Positions 1-64,000 of a DNA stretch of 64,000 nt are shown in pieces. The translations under genes and the position numbers were made by a program. The notes below the pieces were generated by a model, which searched no databases, had not been told where the DNA came from, and worked only from the letters and a program-made list of their open reading frames with translations. Every line of letters starts with the position of its first letter. Within the stretch, counting starts at the first letter, position 1. Location of the stretch: positions 62,001-126,000 of the forward strand of contig NZ_JAJNQN010000002.1 of assembly GCF_022227845.1 (NCBI RefSeq), read 5' to 3'. This DNA comes from Ectothiorhodospira lacustris (GTDB lineage: Bacteria > Pseudomonadota > Gammaproteobacteria > Ectothiorhodospirales > Ectothiorhodospiraceae).

Positions 1-503
1 GCCAGCATGACAATGCCCATGCCGCCGTTGAAATAGCCGCCGTAGCCGCACACACCCAACACCCCGAGCCGCCCCCAGAAACCGCCGGTGCCCCGGCTGC
101 GCCGGGCCAGATACTGGTTCAGGCGGGGGCCGAAGGCAAACAGCAGTGTGGCAAAGAGCAACAGCCAGGGCACGATCACCCGGAAGGCCTCGTTGGAGGT
201 CGCCAGCAGCAGCAAGGCCCCCACCGCGCCCCCCGCCGTACCAATGAGCACCACCCCCAGCACCGTCATCCCCCGGGGCGCCTGGATCAGGTCCCGGTAG
301 GCCCAGGCGCCGGCCAGATAGCCGGGCAGCAAGGCTGCCGTGCCGGTGGCGTTGGCGGCCACCGGCGGTACGCCGGTGAAGACCAGGGCCGGCAGGGTAA
401 GAAAGCTGCCTCCCCCGGCCAGCGCATTGATGATGCCGGCCACAAAGGCGGCGGTCACGATCAGGGTAAGATCAAACAGTTCCAGTGGCACGGGGATGGG
501 CAT
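1..503 (-). CDS. TauE/SafE-family membrane permease (partial, C-terminus cut by window edge)
   Basis: The visible 167 codons give an N-terminal half rich in membrane helices. Typical family features are a first helix ending in a small Ala-Gly-Gly-Gly-Ser loop near residues 28-32, a Gly-Val-Pro-Pro-Val-Ala-Ala-Asn-Ala-Thr stretch near residue 45, and a second-half Tyr-Phe-Asn-Gly-Gly-Met-Gly near the edge. TauE/SafE proteins are inner-membrane exporters or importers of small organosulfur or sulfite-type anions; the substrate cannot be read here. The ATG at 501-503 overlaps the 3-prime end of the upstream hydrolase gene by about 30 bp, so the two are probably co-transcribed. Confidence 0.8.
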   Translation of the reverse strand, partial: MPIPVPLELFDLTLIVTAAFVAGIINALAGGGSFLTLPALVFTGVPPVAANATGTAALLPGYLAGAWAYRDLIQAPRGMTVLGVVLIGTAGGAVGALLLLATSNEAFRVIVPWLLLFATLLFAFGPRLNQYLARRSRGTGGFWGRLGVLGVCGYGGYFNGGMGIVML

Positions 504-1422
504 CCTTCAAGTGGGAGCGACTCGGCAGATAGGGCCTGAGCCAGTCCATGATCTGCCCGGCATGACGGGCAAATCCTTCCGGGTCATTGTGCCCCACACC
601 CGGCAGGGTAAGCACTGTCGCCCGGGGATTTGCACCGGCCAGGATCTGCAGATGATGCAGGGGCACCACGTCATCGTCCTCGCCATGCACCAACAGCAGC
701 GGCGCCTGGATCCGGTCCACCGTGGTCCGGGGGGCAATGTCATCGAAGCGATGGCCGATGAACCATTCCACGCCGCGATTGATGACCACCCCCCATGGCC
801 GGCGCGGGATACCCTGCTCCGCCAGCCAGCCGTTCATCATCGGCTCAGGATGAGAAAAGGCGGACAGACTGATCACCGCGCGCAGATCCGGGGTTCTGGA
901 AGCCGCCAGCAGTACCGCACCGGCGCCCACGGAATGCCCCAGCAGGATGATATCCCCATATCCTCGCCGGCGTAGCACCTCCATGACGGCCTCCGCATCC
1001 TCGGCAAAGCGCGGCAGAGAGGCAAAGCCGTCATCATCACTCAGGCCGTGACAACGGGCATCAAAGACCACCGCGTTCAACCCCTCGGCCAGCACCCGGG
1101 GCACCATGAACAGCAGGTGGGAGCTGTTGGCACCCCAGCCATGCACCATGACCACGACCGGGGCACCGGGATGAGGCAGGAAAAACGAGGCGGCCAGAGC
1201 CTTGCGCCGACGACTGATGATCCGGACCCGTTCGGGAGACAGGCCCAGGGCCTGTGGCTCGGTCACCCATGACCGCGCCTGAATGCGAAAGGCCCGCAGC
1301 AGCCATGACCGAAGGACCATCAAACCAAGCACCAATCCAAGGACCGGAACACTGACGATAAAAAAGCCATGAAAGACTGACATGAGATTCCATGCAGGGA
1401 TGTTGGAAACCACGGGGAACAA
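472..1422 (-). CDS. Membrane-anchored alpha/beta hydrolase
   Basis: A 316-residue alpha/beta-hydrolase-fold protein. One hydrophobic segment at about residues 18-38 probably anchors it in the inner membrane. The oxyanion region VHGWGAN lies near residue 93, the nucleophile elbow GHSVG puts Ser164 in place, and the acid and base of the triad are likely Asp250 or Asp251 (HGEDDD) and His278 (GVGHND). The arrangement resembles BAAT/AXE-like or YqkD-type hydrolases; the substrate is unknown. A later start at Met14 is possible. It overlaps the TauE/SafE gene downstream. Confidence 0.85.
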   Translation of the reverse strand: MFPVVSNIPAWNLMSVFHGFFIVSVPVLGLVLGLMVLRSWLLRAFRIQARSWVTEPQALGLSPERVRIISRRRKALAASFFLPHPGAPVVVMVHGWGANSSHLLFMVPRVLAEGLNAVVFDARCHGLSDDDGFASLPRFAEDAEAVMEVLRRRGYGDIILLGHSVGAGAVLLAASRTPDLRAVISLSAFSHPEPMMNGWLAEQGIPRRPWGVVINRGVEWFIGHRFDDIAPRTTVDRIQAPLLLVHGEDDDVVPLHHLQILAGANPRATVLTLPGVGHNDPEGFARHAGQIMDWLRPYLPSRSHLKDAHPRATGTV

Positions 1423-1470
1423 CGCCCGGCCGGACGCGCTCCAATGATAACAAGCGCAGGAGATCGTTCC

Positions 1471-1614
1471 ATGGACATTCCACTGTTGATCATCGGCGCC
1501 CTGCTGCTGGGCACATTGACCGCCTGGTACATCGGGGTGTTCCCCTACCCTGTCGGCTGGCTACTCCTGAGCGTGTTCTTCATCGCACGATTGATCCAGA
1601 TCAGCCAGGGCTGA
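1471..1614 (+). CDS. Small hydrophobic membrane protein, 47 residues
   Basis: A short reading frame, ATG at 1471 and TGA at 1612-1614, preceded by a good ribosome binding site (CAGGAGA at 1457-1463). The product is almost entirely hydrophobic: one segment of about residues 4-21, a Pro-Tyr-Pro turn, and a second segment to about residue 42, so it is a likely two-pass inner-membrane peptide. I do not recognise the family. It is divergent from the hydrolase gene and precedes the hairpin-rich region. Confidence 0.55.
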   Translation: MDIPLLIIGALLLGTLTAWYIGVFPYPVGWLLLSVFFIARLIQISQG

Positions 1615-2012
1615 CCCCGGGAAACGGGCAAATCTTCCACAAAGTCTTTATAATCCTCCACAATAACCCGCCCGGCCTTTTGTCTGTAAATCAGGCAACG
1701 TTGCCGGTCAGGCCTTGAAAGGCCTCGGACAAGGAACCATACATAAATCATCAATCCGTCGAGTCCAGGACTCGACGGTCATGCGGCCCCGCCTCCCTGG
1801 GCGGGAAATGCTGTGTTGCCGCCTCGGCGGCGCTGAGCGGGTCATGAGACCCGCATACCGGTGACACCGGCACCCCAGCAGAATCTCCCAGTCAGACCCG
1901 GCCTTGTCCGGGACACAGGGGTGTCAGCCCAACCGATGGGCACCGGTCGTCCACATCACAATGGCGGCACGATGAACCCTTGCACCACCCAACCAGCCCC
2001 TGGAGCGATGCT
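1615..2012. other. Hairpin-rich non-coding region upstream of dsbA-like gene
   Basis: No convincing coding frame. Between 1694 and 1947 at least eight adjacent inverted repeats can be read: 1694-1705 (12-bp palindrome), 1710-1725, 1756-1778 (11-bp arms around one base), 1788-1805, 1818-1831, 1837-1854 (7-bp arms, ATGA loop), 1858-1870 and 1897-1912. A TATAAT hexamer at 1649-1654 could be a -10 for a transcript running through them towards the dsbA-like gene, but there is no good -35 and no T-run terminator. It does not match tmRNA, RNase P, 6S or SRP RNA by eye. Confidence 0.45.
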
Positions 2013-2648
2013 ATGCCCCTGACCCGACGCCGTTTCAACCAATTGCTTGCAGGTGGGCTAGGCGCGGCCCTGACCCCCAATGTCCTGGCCGGACTGGTGG
2101 AAGGTCAGGACTGGCGTGCCATCGCCCGCCCCCAGTCGGAAGCGCCCGCGGGCAAGATCGAACTGACCAAGTTCTTTTCCTACGGCTGCCCCTTCTGCGG
2201 ACAGCTGGCCCGGGTGATGAAGCCCTGGCTGGCGGAACAGCCCGATGACGTGGTGTTCCGGCGCGTCCCCATCTCCTTCAACCGCACCGCCTGGGCCAAC
2301 CTGGCCCGCCTGGCCCTGGCCCTGGAGGAAACCGGTCTGGCCGGTGAGCTGGATCAAGCGGTATTTGACGCGGTCGGGGTGCATCGGGAACCCCTATTCA
2401 CCGAAACCGCCATCATGGACTGGCTTGGGGAAAGGGACGTGGATACCGAGGCATTCCGCCAGGTCTTCAACGCCTCCCATATTCGAGCCCAAGTGGCCCG
2501 TAACGACCGCCTGCAGACCCGCTTCGGCATCAACAGCGTCCCCACCCTGGTGGTCGACGGCCGTTTCGTCGTGGTCGGCGAACAGGCCCGCAGCTTCGAT
2601 GACATCCTTGATATTGCCGGACAACTCATCGACAAGGCCCGCACCTGA
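2013..2648 (+). CDS. dsbA: DsbA-family thiol:disulfide interchange protein
   Basis: A 211-residue periplasmic oxidoreductase of the DsbA family, which inserts disulfides into exported proteins. The active site is CPFC at residues 59-62 inside a conserved FFSYGCP context; the cis-proline loop SVPT lies near residue 176. The ATG at 2013 has TGGAG at 2001-2005 and gives a signal with TRRRFN followed by a hydrophobic Leu-Ala-Gly stretch, resembling a twin-arginine signal. A start at 1980 would bury that signal behind 11 unlikely residues. Tat export of a DsbA would be unusual, and the RR could also be an ordinary basic n-region. Confidence 0.88.
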   Translation: MPLTRRRFNQLLAGGLGAALTPNVLAGLVEGQDWRAIARPQSEAPAGKIELTKFFSYGCPFCGQLARVMKPWLAEQPDDVVFRRVPISFNRTAWANLARLALALEETGLAGELDQAVFDAVGVHREPLFTETAIMDWLGERDVDTEAFRQVFNASHIRAQVARNDRLQTRFGINSVPTLVVDGRFVVVGEQARSFDDILDIAGQLIDKART

Positions 2649-2687
2649 CCCGGGCTGTTTTCTTCCGACAACAGGAGTACAGCACCA

Positions 2688-2753
2688 ATGACAGACGTCC
2701 TGTTCATGTCTTTTCCTGCAGCGCCCGCGGCGCCCAACCACATGACATCCTAG
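2688..2753 (+). CDS. Possible 21-residue leader peptide
   Basis: ATG at 2688 sits behind a well-spaced AGGAG (2673-2677) and the frame closes at 2751-2753, two bases before the ATG of the next gene. The peptide is short and Ala/Pro rich with no known motif. The good ribosome site and tight junction suggest either a translated leader coupled to the downstream gene or chance. Support is limited to the ribosome site and spacing. Confidence 0.25.
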   Translation: MTDVLFMSFPAAPAAPNHMTS

Positions 2754-2755
2754 CC

Positions 2756-3067
2756 ATGAACGATTCTTCTCAAGCGATTTCCCCCCGTCGACGCCTGCAG
2801 ACCCTGCTGGCGATCCCTGACAACCAGCGTACCGAAGAGCAATGGGACGAGATCATCGAACTGGAGATCTCCCTGGCGCCCGTCAACCAGATCACCGGCG
2901 GTGAGAAGCAGGCCGCCGAAACACGCAGCAGTCCGCGTCAGGCCCGTGGAGCCAGGCAGCCAAGATCAGGCAGCAGCGGAAATGGTCCTCGCACCAAAAA
3001 GACCTTCAAAAAGCCGACCGGCGGCGCCCCCAAGGGTCCGGCCCGAGGCGCCGTCGGCGGAGAGTAA
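2756..3067 (+). CDS. Hypothetical protein with basic low-complexity tail
   Basis: 103 residues. The first 50 look like a small helical domain, with acidic residues around TEEQWDEIIELE. Residues 55-103 are a disordered Arg/Gly/Ser/Lys/Pro-rich tail with a FKKPTGGAPKGPARG run. No family recognised; a basic tail of this type often binds nucleic acid, but that is inference. No clear ribosome site precedes 2756, so translation may be coupled to the short upstream frame. Confidence 0.5.
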   Translation: MNDSSQAISPRRRLQTLLAIPDNQRTEEQWDEIIELEISLAPVNQITGGEKQAAETRSSPRQARGARQPRSGSSGNGPRTKKTFKKPTGGAPKGPARGAVGGE

Positions 3068-3150
3068 ATACCCGACTGCAGCGGGGCCAGGCGGGCTCCC
3101 GGCCCCGAAAAGGCGCTGAATGATCCACGTCAAGGCCGCTGACAGTCCCG

Positions 3151-5358
3151 TCAGCCCTTGGCGCGGACGATACGCAAAACCTCGGGGATACGACGCAGGC
3201 GGCGCATCATGTCGGCCAGATGCTTGCGGTTGCGGACACTCAGGGTGAAGGTGATCGTGGTGGCATGACCATCCCGTTCGTCGAAGGAAACGTGCTCGAT
3301 ATTGGAGCCCATGTCCGCGATCCCCGCCGCCAGACTGGCCAGCACGCCCCGCTTGTTGGCGGTCTGGATACGCACGCTGGCGGCATATTCCTGACTGCCA
3401 TCCGGCGCCCACTCCACCGTGATCCACTTGTCCGGCTTGTCCCGGTAATCGGCCACGTTGCGGCAGTGTTCCCGGTGGACCACCAGGCCGCGCCCGGTGC
3501 TCATGACCCCCACGATGGGATCGCCGGGGATGGGATTGCAGCACTTGGCAAAGGACAGCACCATACCCTCGGTACCCTTCACGGCCAAGGGTCGTCCCAT
3601 GCCTGCGGGGGTGGTTTCCATGGCCGAGGCATCGGCATCCTCCGCCACGGACAGGCGTCTGGCCACCAACGCGGCCATGCGGTTCCCCAGACCCACGTCC
3701 GCCAGCAGGGCTTTGACATCCGGCAACTGTAATTCCTCCAGCAACGCCCGCAGGCGTTCCTCGGGCACTTGCTCCAGCGAGAGTTCGTAGACCGAGAGGG
3801 CCTTTTCCAGCAACCGGCGGCCGAGACTGACCGCCTCGTCCTGCTGCAGGTTCTTGAGGTAGTGGCGGATGGCCGTGCGGGCCTTGCCGGTGACGACGAA
3901 GTTCAGCCAGGCCGGATTGGGGCGGGCACCGGGGGCGGTGATGATCTGCACCGTGCGGCCACTCTCCAGGGGGGTGGACAGGGGCGCCAGGCGCCGGTCG
4001 ATCTTGGCGGCCACACAGGTATTGCCCACGTCGGAGTGCACGGCATAGGCAAAATCCACCACGGTGGCGCCCCGGGACAGCTCCATGATGTCCCCTTGGG
4101 GGGTGAAGATGTAGACCTCCTCCGGAAACAGGTCAACCTTGACGTTCTCCAGGAATTCCATGGAGTTGCCGGCGGCCTGCTGGATCTCCAGCACCCCTTT
4201 GAGCCACTCCCGGGCCCGGTCCTGGGCCCGATCCTGGGCAGTGGCGGATTGCCGATCACCGGCCTTGTAAAGCCAGTGGGCGGCGATACCGGTCTCGGCC
4301 ACCCGGTCCATCTCCTCGGTGCGGATCTGCACCTCAATGGGGATGCCGTGAGGTCCGAACAGCACCGTGTGAAGGCTCTGGTAGCCGTTGGCCTTGGGGA
4401 TGGCGATATAGTCCTTGAAGCGCCCCGGCACCGGCTTGTAGAGATTGTGTACCGCCCCCAAGGCCCGGTAGCAGGTATCCACGTCGGCGACGATGATGCG
4501 GATGGCAAAAACGTCATAGACCTCAGAGAAGGACAGACGCTTCTGTTTCATCTTGCGATAGATGCTGTAGAGGTTCTTCTCCCGGCCGACGATGCGGGCC
4601 TCAATGCCCACCTCTTCCATGCGACCGCAGATGGCGGTCTCGATCTTCTGCATCACTTCCTTGCGGTGGCCCCGGGATTTCTTCACCGCCGCCTCCAGCA
4701 CCTTGTGGCGCATGGGATAGTGGGCGGCAAAACCGAGCAGCTCCAGCTCGCGGCGGATGGCGTTCATGCCCAGACGCTGGGCAATGGGGGCATAGATATC
4801 CAGGGTCTCCCGGGCCACCCGTCGGCTCTTGTCCGGCCGCAGGGCGCCCAGGGTGCGCATATTGTGCAGGCGGTCGGCCAGCTTCACCAGGATCACCCGC
4901 AGATCGCGGGTGATCGCCAGCATCATCTTGCGGAAATTCTCGGCCTGCGCCTCGGCCTTGGAACGGAACTTGAGGTGGGTAAGCTTGGAGACACCATCCA
5001 CCAGTTCGGCCACATCATCCCCGAACTCCTCGATGATGCGTTCCTTGCTGATGTGGGTATCCTCCATGACGTCATGGAGGATGGCGGCGATGATGCTCTT
5101 GTAGTCCATCCGCATCTCGGCCATGGTCTTGGCCACGGCCAGGGGATGGAAGATATAGGGTTCCCCACTCTGACGGGTCTGCCCTTCGTGGGCTTCGGCA
5201 CCGAACAGATAGGCCCGGTAGACCTCCTTGATCTGCTCCGGCTCCAGATAGCACTCCAGGTAGGCGCACAGGTCACCGGCCATGAAACGGGTGGTGTCCA
5301 GCGGCTGGGGGCTGGGGATCGTGGGGGTGGGGGCGCTCTCGACCATGGCGGCTGTCAT
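3151..5358 (-). CDS. spoT: Bifunctional (p)ppGpp synthetase/hydrolase SpoT
   Basis: 735 residues in the usual long-RSH order: HD hydrolase domain (His71, HD at 95-96 within HDVMED), synthetase domain (KDYIAIPKANGYQSLHT and EVQIRTEEMD, about residues 240-380), TGS domain (about 405-465) and a C-terminal ACT domain (about 660-735). The intact HD motif marks it as SpoT rather than RelA, so it should both make and degrade the alarmone. It is third in a gmk-rpoZ-spoT operon as in other gammaproteobacteria, but trmH and recG do not follow. Confidence 0.96.
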   Translation of the reverse strand: MTAAMVESAPTPTIPSPQPLDTTRFMAGDLCAYLECYLEPEQIKEVYRAYLFGAEAHEGQTRQSGEPYIFHPLAVAKTMAEMRMDYKSIIAAILHDVMEDTHISKERIIEEFGDDVAELVDGVSKLTHLKFRSKAEAQAENFRKMMLAITRDLRVILVKLADRLHNMRTLGALRPDKSRRVARETLDIYAPIAQRLGMNAIRRELELLGFAAHYPMRHKVLEAAVKKSRGHRKEVMQKIETAICGRMEEVGIEARIVGREKNLYSIYRKMKQKRLSFSEVYDVFAIRIIVADVDTCYRALGAVHNLYKPVPGRFKDYIAIPKANGYQSLHTVLFGPHGIPIEVQIRTEEMDRVAETGIAAHWLYKAGDRQSATAQDRAQDRAREWLKGVLEIQQAAGNSMEFLENVKVDLFPEEVYIFTPQGDIMELSRGATVVDFAYAVHSDVGNTCVAAKIDRRLAPLSTPLESGRTVQIITAPGARPNPAWLNFVVTGKARTAIRHYLKNLQQDEAVSLGRRLLEKALSVYELSLEQVPEERLRALLEELQLPDVKALLADVGLGNRMAALVARRLSVAEDADASAMETTPAGMGRPLAVKGTEGMVLSFAKCCNPIPGDPIVGVMSTGRGLVVHREHCRNVADYRDKPDKWITVEWAPDGSQEYAASVRIQTANKRGVLASLAAGIADMGSNIEHVSFDERDGHATTITFTLSVRNRKHLADMMRRLRRIPEVLRIVRAKG

Positions 5359-5403
5359 GCGGAGTGGCCCTGTTGCGGTTCCCGGAGCAATCCGCAGACG
5401 GGG

Positions 5404-5664
5404 CTAGATCTCCGAACCGACCTCCTCGTCGCTGATCTTGGACTGGCCGGCATGGTCACGGGCAGCCACTTCGTTCAGGACTTCCGGTCCCACCAGGCCG
5501 GCGGCAATCTCCCGCAGGGCCACCACGGTGGGCTTGTCGTTCTCCCATTCCACCAGGGGATTGGTGCCTCCGGCGAGCTGACGGGCGCGCTTAGCAGCCA
5601 CCAACACCAGATGGAAACGGTTGTCTACATTGTCGAGACAGTCTTCTACGGTCACTCGTGCCAT
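5404..5664 (-). CDS. rpoZ: RNA polymerase omega subunit
   Basis: 86 residues with the canonical ARVTVEDCL start, the [16 protein letters not shown] helix and the acidic C-terminus of omega. It helps RNA polymerase assembly and forms part of a ppGpp binding site, which fits its place directly between gmk and spoT. Confidence 0.96.
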
Positions 5665-5706
5665 GGCTGGCAGTGCTCCTGAAAAAACGGCGGAAAACGG
5701 TCAATA

Positions 5707-6384
<678 letters not shown>

Positions 6385-6417
6385 TCAAGGCAGGTGCCGG
6401 ATGCAGCCCGGGGGCAA

Positions 6418-7473
6418 TCAGTCCAGCAGATCCACTTCAATCCCCTGCTCATACAGGGACTGAGCGCGCCGATCCAGGTACCGCTGCAACTCAGGCTCGT
6501 CCCGGTAGGCCCCGGTCAGCACGTATTCCATCAGGGACTGCACATGGAAGGTCCGCAGATAACCCTCGGCACGGATCACCTCGCCGCTCTCGGGGGTGTA
6601 GAAAGCCAGCGTGGGGGTGTAAAGCACGCCACTGTCCCTGGCCCAGGCCGCCGCGGTGGTTTCCTCGCCCGCCGGGGTGATGACCGGATCACGACCGGCG
6701 ACATCGATCTGTGCCACCTGGAACCGGGCCAGCAGGGACTCGCTGTCGGGCCGGGCCAGAATATCCAGGTGCAACTCATCGCAGGCGGAGCACTGGGCCT
6801 GCTCGAACAGCACCAACAGGGGCCGTTCATCCTCCCTCAGGGCTGAGGCCAGGTCATGGGGAGAGGGCAGCCAGCCTTCCCGGGCATGTAGTACGCCGCT
6901 GGCGGGCTCCGGCGACAGTTGCTCGAAATACGCCTGGAAGCCGATCTCGTGTTCCCGCCGCTCCCCGATCCAGGACAGCGCCGCACGGAAGCGATGGGGC
7001 TCGAAATAGCCATTGATGCGCCCCACCACCTGGAAATCCTCGTTGAACATGAGCAGGGTGGGGGTGAACTGTACGTTCAGATCCCGGGCAAAATCCTTTT
7101 CGGTGGTCTCGCGACCCGCCATGTCGGTGACGTCCCGGTCTCCCCAGAGGTTGATGGCGATGACATTGAAATGCCGCTGGGTCAGGTCGGCGATGTCGCG
7201 CTGGCCGAAGTTGTCCCGCACCAGTTTTTCACAGTAGGGGCAACCGTCCTGATAGAAATACAGCATGAGGCGACGGCCTGCGTCCGTGGCCTCCTGAACG
7301 TCTTCCCGGATATCCAGAAAGGACTCATGGAACCAGGACGGCGGCTCAACCCAGCCCGGGTTGACCATGCCCGGATCCAGGCGGGCTTCCTGGGCCGGCG
7401 CGACGCTCCAGGCGAACAGCGCGACCATCAACAATACCGCCGGGATGAACATGAACGATCGGACAGGGCTCAT
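6418..7473 (-). CDS. Periplasmic protein with two thioredoxin-like domains (SoxW-like)
   Basis: 351 residues with an N-terminal signal (hydrophobic residues 8-25, cleavage near Ala-Gln-Glu). The first thioredoxin-fold domain has CPYC (Cys78, Cys81) and a TPT cis-proline loop at about 137-140. A second related domain carries CSAC (Cys228, Cys231) and a YTPTL loop near residue 287. Both halves therefore keep a redox CXXC and cis-proline. SoxW-type thioredoxins are common near sulfur-oxidation genes; here the neighbours are gmk and fbp, so the partner is unknown. Confidence 0.8.
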   Translation of the reverse strand: MSPVRSFMFIPAVLLMVALFAWSVAPAQEARLDPGMVNPGWVEPPSWFHESFLDIREDVQEATDAGRRLMLYFYQDGCPYCEKLVRDNFGQRDIADLTQRHFNVIAINLWGDRDVTDMAGRETTEKDFARDLNVQFTPTLLMFNEDFQVVGRINGYFEPHRFRAALSWIGERREHEIGFQAYFEQLSPEPASGVLHAREGWLPSPHDLASALREDERPLLVLFEQAQCSACDELHLDILARPDSESLLARFQVAQIDVAGRDPVITPAGEETTAAAWARDSGVLYTPTLAFYTPESGEVIRAEGYLRTFHVQSLMEYVLTGAYRDEPELQRYLDRRAQSLYEQGIEVDLLD

Positions 7474-7526
7474 GGCAACCTCCTGGCCCGCTCAGGGCTG
7501 TTGCGGTGGATGTTCCCCAAACGACG

Positions 7527-7548
7527 GGACCCGGCCGAAGCCGGGTCC
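7527..7548 (-). terminator. Hairpin downstream of fbp
   Basis: Nine-base-pair GC-rich stem (GGACCCGGC paired with GCCGGGTCC) closed, on the minus strand, by a TTCG tetraloop, nine bases after the fbp stop. The following sequence has only three Ts, so this may be a weak terminator or a 3-prime stabilising hairpin. Confidence 0.5.
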
Positions 7549-7556
7549 TGATCGGA

Positions 7557-8567
7557 TCATTCCTGGTGATAACCGGTGACCCGCTCCACCTCGTTGCGCG
7601 ACCCCAGCACCACCGGTACCCGCTGATGGATATCCTCGGGGTCCAGGGACATGATGCGCTCCCGCCCCGTGGTGGCGGCGCCCCCCGCTTGCTCGATGAT
7701 GAACCCCATGGGATTGGCCTCATACATCAGACGCAGTTTGCCGCCCTGACCCTTGGCCTGGATCTTGGTGTCCATGGGGTACATGAAGATGCCGCCCCGG
7801 GTGAGGATGCGGTGCACTTCGGCCACCATGGAGGCGATCCAGCGCATGTTGAAGTCCTTGCCGCGGGCGCCGTCCTTACCTTCCAGACATTCGCTGATGT
7901 AGCGCTTCACCGGCGCCTCCCAGAACCGCATGTTGGAGGTGTTGATGGCAAACTCCTGAGTATCCGCCGGGATCTGCACATTGGAGTGGGTGAGCAGGAA
8001 CTCCCCGAAATCCCGGTCCAGGGTAAACATGTTGGTACCCCGCCCCGTGGTCAGCACCATCATGGTGGAAGGGCCGTAGAGGCAGTAACCGGCGGCCACC
8101 TGCTCGGTGCCGGGTTTGAGGAAGTCTTCCTTGGCGGGATTCTTCACCCCCGGCGGGGCCTTGAGAATGGAAAAGATGGTCCCTACCGAAACGTTGACGT
8201 CGATATTGGAGGAGCCGTCCAGGGGATCGAACAGCACCAGATATTTGCCCCTGGGGGCATTATCCGGCAGATGATGGACGTCATCCATCTCCTCCGAGGC
8301 CAGGCCGGCCACGTGGCCGTTATGGGCCAGGGCCTCGATGAAGATTTCATTGGAGATGATATCCAGCTTCTTCTGCTGCTCCCCCTGGACGTTCTCGGAA
8401 CCGGCGGTGCCCAGCACCCCCACCAGATCGCCCTTGTTCACCAGATCGGAGATCTTCTTGCAGGCCACCGCGATATCGTTCAAAAGCCCGGTGAACTCAC
8501 CGGTGGCCCCCTCGAACTGGCGCTGGGTCTCAATGATGAAATTGGTAAGCGTGGTGCCGATATACAT
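7557..8567 (-). CDS. fbp: Class 1 fructose-1,6-bisphosphatase
   Basis: 336 residues with the class 1 metal and substrate signature [21 protein letters not shown], the phosphate-site GRERIM and the C-terminal catalytic segment [10 protein letters not shown]. It hydrolyses fructose-1,6-bisphosphate in gluconeogenesis and, in autotrophs, in the Calvin cycle. AAGGGA lies just upstream of the ATG. Confidence 0.96.
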
Positions 8568-8700
8568 GGATGGTGTTCCCTTGGTGGTGTTGAAGCCGTC
8601 CGGCGCGGCACTGTTATTGTGATGTTCCCCTATCGGGGCGCCGCGCCTTTCTGACGGTTATACTATCAGAACCATCCTGTAGAACCATCCGGGCTGACAT

Positions 8701-9144
8701 CTACTCCACGATCACCGTGATCTGCTCGGACACCAGCGGCGGATCAAAACTGGCGTGGCGATAATCCATGAACAGCAGCTGCAGGGTATGCCGACCCGGC
8801 GGCAGACTCACCTCGGCCTCGGTCTGGCCACCCCCGAAGTGCAGGGTGTGGTCGGTAAACGGCAGCGGGCTATCCAGATTCACTGCCGACAGATCCTTGT
8901 TGACCAGCAGATGATGATGGCCGGTATCGGGGCGATCCACACCGGCGGGAGCCACACCGGCGCCCTTGAGCCCCATGCGCACCGTAAAGGGCGCAGCAAC
9001 CGTCTCACCATCGGCCGGACTGATGAAATACACCGAAGCCCCCTCGGGCGGTGCGATGCGCCCCAGATCCGCCTGTGCCGTGCCCAGCGTCAGCACTCCC
9101 AGGAGTGACAGGGTAATCAGGCTGTTCGGAAAATGACGATACAT
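8701..9144 (-). CDS. DUF4399 domain protein, exported
   Basis: 147 residues: signal peptide to about residue 25 (ending Ala-Gln-Ala), then the DUF4399 pattern with VYFISPADGETV, VRMGLKG, a DTGHHHLL histidine cluster and LLFMDYRHASFDPP near the end. The ATG at 9144 is preferred over an in-frame TTG at 9159, because TTGGAGGA (9152-9159) is an excellent ribosome site for the ATG. Function is unknown; the family is common in Proteobacteria and the His cluster could bind metal. Confidence 0.85.
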   Translation of the reverse strand: MYRHFPNSLITLSLLGVLTLGTAQADLGRIAPPEGASVYFISPADGETVAAPFTVRMGLKGAGVAPAGVDRPDTGHHHLLVNKDLSAVNLDSPLPFTDHTLHFGGGQTEAEVSLPPGRHTLQLLFMDYRHASFDPPLVSEQITVIVE

Positions 9145-9330
9145 GTGAAAATCCTCCAAGGTTGACGGACCACAAATCCTGGCATTCCGCTAGGATTATA
9201 GCCCCTTTATTGATTTTGCCGACGTCGCTTGAGAAACCTCCGGCACCCATGGATACTCCTACGCTCAAAGCAAAATTATTGATGAGGGGATTCCCCTCGG
9301 TCAGTCAACGCATCCCCAGGAGTTGCCGCC

Positions 9331-10344
9331 ATGTCCAGGACGATCACGTCACAGCCCTCGATCCAGTTTGCCGAAGCCGTCACGGGCGCTGCCGACAAGA
9401 CCGACACCCAGGCCCCGCCGTCCACGCTGCCTCCGGCCCTGAGCGGCGAGCGGCGCACCCTCGACAGCAAGGCAGGCCTGCTCTGCTATTACCAGGGTGG
9501 CCCGGCTCGGCGTGAAGAACAGCAGACCGCCGTGCCCCTGCTGCTCATTCACAGCGTGAATGCCGCGGGCTCCGCCTACGAAATGAAACCGCTGTACGAC
9601 CACTACAGCCGCCTGCGCCCCGTCTTTGCCCTGGAACTGCCCGGCTTCGGCGGCTCGGACCGCAGCGACCGGGCCTACACGCCCCGCCTCATGACCGACG
9701 CCATCCACGCCATGGTGCAGGAAATCCGGCGACTGATGGGCGATAGCCCCATCGATGCCATCGCCCTGTCCCTGGGCTCGGAATTCCTGGCCCGGGCCGC
9801 CGCCGAATCCGCCGCCGATTTTCGTACCGTGGCCCTGGTCAGCCCCACCGGCTTCCGGGGCACCGGCCGCCTGGACGGCCCCCCGGAAAGCACCCGGGGC
9901 ATGCCCTGGCTGCACACCGTGCTCACCCGGGGTCCCTGGAATCAGGGCCTGTTCAGTGCCCTGACCAAGCGCAGCGTCATCCGCTATTTCCTCAACAAGG
10001 CATGGGGTTCCCGCCGCATTGATCTGGGCCTGCTGGAATACAGCGTGGCCACCACCCGGCAGCCCGGCGCCCAACATGCGCCCTATCATTTCCTGGCGGG
10101 CAACCTGTTCAGCAAGGACATCACCCGGATCTACGAATCCCTGACCCTGCCGGTTTTCATGTGCCATGGCGAGCGGGGCGACTTCGTGGACTACCGCGGC
10201 AAGGCGGCGGTGGAGCGCCTGCCCAACTGGCGGGTGGAGGAGTTCGCCACCGGCGCCCTGCCCTTCTATGAACTGCCCGAAGAGTTCGTGCAGCACTATG
10301 ACGCCTTCGTGGAAAAGACCCTGGGCACCAAGGGCGACGCTTGA
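9331..10344 (+). CDS. Alpha/beta hydrolase
   Basis: 337 residues. After about 65 residues of variable N-terminus comes an alpha/beta-hydrolase core: LLLIHSVNAAGS as oxyanion loop (residues 70-81), ELPGFGGSDRSDR near 102, and nucleophile elbow ALSLGS with Ser147. The cap has a conserved TGFRGTGRL. The late acid and base positions are less clear (HGERGDFVDY near 272 may hold the acid). Substrate unknown. It is followed closely by sohB, suggesting an envelope-related operon. Confidence 0.8.
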   Translation: MSRTITSQPSIQFAEAVTGAADKTDTQAPPSTLPPALSGERRTLDSKAGLLCYYQGGPARREEQQTAVPLLLIHSVNAAGSAYEMKPLYDHYSRLRPVFALELPGFGGSDRSDRAYTPRLMTDAIHAMVQEIRRLMGDSPIDAIALSLGSEFLARAAAESAADFRTVALVSPTGFRGTGRLDGPPESTRGMPWLHTVLTRGPWNQGLFSALTKRSVIRYFLNKAWGSRRIDLGLLEYSVATTRQPGAQHAPYHFLAGNLFSKDITRIYESLTLPVFMCHGERGDFVDYRGKAAVERLPNWRVEEFATGALPFYELPEEFVQHYDAFVEKTLGTKGDA

Positions 10345-10360
10345 TCGGGGCTGACCACTG

Positions 10361-11374
10361 ATGGAATTCCTGTACGAGTACGGCCTGTTCCTGGCCAAGG
10401 CGGTCACCTTCGTGGTGGCCGCCCTGATCCTGCTGGGCAGCATCACCGCTGCCGCCGGCGGCTCCCGGGAACGGAGCCAGGAACACCTGGACGTCCGGCA
10501 TCTCAACCAGCGCTACCGGGACATGGAAAAGACCCTGCGCGAACACCTCAAGACACCCCGCAGCCTGGGTCAGCGCCTGCGACGGCTGGGCCGGAAACAG
10601 GATGACAAGAAGACCTCCCCGCCGCCGGACCCGGATCGCAGCCGGATTTTCGTGCTGCGCTTTCACGGCGACATTCGCGCCTCCCGGGTGGAAAACCTGC
10701 GGGAAGAGGTGTCCGCCATCCTGACCCAGGCCCGCAAGGACCTGGACCGGGTGGTGGTCTGCCTGGAGAGCGGCGGCGGCATGGTCCCCCACTACGGCCT
10801 GGCGGCCTCCCAGCTGGTCCGGCTGCGGGACGCAGGACTGCATCTCACCGTCACCGTGGACCGGGTGGCCGCCAGCGGCGGCTATCTGATGGCGGCGGTG
10901 GCCCACCGCATCGTCGCCGCGCCCTTCGCCATCGTCGGCTCCATCGGCGTGGTGGCCCAGCTACCCAACCTGCACCGCTGGCTCAAGCGCCGCGAGGTGG
11001 ACGTGGAACTGCTCACCGCCGGCGAGTACAAGCGCACCCTCACCGTTCTGGGACAGAACACCCCGGAAGGCAGGGCCAAGTTTCAGCAGGAGCTGGACGA
11101 GGCCCATGCCCTGTTCAAGGCGTTCCTGGGCCGTTACCGGCCCCAGCTCCACCTGGATACGGTGGCCACCGGAGAACACTGGTACGGGGAGCAAGCCCTG
11201 CCCCTTAGCCTGGTGGATGCGCTGAGCACCAGTGACGACGAACTCATGCGCCTGTCCAGGGAGTTCGACCTGTACGAGGTCACCTACCGTCGCAAGCAGA
11301 CCCTGGGCAAGCGCTTCAGCGGTGCCGTTGACGGGGCGCTGGACCGCATGATGCGGCTTCTTGGCAGAACCTGA
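10361..11374 (+). CDS. sohB: Inner-membrane peptidase SohB (family S49)
   Basis: 337 residues. One N-terminal membrane helix (about residues 8-32), a basic linker, then the S49 protease core. The nucleophile is Ser172 in RVAASGGYLMA and the general base Lys224 in GEYKRTL, which matches the Ser-Lys spacing of E. coli SohB; SGGG at 137-140 is the oxyanion region. It is a signal-peptide-peptidase-like enzyme facing the periplasm. Confidence 0.93.
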   Translation: MEFLYEYGLFLAKAVTFVVAALILLGSITAAAGGSRERSQEHLDVRHLNQRYRDMEKTLREHLKTPRSLGQRLRRLGRKQDDKKTSPPPDPDRSRIFVLRFHGDIRASRVENLREEVSAILTQARKDLDRVVVCLESGGGMVPHYGLAASQLVRLRDAGLHLTVTVDRVAASGGYLMAAVAHRIVAAPFAIVGSIGVVAQLPNLHRWLKRREVDVELLTAGEYKRTLTVLGQNTPEGRAKFQQELDEAHALFKAFLGRYRPQLHLDTVATGEHWYGEQALPLSLVDALSTSDDELMRLSREFDLYEVTYRRKQTLGKRFSGAVDGALDRMMRLLGRT

Positions 11375-11390
11375 GATCTCAACCCATCCC

Positions 11391-12803
11391 ATGACCCAGA
11401 CCAGCAGCCCCTCTTCAGCGGTGGATACTCACCGGATCGGCCCCATCCATCTGGCACCGGGCATCCTGCCCCTCCACGGCTGGACCTTCTTCTACGGCGG
11501 CTTTGTCTCCATCGGCCTGCTGGTGTTCATCACCATCGGCCAGACCTACATCCTCAACGAGCACCTGAATATCCCCCTGGACCAGCAGGGCACCCTCACC
11601 GGGGATCTGGTGTTCTGGACCGAGGTGGTGGCCCTGCTGCTGTTCATCCCGGCGGGGATCCTCATCGATCGCATCGGCCGAAGGCCGATCTTCATTGCCG
11701 GCTTCATGCTGCTGGCGGCCACCTACGTGCTCTATCCTCTGGCGGGCTCCAGCGACGACCTGTTCCTGTATCGGGCCATTTATGCCATGGGCATCGTCGC
11801 CATCGCCGGCGCCCTGTCCACGGTGCTGGCGGATTACCCGGCGGAGCGCTCCCGGGGCAAGTTGGTGGCCATCATCGGCATGCTCAATGGCCTGGGGATC
11901 GTGATGATCGGCCAGATGTTCGGGGTACTGCCGGAGGTATTCACCGCCCGCGGGGTCAGCGGCACCGATGCCGGGCTCTATACCCATCTGCTGGTAGCGG
12001 GGCTGGCGGTGGTCTCCGCCATCATCATCGGCTTCGGCCTCAAGGGCGGGGTGCCGCCCACCCGGGAGGCTCGGCCGCCGGTGCGCAAGCTGCTGGTCAC
12101 CGGGGTGACCGAGGCCCGCAACCCGCGCATCCTGCTGGCCTACGGCGCCGCCTTCATCGCCCGGGGCGACCAGTCCATCAATGCCGCCTTCGTCGTGCTC
12201 TGGGGCACCACGGTGGGCATCGGCATGGGCATGAGTGCGCCCGAGGCCATCAAGCAGGCCACCCTCATCTTCGTCATCACCCAGGTGGCGGCCCTGCTCT
12301 CGGCGCCGCTGCTGGGTCCGCTGGTGGATCGCCTGAACCGGGTCACCGCCCTGGGCGTCTGCATGGGCCTGGCGGCCCTGGGCAACCTGGCGGTGATCTT
12401 CATGGACAATCCCCTGGGCGGCGGCACCACCTGGATCTTCTTCATCTTGCTGGGCATCGGTCAGATGAGCGTGTTCCTGGGCGGGCAGTCCCTGATCGGC
12501 CAGGAAGCCCCCAAGGCCACCCGCGGCTCGGTACTGGCCATGTTCAACATCAGCGGTGCCCTGGGCATCCTGCTGATCATGATGATCGGCGGCCGCCTGT
12601 TCGACCAGATCGATCCCCGCGCCCCCTTCGTCCTGGTGGGTGCCATCAATATCCTGATGATGCTGGCCAGCTTCTATGTCCGGGCCAAGGCCCCCGGCAT
12701 GACCATCTCCCAGGTGGAGGTGGAGCGTGATGGCATGGCCCCGCCGACCTCCCAGGACCCATGGATCGACCCGGCCCACCGGCCGCGGGATCGCAAGACC
12801 TGA
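11391..12803 (+). CDS. Major facilitator superfamily transporter
   Basis: About 470 residues with around 12 hydrophobic helices. The cytoplasmic loop 2-3 signature is GILIDRIGRRP and the matching second-half loop is GPLVDRLNR. A TTG at 11361 would extend it into sohB; the ATG at 11391 starts a natural hydrophilic N-terminus of about 30 residues. The second half contains an unusual charged ARGDQSIN helix start. Substrate not predictable. Confidence 0.88.
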   Translation: MTQTSSPSSAVDTHRIGPIHLAPGILPLHGWTFFYGGFVSIGLLVFITIGQTYILNEHLNIPLDQQGTLTGDLVFWTEVVALLLFIPAGILIDRIGRRPIFIAGFMLLAATYVLYPLAGSSDDLFLYRAIYAMGIVAIAGALSTVLADYPAERSRGKLVAIIGMLNGLGIVMIGQMFGVLPEVFTARGVSGTDAGLYTHLLVAGLAVVSAIIIGFGLKGGVPPTREARPPVRKLLVTGVTEARNPRILLAYGAAFIARGDQSINAAFVVLWGTTVGIGMGMSAPEAIKQATLIFVITQVAALLSAPLLGPLVDRLNRVTALGVCMGLAALGNLAVIFMDNPLGGGTTWIFFILLGIGQMSVFLGGQSLIGQEAPKATRGSVLAMFNISGALGILLIMMIGGRLFDQIDPRAPFVLVGAINILMMLASFYVRAKAPGMTISQVEVERDGMAPPTSQDPWIDPAHRPRDRKT

Positions 12804-12824
12804 CCTTTTTCGGAGCCCTTTTCC

Positions 12825-13148
12825 ATGAGCATCACCCAACAGTTCGACAACGTCACCCTGAACACCCAGGCCAATGTGTACTTTGACGGCAAGTGCGTCA
12901 GCCACGGCTTCACCCTGGCGGACGGCACCCGCAAGTCGGTGGGCGTGATCCTGCCCGCCCGCCTGACCTTCAACACCGGGGCGCCGGAGATCATGGAATG
13001 CGTGGCCGGGGCTTGCCGGGTCCGTCTGCCGGGAGAGGATGCATGGCGCAGCGTCGCTGCCGGAGAGTCATTCTCGGTGCCCGGCGACGCCAGCTTCGAT
13101 ATCGAAGTGGACGGCGAGCCCTTCCACTACATCTGCCACTTCGGATAA
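12825..13148 (+). CDS. ppnP: Pyrimidine/purine nucleoside phosphorylase PpnP
   Basis: 107-residue cupin of the PpnP (YaiE, DUF1255) family: ANVYFDGKCVSH, TRKSVGVILP and FHYICHFG at the C-terminus are characteristic, and the length equals the family norm. It phosphorolyses several nucleosides for salvage. A short gap after the MFS gene allows co-transcription, but nothing shows the transporter carries nucleosides. Confidence 0.93.
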   Translation: MSITQQFDNVTLNTQANVYFDGKCVSHGFTLADGTRKSVGVILPARLTFNTGAPEIMECVAGACRVRLPGEDAWRSVAAGESFSVPGDASFDIEVDGEPFHYICHFG

Positions 13149-13167
13149 TCGTTGCCGCGACGGCGCC

Positions 13168-13938
13168 TCAGAAGCGTCCGGACAGGTTCAGGGGGACCCT
13201 GCCTTCCGCGTCCGGCCGCCCCATGAAGCCCAGGGCCTGGGACAGCTCCCGACGGGCTCCTTCCCGCGTCCCCAGGCGCAGACGCAGCTGATAGCTCCCG
13301 TCCGGGGCCAGTCCCGCCGTGCCTTCCGCGAACAACGGCCCGCCCTGGTCGCGGATGACGGCCTCCAGATGACCCGCCTCGGTGGCGGTCAGGGTGGCCC
13401 GCAGATCCCCCAGGGGGAGGGGTTCGGGCAGTCCCGAGGCGGCATTGAGCCAGCCCACCACGCCCTCCACCTGACTGAAACGCCCCTGCCGGTCAAGCCG
13501 CAGGCTGGAGATGTCCGCCAGGACCCGCCCCTGCACGATCACCGGCAGGGTCAGATAGGCATCGGCCAGTGCCGCCGCCGGCAGATCGACCCGCAGATCC
13601 CGCAGGCGCAGGCCCGAAGGGTGAAGACCCAGGCGGCCGGCGGCCGTCCCGCCCGCCGGCCGCAGGGTGACATCCACCCGCAACTCCCCGCGCAGCCCCG
13701 CCAGGGGACGTACCCGCCACTGCAGATCCGACAGCATCAGTTCATCCAGCCGGACCTGTCGCGCCTGACCCCGCCAGAGGGTGCCGGACATCCCCGCGGG
13801 TTCCACCCCGTCAGGCACCAGACCCCGGTCCCGGGCCAGTTGCCAGGCGAAGGATGCCGGCAGGGTCACCAGCAGGAAGATCAGATAGGCGATTCCCCCC
13901 AGTACCAGGTAATGCCACGACTTCAGACCCGACTTCAC
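13168..13938 (-). CDS. gspN: Type II secretion system protein N
   Basis: 256 residues. One N-terminal membrane helix (about residues 12-32), then a beta-rich periplasmic domain with the GTLWRGQA motif near residue 52 typical of GspN and related AsmA-like domains. Last gene of the gsp operon; its start overlaps gspM by four bases. Confidence 0.88.
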   Translation of the reverse strand: MKSGLKSWHYLVLGGIAYLIFLLVTLPASFAWQLARDRGLVPDGVEPAGMSGTLWRGQARQVRLDELMLSDLQWRVRPLAGLRGELRVDVTLRPAGGTAAGRLGLHPSGLRLRDLRVDLPAAALADAYLTLPVIVQGRVLADISSLRLDRQGRFSQVEGVVGWLNAASGLPEPLPLGDLRATLTATEAGHLEAVIRDQGGPLFAEGTAGLAPDGSYQLRLRLGTREGARRELSQALGFMGRPDAEGRVPLNLSGRF

Positions 13939-14426
13939 GCCCCCTGCCCCTCCAGCACCAGTCGTGCATTGACCCGGCCGGCGGCCGGCTGGCGGTCCAC
14001 GACCAGACCGCTGACCTGAATCCCGTACTGCTGCCCCAGCCCGTCCAGCCAGCGCAACAGGTCATCGAATGCGACATTCTCCATCCACACACGGACCGTG
14101 CCCGTCCCCTCCGGCTGGACCCGCCGCAGACTGGAGGCCAGATTCGCCTGCCTAGCCGTGGCATCCACCAGCCCCAGCAGGGACTGGGTGCCCTGGGCCG
14201 CGGGCGCAGGACCGGACTGGCCCCTGGCGGCCCGCACCTGCGCCGAGGCCGCCTCCATCCACCCCAGATCCCCCTGCAGCCGTTCCACGGTCCGCGTCGC
14301 GGCGTCGACCCGGTCATTGAGGGGCAGCCAGATCAGGCCGTAGGACAGGATCAGCGCCGATAACAGACCGCCCAGGACCAGGATCCGCCGGTCACGGGAT
14401 GAAAGTGCTTGCCACCATGGGGTCAT
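13935..14426 (-). CDS. gspM: Type II secretion system protein M
   Basis: 163 residues: short cytoplasmic N-terminus with WWQALSSRDRR, one membrane helix (about 15-35), a coiled-coil stretch and a small ferredoxin-like periplasmic domain. It pairs with GspL in the inner-membrane platform. It overlaps gspL and gspN by four bases each, indicating translational coupling. Confidence 0.9.
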   Translation of the reverse strand: MTPWWQALSSRDRRILVLGGLLSALILSYGLIWLPLNDRVDAATRTVERLQGDLGWMEAASAQVRAARGQSGPAPAAQGTQSLLGLVDATARQANLASSLRRVQPEGTGTVRVWMENVAFDDLLRWLDGLGQQYGIQVSGLVVDRQPAAGRVNARLVLEGQGA

Positions 14427-15679
14427 GAATCGTTGCTCCGGATCAGGATACGGCTGTCCACCCGGTCTTCCCGGGTGCTGGCGGACTGGATCTCCACGCT
14501 CCAGCCTACGGTCGATTCCAGCTGCTGTCGAAGACGGTCCAGACTCCGGAGATCGGCCAGATGCAGGTCCAGATCCAGCCGCCCCGGCTGGTAGCGCAGG
14601 CTCTGGATCGTCAACCCCTGCTCGGCGGCCAGGGCCGGGCCGGCCACCGTCAGCAGGGCATCCAGGCCCGAGGTCGCGGGACCGCCGCCCTGGCCCTGCT
14701 GCAGGCTGTTGAGGGCGCTCTGCATCTGGCGCCGGGGGTCTACCACCCGACTGCCGGGGAAGGTCCGCTCAAAGACCTGGGTGATTTCCCGATCCAGCCG
14801 ATCCTGCTCCGCCTGCAGGGTGTGCAGTTCCCAGCCCAGGGTGATGAACTGGACCACGACCAATGCCAGCAGCAGGATCGCCGCCGGACGCCACGGGCGC
14901 CACCATTGGCCAAGGCCGTCGCGGGGACCGAAGGCGCCGCAGGCCAGATTGAAGGGTACCGATTTCGGCCACTCCCCGACGATGGCAACCAGCAGACGTT
15001 CATCGGCGGCATGGCACCTGACCTCTGCACCGAACGTCTGATCCAGACGATCCAGGGCCTCGTCACCGGGCAGCGCCGGACCATGTCGATGGATCTCCAG
15101 ACGCTCGGGACGCCGATCCGGCGGGGTCTCGTCCCATTGCAACTGCAACAGAAAAGCCGCATTGTCCCGCTCCATAGCAGCCCCGTCGCCGTCGGCCGTG
15201 GCCAGCCAGGCCATGCTCCCTTCCAGCCGGACCGTCCAGGTATCCGGTGGCGTGGGCAGGACAGCAGTCTCCGGCACCAGCAGATGAGGCTCCAGCCCCT
15301 GAGCGCGCAAGGCCTCCAGCCAGGACTGCATGTCACCCCGGGACACCACGGCCACCCGCAGACGTCCATCCGGGTCTCGAGCACCGGGGACGAAATGCAG
15401 GCTTTCCACCTCGTCGGCCAGCAGATCCTCCAGGGCATAGGGCAAAGCCTTCATCATCGCGCGGCTGTTGCGGGTGGGCATTTCCACACGGGTCAGCAAG
15501 ACCCGGGCCCCAGGTACCAGCACGATCAGGCGCCCGGCCCGAATCCGTTCCGCCAGTCCATCCAGCCCCTCCGGGGGCAGGATCTGCACGGAGCCATCCG
15601 CCATCTGCAGCAGGGCCTCCCAGGGGGCCTCGGGATCATTGGGATCGGTGGGTCTTAAAAAGACCTGGCTGGGATTCAC
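14423..15679 (-). CDS. gspL: Type II secretion system protein L
   Basis: 418 residues. Cytoplasmic actin-like domain (about 1-265) that contacts the GspE ATPase, with the motif MMKALPYALEDLLADEVESLHF around residues 74-95; one membrane helix (about 268-288); then a coiled coil and a periplasmic ferredoxin-like domain that binds GspM. Sequence order and size are normal. Confidence 0.92.
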   Translation of the reverse strand: MNPSQVFLRPTDPNDPEAPWEALLQMADGSVQILPPEGLDGLAERIRAGRLIVLVPGARVLLTRVEMPTRNSRAMMKALPYALEDLLADEVESLHFVPGARDPDGRLRVAVVSRGDMQSWLEALRAQGLEPHLLVPETAVLPTPPDTWTVRLEGSMAWLATADGDGAAMERDNAAFLLQLQWDETPPDRRPERLEIHRHGPALPGDEALDRLDQTFGAEVRCHAADERLLVAIVGEWPKSVPFNLACGAFGPRDGLGQWWRPWRPAAILLLALVVVQFITLGWELHTLQAEQDRLDREITQVFERTFPGSRVVDPRRQMQSALNSLQQGQGGGPATSGLDALLTVAGPALAAEQGLTIQSLRYQPGRLDLDLHLADLRSLDRLRQQLESTVGWSVEIQSASTREDRVDSRILIRSNDS

Positions 15680-15748
15680 GGAAATTCTCCAGTGATGGGA
15701 CTGACGGACATCATCATGACAAATTTTGCCCAGGATCTTCAGGGTGTG

Positions 15749-16546
15749 TCAGGGACCGCAGGCGGTCTGTTCCCGCAGCACCACCCGCTGTTCCCGGGTA
15801 TCGAGCACGCTGCAGAGCAGGAAGCGCCGCCCGGCCAGTTCCGTGCGAACCGCCAGACGGAAGTACCGGGACTCCACCGTCGTATCCTCGGCGGTGCCGA
15901 AGGCCCGCTGCAGGACTTCCGGGGCCACCTGAAGATTCATGATGGACGTGGTCTCCGGCAGGGCGGTCACGTAAGGCACCACGGCCCACCAGATGGGTGT
16001 CGTCACCCCCAGCACCAGTCGCAGTTCGCTGGGGCTGAGCATGGGCCGGTTCCCGCTCAGATAGGGAGGATCCAGTGCACGATAGGCGGGGTCATCGGTC
16101 TCCGGATCGAGCCAGTCGGTGAGATGGACCAGCAGGCGTTCGGGATCCAGGCGCAGGTCCGGGGTTTCCCGGGCAATCTCTTCCAGCAACCGGACAAATC
16201 CCTGTCGCAGTTCATCGTCCTCCCGCGCCAGGGCATTGAGATTGAAGCGGCAATGCAGATCCTCCAGCAGGACGACCAACTCCGCCTCCTCCAGATAGAC
16301 GGGGATCGCCGGTGACACGCACCCCTCCCAGGGCAGTTCATCGTCCTCGCCGCGCTCCCCCAGCAGGCGCAGGGCATAGGCCTCCGCCCCCAGGGAGAGC
16401 TGATAGGCCTGGTCATGGGTGAAGACATTGGTGGTCCGGCGGATATCCAGATGCTGCCGGGTGGCCATGGACACGGCAGCGATGGTGGCCAGGGCCACCA
16501 CCAGCAGTGCAGTGATCAGGGCGACACCCTGTTGACGGCGATACAT
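15749..16546 (-). CDS. gspK: Type II secretion minor pseudopilin K
   Basis: 265 residues from the ATG at 16546 (a GTG at 16558 is possible). The prepilin motif RRQQGVALITALLVVALA has the Gly-Val cleavage site; GspK naturally lacks the Glu at position 5, in line with its place at the pseudopilus tip. It is shorter than the 300-plus residues common in enterobacteria. The gene lies directly after the inserted cheB-type gene rather than after gspJ. Confidence 0.9.
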   Translation of the reverse strand: MYRRQQGVALITALLVVALATIAAVSMATRQHLDIRRTTNVFTHDQAYQLSLGAEAYALRLLGERGEDDELPWEGCVSPAIPVYLEEAELVVLLEDLHCRFNLNALAREDDELRQGFVRLLEEIARETPDLRLDPERLLVHLTDWLDPETDDPAYRALDPPYLSGNRPMLSPSELRLVLGVTTPIWWAVVPYVTALPETTSIMNLQVAPEVLQRAFGTAEDTTVESRYFRLAVRTELAGRRFLLCSVLDTREQRVVLREQTACGP

Positions 16547-16558
16547 GGCGGCGGTCAC

Positions 16559-16606
16559 TACTCGTAGTCGCTCCAGGGCCGGAACGCTTTCACCATTCCC
16601 TCGTCG
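16559..16606 (-). other. Orphan coding tail between cheB-like gene and gspK
   Basis: Read on the minus strand, the sequence gives an open stretch ending ...VKAFRPWSDYE and a TAG at 16558-16560, ten bases before the gspK ATG, with GC content like the host genes rather than the inserted gene. It may be what remains of the original 3-prime end of the gene that preceded gspK. It is too short to identify. Confidence 0.25.
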
Positions 16607-17209
16607 TCAAGCATCAGGCAAACCAGACTCCGAGCATGCAATCTGCACGATTTTTTGCGCGATTTTTTCGGGCGAAAGGACAAAATCTATGCAACCTGTA
16701 GCGATTGCACTCTCAGGCATATCCGGCTGTGCAGCCGTATCGAGCGTCTGCGCGATGGTAATACCCCCCACCTCTTTAATGCGGCACAGGGCCTCTGCGC
16801 CGTCGCCATCATAGCCAGAGACAATGATCGCGACAATTTTTGCGGCCCAGTGCTCCGCCAAAGAACCCAGGAACACCGTGATTACGTCAGGCCATCCCCT
16901 CGGTTTTGATATCGGTTTTAGAAGAAACTCACCGTCGAGAACGTGCAGATCACGCTGCCCAGGGATTATGAAAACATGATTGGGAACAATAACCAGTTTT
17001 TCCGTGATGAGTTCAACCGGCATCTTTGTATAGTTCGGAAGAATCTGGTGAAGCAGGGTGGCCTGTGTTCTCACGTGATTAACTATCACAATAGCCACGC
17101 CCATATCGGCCGGCAGGTTCTGGAGCAAACGGATATAGGCATCAAGGCCACCGGCTGAACCGCCTACGCAAACGACAGGAAAGTTCTTTTTAGCGAGATT
17201 GGCATCCAT
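16607..17209 (-). CDS. Stand-alone CheB-type protein methylesterase domain
   Basis: 200 residues corresponding to the CheB catalytic domain without a receiver domain. The triad can be read: Ser18 in VGGSAGGL, a histidine near residue 45 (VNHVRTQATLLH) and Asp136 in SGYDGDGAEAL, where chemotaxis CheB has TGMGxDGA. The ATG at 17209, behind AAGGATGG, is preferred to one at 17248. Base composition is clearly lower in GC than the flanking gsp genes. Without a CheR or MCP nearby, its substrate is unknown; it may act with the adjacent PAS-GGDEF protein. Confidence 0.85.
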   Translation of the reverse strand: MDANLAKKNFPVVCVGGSAGGLDAYIRLLQNLPADMGVAIVIVNHVRTQATLLHQILPNYTKMPVELITEKLVIVPNHVFIIPGQRDLHVLDGEFLLKPISKPRGWPDVITVFLGSLAEHWAAKIVAIIVSGYDGDGAEALCRIKEVGGITIAQTLDTAAQPDMPESAIATGCIDFVLSPEKIAQKIVQIACSESGLPDA

Positions 17210-17310
17210 TAACAATCCATCCTTATTAGCACTGCAAAATTTCGCCATGAGCGAAATAAAAGCTCAAGACAAAGCCAAAAGAGGCATTGTCTTACCCTTA
17301 GCTTTTTTCG

Positions 17311-18174
17311 TCAGCCAGTTTTCGAACGTCCCCCTTTCAGCCGGTACATATCCTCATCCGCATGCCTCAACAGGGTATCTGCATCCACCCCGTCCGCGGG
17401 ATAACAGGCCACGCCGATACTACAGGACGGCATTCTGATATCACCGAATTCAACGTCCATTGGCTCGGCCATGAATGCGAGAATCTGCTCCACCTTCCCG
17501 GAAATGGCAACCTCGGAATGGAGATCCGTCAACAGAACAACGAATTCGTCACCGCCCATCCGGGCCACCGTGTCGGTTTCACGTACGCAGCCTTCCAGCC
17601 GTCGTGCAATTTCACAGAGCACACGATCACCCGCCGCATGTCCATGAGTATCATTAATATATTTGAAGTCATTGATATCCAGAAACAGCAAAGCCAGACC
17701 GCTCTGGTGGCGATGGGCCGCATGCAGAGCCGAATCCAGTCGATCATTGAACAGCGATCGGTTAGTCAACCCTGTCAACGGATCGTGATGGGCGAGGAAA
17801 CGTAATTTCTCCTCGGCCTGCTTGAGGGCCGTCACGTCCCGCGCCACACCGATCCGCACACCATTCTCCTCGGACCAGCGGGCAGACCACAGGATGTGCA
17901 CGACAGCGCCATCCTTGTGGATATAACGGTTACTGAAGTCCACGTGGGGCTGACCGTTCATGACCTGGGCAATGGAAGCCCGTGTGGCCACCAAATCGTC
18001 AGGATGCATATAGTCGGTGATCGACGTGCCGATCAACTCGTCGGCGCGATAACCGAGCAGCGTCTCACACGCATCGCTCACAAAGACGATCTTGCTGTCC
18101 TCGTCAACCACGAAGACCGCATCCAGCATCAGATTAAGCAACTTAGGATAAAGTGCTCTTATATCAACGGGCAT
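17311..18174 (-). CDS. PAS-GGDEF diguanylate cyclase
   Basis: 287 residues, no membrane helix. PAS domain about 12-120 (DAVFVVDEDSKIVFVS start, then a PAC-like RDVTALKQAEE linker), GGDEF domain 125-287 with an intact active site GGDEF at 207-211 and an inhibitory site RETD at 198-201, five residues before it. It should make cyclic-di-GMP and be product-inhibited. It precedes the CheB-type gene on the same strand; together they form a lower-GC insert inside the gsp operon. Confidence 0.92.
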   Translation of the reverse strand: MPVDIRALYPKLLNLMLDAVFVVDEDSKIVFVSDACETLLGYRADELIGTSITDYMHPDDLVATRASIAQVMNGQPHVDFSNRYIHKDGAVVHILWSARWSEENGVRIGVARDVTALKQAEEKLRFLAHHDPLTGLTNRSLFNDRLDSALHAAHRHQSGLALLFLDINDFKYINDTHGHAAGDRVLCEIARRLEGCVRETDTVARMGGDEFVVLLTDLHSEVAISGKVEQILAFMAEPMDVEFGDIRMPSCSIGVACYPADGVDADTLLRHADEDMYRLKGGRSKTG

Positions 18175-18512
18175 AATTCGGGGGAATTAGGTGATTCATG
18201 CCTCTTAATTATAGCCCTATCGCGACGGTAGGCGGGAAGGATCGACTCGTCACAGTATAAGTACCTGCCAATGCAGGGCCATTCTCTTCCACATTATTGC
18301 GAAAAGCTTCTCGAAATGCCTCACCGGCAGCGACAACAGATTTCTCAATTAATTCTAGACCCTTAGCTTCCCAGTCATCCAGTGCGACTTTTCCTGAAGC
18401 CGATGAATCCGTCATTCCCGCGCAAGCGGGAATCCAGTCACGGACTGAGGATCCTGGACTCCCGCCTTCGCGGGAGTGACGGCAAGAGCCATCCCCAGGT
18501 TCCCCCATCACT
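18175..18512. other. Intergenic region between gspJ and the insert, with possible gene remnant
   Basis: This 338-bp gap holds the hairpin element at 18411-18480. On the minus strand an open frame runs from a GTG at 18523, overlapping the end of gspJ, through the element to 18209. Its last 65 residues form an amphipathic helical stretch (DDWEAKGLELIEKS and AGEAFREAFRNNVEE). This may be a small unknown gene interrupted or extended by the repeat. Nothing else is evident. Confidence 0.3.
18411..18480 (+). repeat. Dispersed two-hairpin element, full copy 1
   Basis: 70 bp made of two inverted repeats: ATTCCCGCGCAAGCGGGAAT (dRS3-like) and CTCCCGCCTTCGCGGGAG, bounded by GTCA and TGAC. It is almost identical to 47555-47624, differing only in a short central stretch (GAGGATC against GAAACCC). 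It marks the gspJ side of the insert in the gsp operon. Confidence 0.9.
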
Positions 18513-19175
18513 TCAATGATCACGGGCAGAATGGGTCACGGGAAATAGCCGCGATACCCGGCCGATCCCTTCCAGATCCAGGATGATCTCCACCGCCAGC
18601 GGCAGGGCCATGTCCTGTTGTTCTCTGCCCAAGGGAGGCCAGAAGGCCACCGTGGTCAGGCCCTCGATCCCGTCCCGATGGTGGAAACGCAGTTCCCAGT
18701 CCCGCAGGCCGAATCCCTCCCGGCGCAGGATCACGGGCATGCGGCCGATGGGGAGATCCCCGCCCCCGTCCAGGGCGGACCAGTAAAGTCGATACAGGCT
18801 GCCCTCCTCCACCTCCCAGGCCACCCGCTGCAAACTGCTGCGACCGGCACCACCCCGCACCCCGGCACGGATCACCTCCAGCCGCGGTGGCACCTGGAGA
18901 CCGTCATGACGGATCGGCGGCTGGAATTCCCCCAGGCCATCCCGGGCCGGGCGCCGGGCCACCTGTTCCAGATCCCGCCCCAGCAGGGTCATGGCCATCT
19001 GGACCTCCGCCAGACGGGCGGCAGATTCATCCGTGAAGGCCCGCACCTCCAGCACCGCCCGCAGGCCGCCATAGGCCATCACGGAGACCAGGGCAAACAC
19101 GGCCAGGGAGACAATCAGCTCCAGCAGGGTGAAGCCACGTCCGTAGCGTGCAGAAGGGGGGCGACGGAGGCTCAT
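18513..19175 (-). CDS. gspJ: Type II secretion minor pseudopilin J
   Basis: 220 residues. Prepilin cleavage motif RGFTLLELIVSLAVFALVS at about residues 13-31 with Glu at +5, followed by the GspJ beta domain. Overlaps gspI by four bases. In an uninterrupted operon gspK would follow; here about 2 kb intervenes. Confidence 0.93.
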   Translation of the reverse strand: MSLRRPPSARYGRGFTLLELIVSLAVFALVSVMAYGGLRAVLEVRAFTDESAARLAEVQMAMTLLGRDLEQVARRPARDGLGEFQPPIRHDGLQVPPRLEVIRAGVRGGAGRSSLQRVAWEVEEGSLYRLYWSALDGGGDLPIGRMPVILRREGFGLRDWELRFHHRDGIEGLTTVAFWPPLGREQQDMALPLAVEIILDLEGIGRVSRLFPVTHSARDH

Positions 19176-19567
19176 TGCCAGTTCAGGTGACCCACCAGCC
19201 GGGCCAAGGGGGAGGCACCCGGATCATCCCTGTCGCGGACGCTGATCTCGATCCGGGGCACGGGCCCCAGTTCAAAGCCGCCCACATCCAGCATGGCCGG
19301 ATCAAGACGCACCTCCCAGAACCATTCCCGTTCCGCCATCATGCTGCTCCCCCGCACCACGGCCTCGGCCGGGACCTCCAGCCCAGCCCGATAACGGGCC
19401 ATGACGTTGGAGGCCACCCAGTGGGCATAGGTGCGATCACGCAGTTCGGCAGCGATGCGGGCATTGTCGCTACCCAGCTTGATCACCGCCCCCAGGGCCA
19501 CCGCCAGGATGGTGACCGCCACCAGCACTTCCAGCAGGGTGAAACCCTGTTGCGGCTTCATCGCCAT
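19172..19567 (-). CDS. gspI: Type II secretion minor pseudopilin I
   Basis: 131 residues from the ATG at 19567, which gives the short basic leader MAMKPQQG before the cleavage motif GFTLLEVLVAVTILAVA. A longer frame from 19675 would place 36 extra residues in front and is rejected. The start lies inside the end of gspH. GspI nucleates the I-J-K tip complex. Confidence 0.93.
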   Translation of the reverse strand: MAMKPQQGFTLLEVLVAVTILAVALGAVIKLGSDNARIAAELRDRTYAHWVASNVMARYRAGLEVPAEAVVRGSSMMAEREWFWEVRLDPAMLDVGGFELGPVPRIEISVRDRDDPGASPLARLVGHLNWQ

Positions 19568-20121
19568 GTCCGCAGATCCCTGCCGTGGAGGTCCGCGGGC
19601 TCCAGTATCTCGATCCGCCCCCCGGGATGACCACGGATGACGAAGCGGGGCGTGCGGGCCTGATCGGTCAGCCACTGCAGTTCAAAGGGGGTGATCTCAC
19701 CGCTGATGCCCAGGTACACATGGGGCATCGGACTGGCCGGTTCCCGCTCCAGGCTCACCGGTTGCCCCTGCAGAGACAGGGCCAGCTCGATACCCAGCCC
19801 CCCGAGCTCGCGCCATTGCAGCGGCCGATCCCCCGGCACCGGAAGCCACTCATAGCTGCGGGCATCCACCTGGTATTCGCGCAGAAAACCGTACCCGTGC
19901 CGGCCCACGCTCAAGGCGGTCTCCTCGGCAGTGAGGATGCCCTCGTCCCGGGCCAGGGCGACCAGGGCGACAAAGCGGCGCATTTCCTGCTCAATGTGGC
20001 GGTCACGGCCGCCGTCGCCCACCGCGATCACCGCGAAGGAAACCATGATGCCGACGATGAACAGCACCACCACCACTTCCAACAGGGTGAAGCCGCGGCA
20101 GGAACGGCACATGCAGGTCAC
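19558..20121 (-). CDS. gspH: Type II secretion minor pseudopilin H
   Basis: 187 residues with cleavage motif RGFTLLEVVVVLFIVGIM at about 9-26, Cys residues in the leader, and a GspH-type beta domain. Overlaps gspI by ten bases and gspG by four. Confidence 0.92.
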   Translation of the reverse strand: MTCMCRSCRGFTLLEVVVVLFIVGIMVSFAVIAVGDGGRDRHIEQEMRRFVALVALARDEGILTAEETALSVGRHGYGFLREYQVDARSYEWLPVPGDRPLQWRELGGLGIELALSLQGQPVSLEREPASPMPHVYLGISGEITPFELQWLTDQARTPRFVIRGHPGGRIEILEPADLHGRDLRTWR

Positions 20122-20555
20122 TGACCCCAGTTGCCGATCTCTGCGTTGATGCCATCACCACCGGGGCGGCCGTCGGCGCCGAAGCTGTAGAGATCGAACT
20201 CGCCCCGGGTGCCCGGATGCAGGTACTGGTAGGGGTTGCCCCAGGGGTCCATGGGCAGGCGGTCGACATACCCGCCCTGGCGCCAGTTGCGCGGCTCCGG
20301 CTGGCCCGAGGGCCGCTGCACCAGGGCCTGCAACCCCTGATCCGTGCTGGGGTAGACGAAATTGTCCAGGCGGTAGAGATTGAGGGCGCTCTCCAGGGCA
20401 CGGATGTCGTTCTGTACCTTGGTGATCCGGGCCTCGTCGGGACGATCCATGATCCGGGGCACAACGATGGCCGCCAGGATACCCAGGATCACCACCACCA
20501 CCATGACTTCGATGAGGGTGAAACCGCCTTGTCTGCGTGGGTGAATGTTCATCAT
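20118..20555 (-). CDS. gspG: Type II secretion major pseudopilin G
   Basis: 145 residues. Leader MMNIHPRRQG, cleavage motif GFTLIEVMVVVVILGILAA, then the characteristic YPSTDQGLQALV and MDPWGNPYQYL segments and the calcium-binding FDLYSFGADGRPGGDGINAEIGNW C-terminus, all intact. It forms the pseudopilus shaft. Confidence 0.97.
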   Translation of the reverse strand: MMNIHPRRQGGFTLIEVMVVVVILGILAAIVVPRIMDRPDEARITKVQNDIRALESALNLYRLDNFVYPSTDQGLQALVQRPSGQPEPRNWRQGGYVDRLPMDPWGNPYQYLHPGTRGEFDLYSFGADGRPGGDGINAEIGNWGQ

Positions 20556-20588
20556 TTTGCGCGCAATCCCCTTAATTGAGTATGACCA

Positions 20589-21803
20589 CTAATTGACCAG
20601 CTGATTGAGTTCGAAAATGGGCAGCAGGATGGCCAGCACGATGACCAGCACCACCAGCCCCATCACCAGGATCAGCACCGGCTCCAGGATGCCCATGATC
20701 ATGGCAATGCGGGTTTCCAGTTCCCGCTCCTGGTTCACTGCCGCCCGCTCCAGCATCTCGTCCAGGGCGCCACTGGCCTCGCCGCTGCGGATCAGGTGGA
20801 CGGTCATGGGCGGGAAATAGCCGGAGCGTTCCAGAGCCACGCCGATGCCGGAACCCTCCCGCACCCGCTGGGCCACCGTCTGCACCGCCTCGCGCATAGG
20901 GCGATTGGCGATCACTTCGGCGGCGATGCGCAGGGATTCCAGCACCGCCACGCCGCTGGCCGAGAGGATGGACAGGGTGCGGGCAAATCGGGCCGTGTTC
21001 ATGCCCCGGGTGAGCCGCCCCACCAGCGGCAGGCGCAGCAGCAACCGGTGCCAGGTCCGCAGCGGCCCTGGCCGCCGTAGCAGATACTTGAACAGCACAC
21101 CGGCCGCCACCAGCGCCACCAACAGCATCAGGCCATAGTCACGCAGGGCATCGCTCACCGCGATCAGGGTGCGGGTCAGCCAGGGCAGTTCCTGGCCGAT
21201 GCCGCTGAATACCTGGACCACCTCCGGCACCACGTAGGTGAGCAGGGCCACGGTCACCAACACCGCCATGGTGGTGAGGATGGCAGGATAGAACAGGGCC
21301 AGCTGGATCTTCTGGCGCATCTGCTGACGGTTTTCGGTGTAGTCGGCCAGCCGCTCCAGGACCATGTCCAGATGCCCGGACTGCTCCCCGGCGGAGACCG
21401 TGGTGCGATAGATATCGGGAAATACGTGGGGAAAATCCCCCAGGCCGCGGGCCAGGGAATGCCCTTCCATCACCCGGGTGCGCACCGCCATGAGCATGCT
21501 GCGGATACGGGCCTTCTCACTCTGGCGGGCCACCGTTCCCAGGGCCTCTTCCAGGGGCAGCCCCGAACGCACCAGGGTGGCCAGCTGGCGCGTGAGCAGG
21601 GCCAGGTCCATGGCACTGATGCCTCGGGCCAGTCCCGGCAGCCGCCGACGCCGACGCTCCCGCTGCTGGACCGCCTCCACCGACAGCGGGGTCAGGCCGC
21701 TCTCCCGCAACTGCTGGCGCACCTGACGGGGGGTATCCCCTTCCAGCACTCCGCGGACCTGGCGGCCGGTAGGTTTCAGGGCTGTGTATTCAAAGGCGGG
21801 CAT
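20589..21803 (-). CDS. gspF: Type II secretion inner-membrane platform protein F
   Basis: 404 residues: two repeated cytoplasmic T2SSF domains (about 70-190 and 272-392) and three membrane helices, the last near the C-terminus. Repeats contain GLPLEEAL and the second-domain AVLESLRIAAEVI. Normal length for GspF. Confidence 0.95.
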   Translation of the reverse strand: MPAFEYTALKPTGRQVRGVLEGDTPRQVRQQLRESGLTPLSVEAVQQRERRRRRLPGLARGISAMDLALLTRQLATLVRSGLPLEEALGTVARQSEKARIRSMLMAVRTRVMEGHSLARGLGDFPHVFPDIYRTTVSAGEQSGHLDMVLERLADYTENRQQMRQKIQLALFYPAILTTMAVLVTVALLTYVVPEVVQVFSGIGQELPWLTRTLIAVSDALRDYGLMLLVALVAAGVLFKYLLRRPGPLRTWHRLLLRLPLVGRLTRGMNTARFARTLSILSASGVAVLESLRIAAEVIANRPMREAVQTVAQRVREGSGIGVALERSGYFPPMTVHLIRSGEASGALDEMLERAAVNQERELETRIAMIMGILEPVLILVMGLVVLVIVLAILLPIFELNQLVN

Positions 21804-21852
21804 GGTTCAGGTGCGGGTGTCCGGTGGCGGGCAGGCTGGAGTGCATCGGTGG

Positions 21853-23397
21853 TCAGTCGTCCTTGGTGACCCGCAGGACCTCCTCCGGGGTGGTGTGACC
21901 GGCCAGGATGCGACGAATGCCGTCCTGGCGGATACTGGTGGCATGGCCACGGGCGTGCCGTTCCATGGCCTGTTCGCCGGCGCCGTCATGGATCAGGGAT
22001 CGCAGGGTCTCGTCCAGCTCCACCAGTTCATAGATGCCGGTGCGCCCCCGGTAGCCCAGCTGATTGCATTCGGGGCAGCCTACGGCCCGGAACAGGGTGT
22101 GCTCCCCCGGGGGTAGCCCCAGCAGACGGCTGTCGGCCTCGGAGGCCCGGTACGGGGCCTTGCAGTGATCGCAGAGCAGACGCACCAGGCGCTGGGCCAG
22201 CAGGCCCACCAGGGTGGAGGACAGCAGGAAGGGCTCCACCCCCATGTCCCGCAGGCGGGTCACCGCCCCCACCGCGGTATTGGTATGCAGGGTGGAAAAG
22301 ACCAGGTGGCCGGTGAGACTGGCCTGGATGGCGATGTTGACCGTATCCACGTCACGGATCTCGCCCACCATCACCACGTCCGGGTCCTGGCGCAGGATGG
22401 CCCGCAGCCCCCGCGCGAAGGTCATATCCACCTTGCTGTTGATCTGCGTCTGCCCGATGCCGTCCAGATAGTATTCGATGGGGTCTTCCACCGTGAGGAT
22501 GTTGCGCTTGCGGTCATTGAGCTGGGAGAGGGCCGCATAGAGGGTGGTGGTCTTGCCCGAGCCGGTGGGACCGGTCACCAGGATGATGCCGTGGGGGCGT
22601 GCAATCACACGCCGCATCACCGCCAGGGTGTCCGGATCCATGCCCAGATGACGCAGGTCCAGGCGCCCGGCCTGCTTGTCCAGCAGGCGCAGCACCACCC
22701 GCTCACCGTGGCCGCAGGGCAACGTGGAAACGCGCACATCCACCGCCCGACCCGCCACTTTCAAGGAGATGCGCCCATCCTGGGGCAGGCGCTTTTCCGC
22801 AATGTCCAGACGGGCCATGACCTTGATGCGCGAGGTGATCAGCGGGGCCAGGACCCGCGGGGGCTCCAGAACCTCCCGCAACACCCCGTCCACACGGAAG
22901 CGCACGGTGAGACGGTTCTCGAAGGGCTCGATATGGATGTCCGAGGCATTTTCCTTGATGGCCTCGGTGAGCAGGGCATTGAGGAGGCGGATGATGGGGG
23001 CGTCATCCTCGGTCTCCAGCAGGTCTTCCGGCTCGGCCAGACTTCGGGCGACGCTGTCCAGGTCTTCTTCTTCCCCCATGCCTTCCATGAGCTGCATGGC
23101 GTCGTTGCTGCTGCTCTCGTACCGGGTGCGCAGCAATACGTCAAACTGGGCTTCCGGCACCGTTTCCAGCGTCAGGGGGCGTCCCAGGTGGCGACGTAGT
23201 TCAGTCAGGGTCCGGCTACTGACGCCCTGCCGGCACACCACCCGCAGGGCCGCGCCCGAGTCTTCCATGACCACGACCCCATGACGGCGGGCAAAACCGA
23301 AACTCACGCCCCGCACCGGCGACAGTGCCGGGGCATCCTCCACCGGGCGGGCCGCGGGCAGCCCCTCCATGGCCTCCGGTGCCGTGCGGGCGTTCAT
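21853..23397 (-). CDS. gspE: Type II secretion ATPase E
   Basis: 514 residues: N-terminal GspL-binding domain, Walker A GPTGSGKTTTLY near residue 280, Asp box (LTVEDPIEY), Walker B (DPDVVMVGEIRD), His box (GHLVFSTLHTNTA) and the zinc tetracysteine CDHC...CPEC near 410-445. It powers pseudopilus assembly in the cytoplasm. Overlaps gspD by four bases. Confidence 0.97.
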   Translation of the reverse strand: MNARTAPEAMEGLPAARPVEDAPALSPVRGVSFGFARRHGVVVMEDSGAALRVVCRQGVSSRTLTELRRHLGRPLTLETVPEAQFDVLLRTRYESSSNDAMQLMEGMGEEEDLDSVARSLAEPEDLLETEDDAPIIRLLNALLTEAIKENASDIHIEPFENRLTVRFRVDGVLREVLEPPRVLAPLITSRIKVMARLDIAEKRLPQDGRISLKVAGRAVDVRVSTLPCGHGERVVLRLLDKQAGRLDLRHLGMDPDTLAVMRRVIARPHGIILVTGPTGSGKTTTLYAALSQLNDRKRNILTVEDPIEYYLDGIGQTQINSKVDMTFARGLRAILRQDPDVVMVGEIRDVDTVNIAIQASLTGHLVFSTLHTNTAVGAVTRLRDMGVEPFLLSSTLVGLLAQRLVRLLCDHCKAPYRASEADSRLLGLPPGEHTLFRAVGCPECNQLGYRGRTGIYELVELDETLRSLIHDGAGEQAMERHARGHATSIRQDGIRRILAGHTTPEEVLRVTKDD

Positions 23398-25424
23398 TGA
23401 CGACCCGGAGGTGGCTGGATGGACAGGCCCCGCACCGTGGCGGCCGCAGTGGCTTCAAAGGGCGGCGGCAGGTGCAGCAAGGCTTCCCAGTCGGGCAGCA
23501 CCGGCACCGTCTCGTCGGGCATCATCAACACCCCCTGGGCGCGGGAACGCAGTTGCTCGGCCCGGATGTAGTTGTACTTGGCCGCCGTCTGTCCGGTCAG
23601 GTCATTGTGCTCACGAATGATCACCGGGTGCAGGAAGACCATCAGATTGCGCTTTTCCTTGGTGGACGTGTCGTAGCGGAATAACCGCCCAAGACCGGGG
23701 ATGTCCCCCAGGCCCGGCACCTTGTTGCGGGTCTGTACCAGCACATCATCGATCAGGCCACCCAGCACCACCATCTGACCGTCATCCACCATCACGCTGG
23801 TCCGCAGGCTGCGCTTGTTGGTGATCAGATCCGCCGCGTCCTGGCCGCTGATACTGGGGGCCACCTGAGAGACTTCCTGCTCGATCTCCAACTTCACCGC
23901 GTTACCCTCGTTGATCTGGGGACGCACCGTAAGCTTCACACCCACGTCCTGGCGCTGGATGGTATCGAAGGCCTGCCCGGATTGTTCGATGGCCCGCCCC
24001 GAACGGAAGGGCACGTTCTGGCCCACGATGATCTCGGCCTCCTCGTTGTCCATGGTCAGCAGGCTGGGGGTGGAGAGGATGTTGCTGGCGGAATCCCCGG
24101 CCAGGGCCCTGAGCAGGACGGCGATGGAGGTCCCGCCGGACTGGCCGATGCCCCCCACGGTCAGGCCATCCCCCACGCTGGGCAGATCCGTGCCACCGGA
24201 ATAGAAGCCCCGCGCCAGTTGGTAAAGCCCCGAACCGGAACTGCCGAAATTGATGATCCCCACCCCGTCACGCTCGGAGCCGATGCCCCATTGCACGCCC
24301 AACTCCCGCGCCCGCTCCGTGGACACCTCGGCGATGATCGCCTCCACCAGTACCTGGGCACGACGCACGTCCAGTTGCTGGATCACCGCGCGCAGGTCCC
24401 TGACCACATCCGGCGGCGCGCTGATCACCACCGCATTGGTACTCTCATGGGCCTGCACATGAATGCTGCCCCCCCGCCCGGCGCCCGCAGTACCACCGGC
24501 ACCGGCAGCCCCCCCCTCCATGGAGGCGGCCAGTCCCCGGAGGACCTCGGCCACATCCTCGGCCTTGGCATAGCGCAGATAAATGACCCGGGTATTGCCC
24601 CCCTCCATGGGAATATCCAGATGGGAAATCACCGCCCGCACGGGGATGCGACGCTTGGGATCGCCGCTCAGCAGGATGCTGTTGGTGCGCTCGTCCGCCA
24701 TCACCTGCAGGCGCGAGCCGGGGCGTTGACGGCCTTCGGCCCCCTCCATGGTACTGATGATCCGCGCCACCTCCGCGGCGGCGGCATGCTGAAGCGGAAT
24801 CACCTCCATGTCTTCCCGGCTTTCCTGATCGATCCGGCCGATGATGCCCACCAACCGATTGACGTTGGCGGCGGTATCGGAGATGACCAGGGTATTGGAT
24901 TCCGGGGACGCGGCCAGATGACCGCTCTGGGGGATCAGGGGCCGGAGGATGGGTACCAGCTGGGCGGCATCCACATGGTTCACAGAGATCACTCGGGTGA
25001 TGTACTCATCCCCCTGCAACGGACTACGCTCGGAGGCAGTGGGCACTTCCGCCTGCTTGGCAATGGCATCGGGCACCAGCTTGATCACCCCATCGGTCTG
25101 GACGGCGGCAAAGCCATGGACCCGCAGCACCGACAGGAAGATCTCGTACAGTTCCGAGCGGCTGACCGGACGGCCCGAGACCACGGTCACCCGGCCGCGG
25201 ACGCGGGGATCGACGATGAAATTGGTCTGAGTCTCCTCGGAGACGTAATTGATCAGGGCCTGGATGTCCACATCCCGGAAATTGAGGGTGGCGCTGTCCT
25301 CCTCCGCCTGCAGGCCGGCCGGCAGCAGACAGGCGAGCGCCAGCAGGGGCGGGATCAGGCGCATCCGGCAATGGCGGGCGAATCCTCGGGGCCGGATTGC
25401 AGACAGGTCTCGTCGTCCACTCAT
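23394..25424 (-). CDS. gspD: Type II secretion outer-membrane secretin D
   Basis: 676 residues. The N-terminus is basic then hydrophobic, ending in LQAEED (signal peptide). N0 domain starts SATLNFRDVDIQALI, followed by N1-N3 repeats with a Gly-rich loop near residue 315, then the secretin domain with VPFRSGR, QRQDVGVKLTVRPQINEG and VPGLGDIPGLGRLFR. TGGAGAA upstream supports the ATG at 25424; Met21 is an alternative. No pilotin gene is adjacent. Confidence 0.95.
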   Translation of the reverse strand: MSGRRDLSAIRPRGFARHCRMRLIPPLLALACLLPAGLQAEEDSATLNFRDVDIQALINYVSEETQTNFIVDPRVRGRVTVVSGRPVSRSELYEIFLSVLRVHGFAAVQTDGVIKLVPDAIAKQAEVPTASERSPLQGDEYITRVISVNHVDAAQLVPILRPLIPQSGHLAASPESNTLVISDTAANVNRLVGIIGRIDQESREDMEVIPLQHAAAAEVARIISTMEGAEGRQRPGSRLQVMADERTNSILLSGDPKRRIPVRAVISHLDIPMEGGNTRVIYLRYAKAEDVAEVLRGLAASMEGGAAGAGGTAGAGRGGSIHVQAHESTNAVVISAPPDVVRDLRAVIQQLDVRRAQVLVEAIIAEVSTERARELGVQWGIGSERDGVGIINFGSSGSGLYQLARGFYSGGTDLPSVGDGLTVGGIGQSGGTSIAVLLRALAGDSASNILSTPSLLTMDNEEAEIIVGQNVPFRSGRAIEQSGQAFDTIQRQDVGVKLTVRPQINEGNAVKLEIEQEVSQVAPSISGQDAADLITNKRSLRTSVMVDDGQMVVLGGLIDDVLVQTRNKVPGLGDIPGLGRLFRYDTSTKEKRNLMVFLHPVIIREHNDLTGQTAAKYNYIRAEQLRSRAQGVLMMPDETVPVLPDWEALLHLPPPFEATAAATVRGLSIQPPPGRQ

Positions 25425-25440
25425 GAAATGCGGTTCTCCA

Positions 25441-26367
25441 TCACTGCCCGATGGGCAGGGTCAATGACATGGCACGGCCTTGACGCTCAAGATCCAGCCT
25501 GACTTCCGTGGCCTGCGCCAGCTCGGCCATCAGGGCCTGAGGATCGGTGACGGCACTGATCGGCGTGCCGTTGATCCCGGTCACCACGTCGCCGGGCCGC
25601 AGGCCCGCCTGACGGAACAGGGCCGGGTCACGCCGGGGGGAGACCGCAAAACCCTTCATCGCCCCCTGCTCCATCACCGGCCGCACCCGGATGCTTTCCA
25701 TGAACTGGCCGGGCTCCTGCAGCCAGGTATCCCGTCGCGTCGCCAGGCTTGCCGCCAGTCCCGCGTCTCGCAGCGGCGGTGCCGGCTCGGTCCCGCCTGC
25801 CTGGCTGGATTGCACGGCCGGCACCACCGCCGCGCTGTCCAGGGTCTCCCGAGGCAAACGCAACATCTCAAAACGCCCTTCACGGGAAAGGATGACCCGA
25901 TCGCCGAAGATCTGCTCCAGCCGGGCACTCCCCGGCAGCTCGGCACCCACCCGGTAATGGCGTTCATTCTGGCGGTCATCGGCGATCAGTGCCACGCCCA
26001 GGGCAGGCTCGGGGGAGGCCACCACCCCTTTCAGGGTCAGGCGCAGACGGGTTTCCGGGGCCTCTGTGGGTACCGCCGGGGCTTCAATCACGGTTTCCGC
26101 ATGCCCGAACAGCTGCAAATCGGCCACTGCCGTCAGGCGCGGAACCTCATTGGAGAGGGGGGCCACGGACGGGGGCGCCGAAGGCAAGTCCCGCGCCACG
26201 GGAAGAGGCCCGATCTCCTGCGGGGTCAACAGGGTCCAGGTGAGCTGTGCCAGACTCCATGCCAACACCACCACCAGCGGCAGGACCAGCCAGCGCCCCA
26301 AGCGAGCCACGTCCTCCGGAGCGGGACGGGCACCGCGTGCGGAGATGATCCTGGATGCGCTCAACAT
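25441..26367 (-). CDS. gspC: Type II secretion protein C
   Basis: 308 residues from an ATG at 26367 (a frame from 26469 adds 34 implausible residues). One membrane helix (about 29-49), a homology-region domain with LTAVADLQLFGHAE and LTLKGVV, and a C-terminal PDZ domain with QAGLRPGDVVTGINGTPI. It links the platform to the secretin. First gene of the operon; the promoter should lie in 26368-26523. Confidence 0.92.
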   Translation of the reverse strand: MLSASRIISARGARPAPEDVARLGRWLVLPLVVVLAWSLAQLTWTLLTPQEIGPLPVARDLPSAPPSVAPLSNEVPRLTAVADLQLFGHAETVIEAPAVPTEAPETRLRLTLKGVVASPEPALGVALIADDRQNERHYRVGAELPGSARLEQIFGDRVILSREGRFEMLRLPRETLDSAAVVPAVQSSQAGGTEPAPPLRDAGLAASLATRRDTWLQEPGQFMESIRVRPVMEQGAMKGFAVSPRRDPALFRQAGLRPGDVVTGINGTPISAVTDPQALMAELAQATEVRLDLERQGRAMSLTLPIGQ

Positions 26368-26523
26368 GGCGATAACCCGATGAGAAATAAGGGCAAGTGT
26401 TGCCGATCCTAGCATGGGGACGGACCTTGTCACCATGCCAAGTCCGTGACAGCACCCTCGGTTCGCCAATGGGCGATTGGTTTATACTGGAGCGGATAAT
26501 ATCTTGTCGCGGAGCACACGGGC

Positions 26524-27093
26524 ATGGATCTTAGAAGAAAGGGAGAGCGACGTCGCTACGAAAGACGCCCCAACTATCCGTTTCGGGACAGCTTCGGGGA
26601 GTGGGTCATCAGCAATCGACGTCGCCTCGTGGATCGACGCGCCGGGGAGATCTCCGAGGATCAGGAGTACGTACCAAGCCCAAGCCCAAGTCCAAGCCCC
26701 ATCACCCAGCCCAAGCCCTCAAGGCCCGGTGAAAAATCCTCGGGGGGCAGTGGTGGCAGCCTGCTCCTGCATTACCGGGACGCGGTGGTCAACCTGCACC
26801 CCTCGGACGACGGTTTCCTGATGGGGCGGAATCGACAGTGCGACCTGGTCGTGCCCAAGGAATTCGTCTCCCGCCGCCATGCCCGGGTGGAATGCCGGAA
26901 CGGCGGCTTCGTACTCGTGGATCAAAGCCTGAATGGCACTTACCTGCAGGACAAGACCGGCGAGGTCCGCTTCATCCACCAGGACGACGCCCCGCTCACC
27001 GGGTCCGGCTATCTGAGCCTGGGGTCTCCACTGACGGAAAACGCGGATAATCTGGTGTATTTCTATTGCCGGGAAAACGCCCTCGTTACCTGA
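26524..27093 (+). CDS. FHA domain protein
   Basis: 189 residues. An Arg-rich N-terminus (LRRKGERRRYERRP), then a Ser-Pro repeat at 51-59 encoded by an AAGCCC-type tandem, then an FHA domain at about 80-170 with the phosphothreonine-binding residues GR (101-102), SRRH (116-119) and LNGTY (136-140). It should recognise a phosphoprotein; no kinase is in the window. It is divergent from gspC and overlaps the end of gpmI by eight bases, tail to tail. Confidence 0.88.
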   Translation: MDLRRKGERRRYERRPNYPFRDSFGEWVISNRRRLVDRRAGEISEDQEYVPSPSPSPSPITQPKPSRPGEKSSGGSGGSLLLHYRDAVVNLHPSDDGFLMGRNRQCDLVVPKEFVSRRHARVECRNGGFVLVDQSLNGTYLQDKTGEVRFIHQDDAPLTGSGYLSLGSPLTENADNLVYFYCRENALVT

Positions 27094-28633
27094 CCAAGGT
27101 ATCGAGCAGCAACGACCTCCCGGTCATCTCCGGCGGCTGTGCCAGCCCCATGAGTTGCAGTACGGTGGGCGCGATGGCACTCAGCCCCGCACCGGTCAGC
27201 AGATGCCGGACACTGCCGTCGATGACCAGACAGGGCACCGGATACATGCTGTGCTGGGTATGGGGCTCACCGGTGAAGGGATCGATCAGTTCCTCGCAGT
27301 TGCCGTGGTCGGCGGTAAGGATCACGGAATACCCCCGCTCCACGGCCGCGTCCAGCACTCGCCCCACAGCCGTATCGAGGGCCTCCACCGCACTCACCAC
27401 CGCCTCGTAGACCGCGGTATGACCCACCATGTCCCCATTGGCGAAGTTCACCAGGACAAAATCGTACTGACCACTTTCCAGGGCCTGGATGGTGGCATCC
27501 GCCACCTCGGGGGCACTCATCTCCGGCTTTAGGTCATAGGTGGCCACCCTGGGAGAAGGGATCATGACATGATCCTCACCCTCGGCGGGTGTCTCCACGC
27601 CGCCGTTGAAAAAGAAGGTGACGTGGGCGTACTTCTCCGTCTCGGCGCAGTGAAACTGCTTCAGGCCTGCATCGCTCAGCACCCGTGACAGGGTCACCCT
27701 GGGCCGCTCCGGCAGGAAGGCCACCGGGAGGTCATAGCGGGCATCATAAAGGGTCAGACAGGTCACGGTGACCGGCGTGAAGTCGCCGCGATCAAAGTGG
27801 ATGAAGTCCGACTGGCTCAAGGCCTCCGTGAGCTGGCGGGGGCGATCATTGCGGAAGTTGAAGAACAGCACCGGATCACCGCTGCGAATCAGCGCCCCCT
27901 TGTCGATGACCCGGGGCTTGATGAATTCGTCGGTCTCCCCCGCCTCATGGGCGGCGGACAGGGCCGCGGCCGCGCTGGAGGCGCGGGTCCCTTTGCCATG
28001 CACCATGGCATCAAAGGCCAGCTGTGTGCGATCCCAGCGCTTGTCCCGGTCCATGGCGTAATACCGGCCCGTCACGGTGGCGATCTGGCCGCCGCAGGAC
28101 TTCAGGGCCTTTTCCAGCGAGGGGACATAACCGGGAGAAGACTTGGGCGCGGTATCGCGACCATCGGTGATCATGTGGATCGCCGGCTTGGCACCATGGC
28201 GACCGCACAACTCGATCAGGGCATGCAGGTGACGGAGATGGCTGTGCACACCGCCATCGGACACCAGCCCGATCAGATGCAGGGGCCGACCGGCCTCTGC
28301 GGCCGTTTTCGCCGCCGCCGTCAGGGCCGCGTTGTCCATGAAGCTGCCGTCTTCGACGGCATCGTCGATACGGACCAGATCCTGCCGAATGACAGCACCG
28401 CACCCCAGGATCAGGTGCCCCACCTCGGAATTACCCATCTGCCCATCAGGCAACCCCACCGCCCGGCCCGAGGCCTCCAGCAGGGTATGGGGATGGTGAG
28501 CAAAGTACCGATCCAGCCGCGGCGTGGCGGCATCGTGATAGGCGTTGTTAAGCTTGCCCGGATTGACTCCGACACCGTCCATGATGATCAGCAGGGTGGG
28601 ACGGCGAGGGGCATTGTGGGAAGACTGCGTCAT
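27086..28633 (-). CDS. gpmI: 2,3-bisphosphoglycerate-independent phosphoglycerate mutase
   Basis: 515 residues of the alkaline-phosphatase superfamily: metal site IIMDGVGVN at the N-terminus, nucleophile Ser in QMGNSEVGHLILG (about 66), ITDGRDTAPKS, and C-terminal metal ligands NFANGDMVGHT and ILTADHGNCE. It interconverts 3- and 2-phosphoglycerate in glycolysis and gluconeogenesis. Confidence 0.96.
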   Translation of the reverse strand: MTQSSHNAPRRPTLLIIMDGVGVNPGKLNNAYHDAATPRLDRYFAHHPHTLLEASGRAVGLPDGQMGNSEVGHLILGCGAVIRQDLVRIDDAVEDGSFMDNAALTAAAKTAAEAGRPLHLIGLVSDGGVHSHLRHLHALIELCGRHGAKPAIHMITDGRDTAPKSSPGYVPSLEKALKSCGGQIATVTGRYYAMDRDKRWDRTQLAFDAMVHGKGTRASSAAAALSAAHEAGETDEFIKPRVIDKGALIRSGDPVLFFNFRNDRPRQLTEALSQSDFIHFDRGDFTPVTVTCLTLYDARYDLPVAFLPERPRVTLSRVLSDAGLKQFHCAETEKYAHVTFFFNGGVETPAEGEDHVMIPSPRVATYDLKPEMSAPEVADATIQALESGQYDFVLVNFANGDMVGHTAVYEAVVSAVEALDTAVGRVLDAAVERGYSVILTADHGNCEELIDPFTGEPHTQHSMYPVPCLVIDGSVRHLLTGAGLSAIAPTVLQLMGLAQPPEMTGRSLLLDTLVR

Positions 28634-29665
28634 TCACTTGTCCTGTGGCTTGGAGTTGTCCGAAGCGCCCCGTAGCCGACGCTCCTCCGCTTCGGCCTGA
28701 TCCAGGGCCTCATCCATCTCCGACGCCGAAAGGGGCTGATCGGTTTCATGTTTGCGTCCCTGCCGGGCCCTGGCGACGGCGGTGGCGGCCTTGGCCCGGG
28801 CCTTGGCGGCGGCTGCGGCGGCACGGGCCGACAGATCAGCGGCCTCCGTGGGGGCGGGACGGCTCGGCGGATCATCGGCAGGCGGCGGATCTTCCCCCTC
28901 CTCCGCCTCCCGGGCCGCCTTCTTCTTGACCAGGACCTTTGACAGCACGATCCCGATCTCGAACAGCAACCACATGGGCAACGCCAGCAGGGTCTGGGAG
29001 ATGATATCGGGCGGGGTCAGGATCATGCCGACCACAAACACGCCGACAATGATATACGGCCGCTTGGCCGCCAGCTGCTGGGGGGTGGTCAGCCCCATGG
29101 CCACCAGCAGGATGGTGGCGATGGGTACTTCAAAAGCGATACCGAAGGCCAGGAACAGCAGGATGACAAAATCCAGATAGCGGGAAATATCCGTCATCAC
29201 CGAGACCCCTTCCGGGGCCGACGAGGTGAAAAAGGCAAAGATCAGTGGAAAGACCACAAAGTAGGCAAAGGCCATGCCCAGGTAGAAGAGGATAGTGCTG
29301 GAGACGAGCATGGGCACGGCCAGGTGCTTCTCGTGCCGATACAGCCCCGGCGCGATGAAGGCCCAGGCCTGATACAGCAGGAAAGGCACGGAGATCACGA
29401 TCGCCAGCATCAGCACCAGCTTGAAGGGGATCAGGAACGGTGCCGCCACTTCGATGGCGATCATGCTGCTGCCTTCCGGCAGGTGTACCATCAGCGGCCC
29501 GGCCAGGAAGGTATAGATGGGATTGGCGAAGGGGAACAGCACGAGGAAGACCAGCAGGATCGCCAGCACACTGCGCAGCAACCGGGTGCGAAGTTCGACC
29601 AGGTGGGACAGCAAGGTCCCCTCGGCCTCGTCTCCGGCCTGGGGGGACTCGGGCTTATGATTCAT
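28634..29665 (-). CDS. tatC: Sec-independent translocase TatC with long C-terminal extension
   Basis: 343 residues from the ATG at 29665. The first 245 are a standard six-helix TatC with SHLVELRTRLLRS, the FxAPG region (AWAFIAPGLYRHEK) and the periplasmic TPPDIISQ. The remaining roughly 95 residues are a charged, Pro- then Ala/Arg-rich tail absent from typical 250-residue TatC; it looks disordered. It overlaps tatB by 11 bases. It recognises twin-arginine signals. Confidence 0.95.
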   Translation of the reverse strand: MNHKPESPQAGDEAEGTLLSHLVELRTRLLRSVLAILLVFLVLFPFANPIYTFLAGPLMVHLPEGSSMIAIEVAAPFLIPFKLVLMLAIVISVPFLLYQAWAFIAPGLYRHEKHLAVPMLVSSTILFYLGMAFAYFVVFPLIFAFFTSSAPEGVSVMTDISRYLDFVILLFLAFGIAFEVPIATILLVAMGLTTPQQLAAKRPYIIVGVFVVGMILTPPDIISQTLLALPMWLLFEIGIVLSKVLVKKKAAREAEEGEDPPPADDPPSRPAPTEAADLSARAAAAAAKARAKAATAVARARQGRKHETDQPLSASEMDEALDQAEAEERRLRGASDNSKPQDK

Positions 29666-30053
29666 GATTCGATTTCCGGGTCTGATCGGACTCGGGAGGC
29701 GTCGGTGCGGAAGGGGCCGACGCCGCCTGGGCGGCGGCACCTTCCTTGACCTCTGCCTCCACGGAACTGACCCGCTCCCGGGTCTTGTCCACCGACTGAC
29801 GCAGGTCCTGTTCCGTATCCTGCATCATGGTCTTGAGGCGACCGATCTCCCGCTCCTGATCCTCAAGCATCTTCTTGAGTTCTTCGGTCCGCAGCTCCTG
29901 CTCGATATCGGAGCGCACGCTGCTGACGAAACGGCGGATTTTACCCACCCAGCGACCGATTTCACGGGCCAGCTTGGGCAGCCGTTCCGGCCCCACGACC
30001 AGAAGTGCCACCAAGCCGATGACGATGAGTTCCCAGAATCCGAAATCGAACAT
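29655..30053 (-). CDS. tatB: Sec-independent translocase TatB
   Basis: 132 residues: MFDFGFWELIVIGLVALLVVGPERLP is the canonical TatB membrane helix with the Gly-Pro hinge, followed by an amphipathic helix and a charged coiled-coil tail. Order tatA-tatB-tatC on the minus strand is standard. Confidence 0.95.
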   Translation of the reverse strand: MFDFGFWELIVIGLVALLVVGPERLPKLAREIGRWVGKIRRFVSSVRSDIEQELRTEELKKMLEDQEREIGRLKTMMQDTEQDLRQSVDKTRERVSSVEAEVKEGAAAQAASAPSAPTPPESDQTRKSNHES

Positions 30054-30136
30054 GCGTCCGTATCAACCGCCGCGGTTATGAGGATTGAGCGGGCGGGGCC
30101 TGACGGCCGCCGCCCGGCATGAAGACCCTCCGGAGA

Positions 30137-30409
30137 TCAGGAGTGGCGCTCGCCTTCCCGGGTCTTGTTCTCGGTGGTCGCCTCGGCCTCGAATACGCGG
30201 CCGGGCTTGTCTTCCAGGGGCTTGCGTTCCGTGTCTTCGTTGCCCTTACCGTCGGCCTCGGTCTCGCCGTCGCGGACCGACTGCCGGAAGTTCTTGATGG
30301 CGCTGCCCAGATCACCGCCCATGTTGCGCAACTTCTTGGTCCCGAACAGCAAGACCACGATGACCAGGATGATGAGCAATTGCCAGATACTGATGCCGCC
30401 AAAACCCAT
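30137..30409 (-). CDS. tatA: Sec-independent translocase TatA
   Basis: 90 residues: short N-terminus, membrane helix with [19 protein letters not shown], and the amphipathic [16 protein letters not shown], then a charged tail. Forms the variable-size pore of the Tat system. Confidence 0.96.
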
Positions 30410-30468
30410 GAGATGCCTCCAGATGTGTCAGTAATGTGTCCGCTGTGATCAGTGCCGTGGCCGTCGTG

Positions 30469-30795
30469 CTAGCGGGCACTACGTGCCGCCTTCTCCTCCA
30501 GCCCCGACAGACCGAAACGCCGCTCCAGTTCCGCCAGCACCTGGCCCGGACCCAGCCCCTGCTGCGCCAGCATCACCAAGGTGTGGAACCACAGATCGGC
30601 GGTCTCATAGATCAGTTGCTCAGGGTCGCCGTTCTTGGCGGCCACCACGGTCTCGGTGGCTTCCTCGCCCACTTTCTTGAGGATGCCGTCCAGCCCCTTG
30701 GCGTACAGACTCGCCACATAGGAACTGGAGGCATCCGCGCCCTTGCGGGACTCCAGTATCTGGGCCAGTTGTTCCAGGATACGATCGTCAGCCAT
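30469..30795 (-). CDS. hisE: Phosphoribosyl-ATP pyrophosphatase
   Basis: 108 residues from the ATG at 30795. MazG-like fold with [16 protein letters not shown] and [13 protein letters not shown], the Mg-binding EEAxE and ExxDL motifs. Second step of histidine synthesis. Overlaps hisI by eight bases. Confidence 0.95.
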
Positions 30796-31195
30796 GGGAA
30801 GGAGCCTCGCCGTAGATGGTCGCCGGATCCTTGAGGACCGGCTCGCTTTCCACCCAGTCACCATCCCGATACTGATGATAGAAGCAGTGACGGCGCCCGG
30901 TATGGCAGGCGATACCGCCCTTCTGCTCCACCTTCAGAAGGATCACGTCGCGGTCGCAATCCAGCCGCACATCATGCACGACCTGAACGTGCCCGGAGCT
31001 TTCACCCTTGTGCCACAACCGGCCCCGGGAACGGGACCAGTACACCGCCTCGCCGGTCTCCAGGGTGCGGGCCAAGGCCTCCCGGTCCATCCAGGCAACC
31101 ATCAGCACGCAGCCGTCCGCATGGTCCTGGGCGATGACGGGGACAAGGCCGTCGGTATTCCATCGAATCGTGTCCAGGGGACTGTTCTGGGTCAT
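30788..31195 (-). CDS. hisI: Phosphoribosyl-AMP cyclohydrolase
   Basis: 135 residues from the ATG at 31195 (frames extending into the repeat region upstream are rejected). Contains [23 protein letters not shown] and the zinc ligands DCDRD and [10 protein letters not shown]. Third step of histidine synthesis. In enteric bacteria HisI and HisE are fused; here they are separate overlapping genes. Confidence 0.96.
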
Positions 31196-31296
31196 GCGCC
31201 GGGTATCAGGATATAGGTATCGGGCATGTACTTTAAACCGTTGGCGGGGGAATTTACCAGCAACCGGGGAACATGCCCCCAAGGAAGTTCTACCCC

Positions 31297-31373
31297 GAAG
31301 GCCCTTTTGCCGCCCTCCCACGAAGGCCCTTTTGCCGTCACTCCCGCGAAGGCCCTTTTGCCGTCACTCCCGC
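31297..31373 (+). repeat. Tandem array of truncated element arms
   Basis: Three units of 25-26 bp, starting at 31297, 31322 and 31348, each GAAGGCCCTTTTGCCG plus a CACTCCCGC-type end. Units two and three are identical. The array leads directly into the full hairpin element at 31363-31432: each unit starts like the element (GTCACTCCCGCGAAGG) but then has CCCTTTTGCC instead of the pairing arm. Confidence 0.85.
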
Positions 31374-31432
31374 GAAGGCGGGAGTCCAGGATGTTCAATC
31401 CGCCGCTGGATTCCCGCTTTCGCGGGAATGAC
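31363..31432 (-). repeat. Dispersed two-hairpin element, full copy 2
   Basis: 70 bp with both inverted repeats: CTCCCGCGAAGGCGGGAG and ATTCCCGCTTTCGCGGGAAT, bounded by GTCA and TGAC, in reverse orientation relative to the copy at 18411. It separates hisF from hisI within an otherwise continuous his operon; the hisI-hisF gap is 294 bp and holds only repeats. Confidence 0.9.
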
Positions 31433-31489
31433 ATGCCCAGAGGCGCCGATGACATGCCCCGAGACGAAAATGACCTCTTCAGGTCACCC

Positions 31490-32260
31490 CTACAGGCGAA
31501 TCTCGACACCCCGTTCGGCCATGTATTGCTTGGCCTCGCCCACGGTGTGCTCACCGAAATGGAAGATGCTGGCGGCCAGCACCGCGTCCGCGTGCCCCTC
31601 GGTGACCCCCTCCACCAGATGCTGAAGATGCCCTACGCCGCCGGAGGCGATCACCGGTACCGTCACCGCATCGGCGATGGCTCGGGTGAGTGGCAGGTCG
31701 AAGCCCTGGCGGGTGCCGTCCCGGTCCATGCTGGTGAGCAGGATCTCGCCCGCTCCGTTGTCCACCATGCGCCGGGCCCAGTCGATGGCATCCAGCCCGG
31801 TGGGCTTGCGACCGCCGTGGGTGAAGATCTCCCAACGCAGGGACTCCCCCGGCGCGGACACCTGCTTGGCGTCGATGGCCACGACGATGCACTGGGAACC
31901 TACCCGGTCCGCCGCCTCGCGCACGAAATCCGGGTTGAAGACCGCGGCGGTATTGATGGACACCTTGTCCGCACCCGCATTGAGCAGGCGCCGAATGTCC
32001 TCGATCCGGCGAATGCCCCCTCCCACCGTCAGGGGGATGAATACCTGTTCGGCCACCTGCTCCACCACATGCACGATGGTCTCTCGCTCATCGGAACTGG
32101 CGGTGATATCCAGGAAGGTGAGTTCATCCGCCCCTTCGGCATCATAGCGCCGGGCGATCTCCACCGGATCACCGGCATCCCGGATATCGACGAAGTTGAC
32201 GCCCTTGACCACGCGTCCACGGTCCACGTCCAGGCAGGGGATGATTCTCTTGGCAAGCAT
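31490..32260 (-). CDS. hisF: Imidazole glycerol phosphate synthase cyclase subunit
   Basis: 256 residues, TIM barrel. Starts [20 protein letters not shown], with catalytic Asp11 and Asp130 (VVAIDAK) and phosphate loops GGGIR and ASGGVG. Works with HisH to make imidazole glycerol phosphate and AICAR. Confidence 0.97.
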
Positions 32261-32274
32261 GATCGACCCTGGGC

Positions 32275-33012
32275 TCAGGCGGCGTTCTGGTCCGCCAGGG
32301 CCTGGGCCTCGGCAAGACTGAGGGTACCTTCATAGAGGGCACGCCCGACGATGACACCGGTGACCCCCTCGTCCTCCACTGCGCACAGGCGGCGGATGTC
32401 CTCGATGCTGGTCACACCGCCGGAGGCGAATACCGGGATGTTCACCGAACGGGCCAGGCTCACGGTGGAGTCCACGTTCACCCCCTGCATCATGCCGTCA
32501 CGTGAGATGTCCGTGAAGATGATGCCGGCCACACCATCCTGCTCGAAGTGCTTGGCCATGTCTTCCACATCGTGATGGGACAGTTTGGACCAGCCGTCGA
32601 TGGCCACCTTGCCGTTCTTGGCATCCAGCCCGACAATGATGCGACCGGGGAACTCCAGACACAGGTCATTGACGAAATGGGGGGCGCTGACGGCCTTGGT
32701 GCCGATGATCACCCATTGCACGCCGGCATCCAGATAGGCCTGCACCGTGTCGTCATCCCGAATCCCGCCACCCACCTGCACCGGCAGATCGGGGAAGCGC
32801 GAGACGATCTCACCGATGATATCGGCGTTACGGGGACGGCCGGCGATGGCGCCGTCCAGATCCACCAGATGCAGACGCCGTGCGCCCTCGTCCACCCAGC
32901 GCGCAGCCATCTCCACCGGGCTTTCGGAAAATATCGTCGAGTCATCCATGCGCCCCTGGCGCAGCCGCACACATTTACCGTCCTTGAGGTCGATGGCCGG
33001 GATCACCAGCAT
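32275..33012 (-). CDS. hisA: Phosphoribosylformimino-AICAR ribotide isomerase
   Basis: 245 residues, TIM barrel. [20 protein letters not shown] carries catalytic Asp8; Asp near 130 lies in IVGLDAKNG; phosphate loops QVGGGIR and ASGGV are intact. Fourth step of histidine synthesis, adjacent to hisF. Confidence 0.97.
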
Positions 33013-33037
33013 GATCTATTCCCCTGATTAACTGATT

Positions 33038-33685
33038 TCAGACACCGCCGGTCCAGTGCATGAAATTGCGCAGCAGGGTCAGACCCGTGGCGGCGCTCTT
33101 TTCAGGATGGCACTGAATGGCGAAGATGTAGTCCTTGGCGATGGCCGCGGTGAACGGCATCCCGTAGTCCGTGGTACCCGCCACCACTTGGAGGGCGGCC
33201 GGCTCCACATAATAGCTGTGTACGAAATAGAAACGACTATCCTGTTCGATGCCGGCCCAGAGCGGATGGGCATGGACCTGATGGACCTGGTTCCAGCCCA
33301 TGTGGGGAATCTTCAGGCGCTCGCCCCCAGCATCAGTCAGATCGACACCAAACCAGCGCACCCGCCCCGGGACGATCCCCAGACACTCGGTACCCCCGTT
33401 TTCCTCGCTGTGGTCCATGAGTACCTGCATGCCCATACAGATACCCAGAAACGGCCGGGTCAGCGCCGTCTCACGCAGCACCCCGGACAGACCTCGCTGA
33501 TCAAGGGCCTGCATGCAGTCGCGGGCCGCCCCCTGGCCGGGGAAAACCACCCGATCCGCTTCCAGGATATCCGCGGGGTGATCCGTAAGCAGCACCCGGG
33601 TGCCGGCAGGCGCTGCATGCTCCAGGGCCTTGACCACGGAACGCAGGTTGCCCATGCCGTAATCCACCACCGCAACAGTATTCAT
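33038..33685 (-). CDS. hisH: Imidazole glycerol phosphate synthase glutaminase subunit
   Basis: 215 residues, class I glutamine amidotransferase: VVDYGMGNLRS at the start, nucleophile Cys in FLGICMGMQVLM (about 83), and His/Glu of the triad in IFAIQCHPEKSA near 196. Supplies ammonia to HisF. Confidence 0.97.
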   Translation of the reverse strand: MNTVAVVDYGMGNLRSVVKALEHAAPAGTRVLLTDHPADILEADRVVFPGQGAARDCMQALDQRGLSGVLRETALTRPFLGICMGMQVLMDHSEENGGTECLGIVPGRVRWFGVDLTDAGGERLKIPHMGWNQVHQVHAHPLWAGIEQDSRFYFVHSYYVEPAALQVVAGTTDYGMPFTAAIAKDYIFAIQCHPEKSAATGLTLLRNFMHWTGGV

Positions 33686-33721
33686 AAGGGATTCTTTATT
33701 CAGGCCGGGAAACAGGATCGT

Positions 33722-34315
33722 TCAAAGCACACCCTTGGTGGAGGGCATCACGCCCTGCATGCGGGGGTCCGACTCCAGCGCCATGCGCAGGGCACGACCG
33801 AAGGCCTTAAACAGGGTTTCGGCAATATGGTGGGCGTTCTTGCCCCGCAGGTTGTCCAGATGCAGGGTGACGCGGGCGTGGTTCACGAAACCCTGGAAGA
33901 ACTCCTCGAACAGTTCCACCTCGAACTGCCCGATGCGGTCCCTGGGGTAGGCCACGTGATACTGCAGGCCCGGCCGTCCGGAAAAGTCGACGACCACCCG
34001 TGACAGGGCCTCGTCCAGGGGTACATAGGCATGGCCATAGCGGCGGATCCCCTGCTTGTCCCCCACGGCCTGGGCCACGGCCTGCCCCAGGGCGATACCG
34101 ATGTCCTCCACCGTGTGATGATCATCGATATGGCGATCACCATCCGCCTGAATGGACAGGTCGATACAGCCGTGGCGGGCCACCTGATCCAGCATGTGGT
34201 CCAGGAAAGGGACGCCGGTGGCGAATTCGCCGCGGCCCTGCCCGTCCAGGTTGAGAGTCACCTGTATCCGGGTTTCCAGGGTATCGCGCTTGATCTGGGC
34301 TGTGCGGGAGGTCAT
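33722..34315 (-). CDS. hisB: Imidazoleglycerol-phosphate dehydratase
   Basis: 197 residues, monofunctional dehydratase (no N-terminal histidinol phosphatase domain as in enterobacteria). Manganese-binding histidine repeats are seen: [24 protein letters not shown], and [22 protein letters not shown]. First his gene of the cluster here; hisG, hisD and hisC are outside the window. Confidence 0.96.
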
Positions 34316-34494
34316 GGGCGCTGAAGCACCGGTGGGGATTCAGGGGGCCATCGTACCACAGCATTACGCCCACGGTGAGCCCTGCCGGCTTGTCTCCCGG
34401 CCCGGCTTTGGTTAAGGTGCCGAATCAGTGCGTACCGAACCGAACCTCGGCAATAAGCTGGCGGCCGAAAGGCTGCAGGAGTGGTTGAACCCGC

Positions 34495-35277
34495 ATGTCC
34501 GCCCCCAAGATCCTTGATCTAGGCAGTCTCAAGCAAGCCTGCAAAAGTTGCAGTCTCCACGATCTGTGCCTACCCCTGGGGGTCGGCGACGAAGAGCTGC
34601 AAATGCTCGAACGGATCATCAACCGAAAACGTCCCCTGCAGCGAAAGGATCACCTGTACCGACCAGGTGACCGTATGACATCCATTTACGCGGTACGTTC
34701 CGGCACGGTAAAAACTTACACCCTCACCGACGATGGCCAGGAACAAATCACCGGCTTCCACCTGCCGGGCGAACTGCTGGGCCTGGATGCCATCAGTGAC
34801 GGTGTCCATCCCTGCGCCGCCCGCGCTCTGGAAACCACCAGCATCTGCGAGATCCCCTTTGACCGTCTGGAAGAGCTTTCAGTTCGCATCCCGGGTCTGC
34901 AACACCAACTTTTTCGCATCATGAGTCGGGAAATCCAGACCGACGAGCATTTCATGATGCTGCTGGGCAAGAAGGCTTCCGATGCCCGGCTTGCCGCCTT
35001 CCTTCTCAGTCTCTCCAACCGCCTGGGCATACGTGGGTTCTCGCGCACGGAATTCAACCTCACCATGTCGAGAAATGACATCGCCAATTATCTGGGTCTG
35101 GCGGTGGAGACGGTGAGCCGCTTGTTCACCCGATTCCAGGCCGCCGGGCTGATCCTGGTGCGACGCAAGCTGATCACCATCTACGACCTGGACGGACTGT
35201 ATACCGTGGCAGGCACCCAGCCGGTGGAAGATCTGCGTAATCACCACAACGGCAACGGCAAATCACCCCCGATGTAG
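34495..35277 (+). CDS. fnr: FNR-type oxygen-sensing transcription regulator
   Basis: 260 residues of the CRP/FNR family. The [4Fe-4S] ligands are all present: Cys16, Cys19, Cys25 and Cys107. The cyclic-nucleotide-like beta roll runs about 30-150, then a dimer helix, then a winged helix-turn-helix with SRNDIANYLGLAVETVSRLFTRFQ, closely matching E. coli FNR (Glu-x-x-Ser-Arg). AGGAG precedes the start. It should activate or repress at TTGAT-N4-ATCAA sites under anoxia; a candidate lies upstream of fccA. Confidence 0.94.
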   Translation: MSAPKILDLGSLKQACKSCSLHDLCLPLGVGDEELQMLERIINRKRPLQRKDHLYRPGDRMTSIYAVRSGTVKTYTLTDDGQEQITGFHLPGELLGLDAISDGVHPCAARALETTSICEIPFDRLEELSVRIPGLQHQLFRIMSREIQTDEHFMMLLGKKASDARLAAFLLSLSNRLGIRGFSRTEFNLTMSRNDIANYLGLAVETVSRLFTRFQAAGLILVRRKLITIYDLDGLYTVAGTQPVEDLRNHHNGNGKSPPM

Positions 35278-35298
35278 GGGGCGCAGGATCGGGACGAG

Positions 35299-35739
35299 CT
35301 ATCGGGCCTCAATCCAGAAGGTCACCGGGCCGTCATTGGTCAGGGACACCGCCATGTCGGCCCCGAAGCGCCCGGTCGCCACGCGGGGCCAGGCCTCCTG
35401 CGCCCGGGCGGCCAGCTGAGCAAACAAGACCCCCCCCACGGCGGGGTCGGCCGCCGGGGTGAAGCTGGCCCGCAGGCCCTTGCGGGTATCCGCCGCCAGG
35501 GTGAACTGAGGCACCAGCAGCAGGCCACCCCCGGTGTCCCGCAGACTCAGGTTCATGCGGCCCTGCCCATCCTCGAACAGACGATATCCCAGCATCCGTT
35601 CCAGCAGACGTGCCACCTGAACGGCGCCGTCCTCCCGCGTCACACCCACCAATGCCAGGATGCCGGGGCCGATCTCACCGACGGTCTCACCACTCACTAC
35701 CACCCGCGCCTGACTCACCCGCTGCAACAGCGCGATCAT
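35299..35739 (-). CDS. dtd: D-aminoacyl-tRNA deacylase
   Basis: 146 residues: MIALLQRVSQARVVVSGETVGEIGPG start, catalytic LLVPQFTLAADTRKG and the GFGADMAVSLTNDGPVTFW end with Gly-cisPro-type loop. Removes D-amino acids from mischarged tRNA. Start overlaps pip by four bases. Confidence 0.96.
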   Translation of the reverse strand: MIALLQRVSQARVVVSGETVGEIGPGILALVGVTREDGAVQVARLLERMLGYRLFEDGQGRMNLSLRDTGGGLLLVPQFTLAADTRKGLRASFTPAADPAVGGVLFAQLAARAQEAWPRVATGRFGADMAVSLTNDGPVTFWIEAR

Positions 35740-36692
35740 GCCAGGCGATCCGCCAGCGCCTGGGTGGCAGCCACCAGGGCGCGGGCAATCCCCGGCTCAC
35801 CGGCGGAATGCCCCGCATCCGGCACGATGGTGAGTTCTGCCTGCGGCCAGGCCCGGTGCAGCGTCCAGGCCTGATCCACGGGACAGACCACGTCATAACG
35901 CCCATGGATGATGTAACCCGGAATGTCCTTCAGACGGTGGGCGTCACGCAGCAACTGCCCCGGCACCATGAAGGCCTGGTGCCGGAAATAGTGGCACTCG
36001 ATACGGGCCAGGCTCAGGGCGGTGAAGGGATTCTGGAAATGCCCTACCACGGCCGGGTTGGTCATCAGGGTCGCTGTACGCCCCTCCCATTCCGACCAGG
36101 CCTTGGCCGCCGCCATACGGGCCACCTCGTCGGCCCCGGTCAGGCGCCGGTAATAGGCGGCGACCATATCCCCCCGCTCCGTTTCGGGAATCGGCGCCAG
36201 ATAATCGGCCCAGTAATCGGGGAAAAGGCGTCCGGCGCCCTCCTGATAGAACCACTGGATATCCTCGTCACGACACAGGAAGATCCCCCGCAGCACCATT
36301 CCCAGCACCCGCTCAGGGTGGGTCTGGGCGTAGGCCAGGGCCAGGGTGGAGCCCCAGGAACCGCCGAACAGGACCCAGCGATCGATTCCCAGATACTCGC
36401 GGATACGCTCCATGTCCGCCACCAGATCCCAGGTGGTGTTGCCTTCCAAGCCGGCATGGGGCACGGAACGGCCGCACCCTCGCTGATCGAACAGGACGAT
36501 GCGATAGCGGTTGGGATCGAAAAAACGTCGATGCCAGGATTCGCACCCGGAACCGGGGCCGCCATGGAGAAACACCACCGGCAGCCCCCCGGCAATGCCG
36601 CACTCCTCCAGATAGAGACGATGCGGAGGATCTACATCCAGATGATGTGAGCGATAGGGACGAATATCGGGAAACAGGGGGGCGGCAGACAT
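35736..36692 (-). CDS. pip: Proline iminopeptidase
   Basis: 318 residues, alpha/beta hydrolase of peptidase family S33. HGGPGSG oxyanion loop at 43-49, DQRGCGRS near 69-76, nucleophile Ser112 in GGSWGSTLAL, Asp in HGRYDVVCP and His in PDAGHSAGEP. Releases N-terminal proline from peptides. Upstream DNA contains the GacA-type site, which is symmetrical and could in principle also face this gene. Confidence 0.95.
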   Translation of the reverse strand: MSAAPLFPDIRPYRSHHLDVDPPHRLYLEECGIAGGLPVVFLHGGPGSGCESWHRRFFDPNRYRIVLFDQRGCGRSVPHAGLEGNTTWDLVADMERIREYLGIDRWVLFGGSWGSTLALAYAQTHPERVLGMVLRGIFLCRDEDIQWFYQEGAGRLFPDYWADYLAPIPETERGDMVAAYYRRLTGADEVARMAAAKAWSEWEGRTATLMTNPAVVGHFQNPFTALSLARIECHYFRHQAFMVPGQLLRDAHRLKDIPGYIIHGRYDVVCPVDQAWTLHRAWPQAELTIVPDAGHSAGEPGIARALVAATQALADRLA

Positions 36693-36738
36693 GGACGAAA
36701 ACCTTTTCCGGGCTCAGTGGTGGGGGGCAAGGCACGCG

Positions 36739-36756
36739 TGTAAGAAAATCCTTACA
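36739..36756 (+). promoter_or_regulatory. GacA/UvrY-type upstream activating site
   Basis: TGTAAG AAAATC CTTACA, an exact match to the TGTAAG-N6-CTTACA palindrome bound by GacA-family response regulators in pseudomonads and vibrios to activate CsrB/RsmZ-type RNAs. It lies about 80 bp before a weak promoter-like stretch and about 100 bp before the GGA-rich transcript. Confidence 0.8.
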
Positions 36757-36762
36757 GACTTT

Positions 36763-36797
36763 TGCCCCAAAAGCCTGTTTTTCGCAGGTTTGGGGCA
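36763..36797. promoter_or_regulatory. Long palindrome between activating site and sRNA promoter
   Basis: Arms TGCCCCAAA plus CCTG and CAGG plus TTTGGGGCA flank a TTTTTCG loop, giving about 12-13 paired bases with small bulges. No T-run follows on either strand, so it is not an obvious terminator. Its position suggests an additional operator or the 3-prime end of an unseen transcript. Confidence 0.45.
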
Positions 36798-36837
36798 GTG
36801 TTCACCGCCCCCTCGACTATGAAATCATATACCCATG

Positions 36838-36992
36838 GTGCACGAAGCGCCTCCCAGGGATCCTGGAGTGATGGGGTACAGGACGACTTCGGACCAGGCG
36901 TGGAATGAATCCACTAGGCAGGCACGGAACGCAGGATCAATCACCTGACCAGGGATGGTCTCGCTCCCACCAAGGATGGTGGGGGTTTTTTT
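36838..36992 (+). ncRNA. Candidate CsrA-sequestering small RNA (CsrB/RsmZ type)
   Basis: About 155 nt with no plausible reading frame and nine GGA motifs (36858, 36865, 36881, 36891, 36902, 36926, 36934, 36953, 36974). Hairpins present GGA in loops: GACC-AGGGAT-GGTC at 36947-36960 and the terminator stem CCCACC-AAGGAT-GGTGGG at 36966-36983; another stem is at 36851-36868. The transcript ends in seven Ts. An exact GacA site lies upstream. The start is estimated from a weak -35 (TTCACC, 36801) and CATATA (36826). Such RNAs bind and titrate CsrA. The family call is structural inference, since these RNAs conserve little primary sequence. Confidence 0.78.
36966..36992 (+). terminator. Intrinsic terminator of the candidate sRNA
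   Basis: Six-base-pair GC-rich stem CCCACC/GGTGGG with loop AAGGAT, then GG and seven Ts. The GGA in the loop is typical of CsrB/RsmZ terminators. It ends 53 bp before the ttcA start. Confidence 0.92.
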
Positions 36993-37045
36993 ACCCCGAA
37001 GAAAGACTTGCCATCACTTCCGCCCAGTGAGTATCTTCGGCGGCC

Positions 37046-37843
37046 ATGTCCAGCCTGATTCCTCCTCGCTCCCTGATTCGGGACGCCGGTCGTGCCATCG
37101 GCGATTTTCGCATGATACGCGACGGTGATCGCATCCTCCTTGGCCTATCCGGCGGCAAGGACTCTCTGACCCTGCTGCATCTGCTGCTATATTTCCGGCA
37201 ACGGGCACCGGTTCGTTTCGAGGTCGGCGCCGTGACCATCGACCCCCAGACCGGCCTGACCGACAAACGCGCCCTGATCCCCTATCTCCAGTCACTGGGC
37301 ATACCCTACGCCTACGTGAGTGAACCCATCCTGGCCCGTGCCGAGAAGCATCTGGACAACCATTCGTACTGCTCTTTCTGCTCCCGCATGCGCCGGGGAC
37401 TCATTTACCGCACGGCACGGGAACAGGGCTACAACGTCATCGCCCTGGGACAGCACCTGGATGACTTGGCAGAGAGCTTTCTCATGAGCGCCTTCCATGG
37501 TGGGCGCCTCAAGACCATGAAGGCCCATTATCTCATCGAGGCCGGAGACTTGCGCGTGATCCGCCCCCTGGTCTACGCCCGCGAACGGCGGATTCGCGAC
37601 TTCGCGCACAGGGCCGGACTGCCGATCATGGAAGAAAACTGCCCCACCCGCTTCGGCAAACCCACCCAGCGGCCCCACATGAAGGCCCTGCTGGCCCGGG
37701 AGGAACAGGACAATCCGGGGCTGTTCAAGAGCCTGACCCGCACCCTGACACCACTCATGTCGGTAGGACTGGATGATGTCCCCGACATCGCCGACGATCT
37801 CCCGGCCACCCCCCGGATGGAGCAGTCGCCATGGAACCCCTGA
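37046..37843 (+). CDS. ttcA: tRNA 2-thiocytidine biosynthesis protein TtcA
   Basis: 265 residues. PP-loop LSGGKDS at 34-40, CXXC at Cys109/Cys112 (YCSFCSRMRRG), LGQHLDDLAESF, and the third conserved Cys in ENCPTRFGKPTQRP near 197. An ATP-dependent, iron-sulfur-dependent enzyme that thiolates C32 of tRNA. The end overlaps the next gene by 13 bases. Confidence 0.95.
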   Translation: MSSLIPPRSLIRDAGRAIGDFRMIRDGDRILLGLSGGKDSLTLLHLLLYFRQRAPVRFEVGAVTIDPQTGLTDKRALIPYLQSLGIPYAYVSEPILARAEKHLDNHSYCSFCSRMRRGLIYRTAREQGYNVIALGQHLDDLAESFLMSAFHGGRLKTMKAHYLIEAGDLRVIRPLVYARERRIRDFAHRAGLPIMEENCPTRFGKPTQRPHMKALLAREEQDNPGLFKSLTRTLTPLMSVGLDDVPDIADDLPATPRMEQSPWNP

Positions 37844-38706
37844 TTCGTCTCCTGTTCAGCCTGCTGGCCCGGATGCCCTTGCGGGCGAACCACGCCCTGG
37901 GCGCCCTTCTGGGCTGGCTGGCCTGGGTGCTGCGAACCGAGCCGCGGCGCATCTCTTTGCTCAACCTGGCCACCTGCTTTCCGGAGCGGGATGCCCGCTG
38001 GCATCAAAAAATTGCCCGGCAGAGCCTGATGGAGACCGGCAAGGCACTGACGGAAGCGCCCTGGCTCTGGCACGCCGGCAGTGCGCGAGTACAGGCCCTG
38101 CTGGCAGGCGTGGAAGGCGAGGAACATCTTCAGTCCGCACTGACACAAGGCCGGGGTGCCTTTCTGGTTTCACCTCACCTGGGAAGCTGGGAATTCGCGG
38201 GACTGCACGCGGCTGGCTTCGGCACCATGACCAGCCTGTTCCGCCCGCCCCGACTGGCCGCCCTGAATCGGCCGCTGAGGGAAGCTCGGGCGGCCACCGG
38301 CGCCCGTCTGGTGCCAACGACCCTGGCCGGCATCAAGGAAATCCAGCGGGCCGTCTCCCACGGCGGACTCATCGGCATGCTGCCGGACCAGACGCCCAAG
38401 GGTGCCCGAGGCATCTTTGCCCCTTTCTTCGGACATCCGGCCCTCACCATGACCCTGCTCAACCGGCTGGCCGGACCACGGCAAGTGCCGATCGTATTCG
38501 CCTTTGCGCAGCGCCTGCCTGCGGGAAAAGGATATCGCTACCGGTGCATCCCGGTGCCGGAAACGGTGTATGCGAAAGATCCGCAGGTCGCGGCCTGCGC
38601 CGTCAACGAAGCCGTGGAAACGCTGATCCGGCTATGCCCCGAGCAGTACGTCTGGAGCTACAAGCGCTTTGCCGCCCGCCCACCCGGCGCGCCACGGGTC
38701 TATTGA
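37831..38706 (+). CDS. LpxL/HtrB-family lysophospholipid (lipid A) acyltransferase
   Basis: 291 residues with an N-terminal membrane helix, the HX4E catalytic motif PHLGSWE near 111-117, and the second motif MLPDQTPKGARG near 182. Length and motifs match the late acyltransferases of lipid A biosynthesis. Whether it adds laurate or myristate cannot be read. It overlaps ttcA, so is co-transcribed with it. Confidence 0.88.
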   Translation: MEPLIRLLFSLLARMPLRANHALGALLGWLAWVLRTEPRRISLLNLATCFPERDARWHQKIARQSLMETGKALTEAPWLWHAGSARVQALLAGVEGEEHLQSALTQGRGAFLVSPHLGSWEFAGLHAAGFGTMTSLFRPPRLAALNRPLREARAATGARLVPTTLAGIKEIQRAVSHGGLIGMLPDQTPKGARGIFAPFFGHPALTMTLLNRLAGPRQVPIVFAFAQRLPAGKGYRYRCIPVPETVYAKDPQVAACAVNEAVETLIRLCPEQYVWSYKRFAARPPGAPRVY

Positions 38707-38737
38707 TGCTGCCGCGGCGCACGCCCTGAACCTGAAC

Positions 38738-39010
38738 TCAGGGGAGAAACTCCACCGCCACACCCTCCGGCAGGCGCCTGACCACCCTGGCATTGACCAG
38801 TGGCGGTGCTTCGCCGTCTCCCAGCTGTCCGCAGACCCTTACCTTCACTTCAGTCCCCTCGTCGGGGATCGTGCCCTCCGGGATCAGCAGCATGACCCCG
38901 CCGCCGCTGAGGTCGATGGTCTGCACGCGCCTGGGAGCCTCGTCCTCACAGTGAAGTTCCACCGTGATTTCCATGGGCACCCGCGGGTGTCTGCGCTGAT
39001 CACTACTCAT
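38738..39010 (-). CDS. PilZ domain protein
   Basis: 90 residues, a single PilZ domain. The cyclic-di-GMP-binding residues are present: RRHPR (6-10; RxxxR) and DLSGGG (33-38; D/NxSxxG). It should act as a small cyclic-di-GMP receptor; the target is unknown. Confidence 0.9.
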   Translation of the reverse strand: MSSDQRRHPRVPMEITVELHCEDEAPRRVQTIDLSGGGVMLLIPEGTIPDEGTEVKVRVCGQLGDGEAPPLVNARVVRRLPEGVAVEFLP

Positions 39011-39159
39011 GGAAGGACGTCTCTTGCGTCTGCCGTCGTTGGAAAACTCATGCCCATAGGTTCTTATATCCGGATTATTGTTTATTAGCGATATTTACCA
39101 GCACAATTATATATTGCCCCTGAAATTGCCCAAGGCAGGAAGAACAACCCTCGGAGTGG

Positions 39160-39173
39160 TTGACATACATCAA
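39160..39173 (+). promoter_or_regulatory. Candidate FNR box upstream of fccA
   Basis: TTGACATACATCAA differs from the FNR consensus TTGAT-N4-ATCAA at one position. Its first six bases also equal a sigma-70 -35. Possible -10 elements are CATATA (39199-39204), which would place the box centre near -44. It sits 103 bp before the fccA ATG in an AT-rich stretch. Confidence 0.5.
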
Positions 39174-39275
39174 CCTTTAAATATCTAAAAAGACAAAGCA
39201 TATAGCTTGATATCATTAAGAGGCAAGATGGGTCCAGGGGACGACCAAAACTACAAAAGGAGGATACTGAATTCC

Positions 39276-39593
39276 ATGAAACATACCCTTTTACGCCATT
39301 CAAGCCGTGCCCTGTTGCTCGCCCTGGCCGGACTGGGCTTCACTCACACCGCGACCGCCGAGGTCTCGCGCGGCGCCCTCATGGCGACCACGTGCTATGC
39401 CTGTCACGGCACCGACGGCCGCAGTGCCGGCGCCATCCCCAGCATCTACGGCTACCCGCCGGAGATCATGATCGCGCAGATGAAGGCATTCCGGGACGGT
39501 ACCCGACCCGCTACCGTCATGGACCGCCATGCCACCGGGTATACGGATGAGGAAATCAAGCTCATCGCCGAATATCTCAGCACCCTGCGCTAG
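39276..39593 (+). CDS. fccA: Sulfide dehydrogenase cytochrome c subunit (monoheme)
   Basis: 105 residues from the ATG at 39276, behind AAGGAGGA (39257-39264). Signal peptide to about residue 28 (ends ATAE), then one heme site CYACH and a later Met in ATVMDRHATGYTDEEI as probable axial ligand, with a class I cytochrome C-terminal helix. A single heme matches the small cytochrome of Chlorobium-type FCSD rather than the diheme Allochromatium type. It accepts electrons from FccB in the periplasm. Confidence 0.88.
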   Translation: MKHTLLRHSSRALLLALAGLGFTHTATAEVSRGALMATTCYACHGTDGRSAGAIPSIYGYPPEIMIAQMKAFRDGTRPATVMDRHATGYTDEEIKLIAEYLSTLR

Positions 39594-39609
39594 GAGAGGC
39601 ACAGCGACC

Positions 39610-40902
39610 ATGGAACAGATGTCACGCAGAAATTTCCTCCGTGCCCTCGGCGCCGGCGGGGCCGCCACGGCCCTGGCGGCCTGCGGCACCCTGCCGGACG
39701 GCCGCAAGGGCAAGGCTCAAGTGGTGGTGATCGGTGGCGGCTCGGGGGGCGCCACGGCCGCCAAGTATCTGAAGCGATTCGAACCCGGCCTGAGGGTGGT
39801 GCTGATCGAGCCGAACGCACGCCATCACACCTGCTATGGCTCCAACTGGTATCTGGGCGGGCTGACCCGCATGGAAAACCTGGAACAGACCTACGGGGCG
39901 CTTCGCGACAGGCATGGCGTCGAGGTTATCCATGACACCGTAACGGCCATCGACCGGGACACCCACACCGTTCATATGGCCGGTGGAGAGCGACTGGGCT
40001 ATCAGAAACTGGTGGTCTCACCGGGCATCGACTTCCGCTACGAGGCGGTGGAAGGCTACAGTGCGGCCGTGGCGGAAGAAATCCCCCACGCCTGGAAGGC
40101 CGGCCCCCAGACCGTAACCCTGCGCCGCCAGCTGGAGGCCATGCCGGACGGGGGCGTCTTCGTCATGGTGGCCCCGGGAAACCCCTTTCGTTGCCCGCCC
40201 GGCCCCTATGAGCGGGCCGGCATGGTGGCCCACTATTTCAAGCAGCACAAGCCGCGCTCCAAGATCATCATCCTGGATAACAAGGAGTCCTTCTCCAAGC
40301 AAGGTCTGTTCATGGACGGCTGGAAACAGCTTTACGGCGACATGATCGAATGGGTGCCCAGTTCCCAGGGAGGGCAGGTGGAACGGATTGATGCGGCCAC
40401 CCGGACCGCTTATTCGGACGGGGGCCTCACCCGCTTCCGGGCGGACGTGCTGAACTTCATCCCACCCCAGATGGCAGGCAGTATCGCCAGGGAGGCCGGC
40501 CTGACCGCAGAAACCGGCTGGTGTCCGGTCAACCAGCTCAATTTCCAGTCGGAAATGGATCCGGACATCTTCGTGATCGGCGACGCCTGTATCGCGGGCC
40601 AGATGCCCAAGTCCGGCCATTCCGCCAACACCCAGGGGAAGACCGCCGCTGCCGCCATTGTCCGTGCCATGGCGAATCAGGACATGCTGGCCCTGTCCAC
40701 GGTGAATACCTGTTACAGCCTGGTGGGACCGGAGTACGGCATCAGCATTGCCGCCGTCTACCGGTTCACGGATGGCACCATCACCGGTGTCCCCGGTTCC
40801 GGCGGCGTGAGTCCCGCGGATGCGGGTCCCAACTTCCGGCGCCAGGAGGCCCGCTACGCCCAGGGCTGGTACGACAGCATCACGTCGGATATCTGGGGGT
40901 AA
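39610..40902 (+). CDS. fccB: Flavocytochrome c sulfide dehydrogenase, FAD subunit
   Basis: 430 residues from the ATG at 39610, behind AGGAGAGG. Twin-arginine signal with SRRNFLRALGAGG (5-17), FAD-binding VVVIGGGSGGATAAKYL near 40, and the two conserved redox-site segments RCPPGPYERA and GWCPVNQLNF, whose cysteines form the active disulfide. C-terminal FCSD domain intact. Oxidises sulfide to sulfur in the periplasm and passes electrons to FccA, 16 bp upstream. TatABC in this window could export it. Confidence 0.94.
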   Translation: MEQMSRRNFLRALGAGGAATALAACGTLPDGRKGKAQVVVIGGGSGGATAAKYLKRFEPGLRVVLIEPNARHHTCYGSNWYLGGLTRMENLEQTYGALRDRHGVEVIHDTVTAIDRDTHTVHMAGGERLGYQKLVVSPGIDFRYEAVEGYSAAVAEEIPHAWKAGPQTVTLRRQLEAMPDGGVFVMVAPGNPFRCPPGPYERAGMVAHYFKQHKPRSKIIILDNKESFSKQGLFMDGWKQLYGDMIEWVPSSQGGQVERIDAATRTAYSDGGLTRFRADVLNFIPPQMAGSIAREAGLTAETGWCPVNQLNFQSEMDPDIFVIGDACIAGQMPKSGHSANTQGKTAAAAIVRAMANQDMLALSTVNTCYSLVGPEYGISIAAVYRFTDGTITGVPGSGGVSPADAGPNFRRQEARYAQGWYDSITSDIWG

Positions 40903-40918
40903 TACCCTGAGGCGGCAT

Positions 40919-40958
40919 CCAGGTTGGCGGCGTGCACCCCCGCCACCAACCTGGATTT
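40919..40958 (+). terminator. Terminator-like hairpin after fccB
   Basis: CCAGGTTGG and GGCG on one side pair with CGCC and CCAACCTGG on the other, followed by ATTTTC. The T-run is short, so termination may be partial. It also lies at the end of the converging ydcH-like gene. Confidence 0.65.
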
Positions 40959-41165
40959 TCAGGCATTCAGGTCCGGTATGAGGCGACTCTCCAGCCTTGC
41001 AATCACGTCCCGGAGCTGGAGCTTGCGTTTCTTCAGCCGGGTCAGGCGGATCTGATCCACGAACGGTCCCTCCGCCAGACGGTGGATCGCATCGTCCAGG
41101 GCACGATGCTCTTCCTTGAGTTCAGCCAGATGGCTGCGCAGCGGTTCCAGATCTTCTGTATTCAA
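40959..41165 (-). CDS. YdcH-family (DUF465) protein
   Basis: 68 residues. Helical and charged, with the DUF465 pattern LAELKEEHRALDDAIHRL and LTRLKKRKLQLRDVIARLE, predicted as an antiparallel coiled coil. The TTG at 41163-41165 with GGAGAG a few bases before gives the usual family length; upstream ATGs would add unrelated residues. Function unknown. Confidence 0.8.
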   Translation of the reverse strand: MNTEDLEPLRSHLAELKEEHRALDDAIHRLAEGPFVDQIRLTRLKKRKLQLRDVIARLESRLIPDLNA

Positions 41166-41236
41166 ACCGTTCTCTCCGGCAACACCTACCCGGGCATCAT
41201 CCCAAAACCGGCATCGGGACGCCACGCTCATGAGAC

Positions 41237-44134
41237 TCATCGCCCCAAGACAGCCGCAAAACAGCCCCCCGCATGCCTGAGCCAGATCTCGGCCCGCTCC
41301 GCTTCCACCGCCGGAGAAAACAGGTAGCCCTGGCCGGTGGTACAACCCAAGTCCAGCAGGAGGCCTACCTGCTCCGGGGTTTCCACACCCTCGGCCACCA
41401 CGGATTTGTCCAACTCCCTCGCTATCGCGGTCACCGCCCTGACAATGCCCACGTGTCTGGGATCGCTGCTCAAACGGTGCACAAAGGATTTGTCGATCTT
41501 GACCACATCGAAGGGAAGATCCCGCAACTGACTCAAGGAAGAATAGCCGGTCCCAAAATCATCCATGCACAAATCAATCCCGGCATCTTTCAGGGCTTCC
41601 ATGAGCGCCAGGGCCTGTGTCCCGCTCTCCATCACGGCACTCTCGGTGAGTTCCACTTTCAGACATCGTCCGGACAATCCATGGTGTTTCAATGCCTGCT
41701 GAATGACGGGCACGAGTTCAGGGTCGCGGAACTGCCTGCCGGAAACGTTGATATTGATGGGCAAGACGGCTTCACCGGGAGAGAGACCCAGGCGCTGCCA
41801 TCGCGCAGCCTGCTCAATCGCCTGCTCCACAACCCACCGACCAATGGGAATGATGAGGCCGGTCTGCTCCGCCAGCGGGATGAAGTCGACCGGCGAAACC
41901 GGTCTACCCCCCAGCCTCGGCCATCGCAGCAGGGCCTCGAAACCCAGCAAACGCCCATCTCCCATGGAGACCAGCGGCTGGTAATGCAAGACAAATTCAT
42001 GCCGCTCCAAAGCCCGCCGCATGGCGGTCTCCAGGGTCAGCCTCCGGACTGCACTGGCCCGCATGCTGCCACTGAAAAACATGCTGTTCCCGGGATTATG
42101 GATCTTGGCCTGATACATGGCCGTATCCGCATTTCGCAGCACATCATCCGCGCTCCGGTCCTCGGGGCTTCCCAGGGCAATGCCTACGCTGAAACTGACG
42201 AAGATTTCCTGATCACCGACGCTGACCGGTGTCTGCATGGCTGACTGCAGACGCGCAACCACCTGATGGACCTCATCCTCGGAGGTGATATCCTCCAACA
42301 ACAGCACGAACTCGTCACCACCAAAGCGCGCCACCGAGTCTCCCGGACGCAGGCACATCTGCAACCGCTGCCCCGTCTGGATCAGCATCTGATCACCGAC
42401 GATATGCCCCAGGCTGTCATTGACCGTCTTGAAATTATCCAGATCCAGAAATAGTACGGCATAGCCACTGCCGGAACGCCTGAAACGGGAGATGGCGTGT
42501 TCCAGGCGATCTACGAACAGGGGGCGGTTAGGCAGCTGGGTCAGATGATCATGCAGTGCGTCATGACGCAGCTGTTCCTCAATCCGACGGCGCTCGGTCA
42601 CATCGCTCATGGAACCGGCAATACGGTGGGTCCTGCCGGAGGCGTTGCGCACAGCGACCCCCCTGAAATGCATCCAGCGGTAGCCATTCGTCGCATGACG
42701 CATGCGATGCTCCGTTTCCAGCCAGGGGCTATGGCCTTCCAGGTGAGCATCCAGTTCCTGCTGCAATCTTTGTCGGTCATCCGGGTGCAGGCGCCCAAAC
42801 CACTCGTCGGGTTGGGAAGTCATCTCGCCCGACTCACAGCCCAGCATGGTCTGCCAACGGGGGGAATAGAAGATTTCATTGGTTTCCAGATTCCAGTCCC
42901 AAATCCCATCCTTGGTACCGGCGGCCGCCAGGGCGTAGCGTTCCCGCTCAATGGACAGCTCCTGCACCTTCAGATCCAGGGAGTCTCTTTGTCGGCGAAC
43001 ATCGGCCTCCAACCGCTCCAGCCGATTCGCCAGCTTGAGCGTGGTGTGCTCCAGCAGGCTCAGCTCGTCCGGGAAAAACGGACGTACGGGACTCGCCAGC
43101 TCGTTCCGGACGGAATCAAAACGCCGTTCGGCCAGCAACGGCAACAGACGCGCCACACGGCGCAAGCGAATAAGCGGTGTTCGCGTCATTGCCACAACAA
43201 CCATGGCAAAGAGCACCAGGCCAACCACACCCATGAACACATTCCGGCGCTGAGCGACGGCAATCTGTCGCCGGGCCAGCGTCACATCGCTGATCACCAC
43301 GGCAAGAATCTGGTAGCCCGACTCGTCGTCGAGGAGAAGAAAAGGACTCAGCTCCAACTGCCAACGCCCCTCGAGCTGAAACAGCGTCACCTGCTCGGGG
43401 GTTAACGTCTCCAGTACACCCGAGTCCAGCAGCGGCTCCAGCCGATCACGGCTGGTGATCCCTATCACCTGCTGCCCATCGTCCCCCTCCCGCCCTTCAA
43501 GAGCCAGCCTGAACACGGCCACGTCCAGGGCAGACAGTTCGTTAAAGGACACCACCAGGTGAGACATGGGGCGGGCCAGCACTACGGCCCCCACCGTCTG
43601 GCCATTGGCCAGGACCGGTGCTACGGCATAGCTCAGACAGAGTGAGTTGCAGTCGGTAAAGGTGCTGGGCGTTTCCGTCAACAACGCCTGATCCAGCGCA
43701 GACCAAAGACGTGGCGGCCATTCGTAACGGGCTTCCAGAATTTGCACCTCCACCAGGAATCGGCCATGGATATCGAGAAAACCCGCCCTGACCAGATCCG
43801 TATCCACCTGCAGACTGGCCCACTGAGGTGCAAACAACCGTCCAAGCTCCCCGGCATCCCCCTGTTTGAGGGCCTGCCGCAGCCCGGACAGGGAAGGAAC
43901 GAGATGCGCCAGACCCAGCAGGTCTGCCTGGGATTGCTGCAGCAGTCCCTGCAGCTGCATGCGGGAACGCTGCTGTTCCATCGACCGCAATTCTTCATAC
44001 TGGCCTTGCAGACTCTGGTGATTCAGCCATGCAAACCCGGTGAACAGCCCCGCGAGCAGCACACCCATCACCAGAAGCAGCTTCCACTTCAGACTCAAGA
44101 CCCCACCATTCCTTCTGTCGGCCAGGAGATTCAT
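41237..44134 (-). CDS. Membrane sensor with PAS, GGDEF and EAL domains
   Basis: 965 residues. Membrane helices at about 16-36 and 298-317 enclose a 260-residue periplasmic sensor, which contains a DCNSLC pair (Cys162, Cys166). A helical linker follows, then PAS (398-515), GGDEF (528-685; motif at 605-609, inhibitory RPGD at 596-599) and EAL (700-950; EALLR at 733-737, DDFGTGYSS later). Both catalytic motifs are intact, so it could make or degrade cyclic-di-GMP. Third in an operon with a binding protein and a porin. Confidence 0.93.
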   Translation of the reverse strand: MNLLADRRNGGVLSLKWKLLLVMGVLLAGLFTGFAWLNHQSLQGQYEELRSMEQQRSRMQLQGLLQQSQADLLGLAHLVPSLSGLRQALKQGDAGELGRLFAPQWASLQVDTDLVRAGFLDIHGRFLVEVQILEARYEWPPRLWSALDQALLTETPSTFTDCNSLCLSYAVAPVLANGQTVGAVVLARPMSHLVVSFNELSALDVAVFRLALEGREGDDGQQVIGITSRDRLEPLLDSGVLETLTPEQVTLFQLEGRWQLELSPFLLLDDESGYQILAVVISDVTLARRQIAVAQRRNVFMGVVGLVLFAMVVVAMTRTPLIRLRRVARLLPLLAERRFDSVRNELASPVRPFFPDELSLLEHTTLKLANRLERLEADVRRQRDSLDLKVQELSIERERYALAAAGTKDGIWDWNLETNEIFYSPRWQTMLGCESGEMTSQPDEWFGRLHPDDRQRLQQELDAHLEGHSPWLETEHRMRHATNGYRWMHFRGVAVRNASGRTHRIAGSMSDVTERRRIEEQLRHDALHDHLTQLPNRPLFVDRLEHAISRFRRSGSGYAVLFLDLDNFKTVNDSLGHIVGDQMLIQTGQRLQMCLRPGDSVARFGGDEFVLLLEDITSEDEVHQVVARLQSAMQTPVSVGDQEIFVSFSVGIALGSPEDRSADDVLRNADTAMYQAKIHNPGNSMFFSGSMRASAVRRLTLETAMRRALERHEFVLHYQPLVSMGDGRLLGFEALLRWPRLGGRPVSPVDFIPLAEQTGLIIPIGRWVVEQAIEQAARWQRLGLSPGEAVLPININVSGRQFRDPELVPVIQQALKHHGLSGRCLKVELTESAVMESGTQALALMEALKDAGIDLCMDDFGTGYSSLSQLRDLPFDVVKIDKSFVHRLSSDPRHVGIVRAVTAIARELDKSVVAEGVETPEQVGLLLDLGCTTGQGYLFSPAVEAERAEIWLRHAGGCFAAVLGR

Positions 44135-44136
44135 AC

Positions 44137-45360
44137 TCAGAAGGTGAAAGACGCCTGCAGGGCAAACAGATCCCAGCGCGCCTTGCCCCCGGCCTCGTCG
44201 AACACCGGATTATCGGCAAGCGGCGTCAGCGCCGTACCATGGACATGGTGCCATTCGGCCCGCAGCAACCACTGCGGCGTGATCCGCCAGCCCGTCCCCA
44301 GGGTCCACTGATGCTGATAGAAGCGATGGGGCGCCTGTGGGGCCAGGGACTCCGGCGCCAACGACTCCATGGATTGGCGATGACCTGCACGATCCGTGCG
44401 GTCGTTCCAGTGGGTGTCATAGCGCAAAAAGGCCTCCCAGCCGTTGCCCAGGCGATAGGTCCCCTGGATGTAATAACCCTGCTCGTAGCGGCCGGCATCG
44501 GGCACCGACGGGATAAAGCCACTGCGGCGGATACGGCGATGCACCGCCTCAGCCATGAGGCTGAAATCTTCCCAGTTCCATTCTGCACTCAGCACCAGGG
44601 CATCCACCGGCGCAAGCCCGCGCAGCAGGAAGTCCTGGGCGGCAGGCCGGTACTCGGTGCGCACCCGAGAATAGGTGGCTGCCAGCCTGAGCCGGCCGCC
44701 ATCCTGCTCATAGAGCAGCCGAAGATTCTGCCCCGAGGTCAGCCGCAGATCTCCCGGCGCCGACACGGTGCGCAGAAAGGCCGCCTGAGTCTCGTCCTGC
44801 AGGGTGGTCGGTACGGCAAGGCCCACGTCCAGCTGCAGGGTGGATCGGGCCAGGAACCATTCCCCGTAAGCGGCCAAGCCATCCACACCGATGTAGAAGT
44901 CGCGGATACCCAGGCCTTCCACATAGATGGACTGGGGCAACAGGATGCCCGGACGGGTGGCGGCCACGTCCCGGGTCTCGTTATGGAAGCCGATGGGAAT
45001 CTTGACCCGTCCCAGACGAAACCCGCCGTAGCCATCCAGCGAGGAGAGAAGGCGATAATCCAGAAAGGCATAGTCGACCCGGGGATCGCCGTCATACAAT
45101 GCCCCGGCCCGGCGGCTGACCACCTGGGCCGCCAGGGACAGGGACGGCATGGGCGCGTGAAAGACATTCACACCCAACTCCGTCAGGTCAAAACTCCCTT
45201 GGGTACTGTCACCGTAATAATTGTTATCCGTGGAAGACAGATAGCCCTGACTGACGAAACCATGGATATTCAGCGGCCGGTCCGCGGCCTGCAGCGGCCA
45301 GGAACACACCATCGCCACGAATACGATGAACCACGGCACCACCTTCCGCCGGCCGGTCAT
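44137..45360 (-). CDS. Outer-membrane porin-like protein
   Basis: 407 residues: signal peptide to about residue 26 (WPLQAAD), then alternating beta segments rich in aromatic residues and a final Phe (LQASFTF), the outer-membrane beta-barrel signature. Contains FRLGRVKIPIGFHNETRD as in other porin-like proteins encoded beside cyclic-di-GMP sensors. Start overlaps the binding-protein gene by four bases and it ends two bases before the sensor gene. Its solute is unknown. Confidence 0.8.
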   Translation of the reverse strand: MTGRRKVVPWFIVFVAMVCSWPLQAADRPLNIHGFVSQGYLSSTDNNYYGDSTQGSFDLTELGVNVFHAPMPSLSLAAQVVSRRAGALYDGDPRVDYAFLDYRLLSSLDGYGGFRLGRVKIPIGFHNETRDVAATRPGILLPQSIYVEGLGIRDFYIGVDGLAAYGEWFLARSTLQLDVGLAVPTTLQDETQAAFLRTVSAPGDLRLTSGQNLRLLYEQDGGRLRLAATYSRVRTEYRPAAQDFLLRGLAPVDALVLSAEWNWEDFSLMAEAVHRRIRRSGFIPSVPDAGRYEQGYYIQGTYRLGNGWEAFLRYDTHWNDRTDRAGHRQSMESLAPESLAPQAPHRFYQHQWTLGTGWRITPQWLLRAEWHHVHGTALTPLADNPVFDEAGGKARWDLFALQASFTF

Positions 45361-45839
45361 GGATGACTCCCTTCAATGTTCAAAATCCGAATGCTTTCAT
45401 GGGCCACCGGTTGACTCAGGTATCCGACGCCACCCACTGTATTGGCCACACGACGGTGCATTTCCGCTTCGGAATTCACGATCACGGGGCCTCTACTGGC
45501 ACCGGAAAAGATACTCCGATTCCAGGCGGCCTCAAGCTGGTAGGGAAAGACACCCAGGACATCCTTGCTGAAACCGGTATGGACCGGGTCCCTTGGGTCC
45601 AGGACGAATACCGTGAGCTTATGCCCGTCCAGCACCTGTACGCGCAGACTGAAAATAGCCCGCACCGTGGCTACAGGCAGGGCATTCCGGGTGATGGAGT
45701 CATTAACCACGACAACTTGGGCACCGACAACGGCGCCGGGAAATAGAGCCATGCCGACCCACAGAAGACACACCAGAGTGGCCAAACGCCGGCCGGAGGT
45801 ACCCCATTTTCCAAACCTCCGATAGAAATCTTCCCTCAT
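45357..45839 (-). CDS. PstS-like periplasmic binding-protein domain
   Basis: 160 residues: basic N-terminus, signal-like helix (about 18-40, ending VVGAQ), then one half-size binding-protein domain with VATVRAIFSLRV, a FSKDVLGV segment and VGGVGYLSQP, resembling phosphate ABC-transporter binding proteins. There is no permease or ATPase gene. It heads the operon with the porin and the GGDEF-EAL sensor, so it may deliver a ligand signal to the sensor; that is inference. Confidence 0.72.
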   Translation of the reverse strand: MREDFYRRFGKWGTSGRRLATLVCLLWVGMALFPGAVVGAQVVVVNDSITRNALPVATVRAIFSLRVQVLDGHKLTVFVLDPRDPVHTGFSKDVLGVFPYQLEAAWNRSIFSGASRGPVIVNSEAEMHRRVANTVGGVGYLSQPVAHESIRILNIEGSHP

Positions 45840-46028
45840 GCCCCTATCTACCCCACGGCGCCTACTTCCGCCACCCCATAATAAATATATGCATACGCTC
45901 CATGAGCCTCAGCGGGTCACAATAGCCCGGGGTCACTGCCGCGTCCATACCGGAAATCCGGAGTATTGGCCCTGACGTCACTTCATTTGTGATATATCCA
46001 GGCGACACCGCCAAAGGCACACACCCTG

Positions 46029-46514
46029 ATGGACAGATCCATGCCGGATATTGCCGATCCCCGCCATAACCATGCGGCCTGCATTGCCACGGCCCTTAAA
46101 TCCGCAGAACACCTGTGTTCGGCACGAGGCGTCAGGCTGACGCCCTTACGACGCCAGGTGCTGGAACAGATCTGGCAAAGCCATGAGGCCATCAAGGCCT
46201 ATGACCTGATCCATCAATTGAGTTCCGATGACCATACGGTGAAACCCCCCACCGTCTACCGGGTCCTGGAGTTCCTGCTGGCACAGGGCCTGATTCACCG
46301 CATTGAGAGCCTCAATGGCTATGTAGGTTGCACCAGCCCGGAACATGAGCATGACTGTCTGCTGCTCATCTGCCGGCGTTGCGGCGTGGTCACGGAGATG
46401 GAAAACACGACCATCAAGCAAACGCTGGAAGAACAGGCGCACCGACAGGGTTTCCAGCTGGAGCATCAGATCATGGAGGGGCGGGGGCTATGCGCCCATT
46501 GCCGGGAGCAGTGA
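46029..46514 (+). CDS. zur: Zinc uptake regulator Zur (Fur family)
   Basis: 161 residues. Winged helix with RLTPLRRQVLEQIWQSHEAIKAYDLI and VKPPTVYRVLEFLLAQGLIHRIES, then the metal-binding dimer domain with EHEHD and structural zinc pairs CRRC (about 117-120) and CAHC near the end. The EHEHDCLLLICRRCG pattern and H-E-A-I-K-A-Y segment fit Zur better than Fur. An internal start at Met5 is possible. No znu genes lie nearby. Confidence 0.88.
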   Translation: MDRSMPDIADPRHNHAACIATALKSAEHLCSARGVRLTPLRRQVLEQIWQSHEAIKAYDLIHQLSSDDHTVKPPTVYRVLEFLLAQGLIHRIESLNGYVGCTSPEHEHDCLLLICRRCGVVTEMENTTIKQTLEEQAHRQGFQLEHQIMEGRGLCAHCREQ

Positions 46515-46565
46515 CAGACGCACACTACGGGCCGGAGAAACATAGGGTAAGTCCCCTGCCGTCCG

Positions 46566-46596
46566 TGGCTGGATTCCCGCTTACGCGGGAATGACT
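46566..46596 (+). repeat. Single-hairpin half element, left of fpr
   Basis: 31 bp beginning TGGCTGGATTCCCGC and ending GCGGGAATGACT, with a TTAC-containing loop. Its reverse complement recurs at 47494-47524 with one mismatch. It corresponds to the dRS3-like half of the full elements. Confidence 0.85.
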
Positions 46597-46633
46597 GATT
46601 CGAAACATCCCCGGGTCACCGCGCCACCCGTAT

Positions 46634-47374
46634 CTACCAGTAGTTTTCCGTGGTGATGTGCCCGGGTTCACGACGCCGGTTCCTGATCATGCCACGCCCC
46701 TTGAGCACCTCGCTGGTATCCCGAACCATATCCGGATTGCCACAGATCATCACCTGGGCGGCATCCGGCGTCAGCGGCAATCCCGTATGCCGCTCCAGCA
46801 GGCCCGACTCGATCGCAGCGGGGACGCGTCCGGGCAAGGCCCCCGGGGTCTCTTCACGACTGACGAAGGGCACGAATTGAAACTGTTCCCCACGGTCGCG
46901 AAACGCATCAATGGTGTCCTGATAAATCAGCTCTTCACGGGTCCTGACCGCATGCACCAGCACGATGCGCTGAAAACGCTGCCAGGGCGCCTCGGTCTTG
47001 AGGATGGACAGGTGGGGACCCAGCGCGGTCCCGGTGGCGAACATCCAGAGCACGTCACCATCGGGTACTTCTTCCAGGGTGTAAAATCCATTGGCCTTGG
47101 CCATGACATCCACGGCGTCTCCCGGAGACAGGGTGACCAGGTGATTGGTCAGGGGACCTTCCGGGACGGTAATGAAATAAAAATCCAGCGGGCGCTCATC
47201 CGGGGCATTCACGTAAGAGTAGGGACGCGCCACCCGCTCGCCGCCCACCATCACGGAAAGCCGGTTGAACTGGCCCGCCTTGAAGGGGTCCACGGGCGCC
47301 TCCACACGCAGGGAATAGAGTCGCTGCGTCCAGCGCTTGAGTTCCACCACTTCGCCACTGAGCCATCCTGCCAT
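46634..47374 (-). CDS. fpr: Ferredoxin/flavodoxin--NADP reductase
   Basis: 246 residues. FAD-binding RPYSYVNAP near 50-58, NADP-binding ATGTALGPHLSIL near 113-125 and C-terminal HITTENYW, with the terminal aromatic residue stacking on FAD as in bacterial FPR. Transfers electrons between NADPH and ferredoxin or flavodoxin. Flanked by inverted half elements. Confidence 0.95.
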   Translation of the reverse strand: MAGWLSGEVVELKRWTQRLYSLRVEAPVDPFKAGQFNRLSVMVGGERVARPYSYVNAPDERPLDFYFITVPEGPLTNHLVTLSPGDAVDVMAKANGFYTLEEVPDGDVLWMFATGTALGPHLSILKTEAPWQRFQRIVLVHAVRTREELIYQDTIDAFRDRGEQFQFVPFVSREETPGALPGRVPAAIESGLLERHTGLPLTPDAAQVMICGNPDMVRDTSEVLKGRGMIRNRRREPGHITTENYW

Positions 47375-47493
47375 GGTTCCGCCCTTTAAAATTGTCCGGA
47401 GAATAGTCGCGGGATGATCCGGCCGCCGACGATATGCCTATCAGGCGCATTGATTGACAGCGACCGAACAACCCTCCAGGGGTGTTCTGGATA

Positions 47494-47524
47494 AGTCATT
47501 CCCGCGTAAGCGGGAACCCAGCCA
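47494..47524 (-). repeat. Single-hairpin half element, right of fpr
   Basis: Inverted copy of 46566-46596 (30 of 31 bases identical), so the fpr gene and its flanks lie between inverted half elements about 900 bp apart. Confidence 0.85.
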
Positions 47525-47554
47525 AACCGTCTCTTGCTGTTCCGTCCGATGATC

Positions 47555-47624
47555 GTCATTCCCGCGCAAGCGGGAATCCAGTCACGGACTGGAAACCCTG
47601 GACTCCCGCCTTCGCGGGAGTGAC
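47555..47624 (+). repeat. Dispersed two-hairpin element, full copy 3
   Basis: Nearly identical to 18411-18480 and in the same orientation: hairpin ATTCCCGCGCAAGCGGGAAT, spacer with CAGTCACGGACTG, hairpin CTCCCGCCTTCGCGGGAG, bounded by GTCA and TGAC. Confidence 0.9.
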
Positions 47625-47696
47625 AACAAGGAACCTTCGTGGAGTCGCGACAAGGAATCTTCGCAAGGTCACAACAAGGAATCTTCGCGGGGTCAC
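47620..47696 (-). repeat. Tandem array of truncated element arms
   Basis: Three imperfect units of 23-25 bp starting at about 47620, 47645 and 47668. Read on the minus strand each is about GTCACCCCGCGAAG followed by ATTCCTTGTT, meaning the first arm of the element plus an unrelated 9-10-base end, leading into full copy 3. The layout parallels 31297-31373 but with a different end sequence. Confidence 0.75.
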
Positions 47697-47807
47697 CCAA
47701 GGTGCTTTTCCAGAACTTACCCGGCACCATAAGGTGACGCCGCGGACAGGATTTTTCAACACCAGGGGAAGTACGCCTTTGTCCAACCGCCTGCACGGAG
47801 TGAAGCC

Positions 47808-48626
47808 ATGCTCATCGACAGCCATTGCCATTTCGACGTCCCGGCCTTTGACGCGGACCGGGAAGCCTGCCGGCAACGCGCCCGGGAGGCAGGCGTACAG
47901 GCCATGATCATTCCGGCCATCACCCGCGCCGACTGGCCACGACTCAGGGCGGTGGCGACCTCCGCGTCCGGCCTCTATCCCGCCTATGGCCTGCACCCGG
48001 TCTACCTGGCTTCCCACCGGCCGGACGATATCCATGCCCTGGATCAGTGGCTGCAGCGGGAACCGGCCGTGGCGGTCGGTGAGTGCGGCCTGGATTTTTT
48101 TGCCGAGGGATTGGATGAAAAGACGCAGCAGGCCTGTTTCAGGGCCCAGTTGGACCTGGCACTGACCCATGACTTGCCCGTGATCATCCACGCCCGGCGG
48201 GCCGTGGACCAGGTCACCCAGGCCCTGAGGCAACGACCGGGACTAAGGGGTGTCGTACATAGCTTTTCCGGCAGCCGACAACAGGCGGAAAAACTGCTGG
48301 ACCTGGGGTTTTTACTGGGGCTCGGCGGCCCCCTCACCTACCCCCGGGCACAGCGTCTGCGCGCGCTGGCGGCCTGGCTGCCGGCCCAAGCCCTGCTGGT
48401 GGAAAGCGACGCCCCCGACCAGCCGGGGCAGACCCACCGGGGCCAGCGCAATGAACCCGCCTGGCTGCCGGAGGTGGTCCAGACCCTTGCCACGCTGAGG
48501 AATGAGCCCCCGGAAGAGATCGCCCGGATCACCCGTGACAACGCCATCCAGCTGTTTCGCCTGGACAGGCTGAACCACATCCCCGATGATCCACCCCTGA
48601 TTCACCAGCCGCAGACAACACCTTGA
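47808..48626 (+). CDS. TatD-family metal-dependent hydrolase
   Basis: 272 residues. Metal ligands DSHCHFD (4-10), GLHP near 63, GECGLDFF (about 91-98), IIHARRA and VVHSFSGS, and ESDAPDQ. This fits the YjjV subgroup of TatD deoxyribonucleases. End overlaps tcdA by four bases (TTGA). Confidence 0.9.
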   Translation: MLIDSHCHFDVPAFDADREACRQRAREAGVQAMIIPAITRADWPRLRAVATSASGLYPAYGLHPVYLASHRPDDIHALDQWLQREPAVAVGECGLDFFAEGLDEKTQQACFRAQLDLALTHDLPVIIHARRAVDQVTQALRQRPGLRGVVHSFSGSRQQAEKLLDLGFLLGLGGPLTYPRAQRLRALAAWLPAQALLVESDAPDQPGQTHRGQRNEPAWLPEVVQTLATLRNEPPEEIARITRDNAIQLFRLDRLNHIPDDPPLIHQPQTTP

Positions 48627-49372
48627 ACCACCGGAATCCGCTCCACGAACGCACCGAACTGCTGATCGGCCCGGAAGGCCTGGAACAGTTTGCCCGCCGC
48701 CATGTCTTCATCGCCGGCCTGGGCGGGGTCGGCGGCAGCGCCGCGGAAGCCATTGCCCGGGCAGGCATCGGGCGCATCACCCTGCTGGATCACGATCGGG
48801 TCGGACCCTCCAACATGAATCGCCAACTGGTGGCCCTGCATTCCACCCTGGGCCAGTCCAAGGCGGAAGTGATGGCGGCACGGATCCGGGACATCAATCC
48901 CGCCCTCACGGTCACGGTACTGGGGGATTTTCTGACACCGGACAACGTGCATGCCCTGTTGCCGGTGGACGTGGACTACGTGCTGGACTGCATCGATTCC
49001 ATCGCCTGCAAGGCCGCCCTGGTGCATGTCTGTCAGCAACGGGGGGTACCGATTATCTCCAGCATGGGGGCGGGCGGACGCCTGGACCCGACGGCAGTAC
49101 GCATCGGTCCGCTGGGAGGGACCGACAAGTGCCCCCTGGCCCGGGAGATGCGAAAACGGCTGCGCCGCCTGGGCGCACACCTGGATTATCCCGTGGTTCA
49201 TTCCACCGAAACCGCCATCAAAGGTACCGAACATCGTCCCATCGAAGGCCCCGTCAGTGGTCGTGCCCGGGCGGTCAACGGCACCATTTCCTATATGCCC
49301 GGGCTGTTCGGACTGATGTTGGCCGGCCATGTCATCCAGAACCTGATACCGGCACGTCAGCAAGGGGCTTAA
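48623..49372 (+). CDS. tcdA: tRNA threonylcarbamoyladenosine dehydratase
   Basis: 249 residues from a TTG that overlaps the previous stop as TTGA, implying coupled translation. E1-like ATP-binding GLGGVGGSAAEAIARAG near 33, DHDRVGPSNMNRQ, and DCIDSIACKAALV. Cyclises t6A37 in tRNA. The second CXXC pair of some E1 enzymes is absent, as usual for TcdA. Confidence 0.94.
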   Translation: MNHRNPLHERTELLIGPEGLEQFARRHVFIAGLGGVGGSAAEAIARAGIGRITLLDHDRVGPSNMNRQLVALHSTLGQSKAEVMAARIRDINPALTVTVLGDFLTPDNVHALLPVDVDYVLDCIDSIACKAALVHVCQQRGVPIISSMGAGGRLDPTAVRIGPLGGTDKCPLAREMRKRLRRLGAHLDYPVVHSTETAIKGTEHRPIEGPVSGRARAVNGTISYMPGLFGLMLAGHVIQNLIPARQQGA

Positions 49373-49481
49373 CGCCCCATCGTGGTTTTACACTATAGTC
49401 AGGATAAGCATTACCCGGAACCCGCCCCCGGCAAAAGAAATGATGTGTGGTTGGTCGCTCCGACTTGTTGCAAGGGACACG

Positions 49482-51209
49482 ATGCAAGCCCCCCAATCCC
49501 CAGAGGCCAGGCGCCCGGATGCGGCTCGGCTGGCGCAGCGTCTGAATCAGTTGCTGGATCACGCGCCCTCGCCGCTGTTTGCCGTGGATGAGTTGGGGCT
49601 GATCACTTACGTGAATCAGGCGGCCCTGAACCTGCTGGGTTTCTCCCGCCCTGCCCTGCTGGCCCAGTCGGCCCACGCCCTGCTGATGAAGGCCGCCGAA
49701 GACGGCACTCCCGCCGCCTGGGAAGACTCCCCCATCCGGCAGGTGTTGCGTGACGGGCGGCCCGTGGAACGGCTGGAAACCGTCCTCTGGCGCAAGGATC
49801 GCCATCCCCAGCCCGTTCACCTTTCCATCACCCCGCTGCGGCAGGGCACCGGCATCAGCGGTGCCGTCGTCAACTTCAGCGATGCCACCGAATTCCGCTC
49901 GCTGATCACCCAGCTGAATTACCAAGCCGGCCATGACCCCCTGACCGGACTGCTGAACCGCCGTGAACTGATGTTCCGGCTGGAGCGCGCCATCCACGAC
50001 GCCAGAAAAAACGAGCACCAGCATGCCCTGATCTACCTGGATCTGGATCAATTCCGGGTCATCAATGACACCAGCGGCCACGAGGCAGGCGATGAACTGC
50101 TGCGCCGGATCGGTAACCTGCTCAGTGAGCACATGCTTCTTGGCGACTCCCTGGCCCGCCTGGGCGGGGATGAATTCGCGCTGCTGATGCAGACACTCCC
50201 CCTGGAGCAGGCGATGACCCGGGCGGAGACCCTGCGTGAATCCCTGCAGAGCTTCACGTTTCGCTGGGAAAATCGCGATTTCAGCGTGAGCGCCAGCCTC
50301 GGTGTCGTACCCGTCACCCCCGGAAGCACCAGCGGTATCGCCCTGATGGCGGCAGCGGATACCGCCTGCAATGCCGCCAAGGACAAGGGGCGCAACCGGG
50401 TCAGCGTTTTCAAGCAGAATGACACCGGACTGCTCAGGCTCCAGGGAGAAATGCAGTGGGTCAACCGGATTCAGTCCGCCATCAAGGAGTCGAGGCTGAT
50501 CCTGTTCGCCCAGCCCATCCGCCCCTTGTCGGAAGGGGAAGACAAGGGCACCCACTTCGAGGTCCTGGTTCGCATGCAGGAAGACCACGGCAGACTCATC
50601 AATCCCGGGGACTTCCTGCCGGCGGCGGAACGCTACAATCTGTCCACTGCCATTGACCGCCATGTCATCCGGCAATGCCTGGCCTGGCTGGCGGACCAGT
50701 ACTCTCTGCTGAGCCTGCTGGATGCCTGCGCCATCAACCTGTCGGGACACTCGGTGGGAGACGCCACCTTCCTCGGCTTTGTACTGGGGGTCCTGGAGCA
50801 CACCAATATCCCACCCGAAAAACTCTGCTTCGAAGTGACGGAAACCGTCGCCATTGCCAACCTGGACAACGCCAATCACCTGTTTTCAAGCCTGAGTCGA
50901 CTGGGCTGCAGTTTCTCGCTGGATGATTTCGGCAGCGGCATGTCGTCCTTCGGTTATCTTCGCACCCTGCCGGTAAAGTATCTGAAGATCGACGGCATTT
51001 TCGTGCGCGATGTGGTTCAGGATGCCACCGACCGGGCCCTGGTGAGTTCCATCAACGATATCGCCCATCTCATGGGCAAGCAGACCATCGCCGAATACGT
51101 GGAATCGGAGGCCATCCTGAAGATCCTGCGGGAGATCGGCGTGGACCACGTGCAGGGCCATTTCATCGGCAAGCCAAGACCGCTGGAGTCGGTGGTGCTG
51201 GGACGCTGA
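49482..51209 (+). CDS. Cytoplasmic PAS-GGDEF-EAL protein
   Basis: 575 residues from the ATG at 49482 (AAGGGA just before); an ATG at 49440 is possible. PAS about 18-140, GGDEF about 145-305 with intact GGDEF, EAL about 320-570 with EVL in place of EAL, but the other catalytic residues kept (EVTET, DDFGSGMSS, AEYVESE). Probably a phosphodiesterase with a cyclase or GTP-sensing half. No membrane helix. Confidence 0.92.
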   Translation: MQAPQSPEARRPDAARLAQRLNQLLDHAPSPLFAVDELGLITYVNQAALNLLGFSRPALLAQSAHALLMKAAEDGTPAAWEDSPIRQVLRDGRPVERLETVLWRKDRHPQPVHLSITPLRQGTGISGAVVNFSDATEFRSLITQLNYQAGHDPLTGLLNRRELMFRLERAIHDARKNEHQHALIYLDLDQFRVINDTSGHEAGDELLRRIGNLLSEHMLLGDSLARLGGDEFALLMQTLPLEQAMTRAETLRESLQSFTFRWENRDFSVSASLGVVPVTPGSTSGIALMAAADTACNAAKDKGRNRVSVFKQNDTGLLRLQGEMQWVNRIQSAIKESRLILFAQPIRPLSEGEDKGTHFEVLVRMQEDHGRLINPGDFLPAAERYNLSTAIDRHVIRQCLAWLADQYSLLSLLDACAINLSGHSVGDATFLGFVLGVLEHTNIPPEKLCFEVTETVAIANLDNANHLFSSLSRLGCSFSLDDFGSGMSSFGYLRTLPVKYLKIDGIFVRDVVQDATDRALVSSINDIAHLMGKQTIAEYVESEAILKILREIGVDHVQGHFIGKPRPLESVVLGR

Positions 51210-51218
51210 CCCTCCGCC

Positions 51219-51899
51219 CTACTCCCTGCGCAAGACCCGATCCACCAGGGCGTCCACTGCCCGCCGAGGCCGGAAGCCCTTTTTCAAGGCCCGGCGGTCA
51301 TACCGGGTATCCACCCATTCCAGCAGGGTCATGGGTGAGTCCGCCGTATCCAGAAGATAGGCCTCGAAGAAATGATCCAGCAGACCGGTCTTGGCCCAGC
51401 GGTAATGGAAATAGGGCCACAGGCGCAGTTGTCGTGTCTGCGCCAGGGGGACCCCCTCCATCCAGTGCAGGTAGAGGGTACTCATGAGCCCCGCCCGGTC
51501 GGCCCCGGACTTGCAGTGAAACCAGACGGGATAGGTGATGCGCTGCAGCAGGTCATGGGCCTCGTGAATCGCCTCCGGAGCCGGCAGATCCCTGGAGTAG
51601 AGCTTCAGATGATGCAGCGCCACCCCCAGACATGCACAGGCGTCCGTTTCCAGGGCCAGCATGGGATTGTCCGGCTCATCCCCGCGCAGGTTCACCACGG
51701 TGCGGATGCCGTGGCGAGGGATGCGCTGGTACAGATGTCGCGGCGACGGCTGCCCTGAGCGCCAGGCCTGCCCGGAAATCCGGTGAAAGTTGGACAGGCC
51801 GTACTCCCTCACCCAGCCGTCATCCAGCCACAGAGCCTGCAGATAGGCTCGACGTCGCCCGGACTGCGTGCTCAGGTCCCAGCGGGGGACCTTACTCAT
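51219..51899 (-). CDS. Dual-specificity/tyrosine phosphatase-like protein
   Basis: 226 residues from the ATG at 51899. The signature CX5R loop is FHCKSGADRAGLMS (about residue 127), preceded by a general-acid-like Asp in LYSRDLP, and the N-terminal ISGQAWRSGQPSP and TVVNLRGDEPDN match bacterial tyrosine phosphatase-like proteins. Substrate unknown; its start overlaps the end of plsC, so a link with lipid or envelope metabolism is possible. Confidence 0.82.
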   Translation of the reverse strand: MSKVPRWDLSTQSGRRRAYLQALWLDDGWVREYGLSNFHRISGQAWRSGQPSPRHLYQRIPRHGIRTVVNLRGDEPDNPMLALETDACACLGVALHHLKLYSRDLPAPEAIHEAHDLLQRITYPVWFHCKSGADRAGLMSTLYLHWMEGVPLAQTRQLRLWPYFHYRWAKTGLLDHFFEAYLLDTADSPMTLLEWVDTRYDRRALKKGFRPRRAVDALVDRVLRRE

Positions 51900-52659
51900 G
51901 GGCGCGCCCCGCACCCGGCTCGGGCAATCCGCACAACACCGCCGTGCGAGCCTCGATCCAGGTCTGGACATCCCGCATGATGGCCTCGGGCTTTCTACCC
52001 TCGGTGGGGATGGGCGGCCCGATCTCCACCTGAATGGTCCCCGGGTACTTGATGAAGCTGTTACGGGGCCAGAACAGGCCCGCGTTGTGGGCCACCGGGA
52101 TCACCGGCCGACCGCTGCGGGCCGCCAGCACCGCACCGCCCACCTTGTAACGCCCCTGGTGGCCGGGCGGTGTACGCGTTCCCTCCGGAAACAGAACCAC
52201 CCACAGCCCCCGGTCGAGACGATCCAGACCCTGCACCACCAGTTGCTCCATGGCCTTGCGGCCGGCGGACCGGTCCAGGGCGATGGGCTCCAGCATGCTG
52301 ATGGCCCAGCCGAAGAAGGGGACACGCAACAGTTCCTGCTTGAGCACCCACACCTGGGGCGGGGTGAATTGCTGCAGGGCCAGAGTCTCCCAGGCCGACT
52401 GGTGCTTGCACATCAGCACCCGGGCCTCGCCGGCCAGGTACTCGGTGCCGGTCACGGTATAACGCAGATCACAGGTCAGCGTCAGCCACCACAGATTGAA
52501 ACGGGTCCACTGGGACAGCACCCGGAAGCGCCCGTGCCACCCCAGCGGCAGCATCAGGGGACTGAGCAGGGCGAACAGGACCGTGGACAGCGCCAGGCCG
52601 ATCCAGAACAGGCCCGCCCGTAGATAAAGCAGCGGTTTGGAAGGTGTGTGTTCAGTCAT
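51892..52659 (-). CDS. plsC: 1-acyl-sn-glycerol-3-phosphate acyltransferase
   Basis: 255 residues from the ATG at 52659. Membrane helix at about 12-40, then motif I CKHQSAWET (HX4E instead of the common HX4D), motif III VVLFPEGTRTPPG and motif IV PVIPVAHNAG. Adds the second acyl chain to phosphatidic acid. The Glu variant occurs in a large proteobacterial subgroup. Overlaps gmhB by eight bases. Confidence 0.9.
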   Translation of the reverse strand: MTEHTPSKPLLYLRAGLFWIGLALSTVLFALLSPLMLPLGWHGRFRVLSQWTRFNLWWLTLTCDLRYTVTGTEYLAGEARVLMCKHQSAWETLALQQFTPPQVWVLKQELLRVPFFGWAISMLEPIALDRSAGRKAMEQLVVQGLDRLDRGLWVVLFPEGTRTPPGHQGRYKVGGAVLAARSGRPVIPVAHNAGLFWPRNSFIKYPGTIQVEIGPPIPTEGRKPEAIMRDVQTWIEARTAVLCGLPEPGAGRAHE

Positions 52660-53206
52660 GGACATGATCCGTTTCAGCCAACAGGTGATCCACCGCCGCC
52701 GCCAGATCCGCAAATACCGGCGTCTGTGCCGGTACACGCCCCTCGGACAGGGCGCGACGGCCATTGCCGGTCCGCACCAGGATGGGCCTGCAGCCGGCGG
52801 CGGCGGCGGCCTGCAGGTCGCGAGCTGAATCCCCGATGGCGGGCACACCGCTCAGGGACACCCGGAAGGCCCGGCCGATGCGCTCGAACAGACCCGGCAG
52901 GGGCTTGCGACAATCGCAGCCCTCGTCCGGACCGTGGGGGCAGTAGAAGATCCCGTCGATGCGCCCCCCCAGGGGGGCCAGGGCCTCTTCCATGCGCTGA
53001 TGAATGGCCCGCAGGGTGGGCAGATCGAACAGGCCTCGGGCCAGGCCCGACTGGTTGGTGGCCACCGCCACGCACCAGCCGGCCCGGGTCAGGCGGGCGA
53101 TGGCCTCCAGGCTGCCGGGCAGCGGCACCCACTCCGCCGGCGACTTGATGTAGTCGGGGGAATCCCGGTTGATAACCCCGTCCCGGTCCAGAATGATGAG
53201 CTTCAT
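52652..53206 (-). CDS. gmhB: D-glycero-beta-D-manno-heptose-1,7-bisphosphate 7-phosphatase
   Basis: 184 residues, HAD superfamily: nucleophile LDRDGVIN (7-14), VATNQSGLARG, the zinc site CPHGPDEGCDCRKP and DSARDLQAA. Makes the heptose precursor for lipopolysaccharide. Overlaps glyS by four bases; the glyQ-glyS-gmhB-plsC order is common in Gammaproteobacteria. Confidence 0.95.
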   Translation of the reverse strand: MKLIILDRDGVINRDSPDYIKSPAEWVPLPGSLEAIARLTRAGWCVAVATNQSGLARGLFDLPTLRAIHQRMEEALAPLGGRIDGIFYCPHGPDEGCDCRKPLPGLFERIGRAFRVSLSGVPAIGDSARDLQAAAAAGCRPILVRTGNGRRALSEGRVPAQTPVFADLAAAVDHLLAETDHVHD

Positions 53207-55275
53207 GGTAGCCGTGACAGGTCCGCCACCCGCAGGAACAACCCGGCCAGGCGATTGAGCAGCGCCACCCGGTTATCCCGCAGGGCCGGGTCCTCCACCA
53301 TCACCATCACCTGGTCGAAGAAGGCATCCACGGGGCCGCGCAGGGCCGCCAGCCGGGTCAGGCCTTCGGTGTACTCGCCCGCATCCAGATGGGCGGCCAC
53401 CGCCTCCCGCAATCCTTCCAGGTGGCGGTGCAGGTCCTGCTCCACCGGCTCCGTCAGCAGGGCGGTCTCCACCCGGTCCGGCAGGCCGCCTTCCACCTTG
53501 CGCAGGATGTTGTGAATGCGCTTGTGGGCCGCCGCCAGGGCCTCGGCCTCCGGCAGGCCCAGGAAGTGCTCCACCGCCCGTACCCGCCGGTCAAAATCCA
53601 GGGGTCGGGTGGGACGCACCGCCAGCACCGCCTCGAACACCTCGGGACGGATGCCCCGGTCCAGGTAATAGGCCCGCAGGCGTTCCATCACGTACTCCAG
53701 CACCTGGGGCACGGCCGGGGCGGCGGGCACCCGGCCCTCGTAGCCTGTCGCGGCCTGCTGCAGCAGGGTCTCCAGATCCAGGGGCAACTCCAGTTCCACC
53801 AGGATGCGCAGCACCCCCAGGGCGGCGCGGCGCAGGCCGAAGGGGTCCTTGGCGCCGGTGGGCTTCTGGCCGATGGCAAAAATCCCCACCAGGGTGTCCA
53901 GGCGGTCCGCCAGGGCCAGCACCCGGCCCACCGGGCCGGTCGGCAGGGCATCTCCTGCATGACGGGGCAGGTACTGCTGTTCCAGGGCCGCGGCCACGGC
54001 CTCCGGCTCGCCGTCATGGGCGGCGTAATAACGGCCCATGGTGCCCTGCAGTTCGGTGAACTCGAACACCATCAGGGTCTGCAGGTCGCACTTGCTCAGC
54101 AAGGCGGCCCGGCGGGCCTGAGCGGCATCGGCACCCACGGCCTGGGCCAACAGGCCCGCCAGACGGGCCACCCGCTGGGTCTTGTCGTACAGGCTGCCCA
54201 GCTTGTGCTGGAACACCACCGTCTTCAGGGCCTCCAGATGGCTCTCCAGGGGGCGGCGACGGTCCTGGTTCCAGAAGAATTCCGCATCGGCAAAGCGTGG
54301 CCGAATCACCCGCTCATTCCCTTCCCGCACCCGCTCGGGCTGCCGGGAATCCACGTTGCTGATGGTGATGAAATGGGGCATCAGGCGCCCTTCCCCATCC
54401 ACCACGGGGAAGTATTTCTGGTTGTCCTGCATGGTGGAGATCAGGGCCTCCTGAGGCACGTCCAGGAAGCGGGCCTCGAAATGGCCCACCACCGCCACCG
54501 GCCACTCCACCAGGGCGGTCACCTCATCCAACAGGTCCGCCTCGATGACCGCCCGGCCGCCCAGTGCCGCGGCGGCGGTCTCCACCTGGCCGCGAATGGC
54601 GGCACGGCGGGCCTCGAAATCCACCTTCACCCAGCCCTGGGTCTCCAGCAGCGAGGCATAATCCGACGGTGCGGACAGGGACAGGGCGGCAGGATGATGG
54701 AAGCGATGCCCGCGGGTCTCGCGGCCCGCCGGGATGCCCAGGATGGAGGCCTGGATGACCTCCGTGCCGAACAGCATCACCACCCAGTGCACCGGACGCA
54801 CAAACTCCGCGTCGCCGTCACCCCAGCGCATGCGCTTGGGGATGGGTAGGGCCGACAGGGCGGCCTCGACGATGGCGGGCACCAGGGCGACGGTGTCACG
54901 GCCCGGTTCCAGGTGGCGGTGTACCAGCCAGGCACCCTTGTCCGTTTCCAGGCGTTCCAGGTCACCCACCGCCACGCCGCAGGAGGCGGCAAAACCCTGG
55001 GCAGCGCGGGTGGGGTTGCCGTCCCGGTCGAAGGCGGCGGCCAAGGCCGGCCCCCGCCGTTCCATGGCCTGATCCGCCTGGCCCGGCGGTAGCCCCCGCA
55101 CCCACACCGCCAAGCGGCGGGGCGCGGCATAAGCCACGTGGTCGACGGGGCCAAGGCCGGCATCCGCCAGGCCCTTGACGACCCCGTCCGCAAAGGCATC
55201 CCGCAACCCCTTGAGGGCCTTGGGCGGCAGCTCTTCGGTGCCGATCTCGATCAGAAGATCCTGTGTCTTACTCAT
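53203..55275 (-). CDS. glyS: Glycyl-tRNA synthetase beta subunit
   Basis: 690 residues from the ATG at 55275 (start MSKTQDLLIEIGTEELPPKAL). The region with HFITISNVDS, the HD-like domain (about 440-560; SKCDLQTLMVFEFTELQG) and a C-terminal anticodon-binding DALR-like domain are in normal order. Acts with GlyQ as an alpha2beta2 enzyme. Confidence 0.97.
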   Translation of the reverse strand: MSKTQDLLIEIGTEELPPKALKGLRDAFADGVVKGLADAGLGPVDHVAYAAPRRLAVWVRGLPPGQADQAMERRGPALAAAFDRDGNPTRAAQGFAASCGVAVGDLERLETDKGAWLVHRHLEPGRDTVALVPAIVEAALSALPIPKRMRWGDGDAEFVRPVHWVVMLFGTEVIQASILGIPAGRETRGHRFHHPAALSLSAPSDYASLLETQGWVKVDFEARRAAIRGQVETAAAALGGRAVIEADLLDEVTALVEWPVAVVGHFEARFLDVPQEALISTMQDNQKYFPVVDGEGRLMPHFITISNVDSRQPERVREGNERVIRPRFADAEFFWNQDRRRPLESHLEALKTVVFQHKLGSLYDKTQRVARLAGLLAQAVGADAAQARRAALLSKCDLQTLMVFEFTELQGTMGRYYAAHDGEPEAVAAALEQQYLPRHAGDALPTGPVGRVLALADRLDTLVGIFAIGQKPTGAKDPFGLRRAALGVLRILVELELPLDLETLLQQAATGYEGRVPAAPAVPQVLEYVMERLRAYYLDRGIRPEVFEAVLAVRPTRPLDFDRRVRAVEHFLGLPEAEALAAAHKRIHNILRKVEGGLPDRVETALLTEPVEQDLHRHLEGLREAVAAHLDAGEYTEGLTRLAALRGPVDAFFDQVMVMVEDPALRDNRVALLNRLAGLFLRVADLSRLP

Positions 55276-55294
55276 GTTTTGATCCAGTCCCAGG

Positions 55295-56215
55295 TCAGGT
55301 GCGCTCGGCCTTAGCCGCGGCGGGGAGCATGGGGAAGCCCAGCTGTTCGCGGGCGGCGTAGTAGGCCTCGGCGACGGCGCGGGCCAGCTCACGCACCCGC
55401 AGGATGTAGCGCTGCCGCTCGGTGACGGAGATGGCGCGCCGGGCATCCAGCAGGTTGAAGGTATGGGAGGCCTTGAGCATCTGCTCGTAGGCCGGCAGGG
55501 GCAGGCCCTGCTCGATGAGATATTTGCTCTGCTGCTCGCAGGTCTCGAACCAGCCGAACAGGGCTTCTACATTGGCGTGTTCGAAGTTATAGGTGGACTG
55601 TTCCACCTCGTTCTGGTGGTAGACGTCACCGTAGGTGACCACACCCTGGGGTCCTCGGGTCCAGACCAGATCGTAGACGCTCTCCACACCCTGCAGGTAC
55701 ATGGCGATGCGCTCCAGGCCGTAGGTGATCTCACCGCTCACCGGCCGGCAGTCCAGGCCACCCACCTGCTGGAAATAGGTGAACTGGGTCACCTCCATGC
55801 CGTTGAGCCACACCTCCCAGCCCAGGCCCCAGGCGCCCAGGGTGGGAGACTCCCAGTTGTCCTCCACGAAACGGATGTCGTGCACCAGCGGGTCGATGCC
55901 CAGGGCCTGCAGGGAGCCCAGGTAGAGCTGCTGGATGTCCGGCGGCGAGGGCTTGAGCAGCACCTGGAACTGGTAATAGTGCTGGAGCCGGTTGGGGTTT
56001 TCCCCGTAGCGGCCGTCGGTGGGCCGGCGGGAAGGCTGCACATAGGCGGTGCGCCAGGGCTCCGGGCCGATGGCCCGCAGGAAGGTGGCGGAGTGGAAGG
56101 TACCCGCCCCCATTTCCATGTCGTAGGGCTGGAGCAGCACGCAGCCGTGGCCTGCCCAGTAGTCCTGCAGGGCCAGGATCAGGCCCTGGAAGGTAGAGAC
56201 ATCGTGAGAAGACAT
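55295..56215 (-). CDS. glyQ: Glycyl-tRNA synthetase alpha subunit
   Basis: 306 residues from the ATG at 56215. Class II catalytic core: [50 protein letters not shown] and [13 protein letters not shown] frame extending to 56365 adds 50 unrelated residues and is rejected. First gene of the glyQ-glyS operon. Confidence 0.97.
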
Positions 56216-56434
56216 GAGGATCGACCCGAGTGATTCGTGGATGGCGCGACCCTGATCGTGGGTCACGCAAAGCTCGTCAGTATAACGGTGCCTCGCCGTG
56301 GGCGCCCAGCCCCGCGCGTGTTCGGTCCCGACCAAACGCCCGATGACCGACGGGACTGGGCGCACGTGTCACCAGGGTTTACAATCCCGCTTCCCCAAGC
56401 CGTGCCCACCCGGGCCATGATCAACGAGGCCCCC

Positions 56435-57586
56435 ATGTCAGCCGGGCTCCCCAGCGAACAGCGTTATCAGGCCATGCGTCGCGTCACCCTCATCGGCGCC
56501 ATGACCAACGTGAGCCTGGCGACGGCGCAGATCGTCGGCGGCTGGATGAGCCACTCCCAGGCCCTGATCGCCGACGGCGTCCATACCCTCTCCGACCTGA
56601 TCAGCGACATCATGGTCCTGTTCGCCGCCCGCAAGGCCAACGAAGCCGCTGACGCCAACCATCCCTACGGTCACGGCCGCATCGAGACCCTGGCCACCGT
56701 GGCGGTGGGCCTGATCCTGGCCGGGGTGGCTGTGGGCATCATGGCGGACGCAGCCCGGCGCCTGCTCAATCCGGCAGAACTCCTGAACCCCACTCCCCTG
56801 GCCCTGGTCCTGGCGGCGATCGCCATCATCAGCAAGGAAGCCCTGTACCACTACACGATGCGCGTCGCCAAAAAGGTTCGCTCACGCATGCTGGAGGCCA
56901 ATGCCTGGCACCACCGTTCCGATGTGATCTCGTCGGTGGTGGTGCTGGTGGGCGTGGGCGCCACCCTGGCCGGCATGCCCTTCATGGATGCGGTCGCGGC
57001 CATCCTGGTGGCCCTGCTCATCGGCCACATGGGGGTCAAGCTGATCTGGAACAGCGCCCGGGAACTCATCGACACCGGGGTGGAAGCGGAAGAACAGGAG
57101 CGCATGCTGGAAGCGGTCCGTCGACTGGACGGCATCCAGGGAGTCCATGACCTGCGCACCCGGCGCATGGCGGGCACCCTGCTGGCGGACGTCCATGTCC
57201 AGGTCGCGCCCCGCATCAGCGTCTCCGAGGGGCATCACATCGCGGATGCCGTCTGTGTGGCGATGCACGGGGTCCAGGACGAGTTGGGCGACATCCTGGT
57301 CCACATCGACCCCGAAGACGACCAGCAGAGTGCCCCCAGCAGCCATCTGCCCAACCGCACGGAGATGCTCAAACGCCTGCAGGCACAATGGCATGACTTA
57401 CCGGCATCGCGGCATGTAGACCAGGTGATCATCCATTACCTGCAGGGACGGGTGCATCTGGAACTGCAACTGCCTCTGCAGGCGCTCGACAACCTGACCG
57501 AGGCCGATAGCATTGCCCGGGCCCTGGTAGCGTCCAGCCTGCAAGCAGAAGACGTCGGCCAGGTACAGGTCCTGTTCCGGCACTGA
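56435..57586 (+). CDS. Cation diffusion facilitator, probably zinc-type, with extended C-terminus
   Basis: 383 residues from the ATG at 56435 (GAGG at 56426; an ATG at 56417 is also possible). Six membrane helices; metal site residues HxxxD in both key helices (DGVHTLSD and AWHHRSDVIS), the zinc/cadmium pattern, and the NHPYGHGRIET loop. After the normal cytoplasmic domain, about 90 extra residues repeat a similar pattern (VDQVIIHYLQGRVHLELQL). Divergent from glyQ. Confidence 0.87.
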   Translation: MSAGLPSEQRYQAMRRVTLIGAMTNVSLATAQIVGGWMSHSQALIADGVHTLSDLISDIMVLFAARKANEAADANHPYGHGRIETLATVAVGLILAGVAVGIMADAARRLLNPAELLNPTPLALVLAAIAIISKEALYHYTMRVAKKVRSRMLEANAWHHRSDVISSVVVLVGVGATLAGMPFMDAVAAILVALLIGHMGVKLIWNSARELIDTGVEAEEQERMLEAVRRLDGIQGVHDLRTRRMAGTLLADVHVQVAPRISVSEGHHIADAVCVAMHGVQDELGDILVHIDPEDDQQSAPSSHLPNRTEMLKRLQAQWHDLPASRHVDQVIIHYLQGRVHLELQLPLQALDNLTEADSIARALVASSLQAEDVGQVQVLFRH

Positions 57587-57660
57587 ATGGTCTGCGGGCA
57601 AGCCGCGCGGACACCAGGGCCCACACCGCTCGCCCCATAACAGCGCAAAATACTTAAAAA

Positions 57661-57677
57661 CGCACTAAGATTGTGCG
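57661..57677 (+). promoter_or_regulatory. Candidate NtrC enhancer site for glnA
   Basis: CGCACTAAGATTGTGCG: a GCAC-N7-GTGC palindrome like known NtrC sites, centred about 98 bp upstream of the predicted glnA transcription start. Confidence 0.65.
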
Positions 57678-57739
57678 TGCATTGATGGGCCGGACCCGAA
57701 AATCCGCCCCAAAAGGCCGCATCATCCCACTCAAACCCA

Positions 57740-57755
57740 TGGCATGCTTCATGCT
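57740..57755 (+). promoter_or_regulatory. Sigma-54 promoter of glnA
   Basis: TGGCATGCTTCATGCT fits TGGCACG-N4-TTGCW closely, with GG and GC exactly 12 bases apart. Start expected near 57767, leaving a leader of about 75 nt to the ATG at 57842. Confidence 0.8.
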
Positions 57756-57841
57756 TGCTATGGATCGACCGAATTGAACGCCCGCTCAGGCGGGGATCCG
57801 TTTCAACAGGCCTCTCTCATTCAAGCCCTGGAGGAGTACGC

Positions 57842-59251
57842 ATGTCAGCAGCAGATGTTCTGAATATGATCAAGGAAAACGGCGCGAAATTCGTCGATTT
57901 CCGCTTTGTGGACAGCCGTGGCAAGGAACAGCACGTGACCGTGCCCGCCCACGCCGTCGATGAAGACGTGCTGGAAGGCGGCAAGATGTTCGACGGCTCC
58001 TCCATCGCCGGCTGGAAAGGCATCAATGAGTCAGACATGATCCTCATGCCCGATGTGGACACCGCGGTCATGGACCCCTTCTTTGACGAGCCCACCCTGA
58101 ATCTGCGCTGCGACGTGGTGGAACCGGCCACCATGCAGGGCTATGACCGTTGCCCCCGCTCCCTGGCCAAGCGCGCCGAGGCCTACCTGGCCAGCACCGG
58201 CATCGCCGACACCTGCCTGTGGGGCCCGGAAAACGAATTTTTCGTCTTTGACGACATCAAGTGGGGCAACTCCATTCAGGGCGCCTTCTTCAAGATCGAC
58301 GCCGACGAAGCCTCCTGGAACTCCGAAAAGGTGTTCGAAGACGGCAATATCGGCCACCGCCCCTCCGTGAAGGGCGGCTACTTCCCGGTACCCCCGGTGG
58401 ACAGCCTGCAGGACCTGCGTTCCGCCATGTGCCTGGTGCTGGAAGACATGGGTCTCAAGACCGAAGTTCACCACCACGAAGTGGCTACCGCCGGTCAGTG
58501 TGAGATCGGTGTCGGCCCCGGCACCCTGACCCGCAAGGCCGACGAAGTGCTGATGCTCAAGTACGTGGTGCAGAACGTGGCCCACAACTACGGCAAGACC
58601 GCCACCTTCATGCCCAAGCCCCTGGTGGGCGACAACGGCAGCGGCATGCACGTGCATCAGTCCCTGGCCAAGGACGGGCAAAACCTGTTTGCCGGTGACA
58701 AATACGGCGGCCTGTCCGAAACCGCCCTGTACTACATCGGCGGCATCATCAAGCACGCCCGCGCCCTGAACGCCTTCACCAACGCCTCCACCAACAGCTA
58801 CAAGCGTCTGGTGCCCGGCTTCGAAGCTCCGGTGATGCTGGCCTATTCCGCCCGCAACCGTTCCGCTTCCATCCGGATTCCGTGGGTGTCCAGCCCGAAG
58901 GCCCGTCGCATCGAGGTGCGCTTCCCCGACTCCACTGCCAACCCCTACCTGGCCTTCGCCGCCATGCTGATGGCCGGCCTGGACGGCATCCAGAACAAGA
59001 TCCACCCGGGCGAAGCCATGGACAAGAACCTGTACGACCTGCCCCCCGAAGAGGAAAAGCAGATCCCGCAGGTTTGTCATGCCCTGGACCAGGCCCTGGA
59101 AGCCCTCAACAAGGACCGCGCCTTCCTCACCGCCGGCGGTGTGTTCACCGACGACATGATTGATGCCTACATTGATCTGAAGATGGAAGAAGTCACCCGT
59201 CTGCGCATGACCACCCACCCGGTGGAGTTCGATCTGTACTACAGTCTGTAA
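57842..59251 (+). CDS. glnA: Glutamine synthetase type I
   Basis: 469 residues from the ATG at 57842, behind TGGAGGAG; frames from 57755 are rejected because they would start inside the promoter. Contains [17 protein letters not shown], the ATP-binding [17 protein letters not shown], and the adenylylation tyrosine in [10 protein letters not shown] near 396, so it is the GlnE-regulated enterobacterial type. Fixes ammonia into glutamine. Confidence 0.98.
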
Positions 59252-59282
59252 GTACAAGACGGGTCAGCAGTCCGGAAGCACC

Positions 59283-59312
59283 GAACCCCCGGCTTGCCGG
59301 GGGTTCTTTTTT
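59283..59312 (+). terminator. Intrinsic terminator after glnA
   Basis: Eleven-base-pair stem GAACCCCCGGC/GCCGGGGGTTC with a TT loop followed by six Ts, 32 bp after the glnA stop. Strong; separates glnA from the DUF4124-ntrBC unit. Confidence 0.95.
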
Positions 59313-59354
59313 CCGTGCAAGCGACCTGGAACAGAGGATACAAAGGACACCGCC

Positions 59355-59894
59355 ATGCCCCTGTTGCTCCTGCTGCTGATACTCGCCGTGCCCGTCCAGG
59401 CCCAGATCTACCAGTGGACTGACGAGCAGGGACGCCCCGCCTTCGGCGACACGCCACCGGACGGGGTCGATGCACGCCCGGTCCGGGTTGACCGGCCCGC
59501 GACCCTCCCCGGCTTGCCCGATGCCCGACAGATCCTGCAGCCGCCCCCCCCTTCCGCAACAGAGGAATCGGAGGACGCCTATCAGCGGCTGACCATCAAC
59601 CAACCGGAACAGGACGGCGTGGTACGCACCAACCTGGGGCAGGTCGACATCGCCGTGAATCTAAGCCCCACTCTCAAGACAGACCTGGGACACCGAATCC
59701 GGATCCGCCTCAACGGCGACGCCGCCGTCACCACCCAGGCCACCCAGACCACCCTGGAAGACGTGCCGCCGGGGACGCACACCCTGCAGGCAGAGGTCCT
59801 GGATGAGGGCGGCAGCGCCCTGATCCGCTCCGACACGATCACCTTCCACCTCCTGCGCACCACCGTACAGCAGCAATCCCGACCACGCCCCTGA
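59355..59894 (+). CDS. DUF4124 domain protein, exported
   Basis: 179 residues: signal peptide to about residue 16 (VPVQA), the DUF4124 motif QIYQWTDEQGRPAFGDTPP at 17-35, a Pro-rich linker and a C-terminal Ig-like beta domain with VPPGTHTLQAEVLDEGG near 136. DUF4124 genes often neighbour glnA and ntrBC in related bacteria; their role is unknown. Confidence 0.85.
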   Translation: MPLLLLLLILAVPVQAQIYQWTDEQGRPAFGDTPPDGVDARPVRVDRPATLPGLPDARQILQPPPPSATEESEDAYQRLTINQPEQDGVVRTNLGQVDIAVNLSPTLKTDLGHRIRIRLNGDAAVTTQATQTTLEDVPPGTHTLQAEVLDEGGSALIRSDTITFHLLRTTVQQQSRPRP

Positions 59895-60062
59895 AGCCCG
59901 CGCGCCAATCGCCGGCCCGGACCCGGCGCGCACCATCATGGTGCATACTATGCTCCAAAGGCGCCGGAACATCCCTCACGCCCTGACCGCCGATGCCCCG
60001 GAAGCGGCGCCCCGAAGCCGTCTTGCGGGATGAATGCGCGATTCCCGCGGGCGGCATCATTC

Positions 60063-60078
60063 TGGTTTGTTTCTTGCA
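60063..60078 (+). promoter_or_regulatory. Sigma-54-like motif abutting ntrB
   Basis: TGGTTTGTTTCTTGCA has GG and GC 12 bases apart and a perfect TTGCA. The predicted start (about 60089) is three bases before the ntrB ATG and after its AGGGAA ribosome site, so a transcript from here would be nearly leaderless. May be fortuitous. Confidence 0.4.
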
Positions 60079-60091
60079 TTAGGGAATCCGT

Positions 60092-61159
60092 ATGCCTCAC
60101 GATCACAGCCTGCACCGACAACTGCTGGAGACCCTGACCACCGCCGTCCTGGTGGCAGATGATCAGCTGCGCCTGGTCTACATGAACCCGGCGGCGGAGA
60201 TGCTGATGGAGATGAGCCTGAACCGGATCCAGGGCCTACCCATCCAGGGACTGTTCCGGGAAGACGAAACCTTTATCGCCAGCCTGAGGCAATCCCTGGA
60301 CACGGGCCACCCGTTTACCGAGCGGGAACGACTCCTGGCCCTGCATTTCGCCCGGGAGGTGACCGTGGACCTGACCGCCTCCCCCCTCTCCGAGCCGGGG
60401 CACGCCAGACAGTTGCTGGTGGAACTGATCCAGGTGGACCGGCAGTTGCGCATCACCCGGGAAGAGCAACTCCTCAACCAGCAATCCGCCACCCGGGCCT
60501 TGGTCCGGGGCCTGGCCCACGAGATCAAGAATCCCCTGGGAGGGCTGCGCGGCGCGGCCCAGCTCCTGGAACGGGAGCTGCCGGACCCTGAGCTGCAGGA
60601 GTACACCCGGATCATCATCGGCGAGGCAGATCGCCTGCAGAATCTCGTCAACCGGATGCTGGGACCCAACAGCCTGCCCCACTCCCGCCCCCTCAACATC
60701 CACCGGGTGCTGGAGCATGTCCGCAGCCTGGTGAGCGTCGAAGCCCCGGAAGAGATTCACATCCGCACCGACTACGACCCCAGTATCCCCGATGTCAACG
60801 CCGACCAGGACATGCTGATCCAGTCGGTACTCAATATCGTGCGCAACGCGGTGCAGGCCCTGGATGATGGCGGAGAAATCCGCCTGCGGACCCGGGTGCG
60901 GCGCCAGTACACCATCGGCCAGATCCGTCACAAGCTGGTGGCCCTGATCCAGATCATCGACGATGGGCCGGGTATCAGCGAGGACATCCGCGAGCGCATC
61001 TTCTTTCCCATGGTCTCGGGCCGCGCCGGGGGTACGGGGCTTGGGCTTTCCATCGCCCAATCCCTGCTCAACCAGATGGGCGGCCTGATCGAGTGTACTT
61101 CCCGTCCGGGGCAGACGGTGTTTTCACTGCTGATCCCCGTGGAGCTTATGGATGACTAG
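60092..61159 (+). CDS. glnL: Nitrogen regulation sensor kinase NtrB
   Basis: 355 residues, soluble. PAS domain (about 8-120), HisKA with HEIKNPLGGLRGAAQLL (His near 141), and an ATPase domain with N-box NIVRNAVQAL, DDGPGI and GTGLGLSIAQ. Phosphorylates or dephosphorylates NtrC according to PII status. Overlaps ntrC by eight bases. Confidence 0.96.
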   Translation: MPHDHSLHRQLLETLTTAVLVADDQLRLVYMNPAAEMLMEMSLNRIQGLPIQGLFREDETFIASLRQSLDTGHPFTERERLLALHFAREVTVDLTASPLSEPGHARQLLVELIQVDRQLRITREEQLLNQQSATRALVRGLAHEIKNPLGGLRGAAQLLERELPDPELQEYTRIIIGEADRLQNLVNRMLGPNSLPHSRPLNIHRVLEHVRSLVSVEAPEEIHIRTDYDPSIPDVNADQDMLIQSVLNIVRNAVQALDDGGEIRLRTRVRRQYTIGQIRHKLVALIQIIDDGPGISEDIRERIFFPMVSGRAGGTGLGLSIAQSLLNQMGGLIECTSRPGQTVFSLLIPVELMDD

Positions 61160-62567
61160 ACGTGAACATATATGGGTCATTGATGACGACCGATCCATCC
61201 GCTGGGTGCTGGAACGGGCCATGAACAAGGCCGGCATCGAGGTCACCTCCTTCGCCTGTGCCGCCGAGGCCCTGGAATGCCTCGAACGCGACGTACCGGA
61301 CGCGCTGGTGACGGACATCCGCATGCCGGGCATGGACGGCTTGGAACTGCTCAGCCGGCTGCAGCGGGAACACCCGGAACTGCCGGTGATCATCATGACC
61401 GCCCATTCGGACCTGGAAAGCGCGGTCTCCGCCTACCAGGGCGGCGCTTTCGAATACCTGCCCAAGCCCTTCGACGTGGACGACGCGGTCTCGCTGGTGA
61501 AACGGGCCTGTCAGGCACGGCGGGAGCGAGGCCGGGAGGAACCCTCCGGCAACAGCAAGACCCCGGAGATCATCGGCGAGGCGCCGGCCATGCAGGAGGT
61601 ATTCCGCGCCATCGGTCGACTGTCGCGCTCCAACATCACCGTTCTCATCAACGGCGAGTCGGGCACCGGCAAGGAGCTGGTGGCCCACGCCCTGCACCGC
61701 CACAGCCCCCGGGCACACATGCCCTTCATCGCCCTGAACACCGCCGCCATTCCCAAGGATCTGCTGGAATCGGAACTGTTTGGTCACGAGAAGGGGGCTT
61801 TCACCGGTGCCCAGAGCGCCCGTCGCGGACGCTTCGAACAGGCGGACGGCGGCACCCTGTTCCTGGACGAGATCGGTGACATGCCGGCGGAACTACAGAC
61901 CCGGCTGTTGCGGGTACTGGCGGACGGCGAGTTCTACCGGGTCGGCGGGCACATGCCGGTGAAGGTGGATGTACGCATCATCGCCGCCACCCACCAGAAC
62001 CTGGAAAGCCGGGTCCAGGAAGGCCTGTTCCGGGAAGACCTTTTCCATCGGCTGAACGTGATTCGCATTCATGTCCCGGCCCTGCGGGAACGGCGCCAGG
62101 ACATCCCCCTGTTGCTGAATCACTTCCTGGGGACGGCAGCGGCCGAGCTGAACGTGGAGCGCAAGGTCCCGTTGCCGGAGGTGATGGAGTATCTCTCGGC
62201 CCTGGACTGGCCCGGCAATGTGCGGCAACTGGAAAACCTGTGCCGCTGGCTCACGGTCATGGCCTCGGGCCGGGAGATCCACACCAACGACCTGCCGCCG
62301 GAACTGCACGAGCGCTCCGGCAACAGCCACGGCGGCGGCTGGGAGGAAGAGCTGGCTCACTGGGCGGAACAGGAACTGGCGCGGGGCAATGCCTCCCTGC
62401 TGGACCGGGCCACCCCGGCCTTCGAGCGCATCATGATCAAGGCCGCCCTGAAGAAGACCGGCGGGCGACGCCAGGATGCGGCAAAACTACTGGGCTGGGG
62501 GCGCAACACCCTCACCCGCAAGATCAACGAACTGAACATGGATGAGGGTGAGGATCTGGGGGCCTGA
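61152..62567 (+). CDS. glnG: Nitrogen regulation response regulator NtrC
   Basis: 471 residues: receiver (phospho-Asp in [14 protein letters not shown] near 54), AAA+ domain with Walker A GESGTGKE, the sigma-54 contact GAFTGAQ, and a Fis-type helix-turn-helix ([22 protein letters not shown]) at the C-terminus. Activates sigma-54 promoters, here most likely glnA upstream. Confidence 0.97.
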
Positions 62568-62573
62568 TGCCCC

Positions 62574-63521
62574 TCAGTTCAGCTGCAGGGTCCCCGTCAG
62601 CTCCGACACATGGCCAAACCCGTGGCGCTTCAGGTAATCCTGAATACCCTGGTTGATCTTTTGGCACAGCAACGGATCATAGAACAGCCCCGTCCCCACC
62701 CCGACCGCTGTGGCCCCCGCCAGCAGGAACTCGATGGCATCGGTGGCACAGGCCACCCCGCCCTGGCCGATGATGGGCACCCCATGGGGCTTGGCCACCT
62801 GATAGACCTGATGCACCCGCAGCAGGGCCACCGGCTTGACGGCCGGACCGGACAGGCCGCCCTGGTTGTTGCCGATCACGGTGCGGCGACGCTCGGCATC
62901 GATGGCCATCCCCATCAGGGTGTTGATGGCGGAAAAGGCATCGGTGCCGGCCTCGATGCAGCGCCGGGCATTGGCGGCGATGTCCGTCTGATTGGGAGAG
63001 AGCTTGGTGATCAGCGGCTTGCCGGTGGCCTTGCGACAGGCCGCCACCACCCGGGCGGACATGTCCGGATCATTGCCGAAGGCCACCCCACCCTCCTTCA
63101 CGTTGGGGCAGGAGATGTTGATCTCGATGGCATCCACCGGAGAATCATCAAAACGGCGGGTGACTTCGATGTATTCCTCGATGGTGGAGCCGGAAACATT
63201 GGCGATGAAACGGGTCTCGTCATAGTCCAGGCCGGGCAGGATCTCGTCCACCACGAAGTCCACCCCCGGATTCTGCAGGCCGATGGCATTGAGCATGCCG
63301 CCGGGGGTCTCGTAGACCCGATGAGGGGCGTTGCCCGAACGGGCCTGACCCGTGGTGCCCTTGAGACAGACGGCGCCCACATGACGATTGGAGAAACCCG
63401 CCACACGGGTATACTCCTCGCCGAACCCCACGCAGCCCGAGAGCAGCACCAGGGGAGAGGCCATGGAAAGCCCGCAAAAATCGATCGCAAGGGCCTGTTT
63501 AGGGGAAGTGTCGACTGGCAT
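62574..63521 (-). CDS. pyrD: Dihydroorotate dehydrogenase, class 1B-like catalytic subunit
   Basis: 315 residues, FMN TIM barrel. Catalytic Cys138 in [12 protein letters not shown] marks class 1 (class 2, usual in Gammaproteobacteria, has Ser). [17 protein letters not shown] near 21-37, [26 protein letters not shown] and IGQGGV are family features. The PyrK electron-transfer partner is not adjacent. Start ATG overlaps the trmL ATG head to head. Confidence 0.9.
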
Positions 63522-63987
63522 GTTTCATATCGTCCTGTATCAACCGGAGATACCGCCCAACACGGGTAACGTCATGCGCCTGGCGGCCAATAGCGGCTGC
63601 CGGCTGCACCTGATCCACCCGCTGGGGTTCACGCTGGATGACGCACGCCTGCGGCGCGCAGGGCTGGATTATCGGGATATGGCTCCGGTGACGGAGTATG
63701 ACAGCCTGGGGGCCTTCTCGGAAGCCATACAGCCGCAGCGGCTGTTCGCCCTGTCCACCCGAGGCAGCCGGGTCTACAGCGAGATCCCGTTTCAGACGGG
63801 GGATGCCTTCCTGTTCGGCCCGGAAACCCGGGGCCTGCCGGAGGTGGTGCTGGAAACGCTCCCCGCGGAGCAACGCCTGCGCGTCCCCATGATGCCGGGG
63901 AGCCGCAGCCTCAACCTGTCCAACTCGGTGGCCGTGGTGGTGATGGAGGCCTGGCGGCAACTGGGCTACCCCGGTGCCGCCACCTGA
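63520..63987 (+). CDS. trmL: tRNA (cytidine(34)-2-prime-O)-methyltransferase
   Basis: 155 residues, SPOUT family. [24 protein letters not shown] start, [17 protein letters not shown] near 105 and [18 protein letters not shown] form the trefoil-knot SAM site. Methylates the wobble base of tRNA-Leu. The N-terminus matches the family exactly, so the overlapping start with pyrD is real. Confidence 0.95.
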
Positions 63988-64000
63988 AGATGTGCAGAGC

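Follow-up and report, generated by a model that had tools for sequence, protein, structure and literature searches.

The small RNAs RsmY, RsmZ, and RsmX of Pseudomonas and CsrB and CsrC of enterobacteria are the closest described counterparts of the element reported here. One account places GacA sites at -75 for rsmY and at -196 for rsmZ (PMC4950607), and the title of Brencic et al. 2009, cited in PMC2904497, reports RsmY and RsmZ as the sole route by which GacA of P. aeruginosa acts. CsrB carries the repeat CAGGA(U/A/C)G, with 22 GGA sites in the E. coli RNA, according to PMC7652899. Csr RNAs have recently been found in a non-model marine bacterium as well, Pseudoalteromonas fuliginea, where excerpts of two papers describe Pf1, Pf2, and Pf3 (PMC9927453, PMC11882849). 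The accessible portions of the openly licensed PMC literature on Ectothiorhodospira and Thioalkalivibrio mention csrA, and we found no Csr RNA in them. csrA was upregulated in a Thioalkalivibrio (PMC8092127) and CsrA was detected in a purple sulfur bacterium (PMC6413534), and the accessible portions of both papers make no mention of a Csr RNA. The main text of a machine-learning prediction of CsrA-pathway sRNAs, as far as its accessible portion goes, names none of four related genera (PMC5568370).

We analyzed a 64,000-nucleotide stretch of the Ectothiorhodospira lacustris genome (the window), for which an earlier note had proposed a CsrB/RsmZ-type sRNA under a GacA activating site between pip and ttcA. 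The proposal is supported: csrA and a gacA-like gene are present in the genome, the element is conserved, and two of its GGA-capped stems covary. Judging from sequence comparison, we give a probability of roughly 0.9 to the reading that positions 36834 to 36992 of the forward strand encode a CsrA-titrating sRNA of the CsrB/RsmZ type under GacA control. Very probably, it adds one more case to a familiar type of switch, and relatives retain it although they have little of the sequence in common with it.

In design, the candidate is close to rsmY and to the CsrB repeats as described in the cited papers, yet it belongs to no Rfam family. It shares with the Pseudomonas RNAs a GacA-type palindrome upstream (at -75 in rsmY), a small size, and multiple GGA motifs in hairpin loops, and the likeness to RsmY extends to sub-threshold matches in three loci described below. 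It differs from RsmY, RsmZ, and RsmX in having no Rfam match at the gathering score, in lying beside pip, in carrying a GGA in the terminator loop, and, in most congeners, in the palindrome arms TGTAGG/CCTACA. With CsrB and CsrC it shares loops resembling the CAGGA(U/A/C)G described for CsrB, but it has nine GGA motifs where E. coli CsrB has 22, and no Rfam match. Pf1, Pf2, and Pf3 are Csr RNAs too, from another lineage.

Anatomy of the intergenic region

As the earlier note had it, a gap of 353 bp separates two divergent genes, whose starts are at 36692 (minus strand) and 37046 (plus strand). We take the former to be pip, encoding a proline iminopeptidase-like protein, and the latter to be ttcA. 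Read toward ttcA, the gap holds in order the palindrome, the -10-like element CATATA, nine GGA motifs, the hairpin GACC-AGGGAT-GGTC, a terminator with a GGA in its loop, and seven T residues. The features are as follows.

35736..36692, minus strand: presumed pip, start at 36692; divergent neighbor and conserved landmark
36739..36756, plus strand: GacA-type upstream activating palindrome TGTAAG-N6-CTTACA, exact; the sequence is TGTAAG-AAAATC-CTTACA
36826..36831, plus strand: -10-like element CATATA, without a recognizable -35; an ATCATAT motif is aligned in 9/9 congeneric loci
36834..36992, plus strand: candidate CsrB/RsmZ-type small RNA with nine GGA; homologues found by BLASTN and covariance model
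36837..36851, plus strand: 5' hairpin H1, GGTGC-ACGAA-GCGCC; all cells paired in eight sequences, one pair being U-G/U-A
36854..36866, plus strand: hairpin H2, CCAG-GGATC-CTGG, GGA in loop; G006, G007, and G009 instead form a hairpin at a shifted position, likewise with a loop GGA
36900..36914, plus strand: hairpin H3, GTGGA-ATGAA-TCCAC, GGA in stem; invariant in eight congeners
36937..36945, plus strand: conserved unpaired TCAATCACC just before H4; TCAC invariant in 14/14 homologues
36947..36960, plus strand: hairpin H4, GACC-AGGGAT-GGTC; its loop GGA is invariant in 14/14
36964..36992, plus strand: intrinsic terminator H5, GGA in loop, then seven T; two-sided changes at 4/9 stem pairs among congeners
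37046..37843, plus strand: presumed ttcA, start at 37046; downstream neighbor in part of the homologous loci

The exact TGTAAG-N6-CTTACA palindrome that had been described is present, and it is the sole match in the window even when two mismatches are allowed. Exact copies are expected 0.0007 times per window and 0.04 times per genome at the base composition of the window, and the 3.28-Mb assembly (49 contigs) has no second one. Palindromes with one or two mismatches in this genome were set aside, since a reversed-pattern control gave more of them than the pattern itself (37 versus 22). Between the palindrome and the promoter, at 36763-36797, the E. lacustris copy has an imperfect inverted repeat, TGCCCCAAAAGCCTG/CAGGTTTGGGGCA, which by eye is not kept in congeners.

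The RNA would start at about 36834-36838. All nine GGA motifs that had been claimed for some 155 nt are found, in 36838-36992. Windows of 155 nt that reach nine GGA make up 0.27% on the same strand and 1.3% on the other strand, and dinucleotide shuffles of the E. lacustris copy reach its count often enough to leave it non-significant (p 0.11). The stem and seven Ts said to end the RNA are likewise there; the terminator stem CTCCCACC/GGTGGGGG with the loop AAGGAT occupies 36964-36985, and the seven T follow directly. The placement of GGA motifs in hairpin loops holds for H2, H4, and H5 but not for H3, where the GGA lies in the stem, and only about half of the motifs are free. In the predicted fold, the mean probability of being unpaired exceeds 0.5 for five of the nine GGA; the folding energy is ordinary, the RNA being no more stable than its shuffles (z -0.77).

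At the gathering score, Rfam returned no Csr/Rsm match in the window or in 14 homologous loci. The covariance models of RsmY, RsmZ, RsmX, CsrB, and CsrC all stayed below their gathering thresholds, with RsmY scoring 9 bits on the E. lacustris copy against a cut-off of 57; scans at permissive thresholds established no Csr/Rsm family, and a plasmid collection gave no match. The earlier note had pointed out that such RNAs are recognized by repeated GGA loops rather than by sequence identity. Taken alone, the E. lacustris RNA is not striking, given its fold (z -0.77), its GGA count (p 0.11), and the lack of an Rfam Csr/Rsm family. Because Rfam assigns no family and the folding energy is ordinary, the case for the RNA rests on comparison.

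Conservation within the genus

When 96 genomes were searched by BLASTN with the gap as query, it was found in 9 of the 10 genomes of Ectothiorhodospira, E. lacustris included, and in none of the 86 others, a negative that outside the order covers 49 genomes of the class. The named congeners are E. shaposhnikovii (two strains), E. magna, E. haloalkaliphila, and E. mobilis (two strains). The smallest genome of the genus (G005, 2.0 Mb) has neither palindrome nor RNA. In E. magna the RNA is shortened to 90 nt and five GGA, and ttcA was not found beside it. In all nine loci with the RNA, the arms TGTARG/CYTACA surround an AAAATC center and the end of the palindrome lies 75 to 77 nt from the modeled start; six of the nine have TGTAGG-N6-CCTACA instead of TGTAAG-N6-CTTACA.

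Among the eight full-length congeners, 98.8% of the cells in named stems pair, versus 39 to 52% when the sequences are slid by one to three columns, a comparison that favors the unslid version in that the stem model was drawn partly from the same eight sequences. Ten cells in five pairs are changed on both sides, all in H4 and the terminator. When five measures were compared with 500 shuffles, three of them were reached by no shuffle. The number of pairs with two-sided changes was reached by 20, a modest excess, and that of further pair types by 321, which is no excess. In H1 a single pair varies, on one side, and H3 is invariant. The short form of E. magna has H1 as GGTAC-GGGAA-GTACC, a two-sided change with a GGA in the loop. 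In the aligned sequences, then, two stems, H4 and H5, covary, and their covariation supports the structure. Conservation of the GGA structure in related genomes, to which the earlier note had tied its proposal, was found in the genus and beyond it, in the form of two covarying GGA-capped stems.

Homologues in other genera

A covariance model built from eight RNAs of the genus (R1) was run over 47 genomes of the order. It matched all five genomes of the Thioalkalivibrio denitrificans/sulfidiphilus group (g4; three are named T. denitrificans, T. sulfidiphilus, and Thioalkalivibrio sp.) at E values of 5e-9 to 6e-8, and one further, 81%-complete MAG of the order (G010) at 8e-6. All six loci lie beside pip, carry the palindrome, and have 10 to 11 GGA. 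Their RNAs had escaped BLASTN, and columns of the 14-sequence alignment are on average 66% identical. The palindrome arms are perfect in four of the six and have one mismatch in two, and the six-base center is mostly different. The distance from palindrome to modeled start is again 75 to 77 nt, which is weaker evidence here than within the genus because the -10-like anchor was picked by hand.

In total, R1 gave matches at E <= 1 in 23 of the 47 genomes, and 15 were accepted (nine in the genus, G010, and five in g4). A match in L074 (G024) was discarded as lying, by eye, inside an apparent coding sequence, those in L075-L081 had no palindrome adjoining, and short second matches in G021 and G001 were set aside. 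The MAFFT alignment A2 misplaced loops of differing length, which made it unsuitable for a broader covariance model. The palindrome is absent from the 23 g3 genomes searched (30 g3 in all, with G040-G046 left out) and from G005. One genome, G013, has a short relative upstream of ttcA (L084 1329-1518, minus strand; 69% identity for ttcA) with a palindrome, a promoter-like motif, and a terminator. It has two GGA only and a hairpin GCC-AGGAA-GGC, its R1 E value is 0.0078, and we read it as a shrunken or decaying version of the RNA.

The 14 full-length homologues of the order, E. lacustris included, all have 9 to 11 GGA. In 10 of them the number lies above that of dinucleotide shuffles (p < 0.05), and in 4, among which is the E. 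lacustris copy, it is not significant. GGA-capped hairpins, counted as a GGA that can sit in a 4- to 9-nt loop closed by four or more stem pairs, number two to seven per sequence in 18 sequences, figures that are upper estimates in that some of the hairpins are mutually exclusive. E. lacustris has five, against a shuffle mean of 1.4 and with 2/200 shuffles as high. The hairpin count was matched by at most 3/200 shuffles in 11 of the 18 sequences, by 10/200 in one, and by 13 to 55/200 in six. In all 14 homologues, the GGA in the loops of H4 and H5 is invariant. The arms of H4 vary yet pair (GACC/GGTC, ATGCC/GGCAT, GTC/GAC, GGCC/GGCC, and TGGC/GCCA; 14 located among the 18), and loops such as CAGGATG and CAGGACG fit the CsrB repeat. 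CsrA binding gives no explanation for the conserved unpaired stretch before H4, which is perhaps a nuclease or pairing site.

Of 308 related loci in a scan by pip alignment, the best 80, with 463 kb of sequence, were covered. Among these 80, the palindrome is perfect in 12 and has one mismatch in 1 (L110), in each case no more than 200 nt upstream of pip. Each of the 12 perfect palindromes is followed by a GGA-rich stretch, and the 463 kb contain no others. Two of the 80 loci were dropped from the GGA comparison as too short; the 13 with a palindrome have 7 to 11 GGA per 155 nt, versus a mean of 2.6 (range, 0 to 8) in the 65 without (p 6e-9, a value that ignores relatedness). When the 155-nt window was allowed to slide freely over the first ~550 nt, 11 of 67 palindrome-less loci among these 80 reached 7 to 10 GGA, several of them in neighboring coding genes by eye, and GGA density alone is therefore not specific.

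A similar locus occurs in L115 (a Thiohalomonas denitrificans MAG) and in L116 and L117 (gammaproteobacterial MAGs), with GACC-AGGA(T/C)-GGTC hairpins. We judge these three to be outside the order by their names and because R1 misses them. On the RNA strand they have sub-threshold RsmY matches of 22 to 24 bits (cut-off, 57; E, 0.04 to 0.13), a level at which unrelated families score equally elsewhere in the loci. In a Sedimenticola MAG (L144), inspection by eye showed upstream of pip a palindrome with two mismatches, a density of 8 GGA per 155 nt, and ATGGA in the loop of a terminator; this is possibly a further homologue that the palindrome rule missed.

Partner genes

A search for csrA and gacA/uvrY, named in the earlier note as a check, found csrA present, by eye after a lysC-like ORF, and a GacA/UvrY-like gene beside (upstream of) uvrC, but the latter is split over two frames. 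csrA is in all 10 genomes of the genus, in all 5 of g4, in G013, and in 41 of the 47 genomes of the order; it was not found in the 81%-complete G010. A gacA-like gene lies beside uvrC in 10/10 genomes of the genus and in 5/5 of g4, and no uvrC-linked copy was found in the retrieved stretches of G010, G013, and g3. In the E. lacustris gene (G000:C23:111278-111911; L017 1435-2155), the receiver and DNA-binding domains are in different frames, and in 9/9 congeners the gene is one open frame. The split is an assembly error or a real loss, and function in this very strain is therefore uncertain.

Against the GacA/UvrY model NF007018, eight congeners score 195 to 208 bits, G005 scores 159, and the best E. 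lacustris piece scores 139. Higher scores came from G010 (264), g4 (244 to 252), and G013 (211), and of the 30 g3 genomes five score 188 to 201 and the others 130 or less; the cut-off of 280 bits is reached by none of the 47 genomes of the order. G005, G023, G027, and G039 have a gacA-like protein without the palindrome, and in G005 both csrA and the uvrC-linked gene are present. The gacA-like proteins and the palindrome thus co-occur only in part. A hybrid kinase matches the BarA model over nearly its full length, at 414 bits, below the cut-off of 890.

Alternative explanations

The palindrome could be the site of another regulator of the LuxR/NarL family, with an RNA that titrates CsrA in response to a signal other than GacS/GacA. 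We regard this as unlikely, even though it would accommodate several observations: the form TGTAGG-N6-CCTACA in six of the nine congeneric loci, palindromes before protein genes in three relatives (unlike P. aeruginosa GacA), the split gacA of E. lacustris, and the lack of a palindrome despite a gacA-like gene (G005) or GacA-like proteins of 188 to 201 bits (G023, G027, G039). Against it, the arms fit the GacA consensus with one transition each, and the palindrome occurs in 0/23 g3 genomes tested, 25 of the 30 g3 genomes being without a GacA-like protein above 185 bits. That the RNA acts instead by base-pairing with mRNAs, as an Hfq- or ProQ-type sRNA in which the GGA motifs are incidental or Shine-Dalgarno-like, seems to us very unlikely. 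What survives across genera is the loop GGA with covarying stems and the upstream palindrome, and the sub-threshold matches of L115-L117 are to RsmY on the RNA strand, though unrelated families score equally elsewhere. Base-pairing would, however, give a role to the unpaired TCAATCACC with its invariant TCAC and to the invariant H3, both unexplained by CsrA titration, and the best Rfam match of the E. lacustris copy, itself insignificant, is to the sRNA Hrs1 (opposite strand, 15 bits, cut-off 56).

Two further readings deny that there is an independent noncoding RNA, and both were rejected. A cis-acting 5' leader of ttcA, either an attenuator or a riboswitch, would suit an RNA that reads toward ttcA and has its terminator before that gene, and ttcA does follow in eight of the nine Ectothiorhodospira loci and in G010, G012, G015, and G013. 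Yet the RNA is kept where ttcA was not found in the retrieved flank (L068, L071, L072, L109, L110, L115-L117, and E. magna; L068 and L071 share their RNA with L109 and L110), and the conserved parts are the GGA loops and the upstream activator palindrome, which together make a leader highly improbable. We see next to no chance that the ATG/GTG at the 5' end of the RNA opens a small coding gene. The frame has 37 codons in E. lacustris and is open to the RNA end in three congeners, and an open ATG frame also starts two g4 sequences; but among eight congeners its length is 14, 17, 37, or an open-ended 52 to 53 codons, with indels between, and other genera have no comparable conserved frame.

Proposed mode of action

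As a CsrB/RsmZ-type sRNA, 36834-36992 on the plus strand would yield an untranslated RNA of ~155 nt; a terminator was found and is conserved, and no reading frame is conserved. Its promoter would consist of the -10 element, no clear -35, and the palindrome, the near edge of which lies ~77 nt upstream of the presumed start. A phosphorylated regulator of the GacA/UvrY type may bind the palindrome and turn transcription on. By comparison among homologues, the GGA motifs of at least the last two hairpins cap covarying stems, and from the action of CsrB and RsmZ we infer that the motifs would take up CsrA dimers, thereby withdrawing CsrA from mRNAs and lifting its repression. Going by the anatomy, transcription would stop at the GGA-loop terminator, ahead of ttcA, and the RNA would be a transcription unit of its own. 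If so, anoxygenic purple sulfur bacteria and haloalkaliphilic sulfur oxidizers would join the lineages with a Gac/Csr circuit that includes an RNA component. The RNA could seed a new Rfam family, traceable by pip synteny as well as by sequence, and the lineages with long, short, and missing forms offer a panel for the gain and loss of CsrA sponges.

Palindromes before protein genes and other neighbors

Within the genus, TGTARG-N6-CYTACA occurs once in six genomes, not at all in G005, and 6, 4, and 2 times in G006, G009, and G007, respectively. The last three make up the E. haloalkaliphila clade and have nine extra palindromes, in L044, L051, L053, L055-L058, and L188. Eight of the nine face a protein ORF that starts 107 to 304 nt downstream, with the direction toward it taken as forward; at L055, L057, and one L044 site there is an ORF on the other side also. 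The AAAATC center points toward the gene in five of the eight, a near variant does so in two, and the orientation is opposite in one (L053). The ninth (L188) faces only a frame of 69 codons on the AAAATC side and one of 212 codons on the other. By eye, a -10-like element is placed similarly to that of the sRNA, at about 50 to 72 nt. Pfam identified an outer-membrane barrel, a chemotaxis receptor (MCP), and a histidine kinase among the products; for the other five no match exceeded a curated cut-off, three of them being lipoprotein-like by eye. We tentatively suggest, at somewhat less than even odds, that the Gac-type pathway of the E. haloalkaliphila clade is a two-arm regulon that combines direct transcription of surface and signaling genes with RNA-mediated relief from CsrA. 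Binding of GacA to the extra palindromes would be a departure from P. aeruginosa GacA, which, by the title cited above, acts exclusively through rsmY and rsmZ.

The cyclic-di-GMP genes that had been pointed out near the RNA are indeed there, a PilZ gene at 38738-39010 and a GGDEF-EAL gene at 41237-44134. At 39207-40902, a small cytochrome c-like ORF is followed by a flavoprotein-like ORF, a pair that we read by eye as flavocytochrome c sulfide dehydrogenase, consistent with a sulfur oxidizer.
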